From contig CP072532.1 of NCBI GenBank assembly GCA_021730225.1, forward strand, positions 765,230 through 829,229: 64,000 nucleotides of DNA, in the 5' to 3' direction. This DNA is from Candidatus Vesicomyidisocius sp. Agig_15_S12 (GTDB taxonomy: Bacteria; Pseudomonadota; Gammaproteobacteria; PS1; Pseudothioglobaceae). The notes beneath the pieces were generated by a model. The model ran no database searches, was not told the origin of the DNA, and was given only the letters and a program-made list of their open reading frames with translations. This document shows positions 1 through 64,000 of this stretch, one piece after another (positions within the stretch are counted from its first letter, which is position 1; the number at the start of each line of letters is the position of its first letter). The translations under genes and the position numbers were made by a program.

Positions 1-1847
1 AACAAGTCTCCTCCAACTGAGGTCCAAGCAAGTCCTGTTACTTCTCCTATTTGATTATTTTGTTCAGCTAGTCCAAAACGAAACTTTCTCACACCCAAAT
101 ATTTCTCTAAACTCTTAGCATTAATATAAGCCTTAGTTTCACGTTTCTTTAAAATTACCTCTTTAACCACTTTTCGACAAATAGTACTAATTGTTCTACT
201 GAGGCCACGTACACCTGCTTCACGTGTGTAATAACGAATTATATCTAGAATAGCATCATCTTGAAATTTAATTTCACTATCCTTAACGCCATTACCATTC
301 ATTGCTTTTTTAATTAGGTGGCGTTTAGCAATTTCAACTTTTTCATCTTCGGTATAACCAGATAATTCAATAATTTCCATTCTATCTAACAGAGGCTGTG
401 GTAAATCAAGTGAATTAGCAGTTGCAACAAACATTACTTGTGATAAATCATAGTCAACTTCTAAATAATGATCATTAAAGGTATGATTTTGTTCTGGATC
501 TAATACTTCTAACATTGCTGAAGAAGGGTCTCCGCGATAATCACTTGCCATTTTTTCAATCTCATCTAATAAGAAAAGTGGATTTTTAACTTTCACTTTC
601 TGCATTTTTTGTACAATTGAACCTGGCATAGCACCAATATAGGTACGCCTATGACCCCTAATTTCTGCTTCATCTCTAACACCACCAAGTGCCATGCGAA
701 CGTATTTACGATTAACTGCTCTAGCAATTGATTCACCTAAAGATGTTTTTCCCACTCCTGGAGGACCAACCAAACATAAAATATTAGCCTTGTTATGAGT
801 AACTCGTGTTTGTACTGCTAGGTGTTCTAATATACGTTCTTTAACTTTATTCAAACTATAATGATCATCATCAAGAATTTTTTGCGCTTTATTAAGATCT
901 TTATTAATAACGGTTTTCTTCTTCCATGGCACATCACACAAATTCTCAATATAAGTACGAATAATAGATGCATCAGACGAATGTGATGACATACGTGAAA
1001 GTTTCTTTAACTCATTTTGTGCTTTTTTCTTAGCTTCCTTGGACATCTTAGCCTTATTAATACCAACTTGTAACTCTTCAATTTCATTTTCATCTTCAGC
1101 CTGACCTAGCTCTTTTTGAATGGATTTCATTTGTTCATTTAAATAATAATCACGTTGGTTAGACTCCATCTGCTTGCGTACACGTGATTGAATTTTCTTC
1201 TCGGTTCCTAGCATGTCAATTTCACCTTGAATCACCGATAAAATCTTATCAAGCCTATCTTGAGCCTTATCATCACTTAATAAAGCTTGCTTTTCAGACA
1301 CTTTAAGATTTAAATTAGCAATAATCACATCACTAAAACGTTCAACATTACTAACTTCTTGTAACATCTTAAGTACCTCTTCTGGCACTCTTTTATTTAA
1401 CTTGATATAATTTTCAAAACTATCTAATGCTAAACGCATCATGGCTTTTATTTCAGTATCATCATTAGACTGTAAACTAAATTCACTTAAACTCACTTCA
1501 AAAAAACCATCAGTTTGTATAATTCGTTCAATTTTAGCGCGCCTAACTCCTTCAACCAAGACCTTAATAGTACCATCTGGCAATTTTAACATTTGCAAGA
1601 TAGTTGCTAATGTTCCAACTTGATGTAAGTCATCACCCGTAGGGTTTTCCACTTGATCATCTTTCTGAGTAACTAAAAAAATATATTTATTCGTACTCAT
1701 TGCTCGAGTAATTGCATTAACAGAGGTTTTCCTACCAACAAATAATGGCATAACAGTATGTGGAAAAACCACAACATCTCTCAAGGGTAATAATGGAATA
1801 TTACCCTTACTTAAATCAATTTGTTCGTTGTTGAGTTCTGTTGCCAT
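1..1847 (-). CDS. lon: Lon ATP-dependent protease (3' end outside window)
   Basis: Cytosolic AAA+ serine protease that degrades misfolded and regulatory proteins. I translated it from the sequence: it starts at the ATG whose complement lies at 1845-1847 (MATELNNEQIDLSKGNIPLL) and stays open for 615 codons to the window edge. The N-terminal substrate domain fills about residues 1-300. Walker A GPPGVGKT is at residues 361-368 and Walker B (FLLDEIEK) follows about 60 residues later. The proteolytic domain with its Ser-Lys dyad lies beyond the edge, so completeness cannot be judged. It follows clpP-clpX in the same direction, the usual gammaproteobacterial order, but a 433-bp gap separates it from clpX, so it probably has its own promoter. 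Confidence 0.97.
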   Translation of the reverse strand, partial: MATELNNEQIDLSKGNIPLLPLRDVVVFPHTVMPLFVGRKTSVNAITRAMSTNKYIFLVTQKDDQVENPTGDDLHQVGTLATILQMLKLPDGTIKVLVEGVRRAKIERIIQTDGFFEVSLSEFSLQSNDDTEIKAMMRLALDSFENYIKLNKRVPEEVLKMLQEVSNVERFSDVIIANLNLKVSEKQALLSDDKAQDRLDKILSVIQGEIDMLGTEKKIQSRVRKQMESNQRDYYLNEQMKSIQKELGQAEDENEIEELQVGINKAKMSKEAKKKAQNELKKLSRMSSHSSDASIIRTYIENLCDVPWKKKTVINKDLNKAQKILDDDHYSLNKVKERILEHLAVQTRVTHNKANILCLVGPPGVGKTSLGESIARAVNRKYVRMALGGVRDEAEIRGHRRTYIGAMPGSIVQKMQKVKVKNPLFLLDEIEKMASDYRGDPSSAMLEVLDPEQNHTFNDHYLEVDYDLSQVMFVATANSLDLPQPLLDRMEIIELSGYTEDEKVEIAKRHLIKKAMNGNGVKDSEIKFQDDAILDIIRYYTREAGVRGLSRTISTICRKVVKEVILKKRETKAYINAKSLEKYLGVRKFRFGLAEQNNQIGEVTGLAWTSVGGDL

Positions 1848-2280
1848 AACAATCTAACGCCTTTGAAGTTTAGTAATTTAGATAGATAGTGCTTAGTGAC
1901 AAAGATTTCAAGTACCCAATTCACAGAATCATTTACTTTTTCATAATCGATATATCTATTTGCACAAGTCATCATACCATTAAGATGCTTAGCCAAAGCT
2001 TGATGAAGAAAATTAACATTTTTTCTATATGTTATGAAAGACAAACTCAATAAATAATGATATTACTTATACCAATCTCTATGTAATAGAATATTAGTAT
2101 ATACAGTTTCTTCTAAACCTCTACATGATCAAGTAATGTCAAACTCCCTATTAACAATAATCATCATTTATATACTAGTTATCGTTTATTAATTTCCAAC
2201 TAAGTTTCATTAGGTACTATAGTTGGAAATTTGCCACACACTAAGATATTCTTTGCCAAAAACATTTTATAATCCTCAAT
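1848..2280. other. lon-clpX intergenic region, no convincing gene
   Basis: AT-rich spacer of 433 bp between clpX and lon. It should hold the lon promoter, but I could not single out a good -35/-10 pair. A reading frame at 1811-2050 (minus) runs into the lon start in another frame and resembles nothing I know. A hairpin lies near the clpX end (separate entry). Confidence 0.6.
2192..2230 (-). terminator. possible transcript-end hairpin downstream of clpX
   Basis: An 11-bp perfect inverted repeat (ATTTCCAACTA / TAGTTGGAAAT) with a 17-nt loop, about 50 bp past the clpX stop. There is no T-run on the minus strand, so it may stabilise the mRNA 3' end or be a weak terminator. Confidence 0.35.
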
Positions 2281-3546
2281 CTAACCAACCTTTTTAGAAT
2301 TGTTGACACGTTTTTGAGGTTGATAGACAATCAGTGGTTTTTTTTTCTTTTCTACCACTGTCTTGTCAATCACCACTTCAGTCACATCAAGAAGTGATGG
2401 TAATTCAAACATTGTATCTAATAACAAATCTTCCAAGATAGAACGTAATCCTCTAGCGCCTGTTTTACGTTTAATTGCCAATTTTGCAATAGCAAGTAAA
2501 GATGGTTTTTTAAAAATCAGTTTAACACCTTCCATGGAAAATATTTCTTGAAACTGTTTAATAACTGAATTTTTCGGCTCTATTAAAATTTTCACTAAAG
2601 CAATTTCATCTAACTCACTCAGTACTGTTTGTACTGGTAAACGTCCAACAAGCTCTGGAATTAAACCAAACTTAATTAAATCTTCTGGTTGAATTAATGC
2701 AAATAAATCACTCAATGCTTTCTCTTCATTTTGGTCTTTCACATCTACAAAAAACCCTATACCTGTAACTTTTTTAACACGTCTATTAATAATTTTATCC
2801 AGACCATCAAAAGCACCACCACAAATAAATAAAATATTTGAAGTATCTACATCAATAGTTTCTTGATTAGGATGCTTGCGTCCCCCTTGAGGAGGTACGC
2901 TTGCAATAGTACCTTCAATCAATTTAAGCATAGCTTGTTGCACCCCCTCACCTGAAACATCACGAGTAATAGAAGGTGAGTCAGAACGACGAGAAATCTT
3001 ATCAATTTCATCAATGAAAATAATACCACGTTGGGCTCGATCTGGATCAAAATCACATTTTGATAATAGATTCTTAACTACGTTTTCAACGTCATCACCT
3101 ACATAACCAGCTTCGGTTAATGTGGTAGCATCAGCTACTGTGAAAGGAATATCTAAAATACGTGCCAAAGTTTGTGCCAATAATGTTTTTCCCGATCCTG
3201 TAGGGCCAATCATTAAAATATTAGATTTATCTAATTCTACTTCATTAGATATATGATCATTTTGAAGGCGTTTATAATGATTGTAAACTGCAACAGATAG
3301 CACTTTCTTAGCATGTTCTTGACCAATTACATAATCATTTAGGAAACTGGTTAACTGTTTAGGCGTATAATCCCAGTTCTTAAATTCATCAATTACTTCT
3401 TGTAATGCTTGTTTTTCAATTAAATCATGACATGATCCAATACATTCATTACAAATATAAACACCAGGACCAGCAATTAAACGTTCAACCTTAGATTTAC
3501 TCTTACCACAAAATGAACAAACTAATTCTTGATTATCATCTTTCAT
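2281..3546 (-). CDS. clpX: ATP-dependent Clp protease ATP-binding subunit ClpX
   Basis: AAA+ unfoldase that recognises tagged substrates and threads them into ClpP. It has 421 residues (E. coli 424). The N-terminal zinc-binding domain has all four cysteines (C10, C13, C32, C35). Walker A GPTGSGKT is near residue 110 and Walker B is FIDEID. The IGF tripeptide that docks on ClpP is present in KVTGIGFF. I chose the ATG at 3546; an upstream in-frame ATG at 3576 would overlap the end of clpP and add ten non-family residues. With the chosen start there are 4 nt between clpP and clpX, so they form one operon. Confidence 0.97.
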
Positions 3547-3550
3547 AAAT

Positions 3551-4147
3551 TTAGCGCTTTGCCAATACTTTATCAATTAAACCATATTTAGTAGCTTCAT
3601 CAGCTGACATAAAATTATCCCTATCAGTATCCTTTTGAATAGTCTTAATCACTTGGCCTGTATGAAGTTTGAAAATTTGATTGAGATTTGCCCTCACTTT
3701 TAAAATTTCTTGTGCATGAATATCAACATCGCTAGCTTGACCAGAAAATCCTCCTAAAGGTTGGTGAATCATACATCTAACATTAGGCAGTGCAAAACGC
3801 TTTCCTTTAGTACCAGCTGTTAGTAACAAAGCACCCATACTTGCTGCCTGACCAATACATAAGGTAGATATATCAGATTTGATAAATTGCATGGTATCAT
3901 AAATAGCCAAACCAGCAGACACTGACCCTCCAGGAGAATTAATATATAAATGAATATCTTTATCAGGATTTTCAGACTCTAAAAAAAGTAATTGCGCAAC
4001 AACCACGTTCGCCATATAATCTTCAACTGTACCCACTAAAAAAATAATACGTTCTTTTAAAAGACGCGAATAAATATCATAAGCTCTTTCACCTCTAGCA
4101 GATTGCTCTACTACTATTGGGATCTGATTTAAATTTTCAATATTCAT
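3551..4147 (-). CDS. clpP: ATP-dependent Clp protease proteolytic subunit ClpP
   Basis: Serine protease that forms the tetradecameric chamber working with ClpX. It has 198 residues, normal for the family once a short propeptide is allowed. The nucleophile is S103 in GQAASMGA, the catalytic His is H128 in MIHQPLGG, and the acid is the Asp in KDTDRD near residue 173. The oxyanion-hole glycines lie in INSPGGSV. It starts 4 nt after tig and ends 4 nt before clpX, so tig-clpP-clpX is one transcription unit, the canonical order. Confidence 0.98.
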
Positions 4148-4151
4148 TTAA

Positions 4152-5441
4152 CTACTGTGTAATTTCTTGAAATTTTTTCTGCTTGAAAGTTACTTGAGCC
4201 TTATCTAAAATTAAATCTTGTACCATTTTTTCAACTACTAATAACTCAATACTTGATTTTCTTGTTGGATCTTGGTTATAAAAATCAATCATTTGTTGAG
4301 CATTTTCACCATACGTCTGAGATATCTCTTTTAATTTTTCATCAATTTGTTTCATACTGGCGCTTAATTTGTAATCTCTAGAGATTTGATTAACTAATAA
4401 ACCTAACTTAACACGACGTTGTGCCTCATCATTAAAAGCAGTAACAGATATTTCACCTTGTGTTGGTAAGCCTTGATGTTGCATACGATCTTGCATTGAT
4501 TTGAACAAATTTTGTGCTTCATTATCAATACTATGTTGTGGTACATCAAATGGATTTGCTGTGGTAAGTTTATCAAAAATAGCGTTTTTATTTAGATGAT
4601 CAATACGTCCATCAATTTCAACCCTCATTTGCTCTTTCATACTAACACGAAAAGCATTCATATTTTTTTCACCAAACTTCTTAGCAAATGTTTCATCTAA
4701 TTTTAGTTCTTTAGGTGAGGCTACTTCATTAATATTTATTTCAAAAGTAACATCCTTACTTGCTAATTTATCCATATAATATTCTTTAGGAAATGTTAAA
4801 TCCAACACAACTCTACTGCTATAAGCTACATCTATTAAACCCTCTTCAAAACCTTTAATCATTGAACCTTTACCTAATACTATTTTAAAATCTTTAGCCT
4901 CACCACCATCAAATGTTTCACCATTAATCAAACCTTTAAAATCAATCGATAATCTATCCCCCATTTTAGATTTACATTTAACAACTTTATATTCAGTCAA
5001 TCTATCTTTTAATCCATCTAGTGTTTTTTGCTCATCATCTTTTGTAATATTGACCTTAGTTTGCTCAATTGAAAGATTTGAAAAATCAGCTACTTTAATC
5101 TTAGGAAATACTTCAAACTCCACTGTATAAGAAAAATTCTTATTGCCTTTTGAGTCAACTTTAGTGATAACTGGTTGTGCAACAGGTGTTAGTTTGACTT
5201 GTGATAATGCATCAGTTAGAGTCTCATTCACAATCTCATTAATTACATCTGAATTAGCATTATTACCAAAACGCTTACGTACGATAGAAATAGGAACCTT
5301 GCCTTTTCTAAAACCATCAATATTTACTTTCAATGCCATTTTTTGTAGAATTTTATCCATTTTTTGATTAAAAATATCAATAGGAAGATCTATTGTTAAT
5401 GATCTAAATAAACCCTTTAATGTTTCTAATGAAGTTTTCAT
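4152..5441 (-). CDS. tig: trigger factor, ribosome-associated chaperone/PPIase
   Basis: Chaperone that binds near the ribosome exit tunnel (uL23) and shields nascent chains. It has 429 residues, family-typical. The ribosome-binding N-domain includes the GFRKGKVP signature near residues 43-50. The FKBP-like domain follows near residues 155-245 (GDRLSIDFKGLINGETFDGG), then the helical C-terminal arms. It heads tig-clpP-clpX, and a perfect TATAAT lies 37 nt upstream of its ATG. Confidence 0.97.
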   Translation of the reverse strand: MKTSLETLKGLFRSLTIDLPIDIFNQKMDKILQKMALKVNIDGFRKGKVPISIVRKRFGNNANSDVINEIVNETLTDALSQVKLTPVAQPVITKVDSKGNKNFSYTVEFEVFPKIKVADFSNLSIEQTKVNITKDDEQKTLDGLKDRLTEYKVVKCKSKMGDRLSIDFKGLINGETFDGGEAKDFKIVLGKGSMIKGFEEGLIDVAYSSRVVLDLTFPKEYYMDKLASKDVTFEININEVASPKELKLDETFAKKFGEKNMNAFRVSMKEQMRVEIDGRIDHLNKNAIFDKLTTANPFDVPQHSIDNEAQNLFKSMQDRMQHQGLPTQGEISVTAFNDEAQRRVKLGLLVNQISRDYKLSASMKQIDEKLKEISQTYGENAQQMIDFYNQDPTRKSSIELLVVEKMVQDLILDKAQVTFKQKKFQEITQ

Positions 5442-5477
5442 TACGTTTAAATCCGTTTCTTATACTTGAAAAAACCA

Positions 5478-5506
5478 ATTATACCTAAAACACAGACAAT
5501 GAAAAA
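5478..5506 (-). promoter_or_regulatory. predicted promoter of tig-clpP-clpX
   Basis: A perfect -10 (TATAAT on the minus strand, complement at 5478-5483) with only a weak T-rich -35 seventeen bases upstream. It lies between the upstream terminator and the tig ATG, leaving a leader of about 30 nt. Sequence inspection only. Confidence 0.45.
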
Positions 5507-5526
5507 GGGCAGTATAACTACCCTTT
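5504..5526 (-). terminator. intrinsic terminator after the diheme cytochrome gene
   Basis: Stem AAAGGG/CCCTTT extended by an inner AGT/ACT pairing across one mismatch. On the minus strand it is followed by TTTTTC. It separates the cytochrome gene from tig. Confidence 0.7.
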
Positions 5527-5536
5527 ATTTATTAAT

Positions 5537-5560
5537 CAAGACTGTTTGTTCTCAGTCTTG
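5537..5560 (-). terminator. second hairpin after the diheme cytochrome gene
   Basis: Perfect 8-bp stem (CAAGACTG / CAGTCTTG) with an 8-nt loop, 9 bp past the cytochrome stop codon. It has no T-run of its own and probably acts with the terminator just beyond it. Confidence 0.45.
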
Positions 5561-5568
5561 GCTCATCT

Positions 5569-6219
5569 TTAATGCAGCCTATTAATATACTGAGAAACTG
5601 CCTCAATTTCTGCATTACTTAAATGTTTAGTGATGTTTCTCATCATACCTTCATAATCATTACTACGCTCAGGTGCGCTAGTATCCATTTGAGTATTATA
5701 TGAATCTTGACGAAAATTGATAAGTTGTTTAGCTATATAAGTCGAATTCTGATAGGTCAAAGCTGGAAATTTAGCAGAAGGAATACCAGCACCTGCTGGT
5801 CCATGACAAGCAATACAAGCTGTTATACTTTTGCTCTTATTTCCACCTCTATAAAGTTTCTTACCTAAGTCAATATTAGCACTTTTAATAGTAACGTCTT
5901 GTGAGCCTTGTATGATAGTTTGCTTAGAAAAATAAGCAGCTAAATTCTCCATATCATTCTCAGTTAACGATGCAACAATGCCTTTCATAATTGTATCTTG
6001 ACGAGTATTTGATTTAAAATCCTGTAATTGTTTTAATAAATAGCCTTTGCCCTGTCCAGCTAATTTAGGAAATGCATCTACTACTGAATTACCGTGAACA
6101 CCATGACAAGCAACACAAGTTATTGCAATAGCTTCTCCTTTGTTAACATCAGCAGATGCAAAAACATTGATTGATGTAAGAGCAATTACAATAATAAAAA
6201 TTGAGGCCAATTTATTCAT
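5569..6219 (-). CDS. diheme cytochrome c4 family protein, periplasmic
   Basis: Periplasmic electron carrier, 216 residues. A cleavable Sec signal peptide (hydrophobic residues 5-20, likely cut near ASA-D) precedes two homologous cytochrome domains. Heme motifs are C35-x2-C38-H39 and C135-x2-C138-H139. Methionines suited as sixth ligands follow in each half (TIMKG near 78, GMMRN near 190). Cytochromes c4 usually hand electrons from the bc1 complex or from sulfur enzymes to terminal oxidases. The next gene upstream encodes a monoheme relative, so the pair probably works in one chain; the physiological donor cannot be read from the sequence. Confidence 0.9.
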   Translation of the reverse strand: MNKLASIFIIVIALTSINVFASADVNKGEAIAITCVACHGVHGNSVVDAFPKLAGQGKGYLLKQLQDFKSNTRQDTIMKGIVASLTENDMENLAAYFSKQTIIQGSQDVTIKSANIDLGKKLYRGGNKSKSITACIACHGPAGAGIPSAKFPALTYQNSTYIAKQLINFRQDSYNTQMDTSAPERSNDYEGMMRNITKHLSNAEIEAVSQYINRLH

Positions 6220-6254
6220 AATAGTATATGTTTTTGAAACAAAAATAAGCCAGA

Positions 6255-6260
6255 ATTATA
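6255..6260 (-). promoter_or_regulatory. putative -10 of the diheme cytochrome gene
   Basis: Perfect TATAAT on the minus strand about 35 nt before the start codon. No good -35 is visible, so support is weak. Confidence 0.35.
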
Positions 6261-6329
6261 CATTAACCTTGTTCTATTAAAATTTTATAATTTAGGTGAA
6301 CTAATCAGCAATTACCTGTTTATAAAGGA

Positions 6330-6620
6330 TTATTTTTGTGTTGCCAAAAAGTCAGCAATTGATTGTTCTTTACCAACAATTATTGATGCCATTGCGTTCA
6401 TAGTTACATCCTTGCGTATACCTGATTGAAAAGCTTTTAATTGCTTAACAGTATAAGCAGCATTTTGTCCAGCAAGATTAGGATATATTGGCACAACTGA
6501 TACACCTGTAGAACCATGACAACTACCACAACCACTATTGGCATAATCTGCTGCACCGTCTGCTTGAACAAATCCTATTGTAAATGTAGCGATAGTTGCC
6601 ACTAATAAAATTCTTTTCAT
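6330..6620 (-). CDS. small monoheme cytochrome c (c553-like)
   Basis: Secreted class I cytochrome of 96 residues: signal peptide at about residues 1-20 (cut near VQA-D), one heme motif C31-x2-C34-H35, and a Met in TMNAMA near residue 75 as likely axial ligand. It resembles one half of the adjacent diheme protein (shared YPNLAGQ/FPKLAGQ and LKQL/VKQL patterns), which suggests a common origin. A GGGAG ribosome-binding site precedes the ATG. It is probably a soluble periplasmic shuttle in sulfur-driven respiration; its partners are unknown. Confidence 0.88.
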   Translation of the reverse strand: MKRILLVATIATFTIGFVQADGAADYANSGCGSCHGSTGVSVVPIYPNLAGQNAAYTVKQLKAFQSGIRKDVTMNAMASIIVGKEQSIADFLATQK

Positions 6621-6694
6621 TACTTTCTCCCTATTTATAGTAAAATTAGTAGTAAATAATTCACCAGAATTCTATTATACATTATATTTTAACA

Positions 6695-7294
6695 ATGTAC
6701 AAACACTATCACCAAGCTAAATTTCTGCTCTCCTGCCCTTCTTTAAAAGGTTGTCCACCAGACCAAGGATATGAAGTTATTTTTGCTGGTAGATCAAATG
6801 CAGGAAAGTCAAGTGCCATTAATACACTAACACTACAAAATAAACTTGCTAAAGTATCACGTACACCTGGCAGAACTCAACACTTGGTTTTTTTTGAACT
6901 TGACAAAGACCGTCGCTTAGCTGATTTACCTGGCTATGGCTACGCTAAAGTACCAGAACATATCAAAGTAAAATGGTACAAAGACATGAATGAGTACTTT
7001 AATCAGCGTTATTGTCTTCGCGGTGCAGTACTAGTTATGGATATTCGCCATCCACTTAAAACATTTGACCAAATGATGCTTGACTGGTGTCATAATATTC
7101 ATTTACCCACACAAATCATACTCACCAAATCTGACAAACTCAAAAAAAGCGCTGCCAGCAATACGTATTTTAAAGTCCTTAATCAAATTAAAAAATACTC
7201 TTACATTGATGTACAGTTATTCTCTAGCTTAAAAAAACAAGGCTTAAAAAGATTGTGGGCTCGATTAGATACTTTTTTTGGTTATGTTGATTAA
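6695..7294 (+). CDS. engB: ribosome biogenesis GTPase EngB (YihA/YsxC)
   Basis: Essential small GTPase for late assembly of the large ribosomal subunit, 199 residues. G1 is GRSNAGKS (32-39), G2 the Thr in TPGRTQ, G3 DLPGYG and G4 TKSD. It is divergent from the cytochrome genes. Its 3' end overlaps the next gene by 11 nt, so the two are translationally coupled. Confidence 0.97.
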
Positions 7295-9761
7295 TGTCGA
7301 TTTAACCAAACTTAATGCTAAAAATATTATTATTTTAGCTAATAACCAACAAGTAGCGGCTTTTAAAAAAACATTCACTATTCAACATGGCAACACCCAA
7401 TTACCAATAATCTTATCTTGGAAGCATTACTTACTCCACACTTGGCACCAAATTAATCCTAACTCAAACTTGCGCTTTATTAACCAGATTGAATCAAGAT
7501 ATCTTATCAAACAATCTATACAAAAATTAGGGCAAAAAACTAACAATAATCTGTTAGATGAAGTGATTAAAAATTATAATTATTGCACCAATTATTTAGT
7601 TAATTTATCTGAGTTATATCGTTCAAAAATATACTCATCTAAATTATTTAGCATTTGGATTAACGCCTATCATAACACTAAGTCAAGCCTAGATTTAATT
7701 GATTTACAAGACCTACCAAGGTTAATTATTAAAACTAAAATATCAATCACCAAGCCTCATATATACGGCTTTAAAACTTTAACTCCTCAACAACAACTCT
7801 TATTTGATATAATTGGATACCAACAAATTAGCGCTATCAACACCCACAATGTATCATATTTAACTTTTGATACCGTCACAAGCGAAATTTTTGAAGCCGC
7901 TAAGTGGGCAAAAACCCACTTTGATATAAACCCTAACAAATCAATTGCTATTGTAAATCCAAGACCTAATGATATACAGTATCATTTAAGTTCTATTTTT
8001 GATCAAGTTTTTGGTGATTTACTCAATGAAATTGAGGAAAAATCCTACACTATACCCTTAGGATTACGTTTAAATCAATACCCAATAATTCAAGATTTAC
8101 TATCAATATTAACACTCTCTACTCAAATACAACACAACAAAATTAAAAGCACATTATTTAACCAAGTTATTACTTGCGTTTATGTATTTGGCTACCAAAA
8201 AGAAAGATCAGATAGAAATTTGTTAAAAAACCAAGTTTTATCTTTATTGACTGATAAATTTAATTTAGATAAAATTAATAAAATTCTATCCAAATGCCCA
8301 ATATTAAAAACTATTATTTATAACATTAAGTGTAGACAGTCAACCGATAACACATTAGAATCACACCTTTTAGCCTTTAACAACACACTTAAAATTTGGG
8401 GATTTGCTACTGATAGAAATCTCAGTAACACCGAATATCAAATATTTAAAAAATACTTAGAAACTAGTTTAGAACTAAATCGGCTGTCATCTTATCACAA
8501 TAAAGTTAGCACTCAATCTGCTATTAAAAAATTAAATAATTTAACCACACAAATAATTTTCCAAGCAAAAGCAAGCAAAACCAACATTCAAATTCTAAGT
8601 GTTTCAGAAGCTCATGGCTTATATTTTGACGAAGCTTGGATACTAGGTATGACTAATCAGTTTCTACCTACAAGACTCAAAATACCACACTTTATTACGT
8701 ATGATATCAGCACAAGACACCATATCCCAAACACAGATTACAAACTAATTGCAACTGATGCTAAAAACACACTGAAAAGCTTAAATTCAATTGCCGGTAA
8801 GGTCATTTTCTCCTATGCAGTAGTAACACACCTTGGCAGTAAACAATTACCTTCACCACTAGTAAAATTTGACCCATCAATTAATACAAGCCATATTCAA
8901 AAAATATTCCCCATTGCGCTAGAGTCTATTAATGATACTAATACTTCTCATTTAAAAAAAACCCAAATCAAATCAGGTGTTCGTGTTTTAAAGGACCAAA
9001 TGGCTTGTGCTTTCAAAGGTTTCGTACATAGATTGAATATCCCAAATTTTGATGCACCACATATCGGCATAAATCGATTAGAGCAAGGATATATTATCCA
9101 CAACACCTTACAATATATTTATCAAAAAATTACTTCAAAAAAACAGCTATTGGCACTTAACACTAAAGAGCTTGATAGTCTTATTCTTAATACAATAAAA
9201 GCCGCATTAAGACACTATCCAAGTTCTAGTTTTAAAAAAATAGAAAAACTCAGACTTTTTCGTCTTATTCATAGTTTCATTGCAGTTGATAAACTCAGAG
9301 AAGATTTTTATATACTAAAAACTGAACAAAGTATTACTATTAATATTGCCAATTTAGAATTCAAAATCCGACTAGATAGACTTGACCAAATGAACAATGG
9401 CGACAAAATAATCTTTGATTACAAAACCAATTCCACTTCAATTTACAATTGGTGTGATACTGATATTAATAAGCCGCAACTCCCCATTTACGCTATTACT
9501 AACAATGTTCAAGGTGCTGCTTTTATTGAACTAACCTCACGCAAAATAAATTTCAAAGGATTGTCAGAAAACTCAGACTCCCTACCTAAACAATCCAAAT
9601 ATAAAGGAAAATGCCAAAGCTGGAATAAACAGATTAAAATCTGGCAACACACTCTAAACACTGCTAGTTTTGATTTTCAAAATGGCATCGCCGCCGTCTT
9701 ACCTAATAAAAATGCCTGTGATTATTGTAAGTTTTACTTGTTTTGTCGTGTCAAGAAATAA
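7284..9761 (+). CDS. AddB/RecB-like PD-(D/E)XK nuclease family DNA-repair protein
   Basis: Large protein of 825 residues with a C-terminal nuclease domain: an Asp in KIRLDRLD followed by DYKTN gives the PD-(D/E)XK core. One cysteine near residue 574 (QMACAFKGF) and a C-x2-C-x5-C cluster at the very C-terminus ([10 protein letters not shown]) match the iron-sulfur staple of AddB-type nucleases. The N-terminal two thirds look like an inactivated helicase fold, with no obvious Walker A. This matches the gammaproteobacterial family annotated as probable DNA repair protein (TIGR03623). I prefer the ATG at 7284; a TTG at 7278 is in frame. It overlaps engB. Its retention in a reduced genome suggests a real role in end processing. 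Confidence 0.8.
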
Positions 9762-10107
9762 TTATTGAACCCATGATCCCATCTTTAATCATAAACTAAT
9801 TCCATAATTGAATAATTTAATTTATTTTCATATAATATTTAAACAAATAAGGTTCCATTATTAATAGCTACAAAACTTCGATACTAACAGTATTATTACT
9901 CCAAATAATACTATAGTTATGTCGTATGAAATTGTTTTTCAACTACTTAACAGTCCTATTTCAAAAATATAACTATTCCAAGCACTATAAAACCACAAAA
10001 AAAAATTAAATCGTTTAATTAGTGTAAAAAATAGAAAATTATAGAGGTAATTAGGATTAAAATTAGAAAAAAGTTTTACTAAACTACAATATACATTATT
10101 GTATATA
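9762..10107. other. gene-free convergent spacer
   Basis: 346 bp between the convergent nuclease and cca genes. Very AT-rich; no ORF, RNA gene or strong terminator seen. Confidence 0.6.
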
Positions 10108-11172
10108 TTATTTCTTTGTGCTTCTAATAAATAAATCAATAATTAATCTTTTCTCTATTTGAATAGCTTTACCAAAATCTAATTTATCCAATCTAGATAT
10201 ATCAATATTTTTAAGTAAATTTTTTAAATGTTTAATAGGTACGATGTCAATCTCCAATAATTTAAATACAGTAAGTAAATCTTCAAACCTATCTTGGCGT
10301 CTAAGAGCATCAGTTTGAGTGAAAAAATCAAATATCTCTCTACTGGATTTATTAATAAAATCATTTGAAAATTGATAAAACTGGCTAGTAAGTTCGGATA
10401 ATTGTTGATACTGTTTAGGACATTTGATATTGTACTTATTCTCATCTTTAAGCCAAATAGAAAATTTAATATGCGCCTTAGTATTAAGATTATCTAAAAT
10501 TTCAAAAGAATTACTATAATTTTGATACATGTGATTATTAAGACTAGGAAAAACTTTTTGATAAGCACCACAAGCAGTTAATACTTTAAAAAAAACTGAT
10601 GGCATTTCATATGATAAAGCTTTATTAAGTTCTTTAAATACACGCTCAGGAGTTAAAGAATCAACTTCACCTGAAGCAACCATTTGTCTCATTAATTGGT
10701 AAGTTTCCTGTTTTACTTCAAAGCCAAAATTTTTAAAATATGCTGCAAATCGAGCCACACGTAACACACGTACCGGGTCTTCACTAAAATCATTAGATAC
10801 ATGGCGTAAAATACCATTATTTATATCTTCTTGGCCATTGAATGGGTCAAATAACTCATCGCCTTTTTGTGCAATTGCATTAATTGTCAAATCACGACGT
10901 GACAAATCTTGCTCTAACGTAACTGAGCTTGAAACATCAAATTCAAATCTTTTGTATCCAATACCTACTTTTCGTTCTATCCTTGCTAAGGCATATTCTT
11001 CTTGTGTTTCTGGATGTAAAAACACAGGAAAATCTTTACCGACTTGGCGATAGCCTAAATCCAGCATTTCAGTACTAGATGAACCAACTACAACCCAATC
11101 TTTCTCAGTATTATCATCTGCAATTCCCAACAAGCGATCACGTACTGCACCACCAACTAAATAAATTTTCAT
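10108..11172 (-). CDS. cca: CCA tRNA nucleotidyltransferase, degenerate C-terminal HD region
   Basis: Adds or repairs the 3' CCA of tRNAs. It has 354 residues from the ATG at 11172; an upstream ATG at 11217 would add 15 non-family residues. The class II head is well kept: GGAVRD near residues 7-12, the metal-binding acids (here E-K-D where E. coli has D-R-D), RRDLTINA and [12 protein letters not shown]. The second half diverges strongly, and where E. coli has its HDLGK phosphohydrolase site this protein reads KDENK near residue 240. Only the nucleotidyltransferase is therefore likely to be active. At least two tRNAs in this window lack an encoded CCA, so the enzyme is needed. Confidence 0.93.
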
Positions 11173-12734
11173 TCTTTTCTTAATAGGAAAAATTTTATTA
11201 ATTCTTGTATAATTCATAAATTGATTTAGTTAAATTAACCCCTAAACAATTTAGAATCACGAAAAAATAAGACACTAATATGCAAATAAAATTATCTTTT
11301 TAGATTGTCATACTCAATATCATAAATCATGTTTAACTTAGAGATAGATTAACTTAATTTTGCTGATATTTCAAGCTCTAAGAATTTTAAATTAATCACC
11401 GATATAAGCAAAGTTAAAGAAAAGTATACTAATTATAAAATATACCTTTAACAGGTTTTTCCTAATATCCCTAAAAGTTAATCGCTATTGTATTAACCTA
11501 ATTCACTTAATTTTAAACCTTTATAATGCACATTTTTCAATCATTTTTCAGTATTACTGATATAATTTCCTTGATTGATAAACAAATAGAGTGCCATATA
11601 TCCAAAATAATATACCAAACTATGAGTGTATATCTTAACAAGCATAATACTAAATTACATGTAAAACTACAAAATTAAAGATTTGCGTGAAAAGTTTACT
11701 GATACACATATTATTTCTATTTTTAGGTTTAACCCTATACAATCAGCATGTATCAATAAATTTTAATAGGCACCTTAAAACTCTAATCAAGCCTTAATAT
11801 TACGACCTAAAGTATTCTGTTTATGATATTAACATCTTTTTTCAAAATAATCACCCAACTTATTTATTTGACTTTATTTACAACGTTATCAATCACCTTA
11901 ACCGTATTTTATATATGTCTAATAATGGTATGGATGATTTTTAAAAAAATAATACCTAAAAAATACTTCATAAGTACCCATCTCACCTTATTTAAAGAAA
12001 TTAATCAAAACCCGATAATTAGCGCTATAAATACTATCATTACCATAAATAACTCATTTTAATTTAAGACTAATACTACTACAATTAAAAAAATCTTATC
12101 AAATACTTAAAAAACAAAAATAGTAGAATTAAAATTTTTAAAAAATCAATAAAACTACATCAATTATCTTAAAATTCAACTTTAATCTCAGCTATGAACT
12201 ATAAGTTATTTTCCCATATGTCATAAGTTATATTACTAATAATATAAACAATCTAATATAACTACCAATCCTATATTTTATTAAAATTATAACTCTATTC
12301 AAGATTTAAAAAATTTTATTGTGTCTAAAATAAATAACATAACCTACTACTGACATAGCAGAGTTTATCCTTGTTAAAATATTTTAATTAAGATTAAAAA
12401 TCAGAAATAAAACAAAACTCTTTTAAATTTTACACTATCAATGCTATGTGTAAATAGCACCAAATTTATATAAATAAAATACTGGTAAAAATAATTGTCA
12501 GTATTTAGCAACTCACACAACCTACAATTACGATTATAATACCCAATGTAGATCAAATAGCAATTACATTTCTAGTTTTAATATTGTTATAAATTGGATT
12601 ATTATCGTACTATAACTAATATACTATAACTAATATACTATAACTAATATACTATAACTAATATACTATAACTAATATACTATAACTAATATACTATAAC
12701 TAATATACTATAACTAATATACTATAACTAATAT
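11173..12734. other. long AT-rich region without a convincing gene
   Basis: About 1.6 kb between cca and the ribosomal run. An ORF at 11823-12062 (plus) encodes a hydrophobic, Ile/Thr-rich peptide unlike any family I know. No tRNA or structured RNA was recognised. The right end carries a tandem repeat (separate entry). It looks like decayed coding DNA. Confidence 0.6.
12608..12733. repeat. tandem repeat, 9 perfect copies of a 14-bp unit
   Basis: The unit TACTATAACTAATA is repeated nine times without a mismatch (126 bp). It abuts the hairpin at 12735-12763. The unit has no length divisible by three and no ORF uses it. Perfect copies point to recent slippage expansion, so copy number probably varies between strains. 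Confidence 0.95.
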
Positions 12735-12763
12735 AAAAACAAGCAATATTATTGCTTGTTTTT
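12735..12763. terminator. strong bidirectional-looking terminator hairpin
   Basis: Perfect 13-bp stem (AAAAACAAGCAAT / ATTGCTTGTTTTT) with a 3-nt loop. A-rich on one side and T-rich on the other, so it can terminate on both strands. It lies about 155 bp past the rpsU stop and may be the final stop of the ribosomal transcript. Confidence 0.75.
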
Positions 12764-12822
12764 AACCTAATTATTCGTATTATATTAAGGAGTAGAATTT
12801 ATCTTTCATCAATTTATCTTTC

Positions 12823-12860
12823 ATCTTTATTACTGATTTTATATTAACAGTAATAAAGAT
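12823..12860 (-). terminator. hairpin downstream of rpsU
   Basis: Perfect 13-bp inverted repeat (ATCTTTATTACTG / CAGTAATAAAGAT) with a 12-nt loop, about 57 bp past rpsU. AT-rich with no clear T-run, so it is either a weak terminator or a 3'-end stabiliser. Confidence 0.5.
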
Positions 12861-12916
12861 AGTTTCTATCAAATCAGACATACATAGTTGTAGTATTTAA
12901 AATGTACTTCTACTTC

Positions 12917-13132
12917 CTAATACATACGCTTACGATGAACACGATTTTTAGCCATCTCTTTGTGTGTTCTTTTAACAGCAGCTGCTTTCATACGTTTACT
13001 AATCCAAGTTGGCTTTTCAAAGAATTCCTTCTTTCTTACATCAGTAATCACACCAGCCCTATCACAGATACGACGAAAACGTCTAAGTGCAATATCGAAA
13101 GGTTCGTTTTCTCTTACTTTAATTGAGGGCAT
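12917..13132 (-). CDS. rpsU: 30S ribosomal protein bS21
   Basis: Small basic protein of 71 residues that joins the 30S platform near the anti-Shine-Dalgarno region of 16S rRNA. Residues such as [20 protein letters not shown] and the Arg/Lys-rich C-terminus identify it. It is 11 bp downstream of rplQ in the same direction, hence the last gene of the alpha operon here. In E. coli rpsU heads the rpsU-dnaG-rpoD operon instead. Confidence 0.96.
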
Positions 13133-13143
13133 ATATTTTTCCT

Positions 13144-13539
13144 TTATGAAGTAGTAGTTCCAGCAATTGTATCTGTCATAATTTCAAGGTCAATCAATTG
13201 AACAATTGCCATTGCTGCTTTATCGCCAGTGCGAAAACCAGCTTTTAAGATACGAATGTAACCACCAGGACGATCTTTATAAAATGGCGCTAATTCAGTA
13301 AATAACTTAGCAACTATTACACTATCACGTAATTTTGAGAACACATTACGACGATTAGCAACACTATCAATTTTAGCTTTAGTAATTAATGGTTCAACAA
13401 TGCGTCTAAGCTCTTTTGCTTTAGGTAAAGTCGTTCGAATAGTCTTATACAAAAACAATGAATTTGCCATATTTTTAAACATTGCCTTACGATGAGATGC
13501 ATTACGATTTAATTGTCTACCTGATTTTCTATGTCTCAT
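13144..13539 (-). CDS. rplQ: 50S ribosomal protein bL17
   Basis: 131 residues (E. coli 127). The N-terminal core [20 protein letters not shown] and a following helix with [13 protein letters not shown] are diagnostic. It sits near the exit tunnel of the 50S subunit. It follows rpoA by 9 bp, the classical rpoA-rplQ order. The residues after about 120 (TIAGTTTS) are a short unconserved tail. Confidence 0.97.
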
Positions 13540-13548
13540 ACCTTATCC

Positions 13549-14529
13549 TTATTCACTCATTAAATCAACTGGTGGCCAATTTTCAATATTTGTACCTAAA
13601 GAAAGCCCTTTTTCAGTTAATACTTCCTTAATTTCATTAAGTGATTTACGACCTAAATTAGGAGTTCTTAATAAATCTTGCTCAGATTTTTGGATTAAAT
13701 CACCAATATAATAAATCTGTTCTGCTTTTAAGCAGTTCGCACTACGTACAGTTAATTCTAACTCATCTACTGCTGCTAATAACTGTGGATCAAAATCTTC
13801 TGATGTTGGTAATGATACTTCTTCCTCGACCAGTTCTAATTCAACAAATGAAGATAATTGTTCTTGTAATATTGTTGCTACACGTTTAATAGCAACTTCC
13901 GCATTAACTGAGCCATTAGTCTCAATCATAATATTTAATTTATCAAGATTAACTTTCTGCTTAACACGTGCCGCATCTACCGTAAAACTAACACGTTTAA
14001 TAGGAGAAAAACTTGCATCCAATTGCATACCACCAATACTTGATGCTTCGTCAGTACGTGACGCAGCAGCATCATAACCAATACCAGTAGTAATTTTAAG
14101 TGTCATACGCATATGACCTTCATCATTAATTGTTGCAATAACTTTATCAGGATTGAATGTCGTAATATCAATACCATTAGTCTCAATATCAGCTACTGTA
14201 ATTTCACATGGACCTTTCTTGTCAATAACAACTTGCGCAGTTTCAGTTGTATTTAATACAACTGAAACCTCTTTAAGATTAAGTAAAATATCCAATACAT
14301 CTTCTTGAACACCATCAATTGTAGAAAATTCATGCATAACCCCATCAATTACAACTTCAGTCACAGCAAAACCTGTCATAGAAGACAACAACGTTCTTCT
14401 TATAGCGTTACCTAAAGTATGACCAAAACCCCGTTCAAGAGGCTCAAGAATGACTTTGAATTCATTAACGCCAGTTTGAGAAGACTCAACTAGCTTTGGC
14501 TTTAAAAAATCTCTTGCACTACCTTGCAT
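13549..14529 (-). CDS. rpoA: RNA polymerase alpha subunit
   Basis: 326 residues (E. coli 329). The N-terminal dimerisation domain spans about 1-230, with [17 protein letters not shown] near 34-50 contacting beta and beta'. The C-terminal domain (about 245-326) keeps the helix-hairpin-helix DNA-binding part ([16 protein letters not shown]) that contacts UP elements and activators. It lies between rpsD and rplQ, the universal alpha-operon position. Confidence 0.98.
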
Positions 14530-14539
14530 AATTCATTCC

Positions 14540-15166
14540 TTATTTAGAATACAGTTCAACAATTAAATGTTCTTGAATATCTGATGGTAATTCATCACGA
14601 GAAGGAACATTTTTAAACACACCTTTAAGTGTTTTATTATCAACATCAAGCCATTGTGGTTGAGTTGATTGTCCAGCCAACTCAAGTGCCAATTGAATAC
14701 GACTTTGCTTCTTAGCTTTCTCTCTAATTGAAATTTTATCATTAACACTCACTTGGTAAGAAGGAATATTAACAACCAACCCATTAACCATAATAGACTT
14801 ATGTGAAACTAGTTGTCTTGCCTCGGCACGTGTGGAAGCAAACCCCATACGATAAATAACATTATCCAAACGACACTCAAGCAGTGATAATAAATTTTCA
14901 CCTGTAGAACCTTTCTTCTGTGAAGCCTTTTTATAATATAGACGAAATTGCTTTTCTAAAATGCCATAAATACGTCTTATTTTTTGTTTTTCACGCAATT
15001 GTAAACCATACTCTGTACCTTTTTGACGACGAGCACTCACACCGTGCATACCAGGAAGTTGAGTAACCTTACACTTAGAATCCAATGATCTAATGCCGCT
15101 TTTAAGAAATAGGTCAGCGCCTTCTCGACGTGCTAATTTACAAGTAGGTCCGGTATATCTAGCCAT
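14540..15166 (-). CDS. rpsD: 30S ribosomal protein uS4
   Basis: Primary 16S rRNA-binding assembly protein, 208 residues (E. coli 206). The S4 RNA-binding domain is at about 95-155 ([20 protein letters not shown]). In E. coli uS4 represses translation of its own alpha operon; the same role is possible but unproven here. Ten bp separate it from rpoA. Confidence 0.97.
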
Positions 15167-15175
15167 AATTTATCC

Positions 15176-15562
15176 TTATACTCTACGTTTCTTAGAAGGA
15201 CGACAACCATTATGAGGGATTGGCGTCACATCTGTGATTGATTGAATTTTTAAGCCTTGTGCATTAAGCCCGCGAATTGCTGAATCTCTGCCAGGACCTG
15301 GACCCTTAACATGAACCTCTAAGTTTTTCATACCAAAAGCCAATGCTTTCTCACCACAACTACCTGCAGCCACTTGTGCAGCAAATGGCGTAGACTTTCT
15401 TGAACCTCTAAAACCAGAACCGCCTGAGGTTGCCCAACAAACCGTATTACCATGACGATCTGTAATCATCACAATGGTATTATTAAAAGTCGCATGAATA
15501 TGAGCAATACCATCAGTAATTACTTTCTTAGATTTCTTTTTTGAAGATGATTTAGCTATCAT
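15176..15562 (-). CDS. rpsK: 30S ribosomal protein uS11
   Basis: 128 residues, platform protein of the 30S subunit near the E site. The highly conserved stretches [13 protein letters not shown] and the C-terminal [18 protein letters not shown] are intact. It lies between rpsM and rpsD in the alpha operon. Confidence 0.98.
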
Positions 15563-15580
15563 AATAATATTTACCTATAG

Positions 15581-15934
15581 TTATTTAATTAAACGACGAG
15601 GACCCTTACGAGTTCTTGCGTTTGTTTTTGTTCTTTGACCACGTAGTGGTAATGATTTTCTATGACGGACACCACGATAACAGCCTAAATCCTTAAGACG
15701 TTTGATATCCATAGCAAGTTGACGACGAAGATCACCTTCAACTTCATACTTAGAAATTTCTGTACGAATTAATTCCAGTTGATCTTCAGTAATGTTAGCA
15801 ACTTTAGTGACTGGATCTAATTTTAAAGTGATACAAATTTCTCTTGCTCTTGTATTACCTATGCCAAAAATTGACTGTAAGGCGATCACAATATGTTTAT
15901 GTGTTGGAATATTTATTCCTGCTATTCTAGCCAT
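15581..15934 (-). CDS. rpsM: 30S ribosomal protein uS13
   Basis: 117 residues, head protein of the 30S subunit contacting uS19 and the P-site tRNA. Recognised by the [11 protein letters not shown] helix-hairpin region and the basic C-terminal [20 protein letters not shown]. It is the first gene of the alpha operon, after a 145-bp spacer from rpmJ that holds a good promoter. Confidence 0.98.
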
Positions 15935-15990
15935 CTATCTTATACCTCTAACGCATGTCTGTCTCATAAAATTATTTTCCTTTATCTATC

Positions 15991-16021
15991 ATTATATAAC
16001 TTCTATTGTAGTAACGTGCAA
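15991..16021 (-). promoter_or_regulatory. predicted sigma-70 promoter of the alpha operon
   Basis: On the minus strand TTGCAC (complement 16016-16021) is followed after 17 bp by TATATA, or after 19 bp by a perfect TATAAT (complement 15991-15996). Transcription would begin about 50 nt before the rpsM ATG. The 145-bp rpmJ-rpsM gap is the largest inside the ribosomal run, consistent with a separate alpha-operon promoter. Confidence 0.6.
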
Positions 16022-16079
16022 TACCAAAATTTAAAAAACCTATTATTCTACGCTTACAGTTTTTCAACATCAATTCTAA

Positions 16080-16193
16080 TTAACCTTGTCTTTGCTTATG
16101 ACGGGGTTCTTTACAAATAACACGAACAACTCCATGACGCTTAATAATTTTACATTTATTACAAATTCTCTTAACTGATGCTCTTACCTTCAT
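16080..16193 (-). CDS. rpmJ: 50S ribosomal protein bL36
   Basis: A 37-residue protein read directly from the sequence ([20 protein letters not shown] and a basic tail). Zinc ligands C11, C14, C27 and H32 are all present, the zinc-binding paralogue. It sits between secY and rpsM, its standard place at the end of the spc operon. Confidence 0.96.
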
Positions 16194-16207
16194 AATGATT
16201 ACCTTTT

Positions 16208-17509
16208 TTAATTTAGACCAGCCTTCTTCATTAATGATCCATACTGATTAGACATCAAATGAGATTGGGCTTGTGCAATAAAATCCATCACAACAACAAC
16301 GATGATTAATAAACTAGTACCGCCAAAGTAAAATGGCACATTCCAGTATAAAATTAAAAACTCTGGTAACAAACAAACAGCCGTAATATAAACTGCACCA
16401 GACGCTGTTAGCCTAGACATAACCGAATCAATATAATCTGCTGAGTGTTTACCTGGTCGAATGCCTGGAATAAAACCACCTGACTTACGTAAATTATCAG
16501 CTGTATCTTTTGAATCAAATGTTAATGCCGTATAAAAAAAAGTAAAAAACACAATAGCTAATCCATAAAATAAAACATACAAAGGTTGTCCTGGAGAAAT
16601 ACTTGTAGTTATATCTGCCAACCAACTCATACCTTCACTTCTCGAAAACCAGCCTCCTAATGTTACTGGAAATAAAATAATTGATGAAGCGAAAATTGGT
16701 GGAATGACACCTGCCATATTAATTTTTAATGGTAAATATGAACTTTGAGCACCAATCATTTTACGACCTCGCTGACGTTTAGCATAATTAACTGTAATAC
16801 GACGTTGACCTCGCTCCATAAAGACCACAAAAGCTATCACTAGTGATGTCATAATTAATAAAATTACTACCAAAATAATACTTAACTCGCCTGTAGACAC
16901 TAACGATAAAGTTGAACCGAATGCCGAAGGCAAGCCTGAAACAATACCAGCAAAAATAATCATTGAAATACCATTACCAATGCCTTTTTCTGTAATTTGT
17001 TCACCTAGCCACATTAGAAATAAAGTTCCTGTAGTTAATGTTACTACAGTAACCATACTAAAAGTAAAACCGCTTTGAGTCACTAAAGCAACACCACCAG
17101 AACTTTGTGATTGTAAGGCAATAGAAATACCATAAGATTGAAATACCGCTAATATCACTGTACCTATGCGTGTATATTGTGTAATTCTACGTTTACCTGT
17201 TTCGCCTTCTTTCTTTAATTGCTCTAATTTTGGTACAACAGAGGTCATCAACTGAATAATAATCGATGCCGAGATATAAGGCATAATACCTAAAGTAAAA
17301 ATAGACAATCTTTCTAGTGCACCGCCTGAAAACATATTGAACATATCTAAAATAGTGCCTTGCTGATTTTGTACAAGAGAAGCTAATGCTATACTTGAAA
17401 TAAATGGAATGGTAATATGGGTACCCAACCTAAAAATAACTAATGCACCCAATAAAAAAAGTATACGCTTTGATAAATCTTGAGAAAGACCTAAAGATTG
17501 GTTCATCAC
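16208..17509 (-). CDS. secY: preprotein translocase subunit SecY
   Basis: Channel subunit of the SecYEG translocon in the inner membrane, 433 residues with ten predicted transmembrane helices. Recognisable parts are the plug and TM2 region ([20 protein letters not shown]) and the cytoplasmic loop with [18 protein letters not shown] that contacts SecA and the ribosome. Its start codon directly abuts the rplO stop, so expression is coupled to the spc operon. The secreted cytochromes and Dsr proteins depend on such a channel, DsrO excepted (Tat signal). Confidence 0.98.
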
Positions 17510-17944
17510 TTACTCGCTCACTGAACCTTTAACAGCTTCAATAGCCAATTTTGCGCCTTTAGTGACTTTAATGCCAGTCAATGTAACTGCTCTATTTATT
17601 TCACCAGAAAGTATAACTTTAACACGCTTAATATTTTTAGTAATTAAATTATGTGCTTTGAAAACGTCAATAGTAATATCAGTCTCAGTTAATCTATTAA
17701 TTTCAGATAGTGTTACTTGAGAGGTGATAATAGATATTCTAGATGAAAATCCGACCTTAGGAAGGCGGCGTTGCAAAGGCATTTGACCACCCTCAAAACC
17801 AATCTTATTGAAACCACCAGAACGTGATTTTTGACCCTTATGACCCCTACCACAAGTTTTACCAAAACCGCTACCAATACCGCGACCCACACGTTTTCTT
17901 GATTTCTTTTCACTTTGTGCAGGTGATAATGTATTTAATTGCAT
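17510..17944 (-). CDS. rplO: 50S ribosomal protein uL15
   Basis: 144 residues from the ATG at 17944, exactly the E. coli length ([10 protein letters not shown] start). An ATG at 17953 is three codons upstream but is too close to the AGGA ribosome-binding site. The Gly/Arg-rich N-terminal extension ([20 protein letters not shown]) that penetrates 23S rRNA is typical. It lies between rpmD and secY. Confidence 0.96.
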
Positions 17945-17957
17945 TAAATTCATTTTC

Positions 17958-18200
17958 CTAATCCTCTACTTTTAGTAAGTAAGATACTTTATTAATCATA
18001 CCTCTAATTTCAGAAGTATCTTTAAACTTTTTTGTATGGTTAATGCGCTTTAACCCAAGTCCTACAATGGTTCCACGATGAGATGGTAGGCGACCATGAA
18101 AACTTTTAACCAAGGTAATACTAACTGTTTTATGCTTACTAGATACTTGCGTCTTTTGGATAGTTGTTACTTTTTTAATTGTTCTATTTTCTTCGGCCAT
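17958..18200 (-). CDS. rpmD: 50S ribosomal protein uL30 with N-terminal extension
   Basis: 80 residues from the ATG at 18200, which overlies no part of rpsE and has an AGAGGA ribosome-binding site 4 nt upstream. The conserved core begins near residue 25 ([20 protein letters not shown]) and ends near 80; the usual protein is about 60 residues. The extra 20 or so N-terminal residues are Lys/Thr-rich and not family-conserved. Position between rpsE and rplO is canonical. Confidence 0.93.
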
Positions 18201-18208
18201 TATTCCTC

Positions 18209-18715
18209 TCAAGTAATTTGATCAACAGTCATACCACGCTTAGTAGCAACTAATTGTGGGGATAACATAGAAGTCAAACCTTCAACAGTTGCACGTACCA
18301 CACTAATTGGATTACGAGTACCATTACATTTCGCCAAGATATTATGTACACCAACTGCTTCCAATACACTACGCATTGGACCACCAGCAATTACACCTGT
18401 ACCTTCTGAAGCTGGTTGCATATAAACTTTAGCCGCACCAACATTTGAGATAATTGAATAATAAAGTGTGCCATTTATCAGTGGTACACTCTTCATTGCC
18501 TTACGAGCTTTATCCATTGCTTTTTGAATAGCAACAGGAACTTCACGAGCTTTTCCTGTTCCATAGCCAACTTTACCATTGCCATCCCCGACAACAACTA
18601 ACGCTGAAAAACCAAATATACGACCGCCTTTAACTACTTTTACAACGCGACGAATATTAACTAACTTTTCAATATAATTATTATCAATAATGTTATTTTC
18701 CTTATATCCAGCCAT
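18209..18715 (-). CDS. rpsE: 30S ribosomal protein uS5
   Basis: 168 residues. Double-stranded RNA-binding-like N-domain ([20 protein letters not shown]) and the Gly-rich [16 protein letters not shown] loop near the decoding site are intact. It functions in decoding fidelity. It lies between rplR and rpmD. Confidence 0.98.
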
Positions 18716-18757
18716 TATTTACGCCTTTTTATTTTTTTAATTAATTTTATTAATAAC

Positions 18758-19105
18758 TTAGAAGTCCAAACCACCTTCTCTTGCTGCATCAGCCAATGCT
18801 TTAACACGACCATGATATTTAAATCCAGACCGATCAAAAGCTACTTTTTTTACTTTTGCACTAGTAGCAGCTTTAGCAATTTGCTCACCAACCTTAACTG
18901 CCGCATCTATATTTCCGCCATTTTTAAGCTTAGCTTTTAATGTTGAAGCAGAAGCCAAAATTTTAGTACCACAAGAACTAATAATCTGAGCATAGATATG
19001 CTGTGCAGTTTTATGGATACACAAACGATCAATATCTTTTTTCGCATGCTTGGCTCTAAATTTAGTTGCTCTTCTTAAACGAGCTTGTTTTTTTAAAAGT
19101 TTCAT
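18758..19105 (-). CDS. rplR: 50S ribosomal protein uL18
   Basis: 115 residues, 5S rRNA-binding protein of the central protuberance. The C-terminal [20 protein letters not shown] is the family signature. A 42-bp AT-rich gap separates it from rpsE, slightly larger than other gaps here. Confidence 0.97.
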
Positions 19106-19122
19106 ATTAACACCTTAGTCAA

Positions 19123-19668
19123 TTATTTCTTCTTAGTTTCTTTGTGAATAACTTGTTCATCAGTATAACGAACACCTTTGCCTTTATAAGGCTCTGGTGG
19201 ACGATAGGATCTAATTTCTGAAGCCACTTGACCTACTTTCTGCTTGTCCATACCTTTAATAATAATTTCGGTTTGAGAAGGAGTTTCAACTATAATACCT
19301 TCTGGTATTTTATAATTAATTGGATGTGAGAAACCCAATGTAAGATCTAATATTTTACCCATTACTTTGGCACGATAACCAACCCCAATCAAAGTTAACT
19401 TTTTTTTCCAACCTTCTGTTACACCTTGAATAAGATTCGCAGTATTAGCTCTGGCTGTACCAGCCTGAGCCCAAGCTTTTTTTTGTTCCTTCTTTTCAAT
19501 GGTAATAATATTAAAACTAAGTTTACTATTAGTATTTACAATTGCCACACAAGGATGAATACTCATGTTTAACTGGCCTAATTTACCTTTGACAGACATT
19601 AAATTACCATCAATAATAACTTCAACACTAGTTGGTATAGTAATTGATGATTTTGCAACTCTAGACAT
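19123..19668 (-). CDS. rplF: 50S ribosomal protein uL6
   Basis: 181 residues (E. coli 177) with two homologous RNA-binding domains. The C-terminal signature RSYRPPEPYKGKGVRYTDE, close to the sarcin-ricin loop, is intact, followed by a short Lys tail. It lies between rpsH and rplR in the spc operon. Confidence 0.98.
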   Translation of the reverse strand: MSRVAKSSITIPTSVEVIIDGNLMSVKGKLGQLNMSIHPCVAIVNTNSKLSFNIITIEKKEQKKAWAQAGTARANTANLIQGVTEGWKKKLTLIGVGYRAKVMGKILDLTLGFSHPINYKIPEGIIVETPSQTEIIIKGMDKQKVGQVASEIRSYRPPEPYKGKGVRYTDEQVIHKETKKK

Positions 19669-19683
19669 TCTAATTCTCCAATA

Positions 19684-20079
19684 TTAGTAAATGCTACACA
19701 ACACTTCGCCACCAACATTTTGAGCAAGCGCAACTTGTCCAGTCATCACACCCTTAGGTGTAGAAACAATAACAATACCTAACCCGTTCATTACACTTGG
19801 CATCTTTGAATTACCGACATAAACTCTTAGGCTCGGCTTTGATACACGCTTCAATTTTTCAATGACTGGCTTATTATCATAATATTTTAACTTGATTTTT
19901 AATATTTTACTAGCAACAACACCATTAACACTAAAAGATTCAATATAGCCCTCTTGTTGCATCACACCTGCAATAGCAGATTTTAAATTTGATGCCGGAA
20001 CATTAACTTCTTTTTTCTTAACTAATTGTGCGTTGCGAATGCGTGTTAACATATCAGCAATAGGATCAGACATACTCAT
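19684..20079 (-). CDS. rpsH: 30S ribosomal protein uS8
   Basis: 131 residues (E. coli 130). N-terminal [14 protein letters not shown] and C-terminal [18 protein letters not shown] identify it. It binds the central domain of 16S rRNA; in E. coli it also represses the spc operon at rplE, which may apply here but no target structure was verified. Confidence 0.98.
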
Positions 20080-20090
20080 ATTATTTCTCC

Positions 20091-20396
20091 TTACCAGCTT
20101 GCTTTAGATAAACCTGGAACTTCACCATTCATAGTGCATTCTCTAAGTTTATTTCTAGCAAGACCAAACTTACGATAAAAACCATGCGGACGACCAGTCA
20201 AACTACAACGACTACGTTGACGTGTGGGCGAGGCATTACGTGGAAGAGCTTGCAACTTAATAGTTGCTTGGAAACGCTCTTCATCAGATACATTAACACT
20301 CTTAATAATTTTCTTAAGCTCAAGACGTTTTACTTTATATTTTTTAACTATCTTTGTACGCTTAATGTCTCTATTCATCATAGACTTTTTAGCCAT
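20091..20396 (-). CDS. rpsN: 30S ribosomal protein uS14
   Basis: 101 residues, the long zinc-free form (no CxxC pairs) typical of gammaproteobacteria. The C-terminal [19 protein letters not shown] motif is conserved. It lies between rplE and rpsH. Confidence 0.98.
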
Positions 20397-20401
20397 TTTT
20401 C

Positions 20402-20941
20402 TTACCCTTTAAATGGAAATTTAAACATTGCTAATAGTTTTTTAGCATCTTCATCACTTTTTGCAGTGGTGGTAATAGCAATATCCATCCCGCGTATTTT
20501 TGTTACTTTTTCAAAATCAATTTCAGGAAATGTAATTTGTTCAGTAATACCCATATTGTAATTACCACGCCCATCAAATGCAGTAGTTTTTAACCCACGA
20601 AAATCTCTAATACGAGGAATGGTAATATTAACTAAACGATCAAGAAATTCATACATCTTTTTCTTACGTAAAGTAACTTTACAACCAATTGGATTTCCCT
20701 CTCTTAATTTAAAACTTGCTACTGATTTACGTGCATTACAAGTTAGTGGTTTCTGACCAGAAATAAGACTCATTTCTTCTAAACCACTTTGCAATATTTT
20801 TTTATCACCTAACGCATTACCTAGTCCCATATTGATTGTAATCTTTTCAATCTTAGGTGTTTGCATAGGATTAGACATACCTAACTCTTTTTGTAAAATT
20901 AGTGAAATTTTATTCTTGTATTGCTCTTGTAATCTAGACAT
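20402..20941 (-). CDS. rplE: 50S ribosomal protein uL5
   Basis: 179 residues, exactly the E. coli length. It binds 5S rRNA in the central protuberance. The [13 protein letters not shown] segment and RIRDFRGL are diagnostic. It lies between rplX and rpsN, all closely spaced. Confidence 0.98.
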
Positions 20942-20962
20942 CCTTATATTTCCTTTACCTTA

Positions 20963-21274
20963 TCAAACTATTGATTTATCATTTGATTTAAAAAATCTTT
21001 CTTTAATGCCATTTTTACTAATACGAATTCCAACTCTATCAGCTTTCTTAATTATTGGATTATAAATAGCAACATTAGAAATCGACAAAGGCATTTCTAT
21101 CTCTGTAATACCGCCTGTAACACCTTTATTTGGATTAGGCTTCACATGTTTCTTAGCAAGGTTTAACCCTTCAACTAAAACCTTAGAATCTACCCTCTTA
21201 GTAACTATACCTATAGAACCTTTATCCTTGCCAGCAATAATAATAATTTCATCATTTAATTTAATCTTTTGCAT
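20963..21274 (-). CDS. rplX: 50S ribosomal protein uL24
   Basis: 103 residues. A KOW motif at the N-terminus (DEIIIIAGKDKGSIGIVTKR) and the LNLAKKHVKPNP segment identify this assembly-initiator protein. Its start codon shares one base with the rplN stop (TAATG), so translation is coupled. Confidence 0.98.
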   Translation of the reverse strand: MQKIKLNDEIIIIAGKDKGSIGIVTKRVDSKVLVEGLNLAKKHVKPNPNKGVTGGITEIEMPLSISNVAIYNPIIKKADRVGIRISKNGIKERFFKSNDKSIV

Positions 21275-21642
21275 TATAAAACCTCTGGTGCTAGTGAGAC
21301 AATTTTCATAAATTGTGCACTACGTAATTCACGGGTCACTGGGCCAAAAATACGAGTACCAATTGGTTCAAGTTTTGTATTTAAAAGTACAATCGCATTA
21401 CTATCAAAACGAATACGAGACCCGTCACTACGACGTACACCATGAGCAGTACGCACAACAACCGCATCATACACATCACCTTTTTTAACTTTACCGCGCG
21501 GTGTAACCTCTTTAATACTAACTTTAATGACATCACCAATATTAGCATAACGACGCTTAGAACCGCCTAATACTTTGATGCACATTGCTTTAATGCCACC
21601 ACTATTATCTGCGACCTTAAGTCTTGTTTGCACTTGAATCAT
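21274..21642 (-). CDS. rplN: 50S ribosomal protein uL14
   Basis: 122 residues, near-universal length. The [17 protein letters not shown]-terminus and the C-terminal FGPVTRELR are intact. It contacts 16S rRNA in an intersubunit bridge. First gene of the spc operon, following rpsQ by 30 bp. Confidence 0.98.
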
Positions 21643-21672
21643 GACTTACTCTCTCTTTAAATAAATTTAATA

Positions 21673-21939
21673 TTAATCAACAGAAACTAATCTCTCAACC
21701 ACTTCCAATAATGCCCAATGCTTAGTCTTTGAAAATGGCTTTGCTTCAACTACTCTAACTAAATCACCACATATACATTCATTCTTGTCGTCATGTGCAT
21801 GCACTTTAGTACTACGTTTAATGTATTTTTTGTAAATAGGATGTCTTACTTTACGCTCAATTAAAACAGTAATAGTTTTGTCACGATTGCTACTCACAAC
21901 GGTTCCTGTTAATACGCATTCTACTTTTTTGTCACTCAT
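21673..21939 (-). CDS. rpsQ: 30S ribosomal protein uS17
   Basis: 88 residues (E. coli 84), an OB-fold primary binder of 16S r[23 protein letters not shown] is the signature. It overlaps the rpmC stop by 4 nt (ATGA) and ends the S10 operon. Confidence 0.97.
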
Positions 21940-22124
21940 GCTTGTTTTTGCCTAATAATAGTTTTAATTTGTGCAATTGATTTCTTTGTTCTTCCCAACT
22001 TCGAAAAATTATCCAATTGTGAACTTTTGTGTTGCATACGAAACTCAAAATGTTCTTTTAGAAGTTTAATCAACATTTCATTAAGCGCTGAAACCGATTG
22101 ATTCCTTAATTCTTTAACATCCAT
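21936..22124 (-). CDS. rpmC: 50S ribosomal protein uL29
   Basis: 62 residues, two long helices near the exit tunnel, with [15 protein letters not shown] and a conserved FEFRMQ. It overlaps rplP by one base and rpsQ by four, so the three are coupled. Confidence 0.96.
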
Positions 22125-22534
22125 TACATTACCGTCCGTTTAATGATTGTTGTTTTAACTGGCAACTTCCCTGATGCTAGCGTAAATGCCTCTATAGCAA
22201 CTGTTTCTTCAACGCCTTGCATTTCAAATAACATTTGACCAGGCTTAATTTTTGCAACCCAATATTCAACACTACCCTTACCTTTGCCCATCCTAACCTC
22301 TAATGGTTTCTTAGTAACAGGCTTGTCTGGAAACACACGAATCCAAATTTTTCCTTGACGCTTAACATGACGTGTCATTGCACGACGTGCAGATTCAATC
22401 TGTCTAGCAGACATACGACATCTACCCACAGCTTGGAGTCCAATTTCACCAAAACTAACCTTATGACCAGTTGCAAGACCACGATTACGGCCTTTCATCA
22501 TTTTTCTAAATTTTGTCCTCTTAGGTTGTAACAT
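22124..22534 (-). CDS. rplP: 50S ribosomal protein uL16
   Basis: 136 residues, as in E. coli. It organises the A-site finger and central protuberance. The N-terminus ([16 protein letters not shown]) and the [20 protein letters not shown] segment with the conserved Arg of the family are present. It lies between rpsC and rpmC. Confidence 0.98.
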
Positions 22535-22550
22535 TTATTAATCCTTCGCT

Positions 22551-23243
22551 TTATTTTTTGGTAATTTGATTTATTGCACCACGATGAGCAACCTCATCTA
22601 GTGTGCCTTTTTTATGATCTAAAATTTCACCCTTGAAAATCCAAACCTTAATACCAATAACACCATATTGCGTTTTTGCACCATAAGAAGAATAATCAAC
22701 ATCAGCTCTAAAAGTATGTAATGGTACTCGACCTTCACGATACCATTCAGAACGTGCAATTTCTGCACCATTTAAACGACCACTAACCATGACCTTAATG
22801 CCTTGAGCGCCTAAACGAGTTGCATTACCCAGCACACGCTTAACAGCACGACGATACATCACACGTTTTTCTAACTGTTGAGCAATATTCTCAGCCACCA
22901 AGCGCGCATCAAGCTCAGGTTTTTTAATTTCTTCAATATTAATATGAACAGGAATACCCATCATTTTTGAAACAATTAACTTTAACTGCTCAATATCAGC
23001 ACCTTTCTTCCCAATAACAATACCTGGGCGTGCAGTATAAATAGTAACTTTAGCATTATTTACCAAACGTCCAATCTGGACACGGCTAACAGAAGCGTTT
23101 ATTAATTTCTTAAACAGATAGTTTCTAACTTTAATATCAGATAATAAGTACTTAGAATAATCTTTAGAATTAGCGTACCATTTAGAATCCCAATCCTTAA
23201 CAATGCCTAATCTAATACCTTTTGGATTTACTTTTTGACCCAT
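22551..23243 (-). CDS. rpsC: 30S ribosomal protein uS3
   Basis: 230 residues (E. coli 233). KH domain at about 50-110 with the GxxG loop ([12 protein letters not shown]); the C-terminal domain carries [20 protein letters not shown]. It lines the mRNA entry channel and contributes to helicase activity of the 30S subunit. It lies between rplV and rplP. Confidence 0.98.
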
Positions 23244-23250
23244 ACTAAAC

Positions 23251-23595
23251 CTACTTGCCCTTGCCTATGCCAACTGTAATGTGGCTTGTTCTTTTTAAAA
23301 TTCTATTTGCCCTTCCTTTTGCTCTTGGGCGAATTCTTTTCATAGTTGAACCTTCATCAATATAAACACTAGTGACAAATAATTCATCAATGTCTAGTCC
23401 ATTATTATGCTCAGCATTAGAAATAACTGAATTTAGTACTTTTTTAACTAAGACTGCTGCTTTTTTATTGCTAAATGATAAAATATTTAATGCCTCTTCT
23501 ACCGATTTAAGACGAATCTGATCTGCCACTAATCTTGCCTTAAAAGCGGATGTCTTTGCATATTTATGCACTGCTTTAACTTCTTTCATCATCAC
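23251..23595 (-). CDS. rplV: 50S ribosomal protein uL22
   Basis: 114 residues (E. coli 110). Its beta-hairpin lines the exit tunnel; the tip region reads [20 protein letters not shown]. It lies between rpsS and rpsC with gaps of about 10 bp. Confidence 0.98.
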
Positions 23596-23605
23596 CTACC
23601 TATAT

Positions 23606-23875
23606 TTAAGTCTTACGATCGCCAAAGTGACCTTTGAAGGTTCTAGTAATAGCAAATTCACCTAACTTATGACCAACCATATTTTCATTGATAGACACAG
23701 GAATATGCACTCTGCCATTATGAACTGCAATAGTAAGTCCAATCATTTCAGGCACGACAACACTACGACGAGACCATGTTTTAATTGGTTTTCTGTCATT
23801 ATTATCTTGAGCCGCTAACACCTTTTTAATTAAATGCTCATCTACAAATGGTCCTTTTCTTAATGATCTAGCCAT
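23606..23875 (-). CDS. rpsS: 30S ribosomal protein uS19
   Basis: 89 residues starting [15 protein letters not shown] at the ATG whose complement is 23873-23875. A longer open frame extends 50 codons upstream, but that stretch reads through the rplB coding region in another frame and is not part of the gene. It contacts uS13 in the 30S head. Confidence 0.97.
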
Positions 23876-23879
23876 ATAA

Positions 23880-24710
23880 TTAACCCTTATTTCTATGCCG
23901 CAAGATAAACTTATCTGTGCGTTTATTACTACGCGTCTTATAACCCTTAGTCGGGGTGCCCCAAGGAGAAACTGGATGCCTGCCACCACTAGTTTTACCT
24001 TCACCACCACCATGTGGATGATCAACTGGATTCATAACAACGCCACGAACAGTTGGACGAACACCGTGCCAACGAGTAGCGCCTGCTTTACCTAATTTTC
24101 GTAGACTGTGTTCAGACCTAGAAACCTCACCAATAGTTGCGCGACAATCTGTCAAAACCTTACGTACCTCACCAGAACGAAGTCTTAAAGTAACATAATT
24201 ACCTCTTTTAGCAATCAACTGTGCAGAAGTGCCGGCACTACGAGCAATTTGCGAACCTTTCATAGGTCTTAATTCAATACAATGAACTACACTACCTAAT
24301 GGTATATTACTTAATGGCATAACATTACCTACTTGGATTGCAACAGAATTACCTGACACAATCATATCGCCAACACTTAAACCACGAGGTGCTATAATAT
24401 AATGACGTTCGCCATCAGCATATAAAACTAAGGCAATATTAGCACTACGATTTGGGTCATATTCTAAACGTTCAACACGTGCAGTAATATCATCTTTATT
24501 ACGCTTAAAATCAATAATGCGATAACGACGTTTATGTCCCCCGCCTTTATGTCGCATAGTAATACGACCTGCATTATTACGACCGTTAATTCTATTTTTA
24601 TTCTGCGTTAACGGTGCATAAGATGTACCTTTATGTAACTCTTTATCTACAATACTAACAACAAATCTTCTACCTGGTGAGGTTGGTTTTCTTTTAATTA
24701 CTTGTGTCAT
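23880..24710 (-). CDS. rplB: 50S ribosomal protein uL2
   Basis: 276 residues (E. coli 273). It is essential for peptidyl-transferase organisation and subunit association. The catalytic-region segment [20 protein letters not shown] with the conserved His is intact. It is 4 bp upstream of rpsS. Confidence 0.98.
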
Positions 24711-24720
24711 AATAATCTCT

Positions 24721-25014
24721 TTAAGTGCTGCTCACATCAATTATTTGGCCTTCAGACACTTTTACCATTGCCTTTTTCCAATTTGGACGTGACCCAGTCC
24801 TACTTTTAAATATTTTTTTCTTACCTTTAACAATTAAAGTTGTCACATTTTCAACATTAACACCCAATAATATTTCAACCGCAGCTTTAATTTCTCTTTT
24901 AGAGCTATCCATACGAACCTTAAATGCGTATTGATTATGCGCTGATGATAGCATAGTTATTTTCTCAGAAACAATGGGCATTAACAAGGTTTTTAATACC
25001 TTTTCTTGATTCAT
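24721..25014 (-). CDS. rplW: 50S ribosomal protein uL23
   Basis: 97 residues at the tunnel exit, the docking site of trigger factor, which is encoded elsewhere in this window. [10 protein letters not shown] and the loop of [17 protein letters not shown] identify it. It overlaps rplD by 4 nt. Confidence 0.97.
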
Positions 25015-25625
25015 AACATTACCTCAATTTTTTTCAATGCCAACTCAGTTACCACAACATTATCATAACCAATCAAGCTAACTGGGTCAATACTTTGTGT
25101 ATCACAAACACCAACATGATATAAATTACGAGAAGATAAATATAGATTTTCATCTAACTCATCAGTCATCAGTAAAGCATCTTTAACGTTAAGTACTTTA
25201 AGTAATGCAATAATATTTTTAGTTTTAACTTCTTTAATGTCAAATTCTTTCACTACCTTTAAACGTTCAGAACGAACGAGTTCAGAAAAAATAATACTAA
25301 TTGCACCTTTGTACATTTTCTTATTCACTTTTTGTGCATAACTTCTTGGTTGTGTAGCAAACGTAACACCACCTGAACGCCAAATAGGACCACGAGTAGT
25401 ACCAGCACGGGCACGACCTGTACCTTTTTGCGCCCAAGGCCTCTTACCGCCACCACTAACAGCAGAACGATTTTTTTGCGCCTTAGAACCTTGACGAGAT
25501 CCAGACATATAGGCTGTAGTCACTTGATGGACTAATGCTTGGTTAAAATCTCTTGCAAAAATAGTATCATTCACCTCAATGGTGTTTAAACTATTTAAAC
25601 TTATATTTAATACTTTTAATTCCAT
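25011..25625 (-). CDS. rplD: 50S ribosomal protein uL4
   Basis: 204 residues (E. coli 201). The tunnel-constriction loop is present ([21 protein letters not shown]). In E. coli uL4 represses its own S10 operon through the leader; whether that holds here is unknown, since only about 50 nt of possible leader separate rpsJ from the tuf terminator. Confidence 0.97.
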
Positions 25626-25640
25626 CTTAAACCCTTATAC

Positions 25641-26366
25641 TTACATTTGCTTAGTCTGGTCAACTTCATTAGTTACTTTATTTTGAATATTTTTGCTAAC
25701 TTCTTTATTAATCTTATCTTTCTTAGGTGACAAAGAAACCTTAACAAAACCTTTAATCGCTCCAGGAATTGAGCCTTTAACAAGAATAACGCTTTTCTCA
25801 CTATCTACTTTAACAACCTTAAGACATTCTTGTGTTACTTGCTCATTACCCATATGGCCAGCCATTTTCTTGCCTTTAAATACACGACCTGGTTCCTGGC
25901 ATTGTCCTGTAGAACCAATAGCACGGTGAGAAATTGAATTACCATGAGTAGCATCTTGCATCTGGAAATTATGGAGCTTTACCCCACCTTGGAACCCTTT
26001 ACCTTTAGATGTACCTATAACATCAACGTAATGACCGGCGCCAAATAACGAAATATCAATACTTGTCATATTAGTTGTTTCATTATCTTTCAGTTTAAAC
26101 TCCCAAAGTCCTAAGCCAATTTCTTGAGAAGCTTTAGCGTAATGACCCTTAATCGCAGCAGAAACACGACGCACTTTAGCTTCACCTTTTTTATTTACTT
26201 TTTTTCCTGTTGTTACTTGGATAGCCCTATAACCATCTATATCAATTGTTCTTGTTTGAACAATACGATTAGGTTCAATTTTAATTACACTCACTGGTAT
26301 GATAGAACCGTTATCACTTATCAAGCGTGTCATTCCTATTTTTTGTCCTACTAAATCCATTGCCAT
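25641..26366 (-). CDS. rplC: 50S ribosomal protein uL3 with Lys-rich C-terminal tail
   Basis: 241 residues from the ATG at 26366, chosen because an AGGA ribosome-binding site lies 9 nt upstream and longer versions would run into rpsJ; the ATG at 26360 is also possible. Core motifs VGQKIGMTR and the peptidyl-transferase loop (SHRAIGSTGQCQEPGRVFKG) are present. E. coli uL3 has 209 residues; here roughly 30 additional residues at the C-terminus are rich in Lys, Asn and Val and not family-conserved. Confidence 0.95.
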   Translation of the reverse strand: MAMDLVGQKIGMTRLISDNGSIIPVSVIKIEPNRIVQTRTIDIDGYRAIQVTTGKKVNKKGEAKVRRVSAAIKGHYAKASQEIGLGLWEFKLKDNETTNMTSIDISLFGAGHYVDVIGTSKGKGFQGGVKLHNFQMQDATHGNSISHRAIGSTGQCQEPGRVFKGKKMAGHMGNEQVTQECLKVVKVDSEKSVILVKGSIPGAIKGFVKVSLSPKKDKINKEVSKNIQNKVTNEVDQTKQM

Positions 26367-26394
26367 GACTTTTATTCCTAAATTAGGTACTTGC

Positions 26395-26706
26395 TTAATT
26401 AAGCTTAATTGCAACATCAACACCTGCTGCTAAATCTAACTTCATTAGCGCATCTACTGTCTTGTCTGTTGGACTAATAACATCCATTAACCTAACATAG
26501 GTTCTTAATTCGTATTGATCTCTTGCTTTCTTATTAACATGAGGAGAAGTCAATACAGTGAAACGCTCCTTCTTAGTAGGCAAAGGAATGGGGCCTCTAA
26601 CACTGGCCCCTGTACGCTTAGCTGTTTCTACAATTTCAACCGCTGATTTATCGATTAAACGATGATCAAATGCTTTTAATTTAATTCTAATATTTTGATT
26701 ACTCAT
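26395..26706 (-). CDS. rpsJ: 30S ribosomal protein uS10
   Basis: 103 residues, as in E. coli. It is a head protein and also the NusE transcription-antitermination factor. The loop segment [20 protein letters not shown] is conserved. First gene of the S10 operon, 87 bp downstream of tuf. Confidence 0.98.
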
Positions 26707-26750
26707 GTATCTTTATATCCTGTCTATTTGCGTTGCAAATTTCTCAAATA

Positions 26751-26780
26751 AAAAACGTAAGATTATACAATAAATCTTAC
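26751..26780 (-). terminator. intrinsic terminator after tuf
   Basis: On the minus strand an 8-bp stem GTAAGATT/AATCTTAC with an 8-nt loop, then a G-T6 stretch. It lies 14 bp past the tuf stop and separates the tRNA-tuf unit from the S10 operon. Confidence 0.8.
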
Positions 26781-26793
26781 CGCTTTAATTAAC

Positions 26794-27984
26794 TTAATCC
26801 GTCACTTTAGAAACCACTCCTGCACCTACCGTACGACCACCTTCTCTAATAGCAAATCTTAAACCATCTTCCATGGCTATTGGTGATAATAGCTCTACTC
26901 TCATTTTCACATTATCACCTGGCATAACCATCTCTATACCATCAGGCAACTGACAAGCACCTGTAACATCTGTAGTTCTAAAATAGAACTGTGGACGATA
27001 ATTGTTAAAGAATGGTGTATGTCGACCACCTTCATCTTTACTTAAAATATAAATTTCTGCTTCAAACTTTGCGTGTGGGTTGATTGACCCTGGTTTAGAT
27101 AATACTTGACCACGTTCAACTTCTTCACGTTTTGTACCACGAAGCAAAACACCAACGTTATCACCAGCTTCACCTGAAGAAAGTAATTTTCTAAACATCT
27201 CAACACCAGTACAAGTAGTAGTTTTAGTATCTTTAATACCAACAATTTCTAACTCGTCGCCAATATTAACAACACCTGCTTCAATACGACCTGTTACCAC
27301 AGTACCCCGACCTGAAATTGAGAATACATCCTCAATTGGCATAATAAAAGCCTTATCCGTATCACGCTTAGGAGTTGGTATATAAGAGTCTAATGCGTCA
27401 ACTAGCTTTAAGATAGAAGGAACGCCGATGTCTGAAATATCGCCTTCTAAGGCTTTAAGTGCTGAGCCAAAAATAACTGGCGTGTCATCACCTGGAAAAT
27501 CATATTCATCCAATAGCTCACGAATTTCCATTTCAACTAATTCAACTAATTCTTCATCGTCAACCATATCAGCTTTATTCATATAAACAACAATGTAAGG
27601 CACACCTACTTGTTTAGATAACAAAATATGCTCACGGGTTTGAGCCATTGGACCATCTGTAGCAGCAATTACAATAATAGCTCCATCCATTTGGGCAGCG
27701 CCTGTAATCATATTTTTAATGTAATCAGCATGTCCTGGACAATCAACATGTGCGTAGTGACGCATCTCACTTTCATACTCTACGTGAGCTGTTGAAATGG
27801 TAATACCACGTTCTCTTTCTTCAGGAGCATTATCAATATCTGCATAATCTTTGAATTCTCCACCACGAACTTCTGCCATCACTTTAGTTATAGCAGCTGT
27901 AAGCGTAGTTTTACCATGATCAACATGCCCAATTGTGCCAACATTAACGTGTGGTTTGGTTCGTTCAAATTGTTCTTTTGACAT
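26794..27984 (-). CDS. tuf: translation elongation factor Tu
   Basis: GTPase that delivers aminoacyl-tRNA to the ribosome, 396 residues (E. coli 394). G1 is [10 protein letters not shown]2 the Thr in GITIST, G3 DCPGHAD and G4 NKAD; domains II and III follow and end [11 protein letters not shown]. It is preceded by tRNA Tyr, Gly and Thr, the tufB context of gammaproteobacteria, and followed by rpsJ, the tufA context. It has its own terminator and is probably cotranscribed with the tRNAs. Confidence 0.98.
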
Positions 27985-28018
27985 TTTATCTCCCCTACAT
28001 GTAACAAATTAAATTTTT

Positions 28019-28094
28019 TGGAGCTCACCAGTGGATTTGAACCACCGACCTCTTCCTTACCAAGAAAGTGCTCTACCGACTGAGCTAGGTGAGC
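28019..28094 (-). tRNA. tRNA-Thr (GGT)
   Basis: 76 nt including an encoded CCA. Acceptor stem GCTCACC/GGTGAGC, anticodon loop TTGGTAA with anticodon GGT (reads ACC/ACT), and the T-loop TTCAAAT are intact. It lies 34 bp upstream of tuf, like E. coli thrT. Confidence 0.97.
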
Positions 28095-28111
28095 GCAATC
28101 GCTCTATTTAG

Positions 28112-28182
28112 AGCGGGTAACGAGAATCGAACTCGTCTCATTGGCTTGGAAGGCCAAGGTAATACCAATATACAATACCCGC
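28112..28182 (-). tRNA. tRNA-Gly (TCC), no encoded CCA
   Basis: 71 nt. Acceptor stem GCGGGTA/TACCCGC, anticodon loop CTTCCAA with anticodon TCC (reads GGA/GGG), T-arm ACGAG/CTCGT. The discriminator T is followed by CTA, so CCA must be added by Cca. It lies between tRNA-Tyr and tRNA-Thr. Confidence 0.95.
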
Positions 28183-28201
28183 AAAACCTACTATGCTTTT
28201 A

Positions 28202-28286
28202 TGGTGGAGAGGGAAGGATTTGAACCTTCGAAGGCAGAGCCGACAGATTTACAGTCTATTCCCTTTAGCCACTCGGGAACCCCTCC
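28202..28286 (-). tRNA. tRNA-Tyr (GTA)
   Basis: 85 nt including CCA, class II with a long variable arm. Anticodon loop CTGTAAA, anticodon GTA (reads TAC/TAT). First tRNA of the Tyr-Gly-Thr-tuf unit, the order of E. coli tyrU-glyT-thrT-tufB without thrU. Confidence 0.97.
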
Positions 28287-28301
28287 AAAAAATAATCAGG
28301 A

Positions 28302-28330
28302 ATTATCCCATAACTATCTTTATAATGCAA
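28302..28330 (-). promoter_or_regulatory. predicted sigma-70 promoter of the tRNA-tuf operon
   Basis: On the minus strand TTGCAT (complement 28325-28330), exactly 17 bp spacer, then GATAAT (complement 28302-28307), about 15 nt upstream of the tRNA-Tyr 5' end. This is the cleanest promoter in the window. Confidence 0.75.
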
Positions 28331-28381
28331 GCGTTAATTTAAGGTTTTTATTGTTTTTTTGAAAGCTTATCTTTTACTAAA

Positions 28382-29602
28382 TTACAAGCGTGAAACACCA
28401 CTTGAAATAGCAACATCAAATACTGCTTTAGGCACTACCTCAATCAATCTTGGATCAAAAGGCTTAGGAATAATATAATCTTTACCAAATGTCATGTACT
28501 TTGTACTATAAGCCTTTAAAACACTATTCGGTACTTCTAATTTTGCTAAATCTTTAAGTGCATAAACTGCTGCTATTTTCATCTTTAAATTAATTTCACT
28601 AGCTTTTGCATCTAGTGCACCTCTAAAAATAAAAGGAAAACCTAATACATTATTAACTTGATTCGGATAATCACTTCGACCTGTTGCCATGATTAAATCA
28701 TCACGTACCGAATTAGCATCTTTAGGTGAAATTTCAGGATCTGGATTCGACAAGGCAAATACAATAGGCCTATCTGCCATTGACTTAATCATCTGTTTTG
28801 ATACTAAATTAGCAACAGCAACACCAATAAATACATCCGCACCCTGCATAACATCTGTTAAGGTTTTTTTATCTGTTTTAGTACTATATTGAGCTTTAAC
28901 TTGACTAACATTCTCCATATCTTTAGAAATAACACCTCCACTATCAACTAATAAAATATTATCCTTTGACAAACCCAATTCACATAGTAAGTCCAGAGTA
29001 GCAATTCCTGCTGAACCGGCACCTAAACAAACTAATTGAATTGTTTCAATGTCTTTATCTTGAATTTCAAGTGAATTTAACAATCCTGCTGCAATAATAA
29101 TAGCTGTTCCATGTTGATCATCATGAAAAACAGGAATATCCAGCATTTCAATTAAACGCTTTTCAATTTCAAAACAGCGAGGTGCTGAAATATCTTCAAG
29201 ATTAATACCGCCAAATGTTGGAGCAATATTCTTAACTGTTTGTACAAAATCATCTACATCTTGAGTATCGATCTCAATATCAAATGCATCAATATCTGCA
29301 AAATATTTAAATAATACTACTTTACCTTCCATAACAGGTTTAGCTGCCAATGGACCAACATTTCCAAGTCCCAAAACTGCTGAACCATCAGAAATAACAG
29401 CAACTAAATTACGTTTAATGGTAAAGTCATAAACCTTATTTGCATCTTGTACAATTTCACAAACAGGAATAGCGACACCAGGTGTATATGCTAAGCTCAG
29501 ATCTTCGCATGTTTCTAATGATTTATGTGATGAAACAATGATTTTTCCTGGACGATCACCTTTATGATATTCTAGCGCCAATTGATGAAATTTTGAACTC
29601 AT
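28382..29602 (-). CDS. maeB: malic enzyme, MaeB type without phosphotransacetylase domain
   Basis: Decarboxylates malate to pyruvate with NAD(P)H formation. It has 406 residues: malic N-terminal domain with SLAYTPGVAIPVCE and the NAD-binding domain starting near residue 165 (FHDDQHGTAIIIAAGLLN; LVCLGAGSAGIA). E. coli MaeB is about 760 residues with a C-terminal Pta-like domain; this one ends after the malic-enzyme part, a form common in other bacteria. It would supply pyruvate and reducing power and connects with the oxaloacetate decarboxylase encoded near 52 kb. Cofactor preference cannot be read with certainty. Confidence 0.92.
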   Translation of the reverse strand: MSSKFHQLALEYHKGDRPGKIIVSSHKSLETCEDLSLAYTPGVAIPVCEIVQDANKVYDFTIKRNLVAVISDGSAVLGLGNVGPLAAKPVMEGKVVLFKYFADIDAFDIEIDTQDVDDFVQTVKNIAPTFGGINLEDISAPRCFEIEKRLIEMLDIPVFHDDQHGTAIIIAAGLLNSLEIQDKDIETIQLVCLGAGSAGIATLDLLCELGLSKDNILLVDSGGVISKDMENVSQVKAQYSTKTDKKTLTDVMQGADVFIGVAVANLVSKQMIKSMADRPIVFALSNPDPEISPKDANSVRDDLIMATGRSDYPNQVNNVLGFPFIFRGALDAKASEINLKMKIAAVYALKDLAKLEVPNSVLKAYSTKYMTFGKDYIIPKPFDPRLIEVVPKAVFDVAISSGVSRL

Positions 29603-31177
29603 TACATAGTTTTTTATATTAAATTAATATTGTCATTATCCAAGAGTCTTGTTCACCCTTGTAATATTTTATATACAATATATCTTAGAAATTACACACG
29701 TAATAATACCTATAATTTAAATAACTACTAAATCATTTATAAGGCATTATTCAAAATAGGTTTTTAACCTTTTTATAAATTCAATTAAACCTTAAAATAA
29801 TAATGCTAAACAGATTATCATTGCTATAAAAATAGTAATATTTACTTACATTTTGATAAACCAACACAAACAACTCCATAACTAATCTCGTCAAAAGCTT
29901 ATTTTTAAACTAAGCTGTCATTTACTTCTAGTATATGGTTCTAGTCTATATATTAAGTATCTATACATTATTGAATAATTATATCAAATATAATCTATCG
30001 TTAAATATTTAATCACTGGAAAAGAACTAGAGCACTGCGGTTCACTTTAAATATTATTAACCCATATCAAGATATCCGTTAATAACTAATAAACAACCAC
30101 AATGATATCTTTATTTTGCATAACCAACTGACTCTAACATCTCTAAAAATAAAATATCACAAATAACATTATGAATTTCATAATTTACTTAATCTTTTAA
30201 GGATAAAAATTTAATTTTATCATATGAACCACAAAACTCTTCCTTGTTAAGCTCATCTCTACACATCAATAAATCAATTAATTTCTATATAAACGCTCTA
30301 AATATTTGATTTAAACCTTTATCAAAATCTGTAATTTTAATAGTTTTTCAAAACTTATATTTCATAAATAGTTTGTTTAAACTTATTTTTTGTCTCTAGA
30401 TATATCACAAAATCACTATAGAACTTGTCCCAATTTTTGATAGAAATATTTAAATCTTACTAAACTTCTTCATCATTTAGCTCAATATTATCAAACTTAT
30501 TTCTAACATAAATAGTTAACAATAGTTTGCAATAAGATAAAATATCCATCTATACACATACATTAAACAAACAAACAAACAAAATAATCACATAAAATCA
30601 TTATGTTGAATATCTTTAATAATCAAATTAACAACTAATTAGTTTACTATGGCTTTGTAAAATAGTAATAGTGTGTATATAAATGTTAATATCAATTATT
30701 AATTGATTAGATTTTTTTATTAGCATCCTTAATCATCATTATTATCATAACAAACAGTTGTTTCATCTGATTGATGAAACATTATAAATATTTACGCCTA
30801 TTAAATCAATAATAATTTACTGAACAATTAAGCAATATTTCTAAACTACCTTGATAAATTTTAGCTTGATAAAACGTATAAGCCATGTCCTAAAATGAAT
30901 TTTATAAAATTCCTAACATTAACGTACCATTATAACTATTGGCAATATAATTATTTTTAACAACAGGCTTGAGACCAATATCAAGATATCTAGCTCAAAA
31001 TTAATTACTCATTGTAGATATAGTATTATAATAAACTCCAAGGACTAAATTTTATCTAATTAAGGGCTATTTTTCTTGTCAAAAATAAGACTCATAAGCA
31101 CTTTCAGACTATTTATTAATAAATAATAAAATATATTAGAATCAAAAGGATAAAATTTCAGTTTTTAGAAAGATAAG
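29603..31177. other. long gene-free AT-rich region
   Basis: About 1.6 kb with stops in all frames. It holds a short AAAC microsatellite (about 30564-30582) but no recognisable RNA gene or transposon end. It is best explained as eroded coding DNA; the former genes cannot be identified by eye. Confidence 0.6.
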
Positions 31178-31516
31178 CTATCCTGGCGGCCAAGTCAGTA
31201 CCCGTCCACCCAAACAATGAAGGTGAATATGATAAACTGTTTGTCCACCTTGTTTATTACAATTCATCACCACACGATAACCCTTATCAGCAAAACCTAG
31301 CTCTTGAGTAATATTACTTGCTATTAATATTAATTTTCCTAATAACTTTTCATCATTAGTATTATTTAAAGTTTTAATGTGTGTTTTTGGAATTACTAAA
31401 AAATGGTATGGCGCTCGTGGTTTTATATCATAAAATGCAAGAACATATTCATCTTCATAGATTTTATTAACTGAAATATCTCCATTAATTATTGTACAAA
31501 ATAAACAATCAATCAC
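31178..31516 (-). CDS. HIT family nucleotide-binding hydrolase (HinT-like)
   Basis: 112 residues. The histidine-triad motif H96-x-H98-x-H100 (YHIHLHCLGGR) is intact, as is the N-terminal CLFCTIINGDI with a CxxC pair. HinT enzymes hydrolyse purine nucleoside phosphoramidates and AMP-lysine. The protein ends LTWPPG, the common HinT C-terminus. It stands alone between two gene-free regions. Confidence 0.94.
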   Translation of the reverse strand: MIDCLFCTIINGDISVNKIYEDEYVLAFYDIKPRAPYHFLVIPKTHIKTLNNTNDEKLLGKLILIASNITQELGFADKGYRVVMNCNKQGGQTVYHIHLHCLGGRVLTWPPG

Positions 31517-31952
31517 AGCACTTCCCCAAAATAAAGATTGAAATAAGTAAATTTAAGCGTAATAGTAATAAGTTTATTTCAATTAGTAATAATTAACCTT
31601 GCTGATTTAACTATACCTGATATACCTACCTAAAAACGCTACAACATTGTGAAAATACCAGTAATAGATAATGGGAAAATCTTTACAAAAGAACTATTGA
31701 TATGGTAAAAAAATAGTGAAAACCCAATAAAAAAATACATGAATAATGATTGTTTCTTCCATTATCAATGGTTAGAATTATGCTCCAAATAAGAATATTA
31801 AAATTTAATTGAAGTATTCTTATATATAACATTCTTATATATAACTATTAAATCAAGGACCACTCTTCTTAAATATATTAACTCTAACACATTTAGATTC
31901 ATCATCTTTATAGAGCAACCATGCCTAATAATTTTACAAAATTTTCAACAGT
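31517..31952. other. gene-free spacer with a short direct repeat
   Basis: 436 bp without an ORF. The 15-bp sequence ATTCTTATATATAAC occurs twice head to tail at 31816-31845. No terminator or RNA was recognised. Confidence 0.5.
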
Positions 31953-33080
31953 TTACCGATATTGACGCAAATACCGCCAACCAAAAATCTGTTTAGCGTA
32001 ATGCATCAAACGACAACTTGGTAACATTAAACCGCCTTTGAGTGTCCGGGATATATACATACCTTTATTATTTGAATCAACAATGCACATCAACTCAATC
32101 TTAAAAGTATGACTAGTAGTCTTATCATCCAACACAGCTAATACATTTTTAGCAGCAGCAACGGCTTGTAAATCTGCCATGTGTGCTTGCTTTGGCATCC
32201 AATCTGGTCCTGGAAAAGAACCTGAATCTCCTACAACAAATATATTTTCAGCGCCTTTAACTTGACAAAACTTATCCGCTTTAAGCAAACCACCTTTACT
32301 ACGTTCAAGTTCAGTATTGTCAAACCAAAGATTACCAGTCATCCCTGGCATAAATAAAATCAAATCTGAAATAAACTCACCACCCTCAGTAATGACTTTA
32401 TTAATCTCAAAAGACTTTATTTTAAAACCAAGATGGGTTTTAATATTCCGCTTTCTCATCTCACTTAGTAAGCTTATCACTGCTTTTTCACCCAAACGAG
32501 CACCTGGTTTCTCTGTAGGAGAAAAAAAAGTTAAATTAAATTTATCACGTCGACCTTCTTGTCGTAATTGTGTATCCAAACCAAACAAAAATTCAAACAT
32601 CGGACCGCCACGTATCGCACTTAATTCATTAGGGTTAGCAGCAAAACCAATAGCAATATTACCACTATCCATAACTTGAATTCTATCACGTATCTGTTCG
32701 ACAGCACTCAGTCCATCACATGGCGTAATAGCATGCTCAATACCAGGTAACTTTTTAATAAACCGGCCACCTGACGCGATAATAAGCGCATCATTTTCAT
32801 ACTCACCTATTGAAGTAATTACAGTTCTAGCACGGTTTTTCAAACCTGTAACTTTACCAGCAATATGACGAATATTCATACGTTTAAAAAAACGATCAAG
32901 CGAAATAACAATATCTTTTTTACTAGCTATACCTGACGGTATCCAAATCAAACTTGGCATATAAACAAACTCTGCCTTGGGCGATATTAAGGTAATTTGT
33001 ATGTGCTTATCGTTTTTTCTAAGAGTTCTGACAGCTGTTAATCCTGCAAATCCTGACCCAATAATCGTGATTTTATTCAT
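31953..33080 (-). CDS. sulfide:quinone oxidoreductase-like FAD flavoprotein
   Basis: 375 residues of the FAD-dependent pyridine-nucleotide-disulfide family. The N-terminal FAD site is GSGFAGL (8-14) and the second FAD motif VVGDSGSF lies near 282-289. The order of blocks and a likely membrane-associated C-terminal amphipathic part (WRYLRQYR end) fit SQR, which passes sulfide electrons to quinone. C121 and C332 fall where SQR-type cysteines are expected. The third, normally in a (S)CxGPxYEF block, is replaced: the protein reads IRGGPMFEF. So the substrate is uncertain; an FccB-like or related flavoprotein is an alternative. It overlaps the upstream small gene by 8 nt. Confidence 0.75.
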   Translation of the reverse strand: MNKITIIGSGFAGLTAVRTLRKNDKHIQITLISPKAEFVYMPSLIWIPSGIASKKDIVISLDRFFKRMNIRHIAGKVTGLKNRARTVITSIGEYENDALIIASGGRFIKKLPGIEHAITPCDGLSAVEQIRDRIQVMDSGNIAIGFAANPNELSAIRGGPMFEFLFGLDTQLRQEGRRDKFNLTFFSPTEKPGARLGEKAVISLLSEMRKRNIKTHLGFKIKSFEINKVITEGGEFISDLILFMPGMTGNLWFDNTELERSKGGLLKADKFCQVKGAENIFVVGDSGSFPGPDWMPKQAHMADLQAVAAAKNVLAVLDDKTTSHTFKIELMCIVDSNNKGMYISRTLKGGLMLPSCRLMHYAKQIFGWRYLRQYR

Positions 33081-33306
33081 GGTTACTTTCTTCTAATAAT
33101 TTTTCCAATTCACTTTCTAACTCATCGTACAAATTTTGCAATTCATACAATATGGTTTCACTAACCATATCATCAATTGAGACAATTTCACCTTGTACAG
33201 AACCAAACATACTATCTTGTTTATATTCAAATTCTATACCCGCTTTTCTTAAATGGTTTTTAAATTTATTTGATAACTTAGTATCAAAAAATATATAATC
33301 TAACAT
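33073..33306 (-). CDS. small acidic protein of unknown function
   Basis: 77 residues, strongly acidic at the C-terminus, where a Leu/Glu-rich helix (about 48-74) could form a coiled coil. I do not recognise a family. It overlaps the SQR-like gene by 8 nt, so the two are translationally coupled and may act together, for example as a stabilising or regulatory partner (inference). It is divergent from the RutE-like gene. Confidence 0.7.
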   Translation of the reverse strand: MLDYIFFDTKLSNKFKNHLRKAGIEFEYKQDSMFGSVQGEIVSIDDMVSETILYELQNLYDELESELEKLLEESNHE

Positions 33307-33346
33307 ATTTATTATTTATTATTTATTAATAGTTAAAGGTATTTTA

Positions 33347-33928
33347 ATGCTTAACAAAGATACACTGGACACTTTATTTCGTCATGCAAGAAGTCATAAT
33401 GGCTGGTTGAAGCAAGGCGTATCTAAAACACAATGTCATCAAATTTATGAGTTGATGAAATTTGCTCCTACTGCAACTAACAACTGTCCTGTACGCATTA
33501 CTTTTATTAAATCAAATGCCGCTAAACAACGTTTAAAGCCACATCTTAACGAAGGAAACATTGATAAAAGCATGAACGCGCCAGTTATTGCTATTATTAG
33601 CTATGACACAGAATTTTACAAGAAATTACCATTTTTATTTCCCTATACTAATGCCAAAAGTTGGTACGAAGGCAAACCTGAAAAAATAAAACTAGCAGGA
33701 AATCTAAACGCCACTTTGCAAGGTGCTTATTTCATCATGGCAACCCGTGCCATTGGACTAGATTGTGGTCCAATAGGTGGATTCAACAAAGAAACCCTAG
33801 ACGATAATTTTTTTACAGATGGTAAAACAAAATCTATTTTCTTATGTGGCATTGGCCATGGTGATCATGATAAAATTTTCCCGAGATTACCACGTTTAAG
33901 TTTTGATGAAGCATGCAAAATTATTTAA
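33347..33928 (+). CDS. nitroreductase family protein, RutE/malonic semialdehyde reductase-like
   Basis: 193 residues. It follows the RutE pattern closely: N-terminal HARSHNGW, KFAPTATNNCPVR for FMN binding, FPYTNAKSW, and the C-terminal RLPRLSFDEAC. RutE reduces malonic semialdehyde to 3-hydroxypropionate in pyrimidine breakdown. No other rut genes are in the window, so a general aldehyde/enoyl-reducing role is as likely. A strong start with the preceding 5' region shared with the divergent unit at 33306. Confidence 0.85.
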   Translation: MLNKDTLDTLFRHARSHNGWLKQGVSKTQCHQIYELMKFAPTATNNCPVRITFIKSNAAKQRLKPHLNEGNIDKSMNAPVIAIISYDTEFYKKLPFLFPYTNAKSWYEGKPEKIKLAGNLNATLQGAYFIMATRAIGLDCGPIGGFNKETLDDNFFTDGKTKSIFLCGIGHGDHDKIFPRLPRLSFDEACKII

Positions 33929-34003
33929 ACAACTTTATTATATATAATATATGTTATATCTTCTATGTCTATAATCAATAGAAATATATCTCAAACTCAA
34001 CAC

Positions 34004-34051
34004 ATTACTACCATAAACAATTACTACCATAAACAATTACTACCATAAACA
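34004..34051. repeat. tandem repeat, 3 perfect copies of a 16-bp unit
   Basis: The unit ATTACTACCATAAACA occurs three times in a row between the RutE-like gene and the convergent unit at 34107. It is outside any gene. Confidence 0.95.
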
Positions 34052-34106
34052 CAGGTAATATGAATAAAATAAATGGTATACTAAGTTATTTTTAGATAGA
34101 TATTTA

Positions 34107-34355
34107 TTAGATATTATATTTTTCTAAAATATAATACAAAATTACACCATCAGATGATCTAGATGGGCCTAATACTTTTGCAGCATACAGATTCTTACTA
34201 GAATCCGATTTTTCCATAGCTACATCTAAATCTTTAACCACTTCCACATTACTGGCTGGTACACGTTCACGCTTAATCCTTGGAATTCTAATCACAGCAA
34301 ATACCTCCTTAACAACGTTAATACTTGGATGTGGGTCTATTGAATAACCCTTCAT
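34107..34355 (-). CDS. small conserved-looking protein of unknown function
   Basis: 82 residues, no family recognised and no signal peptide or membrane segment. It starts 16 bp after the persulfide dioxygenase stop, with a GAGAG ribosome-binding site 9 nt before the ATG, so both are probably one transcript. Composition and codon use look like its neighbours. Its retention beside a sulfur gene hints at a linked role (inference). Confidence 0.6.
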   Translation of the reverse strand: MKGYSIDPHPSINVVKEVFAVIRIPRIKRERVPASNVEVVKDLDVAMEKSDSSKNLYAAKVLGPSRSSDGVILYYILEKYNI

Positions 34356-34371
34356 AATATTTTTCTCTCAA

Positions 34372-35070
34372 TTATAATTTTTTGACCCCACAATTTTGAT
34401 TAGCAGGTACTGCAACATAGATTTGCTTAGGTAAATCCAATTCAATTTTATTTACTCGAGAAACAAATATTTGTTTATCTATATTTAAACCAATCATTTC
34501 GTTGAATTGTTTTTCTTCCCAGATTGAGCTCATCGTTCTTCCTTCGTAATCATGAGCAGGATAAACTAAGGTTTCATCAGGTAAGGTAAATATCTTTTGA
34601 ATAGAGTCATATAATTTTTCCGCCGAACCACCTTGAAAATCACACCTGCCACAACTTCTAATCAATAATGTATCGCCTGTAAAAACCTGATTACCTACCA
34701 CGTAAGACATACAACCATTCGTATGTCCTGGGGTCGTCATAGCACTCAAGGTATAAACACCAAATGATAAAGTATCGCCATCATTAAGCAAAATATCCGC
34801 ACAAATAATTCCATTAACTGAACCTAATACGATTTTAGCCTGAGTAAAGTACCGCTTTAGATGATAAGAACTAGTAATATGATCAGCATGCACGTGCGTT
34901 TCAATAATATATTTAAGATTCAAGCCCAACTCTCTAATAAGGGTAATATCTCTTTGCATAGTTTCATCCACTGCATCAATGATAATAGCATCCAAAGTTT
35001 GCATATCGGCCAAAAGATATGTATAAGTTGAACTAGTTTTTTCAAATAAAGGACGTAATAATAAACTCAT
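34372..35070 (-). CDS. ETHE1-type persulfide dioxygenase (metallo-beta-lactamase fold)
   Basis: 232 residues. Metal ligands are complete: H59, H61, D63 and H64 (THVHADH), H116 (TPGHT), D133 (TGDTLLIR) and H173 (YPAHDY). The N-terminal LLRPLFEKTSSTYTYLLAD and the SCGRCDFQ block are characteristic of ETHE1/SdoA rather than glyoxalase II. Such enzymes oxidise glutathione persulfide to sulfite, which fits a sulfur oxidiser and would feed sulfite formation beside Dsr. Localisation is cytosolic, as no signal peptide is seen. Glyoxalase II activity remains a less likely alternative. Confidence 0.88.
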   Translation of the reverse strand: MSLLLRPLFEKTSSTYTYLLADMQTLDAIIIDAVDETMQRDITLIRELGLNLKYIIETHVHADHITSSYHLKRYFTQAKIVLGSVNGIICADILLNDGDTLSFGVYTLSAMTTPGHTNGCMSYVVGNQVFTGDTLLIRSCGRCDFQGGSAEKLYDSIQKIFTLPDETLVYPAHDYEGRTMSSIWEEKQFNEMIGLNIDKQIFVSRVNKIELDLPKQIYVAVPANQNCGVKKL

Positions 35071-35393
35071 GGTAACACCTTGTTAAATTGTTTAACAATA
35101 ACGTTATAAAAACTAGACTTAATATAAGTTCTAAAAAATAAAACTCTACTACTGATAATGAGTCTGTAACCTACTTACCTCATTAGCATCAACAACAAAG
35201 AGAACCACTTGGCAAACTTAAACATCCTTGATAACTTAAATATGCGTTGAACGTACTAACATTATCGTTTTCTAAAAAAATCCTTAACATTTTGTAAAAT
35301 AATAGCATATATATCACTTTTTTAATTTTTTTCATACAATTATATTGATTAAATATATACTTTAAATCCAAAAATACAACTATATATATTTAT
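35071..35393. other. gene-free spacer
   Basis: 323 bp, AT-rich, between the dioxygenase start and the dapB stop. A minor ORF (35189-35371) has no family resemblance. Nothing else seen. Confidence 0.5.
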
Positions 35394-36137
35394 TTAAGAC
35401 ATCTCTAATACATCTTTCATTGAATAAATGCAACCTTTATCAGAGGGCACTTTACCCAACCACTCTGCTGCACGAATTGCACCAAGTGCAAATGTCATTC
35501 TTGATGAGGCCTTGTGGGTAATTTCCACACGTTCACCTTGCATGAAAAAACTCACCGTATGCTCACCCACCACGTCACCGCCACGAATTGTAGAGAACCC
35601 AATTATATTCCTATCTCTTATCTGTTCAATACCTTTTCGCCCATAAACAGCACACGTTTTTAAGTCTCTACCCAATGTATCAGCAATCACTTCACCCATC
35701 TTTAATGCAGTACCACTAGGTGCATCTGCCTTAAAACGATGATGCATTTCAACAATTTCAATATCGCTATCTTTCCCTATTACTTTTGCCGCTATTTCCA
35801 ATAGTTTTAAAGATAAATTAACACCTACGCTCATATTAGATGCAAATACAATGGGTATATTTTTCGCAAAACTAATTAATTGATTGAGTTCATCATCATT
35901 AAAGCCTGTCGTACCAATAACCATTTTCTTGCCAGCCTTAGCACAAATTGATAGGTAGCTAAGTGTAGCTGCTGGACAAGTAAAATCAATCAACACATCA
36001 AATTTATCTATATAATTAGATAAATTATTATCTTGATTAATCTTAACAATTAATTTAATACTATTTGATTGTTCTATTGCTTCAATAATTGCCTGCCCCA
36101 TTCTACCGTTACTACCTGATACTGCTATTTTTAGCAT
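35394..36137 (-). CDS. dapB: 4-hydroxy-tetrahydrodipicolinate reductase
   Basis: 247 residues, cytosolic. It reduces the product of DapA in lysine and diaminopimelate synthesis. The NAD(P)-binding loop GSNGRMGQ is at 8-15, and the substrate/catalytic segment [15 protein letters not shown] near residue 150 is intact. Retention means the cell can still make peptidoglycan precursors and lysine. It is followed (minus direction) by gene-free DNA. Confidence 0.97.
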
Positions 36138-36285
36138 TTATTATTCCTTTAAATTAATTCACAATCATATAATGAGAATTATATCTACTCATAAGTTAAT
36201 ATTGGAAATATCAGTATCCTATCAAATAGATTGATATACTATCTTGGTATGACCTCAATTAATACCCCGTCTAAAGAACTACATT

Positions 36286-37119
36286 CTACAAACTATCTTC
36301 CAAAAAACCATTTTTCTTAGTAACAGCATCTAATTCCTGCAAGGTTTGAAGTAATTCATCCATTTTGTCAATTGGCAACATATTTGGACCATCACTAAAT
36401 GCTTCATTAGGGTTAGGATGAGTCTCTATAAAAAATCCTGATACACCTACTCCTATGGCCGCTCTAGCAAGTACAGGCACCATCTCCCTCTGTCCTCCTG
36501 AGGTTAATCCATTCCCACCAGGCTGTTGCACTGAATGAGTTGCATCAAATACTATCGGGCAACCTGTTGAACGCATGGTAAACAAACCACGCATATCAGA
36601 AATCAAAGTATTATAACCAAATGAAGTACCACGTTCACAAATAGTAATTAATCTATTACCTGTTTCATAGGCCTTGTTCACAACATTTCCTATATCCCAT
36701 GGTGCTTGAAATTGGCCTTTTTTGATATTCACAGGAATGCCTTGTTTACACACATTTTGAATAAAATTGGTTTGACGCACTAAAAAAGCAGGGGTTTGCA
36801 TCATATCTACCACAGATGCTACCTCACTTAGCGGGGTGTCCTCATGCACATCGGTTAATACTGGCACACCAACTTCATCTTTAACCTTTTGCAAAATACG
36901 TAAACCTTCCTTTACACCCAAACCTCTAAAGCTATTGGTACTGGTTCGATTAGCCTTATCATATGAAGACTTATAAATAAAATTAATACCTAAATCTTCA
37001 GTAACTCTTTTTAAATAAATAGCAGTTTCCAAAGCTAATTCTTCGGATTCAATAACACAAGGGCCTGCAATCAAGAAAAATGGGTGATTAATACCGACTT
37101 CAAAATCTAACAACTTCAT
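36286..37119 (-). CDS. kdsA: 3-deoxy-8-phosphooctulonate synthase (KDO-8-P synthase)
   Basis: 277 residues from the ATG at 37119; an in-frame TTG at 37137 is less likely. It condenses arabinose-5-P and PEP to KDO-8-P for lipopolysaccharide. Signatures AGPCVIES (N-terminus), [11 protein letters not shown] and TDVHED are conserved. The NxN of metal-independent enzymes is seen in the DKANR segment, so this is the metal-independent type. It works with kdsB and lpxK found near 45-47 kb. Confidence 0.96.
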
Positions 37120-37318
37120 AACTTGTAGTTTATACAAAAAATCAACGTTTATTATATAGTTAGACTACTGTATTAAACATTATTTGATAAAAATAGTGAA
37201 AAATAAATTTTCACTCATAATAAATCTATTACATAATTATAAGAAAAAAATATAATTTAATGAATTTTTTCTAAACCATATCTCAATATAATTGTATCAT
37301 CGTTTAAAATAATAAATT

Positions 37319-38125
37319 ATGATGAATACACCTGATATTTTAAAGAAAATTATTACACGTAAAAAAGTTGAGGTTGCAGAATGTAAAAAAAATATTCCAG
37401 AAAGCCATATGCTTGATATTGTGTATAAAACCTATAATACAAATAACTTTTACCAAGCATTGAAAAATAAAGCAGATGCAAAACAAAATGCTATTATTGC
37501 AGAAATCAAAAAAGCATCTCCTTCTAAAGGTTTATTACGTGAAAATTTCAACCCTGTTGAAATAGCCGAAAGCTACGAAAAATCAGGTGCAACTTGCTTA
37601 TCAGTTGTAACCAATAAAGACTTCTTCCAAGGAAACAATCAACACTTAATTGATGTATGCGAAGCAATATCAATACCCATCTTACACAAAGAATTTATTA
37701 TAGACCCTTATCAGATTTACGAATCTAGAACCTTAGGTGCTGATTGTATTTTACTAATTGCCGCTTGCCTAAACGATAAACAAATAAAAGACTTTACAAT
37801 GCAAGCTATTGACATTAATATGGATGTTTTAATTGAGATACACAATGTAGAAGAATTAGAACGTACATTGCCATTGCATCTACCAATGATTGGTATTAAT
37901 AATAGAAACTTACACACCTTTGATGTTTCTTTAGAAACAACTATTGAACTGATGAAAGAAATCAAAAAAGATACTTTGATTATTACTGAAAGCGGTATCC
38001 TAACTTCAAATGATGTTGCTTTTATGAATGAGCATAATATTTACAGCTTTTTGGTTGGCGAAGCATTTATGCGGCAAAAGAATCCAGGAGAAGCACTACA
38101 GAAAATTTTCGGAAAAAATAAATGA
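37319..38125 (+). CDS. trpC: indole-3-glycerol phosphate synthase
   Basis: 268 residues, a single-domain TrpC of the tryptophan pathway (E. coli has a TrpC-TrpF fusion). The TIM-barrel motifs IIAEIKKASPSKG (catalytic Lys), the KEFIIDPYQI phosphate segment and ITESGI are present. An ATG pair opens the gene; either could be used. Its stop overlaps the start of the OsmC-like gene (ATGA), so they are coupled. The rest of the trp genes is outside the window. Confidence 0.96.
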   Translation: MMNTPDILKKIITRKKVEVAECKKNIPESHMLDIVYKTYNTNNFYQALKNKADAKQNAIIAEIKKASPSKGLLRENFNPVEIAESYEKSGATCLSVVTNKDFFQGNNQHLIDVCEAISIPILHKEFIIDPYQIYESRTLGADCILLIAACLNDKQIKDFTMQAIDINMDVLIEIHNVEELERTLPLHLPMIGINNRNLHTFDVSLETTIELMKEIKKDTLIITESGILTSNDVAFMNEHNIYSFLVGEAFMRQKNPGEALQKIFGKNK

Positions 38126-38535
38126 ATATAACGGTTAAATGGATTAATGATATGATGATAGTTGGCGAATCAGATAGTGGTCACGCCATAGTAATGGATG
38201 GCCCTAAAAATTTAGGTGGAAAGAATCTAGGTATCCGCCCAATGGAAATGTTACTCCTTGGCATAGGCGGCTGTACAACTATTGATGTAATATCAACACT
38301 GAAAAAAATGTGCCAAGAAGTACATACTTTTCGTGCTGAAATCTCATCAGAGCGTGCTAAAGAACATCCCAAAATATTCACTAAAATTCACATTCACTTT
38401 GCTATTAAAGGAGTTAATTTAAACGATAAAAAAGTTAGTAAAGCAGTCAACTTATCTACTAATAAATATTGTTCTGCTTTAATTATACTTGAAAAATCTG
38501 CCACTATAACACATGATTTTAAAATTCATAAATAA
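38122..38535 (+). CDS. OsmC/Ohr family protein (YhfA-like)
   Basis: 137 residues. Family traits are the MEMLLLGIGGCTTIDV block with the first cysteine (near 53) and the second at KYCSALIIL (near 112), the pair that reduces organic peroxides. YhfA-type members are less well characterised than Ohr. It overlaps trpC by 4 nt. A role in peroxide or sulfur-stress defence is inferred from family only. Confidence 0.88.
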   Translation: MNITVKWINDMMIVGESDSGHAIVMDGPKNLGGKNLGIRPMEMLLLGIGGCTTIDVISTLKKMCQEVHTFRAEISSERAKEHPKIFTKIHIHFAIKGVNLNDKKVSKAVNLSTNKYCSALIILEKSATITHDFKIHK

Positions 38536-39151
38536 TCTATACAATTAATTCATCAAAATTACTAACAATATTGATAAACTATCTACTTTAATTATATAAA
38601 ATATAGCTATATTTTCTTTATGAAACCAGCAATCTCCTGGATTATCCAAGACTCTAAAAATAATGACAAATCTTTAATCCCATTTAGATACTTTTATATC
38701 TACATCAATATATTAGAAATTTACCATTGCTTCTTTAAAAAATAGAATTCAACTATTTATTTCCCTATTATTAATAATTAGTACACACGATGTCATTAAA
38801 TTCACTAAAACAAATACCCTGTATGAGTTAAAAAACAAACTTCTATTTCTTTTATACTAAACACCTCAACTTAACAACCTCTCAAAAAAATAAAAAGCAG
38901 CAGGATATCAAAAAAAATAATTCTTGGTGTGAAAATTGTACAAGACAAACTACAATCAGTTTATATCTTCTTTACAAAGTAATAATATTGAGCGTCTTAA
39001 AAAGAGTGAGTAGTATTTTTTCTAGTATTTAAAAAATAACAGAGAGGTACTGAAGGAAGTCCAATTTAAAATGAGTATAAAAGTTCAATATAAATATAGT
39101 TTCTAATCCCATTTCAAATTATTATTTCTTAGGCGTATAATTTATCTCTTC
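38536..39151. other. gene-free region with one arm of a 52-bp inverted repeat
   Basis: 616 bp between the OsmC-like gene and tRNA-Ser. No ORF of note. It contains the left arm of a perfect inverted repeat (separate entry) and probably the tRNA promoter. Confidence 0.6.
38976..39027 (+). repeat. left arm of a perfect 52-bp inverted repeat
   Basis: Begins AAAGTAATAATATTGAGCGT and ends in TTTTTTCTAGTA. It is the exact reverse complement of 40312-40363 over all 52 bases, then identity stops on both sides. It lies 124 bp upstream of tRNA-Ser. Confidence 0.95.
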
Positions 39152-39241
39152 GGAGAGTTGGCCGAGTTGGCTGAAGGCGCGCCCCTGCTAAGGGTGTATA
39201 GGGTTTATCCCCTATCGAGGGTTCGAACCCCTCACTCTCCG
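39152..39241 (+). tRNA. tRNA-Ser (GCT), no encoded CCA
   Basis: 90 nt, class II. Acceptor GGAGAGT/ACTCTCC, anticodon loop CTGCTAA with anticodon GCT (reads AGC/AGT), long variable arm, T-loop TTCGAAC. The discriminator G is followed by CTA, so Cca must add the end. It lies on the segment bracketed by the inverted repeat. Confidence 0.96.
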
Positions 39242-39372
39242 CTATACTACTTCGTCTTTTTTTTGAAAACCTATCTTACACACGTAAAAATACTTATAGT
39301 ACGATTTAAAAATACAAAATTTAAATTAAATAAAATCTTCAAACTTTTTTCACAGTAAAATACTTAATTACC

Positions 39373-40152
39373 ATGATTGACATACCTTTAGTAATTGCCA
39401 AAAAAACTTATAACTCTCGCTTATTAGTTGGATCAGGAAAATATAAAGACCTTAATGAAACCAAACTGGCGACTGATATGGCAGAAGCTGATATCATCAC
39501 TGTTGCTATTCGACGTACTAATATTGGACAAAATGTCAATGAACCTAATCTATTAGATATTATCTCACCAAACAAATACACTATCCTACCGAATACTGCA
39601 GGTTGTTACAATGCTAAAGATGCTATTCGAACTTGCCAATTAGCACGTGAACTTTTAGGTGGGCATAATTTAATTAAATTAGAAATATTAGGAGATAAAA
39701 AAACACTTTATCCTAATATTGTTGAAACCCTATCTGCCGCAAAAACACTAGTTGATAACGAGTTTGATGTTATGGTTTATACCAGTGATGATCCAGTCGT
39801 TGCTAAAGAATTAGAAAATATTGGTTGCGTTGCAATAATGCCACTCGCCTCATTTATCGGTTCAGGTCAAGGTATTACCAATCCAACACAAATAAAACTC
39901 ATCAAAGAACACGCTACTGTACCAGTATTAATTGATGCTGGTATTGGTTGTGCAAGTGATGCCGCCAAGGCAATGGAACTTGGCTGTGATGGTGTACTAA
40001 TGAACTCAGCCATTGCCAATGCAAACAACCCAATTTTAATGGCAAGCGCTATGAAAAATGCCATTATTGCAGGACGAGAATCCTTCCTTTCTGGTAGAAT
40101 GATGAAGAAATCCTACGCTTCTGCTTCATCACCAATGGTGGATTTAATTTAA
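39373..40152 (+). CDS. thiG: thiazole synthase
   Basis: 259 residues, TIM-barrel enzyme that forms the thiazole phosphate of thiamine from DXP, dehydroglycine and ThiS-thiocarboxylate. Recognised by [12 protein letters not shown], the [11 protein letters not shown] block with the catalytic-site region, and the [20 protein letters not shown] phosphate site. In most bacteria thiS precedes it; there is no room for thiS between tRNA-Ser and this gene, so its partners must be elsewhere. It sits alone inside the 1.28-kb segment framed by inverted repeats. Confidence 0.97.
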
Positions 40153-40668
40153 CATTAAAACCTAAACAATAAGCCTATAGTCAACTGAAATAATTTATTA
40201 TGTATATTTATCATAGGAATAATATCTATCATTTTAATTATTCTAAATTACTAACAAAAATCAGTGTCATTCTATCAGTCAATATTAACAACCTTGTTGT
40301 TTTCTTTTAATTACTAGAAAAAATACTACTCACTCTTTTTAAGACGCTCAATATTATTACTTTATAATAACACAATCAAAATTCTCATATATAAACCAGC
40401 CTCTATAATTATTTTATTAATTTAAAAAATATAAATCACATCATAACGACAAATAAAATCAAAAAATATACATCTTCAAATAAACTTTTTTGTGCTTACG
40501 TTTAATATATTTTTATAGTCCGTATTTAATTGCTTCAACCGCTCTAGATATTTGTTTTTAGGAGTGTAAAAACTAAATATTATTATGACTTATTTAGATA
40601 ATAGTAAGAGTTTGATTATATTGTGATTATATTGTATTATTAAGTTACCTTATGAACTATAAAAATTC
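40153..40668. other. gene-free region with the other inverted-repeat arm
   Basis: 516 bp between thiG and bioF. Contains the right arm of the 52-bp repeat at 40312-40363 and an 11-bp direct repeat (GATTATATTGT twice near 40613). No gene or clear promoter recognised. Confidence 0.6.
40312..40363 (-). repeat. right arm of the perfect 52-bp inverted repeat
   Basis: Reverse complement of 38976-39027 with no mismatch over 52 bp. It begins 160 bp after the thiG stop. Confidence 0.95.
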
Positions 40669-41769
40669 ATGGACTTTTCACAAGAATTATCAAATCTTAA
40701 GCAAAATTATCTTTATCGCACAAGAAAAATATCTAAAAATACCCAAATTAGTATTAATGGAAAATCATTGATAAATTTTTGTTCAAATGACTATCTTTCG
40801 CTTGCCAGCCATCCACAAGTTAAAGAGGCATTTAAACAAGGGATTGATAAATTTGGTGTTGGCGCTAGCGCATCACACTTAATTAGCGGACATACAGCGG
40901 CGCATCAAGCATTAGAAGAAGCATTAGCTAATTATACAGGACAAGAAAAAGCCTTGTTATTCTCAACTGGTTATATGGCGAATATTGGAGTATTTTCTGC
41001 ACTTAAGGATAAACTTGACTGGGTGTTGCAAGATAAATTTAACCATGCTTCACTCATTGATGCAAATCATTTAATTGGTTTACCACTTCAACGATATTTA
41101 CATAATAATCTTAAATCATTAAAGAAAAAAATAAATAAGCAAACTGGACAAGGACTAATTGTAACTGATAACGTATTTAGCATGGACGGTGATCAGGCTA
41201 ACATCAAAGGTATTGAAAAAATTATAGAAAAAACTGATACATTATTAATGCAAGATGATGCACATGGATTTGGTGTATTTAAACCAATTATTCCAAAAAA
41301 TTCAATTTATATGGCAACACTAGGTAAAGCTGCAGGCACTATGGGGGCTTTTGTAGCTGGCAATGAGGATTTAATTGATTTTTTAATCCAAAAATCACGC
41401 CCTTATATTTATACGACAGCAATTATACCAGCTTTGTGTAATGCCACATTAAAAAGCTTAGAACTAATTAAAGAAGGTGAACAAAATACTAAATTATTGG
41501 CTAATATTCATTATTTCCAAAATCTTTCCAAAGCACTAAATCTACCCATTAAAGCATCTAATAGTGCCATCCAACCACTTATTTTAGGTAATAATAAAAA
41601 ATCAATTAATATTTCAAAAAAATTGTTCAGTACAGGCTTTCATATCAGTGCCATTCGCCCACCAACTATACCAAAAAACACAACTCGTTTAAGAATAACA
41701 CTAAGTGCCAACCATACACAAAACCAAATTAAACAACTTCTTATCCAACTTAAATATGTTATACAGTAA
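40669..41769 (+). CDS. bioF: 8-amino-7-oxononanoate synthase
   Basis: PLP enzyme that condenses pimeloyl-ACP and alanine in biotin synthesis; 366 residues (E. coli 384). The FCSNDYLSLASHP start block, the GHTAAHQALEEALA segment, the DDAHGFGVF motif and the PLP lysine in TLGKAAGTMGAF are present. Its end overlaps bioH by 14 nt, so both are translated together. Confidence 0.97.
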   Translation: MDFSQELSNLKQNYLYRTRKISKNTQISINGKSLINFCSNDYLSLASHPQVKEAFKQGIDKFGVGASASHLISGHTAAHQALEEALANYTGQEKALLFSTGYMANIGVFSALKDKLDWVLQDKFNHASLIDANHLIGLPLQRYLHNNLKSLKKKINKQTGQGLIVTDNVFSMDGDQANIKGIEKIIEKTDTLLMQDDAHGFGVFKPIIPKNSIYMATLGKAAGTMGAFVAGNEDLIDFLIQKSRPYIYTTAIIPALCNATLKSLELIKEGEQNTKLLANIHYFQNLSKALNLPIKASNSAIQPLILGNNKKSINISKKLFSTGFHISAIRPPTIPKNTTRLRITLSANHTQNQIKQLLIQLKYVIQ

Positions 41770-42493
41770 CACAGAAGGTTTTGGGGTTGATTTAGTATTA
41801 CTTCATGGTTGGGGATTTAATTCAAAACTGTTTAATAGCTTATTCTATGATTATAAAAATCAATACCGCATCACGCTTATTGATTTACCTGGACATGGTA
41901 GAAGTACTAATATTGATGGTGGACTTAATGAATGGTGTAATGAAATTATCAAAATTTTGCCAAGAAATCCTATTCTATTAGGATGGTCTTTAGGTGGATT
42001 ACTTGCCATTAATATTGCCAGTAAAATAACTGTATCAAGTCTTATTCTTATTGCATCAACACCAAATTTTATCCAAACAAATAATTGGGAATTTGGCATA
42101 GATGAGAATAATTTTAAGCAATTTTCAAATGCTCTACAACTAAATTTATCTAAAAGTTTAAAACGCTTTATTAGCCTACAAACCAAAAATAAATCAAAAC
42201 TTAAGGCATTAAATAAAGTTATTAAACAATATTCAACAACAACACAAGCACTTAATCAGGGCTTAGAAATATTACTTAACACAAACCTAAATAATAAATT
42301 TAAAAAACTGTCTATACCAATAGAAGTAGTGCTGGGAAAATATGATACCTTAGTACCAATTAAAATTAGCCATTGGTACCATCAAAATAACATAAAAACT
42401 TGTATCTTAAACACTGGACATTTGCCTTTTTTACATCATGACTTTGTCCTACCTTCAATGCTTGAAGTTAAGTATAATTCAAGTAATACTTAA
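41756..42493 (+). CDS. bioH: pimeloyl-[ACP] methyl ester esterase BioH
   Basis: Alpha/beta hydrolase that removes the methyl ester of pimeloyl-ACP; 245 residues (E. coli 256). Start is the ATG at 41756 inside bioF; a longer frame upstream is an extension in the bioF region. The oxyanion motif LLHGWGF, nucleophile in GWSLGG, acid in GKYDTLVP and His in NTGHLPF form a complete triad. It follows bioF, as in many gammaproteobacteria, but bioC and bioD are not next to it. Confidence 0.92.
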
Positions 42494-42507
42494 CTTTGGA
42501 GAAATTG

Positions 42508-42996
42508 ATGAGTGTATTAGTGGGTGTTATTATGGGGTCAAAATCAGATTGGATAACCATGAAAAATACAGTAAACATACTCAAAGAACTTAGTATTCCA
42601 TACGAAGTTAAAGTGATTTCTGCACATCGAACACCGGATTTAATGTTCGACTATGCATCTAATGCACTTGAACGTGGGCTTAAAGTAATTATTGCAGGTG
42701 CAGGTGGTGCTGCACATTTACCAGGTATGATTGCTAGCAAAACTATTGTTCCAGTGTTAGGCGTACCTATTCAATCATGTGCGCTTAACGGTCAAGATTC
42801 TTTATTGTCTATTGCTCAAATGCCTGCTGGTATCCCTGTTGGTACATTAGCTATTGGTAAAGCGGGTGCTAAAAATGCAGGTATTTTAGCGGCACAAATT
42901 ATTGGCAATGAAAACCAAACTATTAGAAATATAGTAACTAATTTTAGAGCTAAACAAACTCAGGATATTTTAGACAATTCTAATCCACAAGAATAA
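42508..42996 (+). CDS. purE: N5-carboxyaminoimidazole ribonucleotide mutase
   Basis: 162 residues, class I PurE. It converts N5-CAIR to CAIR in purine synthesis. Motifs [10 protein letters not shown] and SAHRTPD and the [10 protein letters not shown] loop are intact. Start at the ATG 42508, chosen because GGAG lies 6 nt upstream; an in-frame TTG at 42496 is less likely. It is 3 bp upstream of purK. Confidence 0.97.
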
Positions 42997-42999
42997 CAG

Positions 43000-44088
43000 A
43001 TGAAAGTTGGTATATTAGGCGCAGGCCAGTTGGGTAGAATGCTAGCTATTTCTGGCTATCCACTAAATCACCAATTTGGTTTTTCTGGTGCAACTCATGA
43101 TGAACCATCCTCTTTATTAGGGCATATGTTTGCACACAAAGATAATATTAATAATATTAACTCTTTAATAGAATTTTCTGATGTTATTACTTATGAAAGT
43201 GAAAATACTAAAGTTGAAATTGTTAAAAAAATTAACAAAAAAGTTCCTGTTCACCCTAGTGAAAAATCCTTATTTATTGCACAACATCGTGGTCGAGAAA
43301 AAGCTTTATTTGATCAGCTAAATATTCCTTGTGCGCCCTATCAAATGGTAAATTCTGAATCAGATTTAAAAGCAGCTGTTAAAACTATTGGTTTACCAGC
43401 AATTTTAAAAACTGTGACCAATGGTTATGATGGTAAGGGTCAATTTCTCCTCCATGAAGCTAAACAAATTACTAAAGCCTGGGAAAGCATGAATGATGTA
43501 GGATCAATTCTAGAAGGGTTCATCAATTTTAAACGTGAGCTTTCTTTAATTGCTGTACGGGGTATTGATAATAGCCATAAATACTATCCAATGGTTGAAA
43601 ATAAACATCATGAAGGTATTTTAAGATTAACCATTGCACCTGCTCAGAATATTAACGAAAAAATTCAAAAAACAGCACAACATTATATGCAAACTTTACT
43701 CGACGAAATGGATTACATTGGTGTGCTTACTATTGAGTTATTTGAAACTGAAAATGGGTTAATAGTTAATGAAATGGCACCACGAGTACACAATTCTGGA
43801 CATTGGAGTATTGAAGGCACTAACACTTCACAATTTGAAAATCACATCCGTGCAATCACTGGAATGCCACTTGGTGACACCACACCAACACATCCATTTT
43901 GTGCAATGATTAATATTATTAGTAAACTTGGAGATATTGATACTGTGCTAAAAATGCCAAATACACACTTACATCTATATGATAAATCTGAACGCAAAAA
44001 TCGAAAACTAGGTCATACCAATATCACCGCCAATTCTCAAGATAAGCTAAATGAAAGTATTGCAAAATTAAAAAACTTTTTGCCTTAA
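43000..44088 (+). CDS. purK: N5-carboxyaminoimidazole ribonucleotide synthetase
   Basis: 362 residues, ATP-grasp enzyme that carboxylates AIR with bicarbonate, substrate channel partner of PurE. N-terminal GILGAGQLGRML and the ATP-grasp blocks (ILKTVTNGYDGKGQF; NEMAPRVHNSGHWS) are clear. Its stop is only 7 bp from the convergent glutaredoxin-like gene, leaving no room for a separate terminator. Confidence 0.97.
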   Translation: MKVGILGAGQLGRMLAISGYPLNHQFGFSGATHDEPSSLLGHMFAHKDNINNINSLIEFSDVITYESENTKVEIVKKINKKVPVHPSEKSLFIAQHRGREKALFDQLNIPCAPYQMVNSESDLKAAVKTIGLPAILKTVTNGYDGKGQFLLHEAKQITKAWESMNDVGSILEGFINFKRELSLIAVRGIDNSHKYYPMVENKHHEGILRLTIAPAQNINEKIQKTAQHYMQTLLDEMDYIGVLTIELFETENGLIVNEMAPRVHNSGHWSIEGTNTSQFENHIRAITGMPLGDTTPTHPFCAMINIISKLGDIDTVLKMPNTHLHLYDKSERKNRKLGHTNITANSQDKLNESIAKLKNFLP

Positions 44089-44095
44089 TAAAATA

Positions 44096-44470
44096 TTATC
44101 CAAAATGCTTATTTAAGTAAGTATTAATCTCATTAGATTCAAACATCCACTGAACTTCATCGTCATTAGTAATTTTTAAACAAGGCACTTGAACTTTACC
44201 AGTTTCTCGCTGTATTTCATCTCTAAATTTACTACCAATAGTTTGAGCATTACGCGTGATAATATCTAAATTCAATCGCTTAATTATTCGGCGAGTTTTG
44301 ATACAAAACGGACAACCAAAAAACTGATACAGCTCAATATTAATAGTTTCTTCATCTACTTTGTGTTGTTGTTCGCTAGTACGTTGAACCTTACTAACTG
44401 GAACCATCCAACTAATGAAAGCGATAATAGCGCCTAAACCATTTCTAAATCCTTTTAGTAAAAATCTCAT
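44096..44470 (-). CDS. membrane-anchored glutaredoxin-like protein
   Basis: 124 residues. A single hydrophobic segment (about 8-24) is followed by a thioredoxin-fold domain with the active site CPFC near residues 53-56 and a cis-Pro loop VPCLKI near 95. This looks like a glutaredoxin/GST-N domain with an N-terminal membrane anchor. The start overlaps the folD stop by 4 nt, so it belongs to the lpxK-to-folD operon. Substrate unknown. Confidence 0.85.
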   Translation of the reverse strand: MRFLLKGFRNGLGAIIAFISWMVPVSKVQRTSEQQHKVDEETINIELYQFFGCPFCIKTRRIIKRLNLDIITRNAQTIGSKFRDEIQRETGKVQVPCLKITNDDEVQWMFESNEINTYLNKHFG

Positions 44471-45306
44471 ATTCTTGCCTCATATGCGGTTAATGTATTT
44501 TTTAATAAAGTAGCGATAGTCATCGGTCCAACACCACCTGGTACTGGAGCAATCCAACTAGCAACTTTCCTGACAGATTCAAAATCAACATCTCCAACCA
44601 AACAACCATTATCCAATCGATTAATACCTACATCAATCACAATAGCCCCAGGTTTAATCCAATCGCTTTGAATCATCTTAGGAATGCCAACTGCAACAAC
44701 AACAATATCTGCTTGCATTAATTTACAAGAGAGATTTTTAGTTTTGCTATTACAGATAGTAACCGTTGCTTTAGCATTTAACAACTCACATGCCATCGGA
44801 CGACCAACAATATTAGATGCGCCCACTACTACACAATTTTTACCCACCAAATCTACTCCAATAGATTCAAACATCAACATCACGCCTTTTGACGTACACG
44901 GATGCAAGAAAGGCTTATTCTGCATCAATTTACCAATATTTTCACTATGAAAACCATCTACATCCTTTTTAGGAGAAATAGCTTCAATTACTAAATTAAC
45001 ATCTAAATGCTTTGGTAGTGGCAATTGCACTAAGATACCATCAATTTTATCATCATAATTTAAACGCTCAATTTCAAATAATAACTCTTCTTGGGAAATA
45101 TTATCAAATCTATTAATTATTTCTAAATAAAAACCAACTTCTTTACAAGCATTCTCTTTATTACGAATATAAACTTCTGAAGCGTCATCATTACCAACTA
45201 AAATAACTGCCAAACCTGGCTTTCTATCAAGCATATCAACCTTTAATTTAATGCTTGCTTGTAAATTTTGTGCAATTTTTTTACCATTAATAACATTCAT
45301 ATTCAA
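44467..45306 (-). CDS. folD: bifunctional methylenetetrahydrofolate dehydrogenase/cyclohydrolase
   Basis: 279 residues (E. coli 288). It interconverts 5,10-methylene-, methenyl- and 10-formyl-THF. The YIRNKENACKEVG block with the catalytic Lys, QLPLPKHLD, and the NADP site VVGASNIVGRP are intact. It overlaps kdsB by 4 nt and the glutaredoxin-like gene by 4 nt. Confidence 0.97.
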   Translation of the reverse strand: MNMNVINGKKIAQNLQASIKLKVDMLDRKPGLAVILVGNDDASEVYIRNKENACKEVGFYLEIINRFDNISQEELLFEIERLNYDDKIDGILVQLPLPKHLDVNLVIEAISPKKDVDGFHSENIGKLMQNKPFLHPCTSKGVMLMFESIGVDLVGKNCVVVGASNIVGRPMACELLNAKATVTICNSKTKNLSCKLMQADIVVVAVGIPKMIQSDWIKPGAIVIDVGINRLDNGCLVGDVDFESVRKVASWIAPVPGGVGPMTIATLLKNTLTAYEARI

Positions 45307-46037
45307 CTTAACTCTTTTCTTACTTCATCCAAATCACGTTGTATATCAACACCATGTCCAACACTAGCACAAGCCGGTGCTACATGAATATCGAAACCTT
45401 CGTTAAGCGCTGTTAACTGTTCTAATTTTTCAACTTTCTCATATGAAGAACTATTCATGGTTAGATACTGTTTAATAACCACTGCTCTATAAGCATATAT
45501 ACCAATATGCTTATAGCACAACTTTAAATCAAAATCCTTCTTCTCTCTAAAAAAAGGAATAGCAGCACGTGAAAAATATAAAGCCTTTCCAATTTTATTA
45601 AAAACTACTTTAACACAATTAGGATCAAAATATTGCACCTTATCCGTAATTTGTTCACACAAAGTTGCTATTTGCATAGGGTTGTTTGCTAAATTATTAA
45701 CTACTTGATCAATCACACTTGGATCTAACATTGGCTCATCACCCTGTACATTAACAATAATTTCATCATCATTAATATCTAACTTTTCCAACACTTGTGC
45801 AATTCTTAATGTACCAGAAGTAAAATACCCATCAGTCATACAAGTTATTGCACCAAAATCATTAGCAACTACCTCAATACGTTTATCATCAGTTGCAATA
45901 ATGACACGATTTGCGCCGCTATTAACTGCATTTTCATAAGTTAATTGAATTAAAGGCTTTCCATGAACATCTTTAAGTAGTTTAGCTGGTAATCTACTTG
46001 ATGCATACCTAGCAGGGATAATAACGGAAAAATTCAT
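45303..46037 (-). CDS. kdsB: 3-deoxy-manno-octulosonate cytidylyltransferase
   Basis: 244 residues, activates KDO as CMP-KDO for lipid A. N-terminal nucleotide-binding IIPARYASSRLPAKLL and the NVQGDEP motif (Mg and CTP site) are present. Gene order lpxK-Trm112-like-kdsB is the standard gammaproteobacterial arrangement. Its ATG shares one base with the preceding stop (TAATG). Confidence 0.97.
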   Translation of the reverse strand: MNFSVIIPARYASSRLPAKLLKDVHGKPLIQLTYENAVNSGANRVIIATDDKRIEVVANDFGAITCMTDGYFTSGTLRIAQVLEKLDINDDEIIVNVQGDEPMLDPSVIDQVVNNLANNPMQIATLCEQITDKVQYFDPNCVKVVFNKIGKALYFSRAAIPFFREKKDFDLKLCYKHIGIYAYRAVVIKQYLTMNSSSYEKVEKLEQLTALNEGFDIHVAPACASVGHGVDIQRDLDEVRKELS

Positions 46038-46216
46038 TACTTTTTATCGCTACCTTTATCTAATTCACGTGCTTCTTCGGCCAGTAAGATTGGAATACCG
46101 TCTTCAATTGGATAAGCCAAGCCACTCATTTCACAAATAAGCTCATTTCCCACTTGTTTTAGTGGAGCTTTACTTTTAGGACATACTAATAATTTTAACA
46201 AGGCTTTATCAATCAT
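46037..46216 (-). CDS. Trm112/YcaR family small protein
   Basis: 59 residues, read directly from the sequence ([20 protein letters not shown] start, [14 protein letters not shown] core). This is the DUF343/Trm112 family found between lpxK and kdsB. The zinc-like CxxC is incomplete here (CPKS), and only one more Cys (ELICEMSG) remains. Function in bacteria is uncertain. Overlaps lpxK by 4 nt and kdsB by 1 nt. Confidence 0.92.
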
Positions 46217-47160
46217 AATTTAGCTTCTAACTCTTTAAAAAAATTATCGCTCAAATTAGCTTCAACTTGAAGATACCACATTTGATTATTTGCGAATTGA
46301 ATACATTTTACACAATCTTTAGCAGTCATAAGAATTGGATAATTATCTTCAAATACTAAATCACTTTGTTGATACACATAATGGTCAGCAAATATGTGTG
46401 GTTTTAAATTAATACCCAATCTAATTAATGTATCAAAAAAACGTTGGGGATAACCAATACCAGCAACACCATGACAATATTCGCCTTTGAAATAATCCAA
46501 TGGTTTTTCCTCACCTGTTTTAACATTAACAAATATTTTTAATATTAGTTTAATGTTAAATTCACCTGCACGAAAACCAGCATTATTTATCACAAAATCA
46601 ACACTTTTAAGCCTGTCAATTGACTCTCTTAGAGGTCCAGATGGCAAGAAAAATTCATTACCAAAACGTCGAGTACCATCAATAACAGCGATTTCTATAT
46701 CTCTATCCATTTTATAATGTTGCAACCCATCATCACTAATGATTAAATTAACTTGACATTGATTGATTAAATCCTCAACCGCTTGTGCCCTATTCCTATT
46801 AACCATCACCGGCAAATCTGCTTGCAAAGCGATAAGCAACGGTTCATCACCTGATAAATAAACATTAGTATTTTTACTTACTAACAAACTACCTTTATGG
46901 TGCATACCACCATATCCACGTAATACCACGCCAACTTGCCTGCCTTGTTGTTTAAAATACTGTGCTAATAAAATCACAATTGGTGTTTTACCAGTACCTC
47001 CAACTGTAATATTTCCCACCACAATTACAGGGCATTTAAATTTTTTAACCTCAAAAAAATTAACTCTATAAAGCCATTTTCTAAGTACTGATACTAAATA
47101 AAACATACCCGATATTGGCAGTAATAAATAATTAATAATACCTCGAGTATTTAAATCCAT
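46213..47160 (-). CDS. lpxK: tetraacyldisaccharide 4'-kinase
   Basis: 315 residues, inner-membrane-associated enzyme that phosphorylates lipid A disaccharide. An N-terminal hydrophobic segment (about 8-24) is followed by Walker A GGTGKTP (54-60) and the [12 protein letters not shown] motif. It is first in an operon lpxK-Trm112-kdsB-folD-glutaredoxin in which every junction overlaps by 1-4 nt. msbA, usually just upstream, is absent. Confidence 0.96.
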
Positions 47161-47596
47161 TATTATCTAGTACTTATTTTCAATTTGATATTTTTTCCCA
47201 TCAAATTTCAACATCACTACGATAGCTAATAATATTAAAATCAAAGGTAACCGTAATAAGTAAATTAAACTTATTATTTACCATTAAATATTTCATATCA
47301 ATCATTAAGAAACGAATCATAACTATAATAGCAAAAACTATCATTATATGAACTTTAGAATAAATGTCCGTCATCGTACCCTAGTTCTAAATAAATAAAA
47401 GCAAAATATTTTTAAGTAATACAAATACTCATGTGTAGCAAATGTAGCAAAATAAACAATTATTATCCCACCCCAAATAATCCTATAATATATATTACCC
47501 TATTGATCAGTTTGATATTTTATTGTTAGATTAACCATATATACATTTTTATTTAACTATTTATAATAATGCTATTTATTACAAAATATTACCCTA
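47161..47596. other. divergent lpxK/lolC spacer, possible gene remnant
   Basis: 436 bp. Besides the promoters expected for the two divergent units it holds a 36-codon minus-strand frame (separate entry). In relatives msbA or exbBD commonly occupies this position, so this may be where a gene was lost. Confidence 0.5.
47167..47277 (-). pseudogene. possible C-terminal remnant of a small membrane protein
   Basis: A 36-codon open frame ending 6 bp before the lpxK ATG. It reads as a hydrophobic helix (about residues 3-23) followed by a charged tail (KFDGKKYQIENKY). No start codon lies at its head, so it is likely the tail of a decayed gene. Which gene is unknown. Confidence 0.3.
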
Positions 47597-48832
47597 ATGA
47601 GTATCGAATTCATAATTTCTAATCAATACTTACGCTCCAATCAAAAAAAGGGTTTTATTTCCTTTATTCCTGGAATTTCTATAGTAGGTCTAATTCTATC
47701 TGTCGTCACCTTGATTACAGTGTTATCTGTCATGAATGGATTTCACAAAGAACTTAGAGACAGAGTACTAAATACCATTTCTCATTCATATATTACTCAA
47801 TACAACAACTTAGTTGATAACTGGCAAAATTTACAAACTAAAATTAACAAACATCCTAATGTTGTTAGTACTTCACCTTATATTGAAAAATATGCTTTGC
47901 TAAGTACACACAATGGTACTCAAGGAGTTAATGTACGAGGTATTAAACCTAACTTGGAAACAAAAACTTCTATTCTGTTAGATAAAATTAAGCTTGGTAA
48001 TGCCAACTTGCTTGAATCAGATATTTTAATTGGTACAGGATTGGCAACACAACTAGGTTTAATAATTGGGGATAAAATTACACTATTTACACCTAAATTA
48101 TCTTCTAATATTATAGACATTCAACCAAGGTTTAAAAGCTTTACTATTAGTGGGATCTTTGATGCTGGTATTAGCGAATATGACAATAACTTAGCATTTA
48201 TTAACTTAGAACAAGCACAAAAGTTGTATATTATGAAGGATAAAGTCTCTGGTATTCGACTTAAGGTTGATGATTTATTTAATGCTAAGAAGATCACTAA
48301 TGAAATTATTACTAACTTACTAGACAGTCGATATTATGGTATTGACTGGACTGAACAAAAAGCCAACTTTATTAGAGCGCTGAATCTTGAAAAACAGATG
48401 ATTAGTATTATAATGTCACTCATTATTGCAGTTGCTGCTTTTAATATTGTTTCTATGATAGTAATGGTGGTAACTGATAAAAAAGCCGATATTGCCATTT
48501 TAAGAACACTTGGCATGACACCTAATCGTATTGTAAAAATATTCCTTTATCAAGGATTAACAATTGGTCTAATTGGTATTACAATTGGTAGTATCTTAGG
48601 TGTATTACTCTCTCTTAATATTGAAATGATTGTTAGTAGTATTGAGTCTATTTTAGGCTTTCAGTTCTTTCCAAAAGATGTATTTTATATCAGTCGATTT
48701 CCTTCTGAAATACATATTATAGATATTGTTAAAGTTATCTTAGGCGGTTTTATTTTGATAACAATTGCCTCTATTTATCCAGCCAAACTAGCAGGAAAAA
48801 TAGATATTGCCGAGGTATTAAATCATGAATAA
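47597..48832 (+). CDS. lolC: lipoprotein-releasing ABC transporter permease (LolC/LolE)
   Basis: 411 residues, inner membrane. One N-terminal helix (about 22-45), a large periplasmic domain, then three helices near 270-400, the LolC/E/FtsX topology. The coupling region DKKADIAILRTLGMTPNRI is characteristic. With LolD it extracts outer-membrane lipoproteins and hands them to LolA. Only one permease is next to lolD, so this may be the single-permease LolF type or the other one is elsewhere. Overlaps lolD by 8 nt. Confidence 0.93.
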   Translation: MSIEFIISNQYLRSNQKKGFISFIPGISIVGLILSVVTLITVLSVMNGFHKELRDRVLNTISHSYITQYNNLVDNWQNLQTKINKHPNVVSTSPYIEKYALLSTHNGTQGVNVRGIKPNLETKTSILLDKIKLGNANLLESDILIGTGLATQLGLIIGDKITLFTPKLSSNIIDIQPRFKSFTISGIFDAGISEYDNNLAFINLEQAQKLYIMKDKVSGIRLKVDDLFNAKKITNEIITNLLDSRYYGIDWTEQKANFIRALNLEKQMISIIMSLIIAVAAFNIVSMIVMVVTDKKADIAILRTLGMTPNRIVKIFLYQGLTIGLIGITIGSILGVLLSLNIEMIVSSIESILGFQFFPKDVFYISRFPSEIHIIDIVKVILGGFILITIASIYPAKLAGKIDIAEVLNHE

Positions 48833-49508
48833 AATTATTGAATGCAATAATATTAGCTACACTTACCTTAATGGTAAACAAAGAATACCAATACTTAATA
48901 ACCTCAACTTAAACGTTAAACAAGGTGAATCAATTGCAATTTTAGGACAATCAGGTTGTGGTAAATCTACTTTACTTAATCTATTAGGTGGTATTGATAA
49001 ACCCACTCAAGGAAAAATACTTATCAATGGAATTAATCTAAATACATTAAACGAAAACGATATCACGTTATTACGCGGTAAATATTTAGGATTTGTATAC
49101 CAATTTCATCATCTACTCAATGATTTTAGTATGCTTAATAATGTTGCCATGCCTGAGCGAATACAAGGAGTGAATCAGCAATCTGCTCAAGCCAATGCTA
49201 AAAAATTACTCTCAAAAATAGGGCTTGAACACCGCCTTAATCACTTACCAAGTGAGCTCTCTGGTGGTGAACGCCAGCGAGTTGCTATTGCAAGAGCCTT
49301 AATTACAAATCCAAGTTGTATTTTAGCAGATGAGCCTACTGGAAATTTAGATGCTAAAAATACTAACGAAGTAATCAATCTAATGTTGGAACTCAATCAT
49401 GATCAAAACTGTGCACTCATTATTGTAACTCACGATGAAAAAATCGCTATAAAAATGGATAAATCTCTCATTTTAAATAATGGAATGTTAACAACACAAC
49501 TAAACTAA
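48825..49508 (+). CDS. lolD: lipoprotein-releasing ABC transporter ATPase
   Basis: 227 residues. Walker A GQSGCGKST, signature LSGGERQR, Walker B CILADEPTGN and the H-loop (VTHDE) are intact. The MacB/LolD-type Q-loop reads FVYQFHHLL. It forms the transporter with the permease encoded upstream, whose last 8 nt it overlaps. Confidence 0.97.
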   Translation: MNKIIECNNISYTYLNGKQRIPILNNLNLNVKQGESIAILGQSGCGKSTLLNLLGGIDKPTQGKILINGINLNTLNENDITLLRGKYLGFVYQFHHLLNDFSMLNNVAMPERIQGVNQQSAQANAKKLLSKIGLEHRLNHLPSELSGGERQRVAIARALITNPSCILADEPTGNLDAKNTNEVINLMLELNHDQNCALIIVTHDEKIAIKMDKSLILNNGMLTTQLN

Positions 49509-50053
49509 ATATCAAACTATTTATGTTTCGTGCTATATATAAATGTTACAGGTAAATAAATTTGTTTATTTCTTGCCTTGCCTATCCTATTTAATTGATG
49601 AATATTTTTCAACAATGTGTTAATAATAAAACATATAGAAAACACTAGGAATACCATAAGTTAAAAAAATAAAACAAGAAATACAATATTGAAAAGAATG
49701 ATTACACTAAACCCCTTCGCAAGAACAAGATATATAAATAATTAAACATACTTATATACACATCAATATAAATAATAAGAATATGGCTTTAATTATCTTT
49801 TCAAATAATAATATAAATCTTAATCAAGAATTAGCGCATAATCTGTATGAACTCATTGAGAAAGTATAGTCCTTCAATATAAATAGTTAAAAACACAACT
49901 ACTATCGAAAATAAAATTAGTTCAATAATCAAAGTTTTACGCAAAATCCCTATCCTATCTAATAATTTTTAAGACAATTGTAAACCCAAAAACCACTCAG
50001 ATAGATTGTATAAAATAAAGAATGTCCAGATATGACAAAATTATCAACCCAAG
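49509..50053. other. gene-free convergent spacer
   Basis: 545 bp between the convergent lolD and panD. A 28-codon frame (49783-49869, plus) with a plausible amphipathic helix may be a remnant. No further gene or RNA recognised. Confidence 0.5.
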
Positions 50054-50068
50054 TTAATACAAACTTGG
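50049..50068 (-). terminator. possible terminator overlapping the panD stop
   Basis: 7-bp stem CCAAGTT/AACTTGG with a 6-nt loop that includes the panD stop codon, then an AT-rich stretch on the minus strand. No clean T-run, so only a candidate for the end of the oad-panD unit. Confidence 0.35.
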
Positions 50069-50437
50069 TGTTTTACTACCTGTACTTATCTTGGTTAGAA
50101 TATTTTGATTATTAACATAACACAGCCTAGGCGCATAACCGTCAAGCTCTTCTTCAGAGTACATTGCATATGCAGCAATAATTAACACATCGCCTACATT
50201 CACTTTACGAGCAGCAGCACCATTAACTGAAATAATACCAGAATTATCCTTACCAATAATTGTATAAGTTGTAAAACGATTACCATTATTAATATTATAT
50301 ATTTGGATTTGTTCAAATGCACCAATACCTGCTGCATCTAACAAAACACCATCAATCTCACAAGAACCTTCATAGTCCAGTTCAACTGCAGTAGTTGTTA
50401 CCTTGTGCAATTTAGCACTCAAAAAAATTCTTTTCAT
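50054..50437 (-). CDS. panD: aspartate 1-decarboxylase proenzyme
   Basis: 127 residues (E. coli 126). Makes beta-alanine for pantothenate. The self-cleavage site Gly24-Ser25 (YEGSCEID), which yields the pyruvoyl cofactor, is intact, as are IISVNGAAA and the Tyr/Lys region of the active site. It follows oadB by 9 bp, so it lies in the oad unit; both act on C4-derived acids, but pathway linkage is not obvious. Confidence 0.96.
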   Translation of the reverse strand: MKRIFLSAKLHKVTTTAVELDYEGSCEIDGVLLDAAGIGAFEQIQIYNINNGNRFTTYTIIGKDNSGIISVNGAAARKVNVGDVLIIAAYAMYSEEELDGYAPRLCYVNNQNILTKISTGSKTPSLY

Positions 50438-50446
50438 AAAAATAAA

Positions 50447-51577
50447 CTAACCTAAGAACTGAATCATAATACCTGCTGCAATTGCTGAACCAATTACACC
50501 GGCAACATTAGGACCCATTGCATGCATCAATAAAAAATTATGTGGATTAGCTTCTAAACCTACTTTATTAGAAACACGAGCTGCCATAGGTACTGCAGAA
50601 ACACCAGCAGAACCAATTAAAGGGTTAATTTTATTTTTACTAAACACATTCATACATTTTGCCATTAACACCCCACAAGCTGTGCCAATAGCAAAGGCTA
50701 CCATACCTAAAAGCAAAATACCTAAAGTATCTAATTGTAAAAACTGTTCTGCCATTAATTTTGAACCTACCGCTAAACCTAAAAAAATAGTCACAATATT
50801 AATTAAAGCATTTTGCATTGTATCACTCAAACGATTAACCACTCCAGATTCTTTCATTAAATTACCAAAAGCAAACATACCCAGTAGTGGTGCTGCATCA
50901 GGCAACAATAAAGCCACTAACATTAACAACATAATAGGAAAAATAATCTTTTCAGATTTTGATACTTTACGCAATTGAACCATTTCAATTTGGCGTTCCT
51001 TCTTAGTTGTTAAAGCACGCATAATTGGCGGTTGAATAAGTGGCACTAAAGCCATATAAGAATAAGAAGCAACTGCAATTGCACCTAATAAATCAGGTGC
51101 AAGTTTTGACGCAACGTAAATACTGGTTGGCCCATCAGCACCACCAATAATGCCAATAGCAGCAGCATCAGTCAAGCTAAAGTCAAAAATCCCTACCACT
51201 GTTAAACCAATAGCGCCTAACAATGTAGCAAAAATACCAAATTGTGCTGCTGCACCAAGCAGTAATGTTTTAGGGTTAGCCAATAGCGGACCAAAGTCAG
51301 TCAATGCACCAACGCCCATAAAAATAATAAGTGGAAATGCACCAGACTCAATACCAACCACATAGAATATATGCAAAATACCACTCCCCTCAGCAATACC
51401 TGCACCTGGAATATTAGCTAAAATTGAACCAAAACCAATAGGTAATAACAGCAATGGTTCAAAATTTTTAATAATTGCTAAATATAAAAGCAAAATACCA
51501 ACCAATAGCATTAAACCTTGTCCCCAAGACATTTGATGAAGACCTGTATTAATCCAAAGTGTGTTTAATTGTTCCAT
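50447..51577 (-). CDS. oadB: Na+-translocating oxaloacetate decarboxylase, beta subunit
   Basis: 376 residues with about nine membrane helices. The [13 protein letters not shown] motif with the conserved Asp (Asp203 in Klebsiella) and the [13 protein letters not shown] segment of the Na+ pathway are intact. It decarboxylates carboxybiotin and exports Na+. In line with oadA upstream (14 bp) and panD downstream. Confidence 0.96.
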
Positions 51578-51591
51578 TTTAAAATCTAAAA

Positions 51592-53421
51592 TTATGCGAG
51601 TATTAATAAAGTTTGGCCTACGTCAACTGTATCACCTTCCTTAATCTCAATATCAGTCACAACACCACTTCTAGCAGCCTTAATTTCAGTTTCCATTTTC
51701 ATTGCTTCAAGAACAACCAAAACATCTCCTTGTGCAATTTTTTGATTAACTTCAACTATTATTTTCCAAATAGTTCCTGATAATGGCGCACCAATAACCT
51801 CGCCTTTTGTTGTTGGTGCTATACTAAGTATTTCCCTTTCTACTGGAGTTGATGCTTTTGTTTGATCATAAGAAGCTTTCATTGACGTAATATCACCCCC
51901 TGCTGAAACATCAACAGTATAAGAATTACCTTTAAACGAAATGGTATAAGTTTCTTCCTTTTTATTAGATTTTTGACAACTCTCAACTACTTGTGACACT
52001 GGTTCAAAGAAATCAGGATTATCTCGATTTTGCAAAAATAAAATACCTACTTGTGGGAATAATGCATAAGTCAATAAATCATCAATCTTTCCTTTAGCCA
52101 CAATAATTCCTTTCTTAGCAACAATTCTATCAAATTCTTTTTCAAGAATCTGCATCTCTGGTGCAATATTATCAGCAGGCCTGCAAGTAATTGGCTTACC
52201 GCCATCCAAAACCTTAACTTGTAAAGCTTGATCAACAGGTGCAGGTGTTGCGCCATATTCACCTTTAAGCACACCAGCAGATTCTTTAGTAATTGTTTTA
52301 TAGCGTTCACCAGTAAGTACATTAAGAACAGATTGTGTCCCTACAATTTGTGAAGTTGGTGTTACCAATGGTATATAACCTAGATCCTTACGTACACATG
52401 TAATTTCAACTAACACTTCATCCATTTTATCGAGTGCGCCTTGTTCACGCAATTGGCTCTCCATATTAGTTAACATGCCGCCTGGCACTTGAGATAATAA
52501 AATTCTTGAATCTACCCCTTTAAGCGAGCCTTCAAACTGTGTATATTTACAACGCACTGATCTAAAATAAGCATCAATTTCTTCTAGTTTTTTCAAATCT
52601 AGCCCTGTCTTTCTTGGACTATTTTCTAAAATAGAAACCACAGAATTAGTCGCGCTATGACCATAAGTCATACTCATAGAACCGATAGCCGTATCAACAC
52701 GATCAATACCAGCTTCAACTGCCTTAACAATGGTAGCAGTAGATAATCCAGTTGTTGCATGAGCATGTAATTGAATAGGAATATCAACAACCATCTTTAA
52801 TGCTTTAATCAAGTCATAAGCCACATATGGTTGTAATAAACCTGCCATATCTTTAATACAAAGAGAGTGTGCTCCCATATCTTCAATTTCTCTAGCCATA
52901 TCTAGCCATGTTTGAATGTTATGTACAGGACTAATTGTATAGGATAAAGTACCTTGCGCATGTTGACCAATCTTAACCGCTTGGTCAGTTGCTGTTTTAA
53001 GGTTACGAATATCATTCATTGCATCAAAAATACGGAAAATACTCACGCCATTTTTTGCGCTTTGATCTACAAATTTACGTACCACATCATCACTATAATG
53101 ACGATAACCTAATAAATTTTGACCTCTAAGTAACATCTGTTGAGGCGTATTAGGCATTACTTTTTTAATCTCACGAATTCTATCCCAGGGATCTTCTCCT
53201 AAATAACGAATACACGAATCAAAAGTTGCCCCACCCCAAGATTCTATTGACCAATAGCCGATTTTATCTAATTTATCTGCAATTGGCAACATATCATCAA
53301 TACGCATACGTGTTGCAAATAAAGACTGATGCGCATCTCTAAAAACAAGCTCTGTAATTCCCACCTTTTTACCTTGTAAACTATCAGACCTTTTAGTTAG
53401 TTTTCTAAAAAAATCTAGCAT
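51592..53421 (-). CDS. oadA: oxaloacetate decarboxylase alpha subunit (biotinyl carboxyltransferase)
   Basis: 609 residues. The carboxyltransferase TIM barrel occupies about 1-300 ([30 protein letters not shown]), and the C-terminal biotinyl domain has the attachment Lys in EAMKMET. A PycB-type pyruvate carboxylase subunit has the same layout, but linkage with the membrane beta and gamma subunits favours the Na+ pump. It sits 5 bp after oadG. BioF/BioH nearby serve biotin supply. Confidence 0.95.
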
Positions 53422-53426
53422 GATCC

Positions 53427-53666
53427 TTATATTCTCCTATGCATTTTTATTGCTTGTTCGATAATAAATTTAGTCTCTTCATCCATATCATCCTTAAACT
53501 CAGAGTTATGATAATCTTGCTTATCATGAATTTTACTTTGCAATTTTTGGATAATCATAGACATTAACTTAGTAATACCAACCAACAAAGTTAAAAATAA
53601 AAATACAAACCCCATACCAAACAAAGTTAAATTAAGCGCTTGAGTTATAAAATCTATTTGTTTCAT
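53427..53666 (-). CDS. oadG: oxaloacetate decarboxylase gamma subunit
   Basis: 79 residues with one N-terminal membrane helix (about 12-34) and a charged tail, the OadG pattern. It anchors the alpha subunit to OadB. First of oadGAB, 21 bp after the tRNA-Leu gene in the same direction. Confidence 0.88.
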   Translation of the reverse strand: MKQIDFITQALNLTLFGMGFVFLFLTLLVGITKLMSMIIQKLQSKIHDKQDYHNSEFKDDMDEETKFIIEQAIKMHRRI

Positions 53667-53687
53667 ATTATGATTTTTTTATTAATT

Positions 53688-53772
53688 TGGTACCGATGGA
53701 CGGAATCGAACCGTCACCCCCGAAGAGACTGGATTTTGAATCCAGCGCGTCTACCAATTCCACCACATCGGC
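53688..53772 (-). tRNA. tRNA-Leu (CAA)
   Basis: 85 nt including CCA. Class II. Anticodon loop TTCAAAA with anticodon CAA (reads TTG). Acceptor GCCGATG pairs with CATCGGT (one G-T pair). It lies between infA and oadG on the minus strand. Confidence 0.96.
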
Positions 53773-53780
53773 AATATTTT

Positions 53781-53999
53781 TTATTTATGTCTAAAAGTAA
53801 TTCTTCCTTTAGTTAAGTCATAAGGCGTCATCTCAACGGTTACTTTATCACCTGGAAGGATTCGAATATAATGCTTGCGAATTTTGCCAGAAATATGTGC
53901 CAGAATACAATGACCATTTTCTAACTCAACCATAAAAGTTGTATTAGGTAACTTTTCTTTAACAAAACCTTCTAACTCGATGTAATCACTTTTTGACAT
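53781..53999 (-). CDS. infA: translation initiation factor IF-1
   Basis: 72 residues from [12 protein letters not shown] at the ATG 53999; an in-frame ATG at 54020 adds seven non-family residues. OB fold with [18 protein letters not shown] and LTKGRITFR motif. It binds the A site of the 30S subunit with IF-2 and IF-3. It is followed after 8 bp by tRNA-Leu and then oadGAB, so it may head that transcript. Confidence 0.96.
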
Positions 54000-54033
54000 A
54001 AAATCGCTATAAATTTCCAACTAAAACCAAGTT

Positions 54034-54062
54034 ATTTTACCCGATTGTGAGAGGATAGTTAA
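54034..54062 (-). promoter_or_regulatory. predicted promoter of infA
   Basis: On the minus strand TTAACT (complement 54057-54062), 17-bp spacer, TAAAAT (complement 54034-54039). The leader to the infA ATG would be about 25-30 nt. Confidence 0.45.
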
Positions 54063-54072
54063 AAAGATCATG

Positions 54073-54088
54073 AGCTAGATATCTAGCT
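54073..54088. promoter_or_regulatory. 16-bp perfect palindrome in the infA/metF divergent region
   Basis: AGCTAGATATCTAGCT, fully self-complementary. It lies just upstream of the infA -35 and 79 bp before the metF ATG. It could be an operator, or chance in AT-rich DNA. Confidence 0.4.
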
Positions 54089-54166
54089 TTTATAGAATTT
54101 GAAAACGCTTTAATCTTAACTAAATCAGTTATAATAATATAATTTTATTATAAACATATTATATTA

Positions 54167-54988
54167 ATGAAAATCAGTTTTGAGTTTTTTCCACCCAAAA
54201 CAGAAAAGGGAAAAGAAAAACTAATCCAAGTTAGACAAAATCTAAGTGTAGTATCTCCTGAGTACTTTTCAACCACTTCTGGGGCAGGAGGTACAACACA
54301 AGATACAACTTTAGAAGCAGTATTAGATATTCAAAAAAATAACAATATTCCAGCTACGCCACATTTATCTTGTATTGGTTTAAAAAAATCTAATATTATT
54401 AAATTATTAGACAAATACAAAGCTATAAATATCAATCATATTATTGCACTAAGGGGAGATATTCCTTCAAACATAAGAGATATGGGTGATTTTCATTATG
54501 CTAATGAATTAGTTGAATTTATTCGATCTAAATATAATGACAACTTTAACATTGAAGTAGCAGCCTACCCTGAAATGCACCCACAAGCAAAAAATATAGA
54601 AAGTGATTTAACACACTTTGTTAACAAAGTTAAAGCAGGTGCAAATGGGGCAATTACACAATACTTCTATAATGCTGATGCCTATTTTAAATTCCAAGAT
54701 GACGTTCAAAAACTAGGGATAAACATTCCAATCACACCAGGAATTATGCCCATTACCAATTATACTAAATTGCTTAATTTTTCTAATATGTGTGGCGCAC
54801 AAATTCCAAAATGGATTTTAGAACGACTTAAATTTTATGAAAATGATCTAGAATCACTTAATGATTTTGGTTTTGATGTTGTTGCTAATTTATGCCAAAC
54901 ACTCAAGAACCAAGGTGTAAATAGCTTTCATTTTTACTCAATGAATCTCGTTGAACCATCTCTTAAACTAGCAAAAAACATAATTTAA
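54167..54988 (+). CDS. metF: 5,10-methylenetetrahydrofolate reductase
   Basis: 273 residues, FAD-dependent TIM barrel (E. coli 296). N-terminal SFEFFPPKTEKGKE is the family signature, with HLSCIG, ALRGD and the TQYFYNADAY block at the active site. It makes 5-methyl-THF for methionine synthesis. The convergent neighbour's stop is 11 bp away. Confidence 0.96.
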   Translation: MKISFEFFPPKTEKGKEKLIQVRQNLSVVSPEYFSTTSGAGGTTQDTTLEAVLDIQKNNNIPATPHLSCIGLKKSNIIKLLDKYKAININHIIALRGDIPSNIRDMGDFHYANELVEFIRSKYNDNFNIEVAAYPEMHPQAKNIESDLTHFVNKVKAGANGAITQYFYNADAYFKFQDDVQKLGINIPITPGIMPITNYTKLLNFSNMCGAQIPKWILERLKFYENDLESLNDFGFDVVANLCQTLKNQGVNSFHFYSMNLVEPSLKLAKNII

Positions 54989-54999
54989 ATAATGTATTC

Positions 55000-55443
55000 T
55001 CAATTTAAATTAGATTGTATCTTAATCCAATATTGAAGTTTATGCAAAGACTCTTTATCTTGAGTATGACAACATTTCTCAAATATATTTAGACGACTAT
55101 ACAGTTCTTCAAACACCATTGCAAAATGTTCATTTCTTAGCTCTTCTTTATATAGTTTAGATTTAAGCGCAGTAACAATATTGATTAATTTTTCTTCATT
55201 TTCTTGTTTAGTAAAATCAGCTACACCAGCTTTAAACATAGCGTCAGATTTTATCTGTTGCATTTTTTGTATATATTTATCTTGTTCTGAATGTAAACTT
55301 ATCTTAGGATAAGCTAACCTAATACTATCCGTTGTTACATAGCCCTCGTGAGTTTGTAACTTTCCCAAATTAATTTGTGTTTGAATATGAGCACGACTTA
55401 CACCAAGTTTACGTGCTGCTTGTGAAACGCTTAATTTAATCAC
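55000..55443 (-). CDS. HTH-domain protein of unknown function
   Basis: 147 residues starting at GTG 55443, favoured by the GGAG site 7 nt upstream over an ATG seven codons earlier. The first 45 residues form a helix-turn-helix (SVSQAARKLGVSRAHIQTQI) of the excisionase/MerR-like type, then a helical, charged region with no motif I can name. It may be a small regulator. Followed upstream by hemD with a gap of 38 bp. Confidence 0.7.
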   Translation of the reverse strand: MIKLSVSQAARKLGVSRAHIQTQINLGKLQTHEGYVTTDSIRLAYPKISLHSEQDKYIQKMQQIKSDAMFKAGVADFTKQENEEKLINIVTALKSKLYKEELRNEHFAMVFEELYSRLNIFEKCCHTQDKESLHKLQYWIKIQSNLN

Positions 55444-55481
55444 ACTTATTCTCCAAAAAACCATTAAAGATAGTTGATAAA

Positions 55482-56228
55482 TTAACTATATTTTACTGGT
55501 TTGTCAAGTCTATTAAGATTCATTAATACTGAAATAATACCATTATTACTGGTATTTGGAGTAACTAATACTTTATCAAAATCAATTGAATTCACATAAA
55601 TTTTGATCCTTTCACTCAAAACGACTAATAAATAGTTTTTTAATTTATCAACATGATTAATTTGATTAACTATTTTTATTAGAGATTTCATATTATCTAC
55701 ACTGGTAATGCTAATAACACCTTCTCTGCTTAACAAAAATTTATCAAGAGATTGACAATGTAAGTGACTAATATCACAGCAAACACGTTCATATACCTCA
55801 GCATATTCAACTTGATTACCTTGCTTAATCAAACCTTGCTTTAAGGTCTCTCTACCACCTTTACCCCTAAAAATTAAAATTGTTTTATCATTTAACTGGG
55901 TTACACTATCAAGTTCTAACAGCGCTTCGCTAGAAGCTTTATTTTTAGGAAAATCATTAATAATGACATTATTCTCACTCAACTTTTTAGCAGTAGCACT
56001 ACCCACTGCCAAAACCTGCTGATAACTAATCTTTTTAAGAATCTTTAATCCATACTCAACAGCATTGGCACTAATAAAAATAATTACATCATAATGATTT
56101 TTTTCTGATTGAATATCGATAGGATGAAGCTTTAAAGTTGGAAAAAAAAGTGGATTATTGCCGCTTTTAACCACCATATCTTGTAGTTTTTCTACTTGTA
56201 AAGCTGGTCTAGTCAACATTACATTCAC
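55482..56228 (-). CDS. hemD: uroporphyrinogen-III synthase
   Basis: 248 residues, cyclises hydroxymethylbilane to uroporphyrinogen III, the branch point to heme and siroheme (both needed here for cytochromes and Dsr). Divergent family, recognised by LTRPALQVEKL, IFISANAVEYG, VGSATAKKL and YERVCCD. hemC, often adjacent, is not here. Confidence 0.93.
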   Translation of the reverse strand: MNVMLTRPALQVEKLQDMVVKSGNNPLFFPTLKLHPIDIQSEKNHYDVIIFISANAVEYGLKILKKISYQQVLAVGSATAKKLSENNVIINDFPKNKASSEALLELDSVTQLNDKTILIFRGKGGRETLKQGLIKQGNQVEYAEVYERVCCDISHLHCQSLDKFLLSREGVISITSVDNMKSLIKIVNQINHVDKLKNYLLVVLSERIKIYVNSIDFDKVLVTPNTSNNGIISVLMNLNRLDKPVKYS

Positions 56229-56231
56229 TGA

Positions 56232-56825
56232 TTAAAAACCTAATATTTCAGCAATAATTCGTATTTTATTCAATGTTTCACTTTCTGCATACTTGCAAAT
56301 AAGTATAATTTTAGTATTAACTAATGATACATCTTGTAAAAAATTTCGAATTTGTTTTTCATTCCAAATATTAGAAGTATAAAGAATAGGAAATTGAGTA
56401 AAATAAAAATATTTATTTGTTATTCGTTTGATATTTAAATCAAACTTAAGTTTTTTATCAGACTGAAAACATAATTTATAACCACTTAATATTTTCATTA
56501 CTTCATTACTTGGTTGTTCATCTAGTTCACAAAATAAATTAAATTGAGATCGATACTGATGGATTGGTTTCAGTAGTAATCTAAGCATAGATATCTCTAG
56601 CAACTGTGTCCGTTCAATATATACAACCAATTCAAACACCTCATCTGACTCTTTCAATTCTATAAATATCTGTTCAAGATCTTCCTTAGTATCAATTTTT
56701 AAAGATAATGCTTTGAATAAGGTTGAATAATAATCAAACCGCCATTCATTAGGTAAATCATCAGGATAAAAATCGTCAAGCAAATCTAAGTCACTACGGC
56801 CAATTAAGAATTCTGTTTTATTCAT
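56232..56825 (-). CDS. conserved-looking protein of unknown function upstream of hemD
   Basis: 197 residues, acidic, no signal peptide or membrane segment. An N-terminal PDDLPNEWRFDYYSTLF segment recalls DUF72-type proteins only faintly. It lies 3 bp from hemD and shares its transcript. Function unknown. Confidence 0.65.
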   Translation of the reverse strand: MNKTEFLIGRSDLDLLDDFYPDDLPNEWRFDYYSTLFKALSLKIDTKEDLEQIFIELKESDEVFELVVYIERTQLLEISMLRLLLKPIHQYRSQFNLFCELDEQPSNEVMKILSGYKLCFQSDKKLKFDLNIKRITNKYFYFTQFPILYTSNIWNEKQIRNFLQDVSLVNTKIILICKYAESETLNKIRIIAEILGF

Positions 56826-56885
56826 TTGGTTTTATATGTCTTTATAATAAAATAAAAGTTTTATACAAAGATCTATTTATTAACT

Positions 56886-57839
56886 ATGCCGGATATTCTA
56901 CTACCAATTATTGCTTTATTATCAGGATTTATACTTTTAATTTGGAGTGCAGATAAATTTATTGAAAATGGGGTAAAAATTGCTAATATTTTTAAAATAT
57001 CGCCCTTTATTATTGGAATAACCATATTAGGATTTGGCACTAGCATACCTGAAATATTAGTATCAGCACTTGCCGCTATAGAAGGTAATACAGGACTTAG
57101 TATTGGAAATGCAATTGGTTCTAATATTTTTAATATTTCCCTAATATTAGGTATTAGCGCAATTATTTCCCCAATTAACGTGCAATGGAAGATCTTAAAG
57201 AAAGAATGGTTATTTTTAATGATTACTACACTTTGTGCAGGACTTTTGTTATGGGATTATCGCCTTGATTTCAAAGATGGTTTGATTTTATCATCTTTAT
57301 TGGTTTTATTTTTTGCTTATATCTTTAAACAAGCAAAAAATAAAACACATCATAATTTTGATGAATTTAAACATAGTGTTAACAAGAATCAAATCAAAAA
57401 AACTCAGATAATTCTAATTATAAGCTTAACGGTTTTAATCTCTAGCGCAGAACTTGTAGCCTGGGGGGGTGTAGAAGTAGCTAAAATATTTGGTATTTCA
57501 GATCTTATTATTGGGCTTAGCATCATAGCTCTGGGAACTAGTCTACCGGAACTAGCGATATCAATCTCAAGCATTTTAAAAAAACAATATACAATGGTAG
57601 TTGGTAATGTAATCGGCTCTAACATATTTAACACTATTGCTGTATTAGCTATACCAGGATTAATCCACCCATCAGACGTACCCATTGAAGTTATAAATAG
57701 AGACTATCCAGTCATGTTATTATTAACTATTTTAATGTTTGTTGTTTCTTATAAATTTAACAAAAAACATATTATTAATCGCTTGGAAGGGTTTTTTCTT
57801 ATTGGGATATTCAGTCTTTATATGTGGCAATTATTGTGA
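56886..57839 (+). CDS. Ca2+/Na+ (cation) antiporter, CaCA family (YrbG-like)
   Basis: 317 residues with about ten helices. Two inverted halves each carry the alpha-repeat: GFGTSIPEILVSALAAIEG (near 48-66) and ALGTSLPELAISISSI (near 218-233), both with the conserved Pro-Glu and GSNIFN segments. A K+-dependent or independent exchanger cannot be told apart. It overlaps tsaE by 16 nt. Confidence 0.93.
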   Translation: MPDILLPIIALLSGFILLIWSADKFIENGVKIANIFKISPFIIGITILGFGTSIPEILVSALAAIEGNTGLSIGNAIGSNIFNISLILGISAIISPINVQWKILKKEWLFLMITTLCAGLLLWDYRLDFKDGLILSSLLVLFFAYIFKQAKNKTHHNFDEFKHSVNKNQIKKTQIILIISLTVLISSAELVAWGGVEVAKIFGISDLIIGLSIIALGTSLPELAISISSILKKQYTMVVGNVIGSNIFNTIAVLAIPGLIHPSDVPIEVINRDYPVMLLLTILMFVVSYKFNKKHIINRLEGFFLIGIFSLYMWQLL

Positions 57840-58291
57840 AATTAACTCTTCACAATGAGTCTGATACTTATGACTTTGCACATAAATTAGCTCAGTGTAC
57901 TCAGTTAGTTAATAGTTGTATTGTTATTTATTTAGAAGGTGATTTAGGGGTTGGGAAAACTACATTTGCTAGAGGTTTTATCCAGTTCTATGGATTTGAT
58001 CAAGTTAAAAGCCCTACTTATTCTCTTGTAGAAAGCTATATCAATGATAAAGTCAATATTCACCACTTTGATTGTTATAGATTAGGTGATGCACAAGAGT
58101 TAGAATATATTGGTATTCGAGAATATTTAGCACCTGGTCATATTCAGTTAATTGAATGGGCAGAATTAGGCAAAGGCATAATTGCACCAAAAGATATGAT
58201 AATTAAAATAACTGATGATTTGGATAAACATGAACTACAAATAACAACTCATACACAAGTTGGTAATCAATTACTTTCATGCGTTAACTGA
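57824..58291 (+). CDS. tsaE: tRNA threonylcarbamoyladenosine ATPase TsaE
   Basis: 155 residues starting at GTG 57824, or 151 from GTG 57836, which overlaps the antiporter stop. Walker A GDLGVGKTT near residue 42 and the SPTYSLVE and HFDCYRL motifs are conserved. It supports t6A37 formation with TsaB/TsaD. Translationally coupled to the antiporter gene. Confidence 0.95.
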   Translation: MAIIVKLTLHNESDTYDFAHKLAQCTQLVNSCIVIYLEGDLGVGKTTFARGFIQFYGFDQVKSPTYSLVESYINDKVNIHHFDCYRLGDAQELEYIGIREYLAPGHIQLIEWAELGKGIIAPKDMIIKITDDLDKHELQITTHTQVGNQLLSCVN

Positions 58292-58696
58292 TAAAAATTT
58301 TTTCCAGTAAAATACATTTATTTTTGTTACAAACAATAGAACCATATTGCTTATTAGGCAATAACTGAATAAACTAAGTGTTAAATCTTAAATTAATACA
58401 CAAAATAAATCAAGCATATTTCACTATTTATTTCAATTTATACTAATTTAAAAACTATAGATGTTCTAGTTTAGATCTTATCCAAACATGATGATTCAAA
58501 TAAATTTACTAATCAATATTAAAGAGAAATTAATTAAAGATGACTAACATTTAAATAAAATTTAATAGAATTACTCTAGAAAAGATCAAGACATCCATAG
58601 GCAAAAATTAAAATTCAAAAGACCAAGATAATATTGTTAACGCAATTTATTATTATAATTATTTTATAATTATTACAAATAAAGATTAAAAATAAA
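58292..58696. other. gene-free convergent spacer
   Basis: 405 bp, AT-rich, between tsaE and the end of the dsr tail. dsrS, which follows dsrR in Allochromatium, is not recognisable here. Confidence 0.55.
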
Positions 58697-59038
58697 CTAC
58701 TTGTTATTTAATTTATCAGGTGCACATTCCTTTGCTGGTGGCTCATAATTTGGATCGTTTGGATTCATAAACACAAAATGATAATCGCTGTTTTTATCTA
58801 TCTGATCAAAATCCACCACCATACCTTCAAGTAATACTTTTTGCTCATAAGCAAAAATATACTCAATACCATTAGATTCAAGGTGAATATCACTGTCATT
58901 ACGATCATCAAAACCCATCAAATATTGAAAACCATCATCAGTTTTATCGACAGAAAAGCGAATCAACAGTCCTTTATTTTCTGGATTATGAGTTGATAAA
59001 ATAATTTCATCCGACGCTTTTTTTGTAATTATAATCAT
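58697..59038 (-). CDS. dsrR: DsrR, A-type-carrier-like protein without ligand cysteines
   Basis: 113 residues with the IscA/HesB fold pattern (LLIRFSVDK, GFQYLMGFDD, near the N-terminal half), but without the three Cys of true iron-sulfur carriers; a single Cys near 106 is at the tail. This is as known for DsrR of Allochromatium vinosum, which supports expression of other dsr genes. It overlaps dsrN by 4 nt and ends the cluster. Confidence 0.86.
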   Translation of the reverse strand: MIIITKKASDEIILSTHNPENKGLLIRFSVDKTDDGFQYLMGFDDRNDSDIHLESNGIEYIFAYEQKVLLEGMVVDFDQIDKNSDYHFVFMNPNDPNYEPPAKECAPDKLNNK

Positions 59039-60411
59039 AGCTCTTGTTCTTTAACCTTATTTATAAAATTCACAAATTGTATAACCCATTCATTACTCGC
59101 CACATTATGCAAATGTGTATACGAAGCTAAAAGCTTATACTTCATAATACCATCAAACTTATTATTCACACCTACACCGCGCAAAACATTAAAAGCATAA
59201 CGTGTATTGGAACTAATATTTTTAAGCTTTGAGTAATGAAATTCATGTGCATAAATATGTTTAGATACTCCAGGCCAACAATGATCATCAGTTGGTTCCA
59301 ACTCAACATAACCTCTACCAATAGGCTTAGACATCATATAAGTATCTGCATCAATTACACCCATCATTGAATAGGTTTTTTTATTATGAGTAATGCTATT
59401 GGTTAAATACATTAAACCACCACATTCTACATATGTCGGTAAGTTTTGTTCTATTTTAGTTTTAATATCTTCTAATAAGGATTGATTAGCATTTAACGCT
59501 TTAAGTTGCATTTCTGGAAAGCCCCCCCCAATAAACAACCCATCACATATTGGCAAATTATTATCTTTAAGTGTATCAAAGTATTTTATACTAACACCTA
59601 ATGATTCAAATTTATCCAAATCATCCTGATAATAAAAATTAAACACAGAATCTTTAGCAATAGCAATAACGATTTTTTCCTTAATTATATTAATATTTAT
59701 ATATGTATTAATAATTTTCTTATTGGACTTGATACAATTAAAGTCCAATAATATATTAAGATCAACTTGATCAGTAATAATATTGGCAACTTTTTTGATA
59801 AAAGTTTGTGATTGTAGTGTTTCGTTAGCAGGCATTAAGCCTAAATGACGCTCATCAATTATTAATGCTTTAGAACGACGTACACAGCCTAACACAGAGA
59901 TGTCAGTGTAGTAATTAATAGCTTGTATCAATTTTGATTCATGACGCTCACTAGCTACTTTATTTAAAATAACGCCAGCAATATTTATCTCTTTATCAAA
60001 AACTTGATAACCACTAAGCAGTGGTGCAACGCCACGGGTAATACCTGTACTATCAATTACTAATATAACAGGAATCATTAATAATTTAGCAAGATCAGCG
60101 TTAGCATCACCCCCAGTAACACTCATACCATCAAACAGGCCTTTATTTCCTTCAATAATATCAATATCACTATTTGAACTTTGTTTTTGATACAACTGGA
60201 TTATTTCATCATCAGTCATATTATAAAAATCTAGATTATAACAAGGATTTCCGCTAGCTTTAGAAAGCCAAATAGGATCAATATAATCAGGCCCTTTTTT
60301 AAAAGTCTGAACATTTAAAGATTGTTGTTTAAATGCAGCACACAATCCTAAACTAATAACAGTTTTTCCTGATGATTTATGAGCAGCAGATAGATAAAAC
60401 GATAAGGACAT
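59035..60411 (-). CDS. dsrN: DsrN, siroheme amidase (CbiA/CobB family)
   Basis: 458 residues, glutamine amidotransferase of the cobyrinic acid a,c-diamide synthase family. It is proposed to amidate siroheme to siroamide for the Dsr sulfite reductase. P-loop SSGKTVISLGL at the N-terminus, FKKGPDYIDP, and the C-terminal glutaminase with the nucleophile in VECGGLMYL and a His near HEFHYS are present. Overlaps dsrR; 27 bp after dsrP. Confidence 0.93.
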   Translation of the reverse strand: MSLSFYLSAAHKSSGKTVISLGLCAAFKQQSLNVQTFKKGPDYIDPIWLSKASGNPCYNLDFYNMTDDEIIQLYQKQSSNSDIDIIEGNKGLFDGMSVTGGDANADLAKLLMIPVILVIDSTGITRGVAPLLSGYQVFDKEINIAGVILNKVASERHESKLIQAINYYTDISVLGCVRRSKALIIDERHLGLMPANETLQSQTFIKKVANIITDQVDLNILLDFNCIKSNKKIINTYININIIKEKIVIAIAKDSVFNFYYQDDLDKFESLGVSIKYFDTLKDNNLPICDGLFIGGGFPEMQLKALNANQSLLEDIKTKIEQNLPTYVECGGLMYLTNSITHNKKTYSMMGVIDADTYMMSKPIGRGYVELEPTDDHCWPGVSKHIYAHEFHYSKLKNISSNTRYAFNVLRGVGVNNKFDGIMKYKLLASYTHLHNVASNEWVIQFVNFINKVKEQEL

Positions 60412-60438
60412 TAATATCTACTTAATTTTAATATAAAA

Positions 60439-61641
60439 TTATCTTTTATGATATGAATCAGCCAAATCATCCTCCAAACTCTCCGGTAAGAATGCTAAAA
60501 ATTTAACTAAAAATGTAACTATAATGATTGCTAAAGCAATACCGCCAATACCAAGAAATATTTCTGGCAATGAAACAAAATATTGAGCAATATCGCCATA
60601 ATCCCCTAAAACATCCTTGCCTGGAAATAACTCCATTGGATAAGCCTGACCACCAATAATAATAACGTATAACTGGACAAATCCACCAATAATAATTAAT
60701 ACAGAAGACAAACCTAACATTGAGCGATCTTCTCTAGTAATAGGATGATAAATCAATATCATTGGTACAATACCCCCCAAAATAATTTGACCATACCAAA
60801 ATAATTTTGTATAAATACCACCATCAAAAAGAATAAAGTTCTCAATACCGGTATTTTCTGCTAAATACGAATTACCCAAATGATATACCGCTACAAAATA
60901 CATAACTGCTGCAACAAACACACCCAAAAGATTTCTCAAACGATTTACTATAATATTTCCTAAAGGCCTGTTAGTCCACTTATAGCTCGCCATTAAGATC
61001 AGTATGAAAGATGCCAACCCAAATGAAAAAGACATAATAATAAACATAGGGGCCATAATAACAGCATCATAAGCTTGTCTAGCAACCAAAAATCCAAAAA
61101 TAGATCCTGTTCCTGTAGTTAAAATTAAACGCCAACTAAAAGCAACTAAACCCACTTTATGACTAAACTTATTCATGCGACGCTCAAACATCATCCATAA
61201 ATAAATAGCAACTACTACAAAGAAGCCGTTATATAAAATAATATTCCAAGCAAAAATTGATTTAAAATTATATTCAGTCATTGCAACAATCAAACGATCT
61301 ATACGACCTAAATCAAGAACTAATACCATTAACCCTCCGGCTAATAATGATAACGCAACTAAACCAGACAAACGTGATAATGGTTTATATAACTTCTTAT
61401 TAAACACAGAAGAAATTGAAGCCACGTTTAATGCACCACTCGCTGCTACTATCAAGAACAAGGCAAAAACATGTGGCATACCCCATACAATACGATTATT
61501 CATACCAGTCACAAAATGACCATGGTGCTCCACATAGTACACACTAACCAATGCAGCCAAAATTAAAATACCAAGTCCTGTAATTAAAGTATAAAAGCCT
61601 AGACTTTTTCCTTCAATTTGCTCAAAACGAATATTACTCAT
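60439..61641 (-). CDS. dsrP: DsrP, NrfD-like integral membrane subunit
   Basis: 400 residues, about ten transmembrane helices of the NrfD/PsrC family, with hydrophobic helices from about residue 15 through 390 and a conserved YxxGxx-type loop. It passes electrons between DsrJ/DsrO and the quinone pool. Follows dsrO by 25 bp, as in the known cluster. Confidence 0.93.
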   Translation of the reverse strand: MSNIRFEQIEGKSLGFYTLITGLGILILAALVSVYYVEHHGHFVTGMNNRIVWGMPHVFALFLIVAASGALNVASISSVFNKKLYKPLSRLSGLVALSLLAGGLMVLVLDLGRIDRLIVAMTEYNFKSIFAWNIILYNGFFVVVAIYLWMMFERRMNKFSHKVGLVAFSWRLILTTGTGSIFGFLVARQAYDAVIMAPMFIIMSFSFGLASFILILMASYKWTNRPLGNIIVNRLRNLLGVFVAAVMYFVAVYHLGNSYLAENTGIENFILFDGGIYTKLFWYGQIILGGIVPMILIYHPITREDRSMLGLSSVLIIIGGFVQLYVIIIGGQAYPMELFPGKDVLGDYGDIAQYFVSLPEIFLGIGGIALAIIIVTFLVKFLAFLPESLEDDLADSYHKR

Positions 61642-61666
61642 AAAATTCCAAAATTAAATTTATTAT

Positions 61667-62398
61667 TTAAATGCCACTATAACGTACACCAGTATTTAGA
61701 TTAAGATCTGCCCTGATTTGTGAAGATTGAACTATTCTCAAGGTTTGGTTTATTTGGCTTGATTCATCATACAAATTACCAAAAATAACAGCTTCGCTAT
61801 TAACACTCTCAACACAAGCAGGTGTTTCACCTTTGTCAACCCTGTGTACACACATCGTACAAGCTTCAACTGTGCCTTTACCCCGAGGCATATGTTCTTT
61901 CTGATTCTTTAATGTTTCATGTACAAATGAACGTGCGTCATATGGACAAGCCATCATACAATAACGACAACCAATACATAAATGCTTATCTACCAACACA
62001 ATTCCATCTTCACGTTTCATAGAAGCGTTTGTTGGACAAACATCAACACAAGGTGGTTCTTCACAATGCTGACACATAAGTGCAAGATTACTTACTTTAT
62101 TAGTCGTTTTATCTTTAACCTTTAGTTTTTTAATCCACCCTGGTTTTTGACTAGCTGTTGAGCGTATCTCAGCACCCCAACCTTGTTCTTGTTGACAAGC
62201 ATTAACCATGCCATCAATATCAGTCTCAGTTAGCTTATTGGTATCAATCAACAAGCCCCAACGCTTTTTATTAGTAACAGGTATTTCACTAACACTAGCA
62301 AATGTGGTAAGTGTAATACCACTAGCAACTATAACAACTCCTGTCGTTGTTACATTCATGATTTTAATAAAATCTCGACGATTTAATGTTTTATTCAT
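61667..62398 (-). CDS. dsrO: DsrO, periplasmic iron-sulfur protein
   Basis: 243 residues from the ATG 62398, which overlaps the dsrJ stop (ATGA); an ATG at 62431 is less likely because it would displace the Tat signal. Residues 6-12 (NRRDFIK) are a twin-arginine signal with a hydrophobic stretch to about 35. Cysteines: C68; C109/112/117/121; C141/144/147/151; C180/183/195. Of the four ferredoxin-like motifs the first keeps only its last Cys, and the fourth lacks its last (V199), so only three [4Fe-4S] clusters seem possible. It passes electrons between DsrJ and DsrP. Confidence 0.93.
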   Translation of the reverse strand: MNKTLNRRDFIKIMNVTTTGVVIVASGITLTTFASVSEIPVTNKKRWGLLIDTNKLTETDIDGMVNACQQEQGWGAEIRSTASQKPGWIKKLKVKDKTTNKVSNLALMCQHCEEPPCVDVCPTNASMKREDGIVLVDKHLCIGCRYCMMACPYDARSFVHETLKNQKEHMPRGKGTVEACTMCVHRVDKGETPACVESVNSEAVIFGNLYDESSQINQTLRIVQSSQIRADLNLNTGVRYSGI

Positions 62399-62778
62399 AA
62401 TAAACCTTCCCTTAGAGTCGTACGATGACAACTAAAACAATCAAAGCTGACACCGACCTTCTTATGACAATCTGAACAAAATTGACCTTTCTTATCAACC
62501 GAATAATATTGGTTATTTGTCTTATTTTTATTAGCATGACAAGACACACAACCTTTTAAAGAATAGTTATTTGTTCGTATACCTTTACGCAAGGTTTTAT
62601 CGCGTTTATGACGTAATAATTCAGGATGCATTTTTCGAATAATTGAAGGACTTTCATGAAATACTTTACCGGATGCCTTAATAGAACTAGCTTGCTCACC
62701 AAGATTAGCATATTCGTCAATATACGCAAATACACTACTTACCAACAAACTTAAAAAAACAACTAAAAAATGCTTCAT
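62395..62778 (-). CDS. dsrJ: DsrJ, triheme cytochrome c
   Basis: 127 residues with an N-terminal signal sequence (about 1-18). Heme motifs are C77-x2-C80-H81, C101-x2-C104-H105 and C114-x2-C117-H118. The block RKMHPELLRHKRD upstream is the family-typical region with axial ligands. No Cys outside the heme motifs exists. It is the periplasmic electron-transfer subunit of DsrMKJOP; dsrM and dsrK must lie beyond the window. Confidence 0.93.
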   Translation of the reverse strand: MKHFLVVFLSLLVSSVFAYIDEYANLGEQASSIKASGKVFHESPSIIRKMHPELLRHKRDKTLRKGIRTNNYSLKGCVSCHANKNKTNNQYYSVDKKGQFCSDCHKKVGVSFDCFSCHRTTLREGLL

Positions 62779-62807
62779 AATTTTTATCCAGCTTAGATTA
62801 AATCGAA

Positions 62808-64000
62808 CTACTCACCAAGACCCATTTGTATATAACCAGTCGGACAAACATCAGCACAAATATGACAACCAATACACTTATTATAATCAGTATCAACATA
62901 CCTACCTAACGTTGCTTTGTTTTTCTTAACTTTAAATACCGCATCTTGCGGACAATACATCACACAGTTATCACATTCAAAACATAATCCACAAGACATA
63001 CAACGGGCTGCTTCTTTTTGCGCTTCCTTTTCAGTATAACCAATTAAACGCTCATTAAAATTACCTAATACGTTATCAACATCCACTAATTTATGATTAC
63101 GTTGATTGTGTTGTTCATGATCAAAATGACCTAAAAACAATTCTGTATGTGGAATGATAGAAGCAAATGCCCGATCTTCATAATTATGCACGGCAAAATT
63201 AGCGCTATCTGTTGCAGTTGCAACATCAGAGCCTGACTTGTAAGACTCAGGAGCAAGATCCCATTCTTTTAATTTCTCCATTAAATCAAAATAACTAACG
63301 TCGACCTTAGGGCGAGTATGCTGCTCGGAACCTGAAAGATAATCACAGATACTTTCAGCAACAACTGATGCTTGACCAATGGCAGTTGTCAATAGGTGAG
63401 GACGAATCACATCACCACAAACAAAAAAACCTGGCTTATTGGGGACTTGATAGTTCTTATCTGCGTTAATAAATCCATGCTTATTAAAGAAAGAAATATC
63501 TATACCTTCAGAATCAACACCTTGACCAATTGCAGAAACAATTAATTCACACTCAATGTCAAACTCAGAACCTTTAATTTGGGTACTACCATCCTCTTCT
63601 AAACGAATCATGCGTAATGCAGTTGCACGACCATCTTTTCCTGTAATTACTTTAACAGGTTGTAATTGACCTTGAATTTCAACACCTTCACGAGTCGCAT
63701 CATCAATTTCTTCTTGTGCTGCCGGCATATTTCCAACAGTAGAACGTGTTGTTAATAATACGTCTGCACCTAAACGTTTAGATGTATCAACCACATCATG
63801 TGTTGTATCACTAAAAATGATACGTTCAGGACGATCTTTCTCAGCAGCGTTATTAATATTACCCAAACGACGTGCAACTGATACAACATCAATAGATGTA
63901 TCACCTCCTCCAATACAAATTACTTTACCTGTAATATGCCTTAAACGACCTTGATTATATGCTTCAAGAAAAGCAATACCAGAAACACAATTTGTTGCTT
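62808..64000 (-). CDS. dsrL: DsrL, NAD(P)H:acceptor iron-sulfur flavoprotein (5' end outside window)
   Basis: C-terminal 397 codons of DsrL; the frame is open to the window edge. A NAD(P)-binding GltD-like domain (GGGDTSIDVVSVARRLGN) and the second FAD motif (FVCGDVIRPHLLTTAIGQA) are followed by a C-terminal ferredoxin part with CMSCGLCFECDNCVMYCP and CIGCHICADVCP, that is two [4Fe-4S] clusters. DsrL in sulfur oxidisers couples DsrAB to NAD(P)H. It precedes dsrJ by 29 bp. Confidence 0.95.
   Translation of the reverse strand, partial: ATNCVSGIAFLEAYNQGRLRHITGKVICIGGGDTSIDVVSVARRLGNINNAAEKDRPERIIFSDTTHDVVDTSKRLGADVLLTTRSTVGNMPAAQEEIDDATREGVEIQGQLQPVKVITGKDGRATALRMIRLEEDGSTQIKGSEFDIECELIVSAIGQGVDSEGIDISFFNKHGFINADKNYQVPNKPGFFVCGDVIRPHLLTTAIGQASVVAESICDYLSGSEQHTRPKVDVSYFDLMEKLKEWDLAPESYKSGSDVATATDSANFAVHNYEDRAFASIIPHTELFLGHFDHEQHNQRNHKLVDVDNVLGNFNERLIGYTEKEAQKEAARCMSCGLCFECDNCVMYCPQDAVFKVKKNKATLGRYVDTDYNKCIGCHICADVCPTGYIQMGLGE

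Follow-up and report, generated by a model that had tools for sequence, protein, structure and literature searches.

The dsrO gene at this locus raises the question of whether a DsrO protein can lose one of its [4Fe-4S] clusters as a unit, and whether such a loss is peculiar to a single genome. The available passages of PMC8076601 give DsrO four [4Fe-4S] clusters and 16 cysteines; those of PMC10504309 speak of several clusters, and those of PMC13047784 do not give a number. The DsrO encoded in the window (the whole 64,000-nucleotide stretch of DNA analysed) differs from the four-cluster description in lacking the ligands of the cluster called FS1, and has 12 cysteines in place of the 16 expected for four clusters.

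The ligand set of DsrO

The features of the locus are as follows, in window coordinates.

58697..59038, minus strand: IscA/SufA-like protein (TIGR00049, 34.9 bits, under the cut-off of 58.8)
59035..60411, minus strand: cobyrinate a,c-diamide synthase-like protein (TIGR00379, 426.3 bits, cut-off 261.4)
60439..61641, minus strand: dsrP, NrfD-family membrane subunit (PF03916, 177.5 bits)
61667..62398, minus strand: dsrO, putative three-cluster variant (NCBIfam NF045797, 290.8 bits, over the cut-off of 200)
61802..61861, minus strand: motif IV of DsrO, with C180, C183 and C195 (FS2) and V199 at the place of the fourth FS1 ligand (alignment)
61946..61978, minus strand: motif III, with C141, C144 and C147 (FS4), C151 (FS3) and Y146 (alignment; NarH ligand table)
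62036..62074, minus strand: motif II, with C109, C112 and C117 (FS3) and C121 (FS4) (alignment; NarH ligand table)
62195..62233, minus strand: motif I, residues 56-68, with L56, I61 and M64, and C68 kept as an FS2 ligand (alignments)
62375..62380, minus strand: twin-arginine pair Arg7-Arg8 (sequence; NRRDF at residues 6-10)
62395..62778, minus strand: dsrJ, triheme cytochrome c with three CxxCH motifs (profile search, motif count)
62808..63998, minus strand: flavoprotein oxidoreductase with ferredoxin motifs, C-terminal part, cut by the window end (NF009410, 345.3 bits, under the cut-off of 516)

The dsrO reading frame is open over 243 amino acids from an ATG that overlaps the dsrJ stop codon (ATGA); dsrJ precedes the gene and dsrP follows it. 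Neither DsrJ (40.8 bits against 100) nor DsrP (53.9 against 350) reaches its NCBIfam cut-off; DsrP is over the Pfam NrfD cut-off of 25.8 bits. From family knowledge, the product of dsrP presumably interacts with quinone, and Arg7-Arg8 of DsrO is predicted to belong to a Tat-type export signal. By position, we take the flavoprotein, cobyrinate synthase-like and IscA/SufA-like genes to be dsrL-like, dsrN-like and dsrR-like. The genome is a single contig of 1,033,397 bases, and the nearest named relatives of its DsrO, among the best 80 of 588 loci, are those of Candidatus Vesicomyosocius (93%) and Candidatus Ruthia (86%); the source is therefore probably a vesicomyid-clam symbiont or a near relative of one. 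In one Candidatus Ruthia genome (L005), which may be of a species other than R. magnifica, dsrJ adjoins dsrO; the R. magnifica genome is stated, in the available part of PMC2642828, not to encode dsrJNRS.

The 12 cysteines of DsrO (68, 109, 112, 117, 121, 141, 144, 147, 151, 180, 183 and 195) form three complete ligand sets: C68 with C180, C183 and C195; C109, C112 and C117 with C151; and C121 with C141, C144 and C147. These sets were assigned to FS2, FS3 and FS4, respectively, because they follow the same motif logic as the ligand table of NarH, in which, according to the available text of PMC5338063, FS1 is bound by Cys16, 19, 22 and 263 and FS2 by Cys26, 244, 247 and 259; the same text describes NarH FS4 as a [3Fe-4S] cluster, one cysteine short. 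The absent set comprises the first three cysteines of motif I and the final one of motif IV, whose columns hold L56, I61, M64 and V199. The original prediction, a coordinated loss of cluster 1 with C68 alone left in motif I and C180, C183 and C195 left in motif IV, is thus borne out, since the absent set is that of NarH FS1. It erred in one residue, having named T58 as the replacement of the first motif I cysteine: residue 58 is Glu, and the cysteine column aligns with L56 because the DsrO spacing is C-x(2,3)-C-x2-C-x3-C. A motif I cysteine displaced to another place is rejected, as the 12 cysteines leave none elsewhere.

An AlphaFold2 (AF2) model of the protein (mean pLDDT 80.9) has the fold of NrfC/PsrB iron-sulfur subunits, with PsrB 2vpw_B (Z 22.2, rmsd 1.8, 177 residues) and ArrB 6cz7_B (Z 22.2, rmsd 2.3, 189 residues) tied as best matches. 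The models do not discriminate three from four clusters, because motif I forms the same helix in the model of a four-ligand DsrO (L016). A genome-wide loss of FS1-type clusters was rejected: NarH of nitrate reductase follows the same ligand logic, and the NarH of this genome (L002, G000:C1 near 295,900; TIGR01660, 927 bits), unlike its DsrO, keeps the FS1 motifs CIGCHTCSVTC and CTFC...CSETC.

Distribution of the FS1 ligands among DsrO proteins

The ligands were surveyed in the best 80 of 588 loci of a genome-contig scan and in further searches of the family (83 genomes), class (369) and phylum (398), part of whose loci were fetched. The 285 loci and the window gave 282 rows with a DsrO-like match, 260 of them distinct. 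Leaving out another protein (L129) and two truncated rows (L131 and L132, both without the last motif IV cysteine) gave 257, and setting aside six outgroup paralogues (L251-L256) gave 251 DsrO; L130 (G015), where the match has an inner stop, yielded no DsrO match. This sample contains no locus named Allochromatium, Chlorobi or a confirmed sulfate reducer. L131 (G055), from a genome of the window's family, has dsrO in two reading frames on contig 41 (matches 39029-39412 and 39406-39732).

Cysteines are present at all of positions 56, 61, 64 and 199 in 186 of the 251 distinct DsrO and at none of 56, 61 and 199 in the other 65, with no mixed case, as expected of the coordinated loss proposed for the window. 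One row (L190) was counted among the 186 because its alignment column holds Cys, motif IV reading PSCVDAC. Fifty-five of the 65 lack all four cysteines and 10 have a lone C64, so the loss does not always extend to the whole set. None of the 65 deviates at any of the other 12 ligand positions, where a single Cys-to-Ser change was found among all 251. The cysteine count from residue 42 to the end is 12-14 in the FS1-lacking and 16-18 in the FS1-keeping proteins, and the twin-arginine pair occurs in 65/65 and 184/186, respectively. In a later extension, 34 further DsrO that differ from every earlier row (24 FS1-lacking and 10 FS1-keeping, not collapsed among themselves) again included no mixed case; two further new rows were viral-contig proteins and not DsrO.

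Two side observations concern individual residues. The Cys-to-Ser change lies at C195, an FS2 ligand, in L239 (G365), which has all FS1 ligands and may be a variant or a sequencing error. Trp74, right after motif I, occurs in 63/65 FS1-lacking and 52/186 FS1-keeping DsrO; this residue could be a marker or a forerunner of cluster loss, or could simply reflect descent.

In the window's family (Pseudothioglobaceae according to the tree tool, to which we assume the label Thioglobaceae also applies), a DsrO over the cut-off was found in 46 of 83 genomes, the window's included, and FS1 is absent from all 46 (the window and 45 others). The same holds for all 30 loci read from an order centred on G156, in which 55 of 63 genomes have a match; this order is here called Thiotrichaceae-like because two of its members, G156 and G385, cluster with Thiothrix in the tree. 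FS1 is also absent from loci titled Thiothrix, Leucothrix, Cocleimonas and Thiotrichaceae, from the Magnetovibrio-titled L034 and Hyphomicrobiales-titled L072, and from the pairs L081/L242 and L162/L169. The suggestion that the ligand set might be a shared trait of a DsrO subfamily therefore holds for the sampled family, where it is fixed, and fails for DsrO at large, which is not uniform: the four FS1 ligands are present in most of the distinct proteins (186/251). Judged by their record titles, some FS1-keeping loci also come from sulfur or iron oxidizers, such as Gallionella, Thiomargarita and Thioploca.

FS1 is likewise kept in L266-L285, DsrO from other genomes of the phylum. Upstream of dsrJ, we take the reading frames to be DsrF- and DsrH-like in L270 and L280 and DsrF-like in L285; the genomes concerned may belong to sulfur oxidizers with a different gene order. 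Three loci came from a scan of viral contigs, but none could serve as DsrO; the 115 records from a plasmid scan all stay below 60% identity, and the 30 listed among them mostly carry the label DsrO or TtrB. Neither scan yielded a DsrO of a confirmed sulfate reducer. Among the matches listed, the DsrO-named plasmid proteins (Azospirillum, Citrobacter and others) share less than 45% identity with the query, and the name is perhaps over-applied.

The presumed DsrJ end of the wire

We consider it highly probable, from these sequence comparisons, that the locus encodes a working DsrO of a sulfur-oxidizing DsrMKJOP complex, with three [4Fe-4S] clusters (FS2, FS3 and FS4) and a wire that ends at FS2. 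FS1 would have been lost as a unit: the ligands in motif I and motif IV would have gone at the same time, with the other 12 ligands kept, and hydrophobic residues (L56, I61, M64 and V199) would have filled the vacant positions. The wire from the quinone site of DsrP would then stop at FS2, and DsrJ would therefore exchange electrons with FS2 directly or use another route. We infer that the three clusters are truly held, that FS1 was formerly the contact point of DsrJ, that the shortened wire works and that the contact is now with FS2 directly. All but one of the 65 FS1-lacking loci contain a DsrJ open reading frame, the exception being a 2.2-kb piece (L105) in which none was found.

DsrJ would dock at the FS1 end, where it is placed because of the order of the chain in relatives: in NarH-type chains, as far as the available text of PMC8387239 and PMC8301774 goes, FS1 is the neighbour of FS0 in the catalytic partner, and FS4 lies near the heme of the third subunit. 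The other end of the wire can be placed by a tyrosine. In the available part of PMC13059093, QrcC Y113 stands between two ligands of the quinone-proximal cluster and is modelled over the quinone site. Its counterpart in DsrO is Y146 in motif III (Tyr in 250/251 DsrO), so that motif III would sit at the membrane end and FS1 at the opposite one, farthest from the quinone site. By this analogy, FS1 should be the cluster where DsrJ is expected, and losing it would shorten the wire there. Among the PDB sequence-search matches with DsrO, DsrP and DsrJ there was no DsrMKJOP structure.

A more ambitious idea, which we hold to be speculative and somewhat doubtful, is that FS1 acts as an evolutionary switch: its removal as a unit in several sulfur-oxidizing lineages, with a rebuilt DsrJ-DsrO contact, would bring a DsrJ heme directly to FS2 and alter the midpoint potential of the periplasmic arm or its bias in direction.

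DsrJ itself varies in this region. The window DsrJ has no cysteine before the R..H motif, a residue present in most other DsrJ and presumably the one investigated as a distal heme ligand in the DsrJ of A. vinosum. It is absent from all 45 family DsrJ, with His at or near its place in most rows listed, and also from some loci with alphaproteobacterial titles and some titled Cocleimonas or Leucothrix. The unusual Cys-side heme ligation of DsrJ thus seems to be dispensable. That its loss and the loss of FS1 are a single, linked rewiring of the DsrJ-DsrO contact appears unlikely. Both are absent in 45/45 family rows with DsrJ, and in raw counts the DsrJ cysteine is missing from 50 of 63 FS1-lacking against 5 of 181 FS1-keeping rows; however, there is no association in phylogenetically independent pairs, a comparison of five pairs with little power in which the cysteine moves with FS1 in an average fraction of 0.4. 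Moreover, each change occurs by itself: FS1 is lost and the cysteine kept in the Thiothrix-type rows and in four further lineages (L034; L072; L081 with L242; L162 with L169), and the cysteine is lost and FS1 kept in L026, L036, L064, L082 and L257.

Origins of the variant and its meaning

Trees built without the ligand regions bear on whether the three-cluster form arose once and then spread by gene transfer, an explanation that we regard as distinctly improbable beside repeated loss. The DsrO-only FastTree (257 rows) has five changes of FS1 state and joins the window's family to the Thiotrichaceae-like rows (support 87). A DsrO+DsrP tree has six changes, and its branches with SH-aLRT of 95 or more require no fewer than five of these. 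Supported branches deserve less trust here, as the tree comes from a quick IQ-TREE search with SH-aLRT as its sole measure of support, and IQ-TREE issued a warning about long branches meeting among outgroup and distant rows. The tree comprises 78 rows, leaving out the long-branch rows L250 and L192 as well as L118, which is 28% filled and was misplaced in a first tree of 81 rows with seven changes.

Forcing all FS1-lacking rows into a single clade is 74.75 log units worse (p-AU 0.0418, borderline and from the quick tree), which speaks against one origin; the test does not reject a clade of the Thiotrichaceae-like rows and the window's family (p-AU 0.40), and five is therefore the safer count of changes. 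Leu at 56 in 59 of the 65 FS1-lacking DsrO would suit a common source, but the other replacements differ between groups: the family has Ile61 in 46/46 and mostly Val199, and the 19 rows outside it mostly have Gly61 and Ala or Ser at 199. Because the outgroup paralogues retain FS1, the change was more likely a loss than a gain. FS1 loss is thus not peculiar to this genome, being fixed in the sampled family and of separate origin in other lineages. From the alignments and trees, FS1 seems to have been lost several separate times among these relatives, and the pathway seems to tolerate shortening at that end.

Decay through genome reduction alone is not favoured. The periplasmic JOP arm might be becoming dispensable under relaxed constraint, with FS1 decaying first and DsrO losing function; the genome is small (1.03 Mb), its nearest named relatives are vesicomyid clam symbionts, and dN/dS is higher in dsrJ (0.176-0.399) than in dsrP (0.084-0.133). 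Against this, which makes such decay very improbable, dsrO is under purifying selection, with a low dN/dS (0.125-0.236 against six relatives), and the remaining 12 ligands are unchanged in all FS1-lacking DsrO. DsrJ keeps three CxxCH motifs in 63 of the 64 FS1-lacking rows that have it (one motif in L111), and the trait also occurs in bigger genomes (G052, 2.8 Mb, L102; G1157, 5.0 Mb, L333). That FS1 is still present and bound by non-Cys residues or the lone C64 is scarcely credible: non-Cys ligands exist in FS0 of nitrate reductase and nitrite oxidoreductase (available text of PMC8387239 and PMC8301774) and C64 is kept in 10/65, but the replacements are mainly Leu, Ile, Gly, Met, Val and Ala, mostly unable to ligate, and none of the four window residues is Asp, His, Cys or Ser.

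Compared with known systems, the window protein shares with the DsrO of DsrMKJOP (NF045797) the profile match, the twin-arginine signal, the dsrJ-dsrO-dsrP order, the FS2-FS4 ligands and the tyrosine predicted to lie over the quinone site. PsrB of polysulfide reductase, with ArrB the closest solved fold, is likewise an iron-sulfur subunit on an NrfD-family membrane subunit; unlike the window DsrO, it retains the motif I cysteines in the alignment, and we take its partner to be a molybdoenzyme and not a triheme cytochrome. The beta subunits of the soluble tungsten formate dehydrogenase and of transhydroxylase (1h0h_B and 4v4c_B; Z 16.4 and 18.7) have the same fold and, we assume, three clusters each. 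Among the titles listed, searches of the literature found no earlier report of FS1 loss in DsrO, and they found none on the DsrO of SUP05 or of Thiothrix; most subscription papers lie outside these searches, and an earlier mention is possible. Judged from sequence, the protein thus appears to be a three-cluster form of DsrO that is both shared and recurrent; within the reach of these searches its details are new, and its kind is ordinary.

Annotating DsrO with four clusters by default is not warranted. The window's family includes, by record titles, clam and mussel symbionts that live by sulfur oxidation, and to our knowledge the role of DsrJ and the periplasmic arm of DsrMKJOP in that process is an open question. 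The repeated natural removal of the outermost cluster would make three- and four-cluster complexes comparable and the role of the wire end testable; if FS1 does act as a switch, such a comparison would reveal the role of DsrJ.
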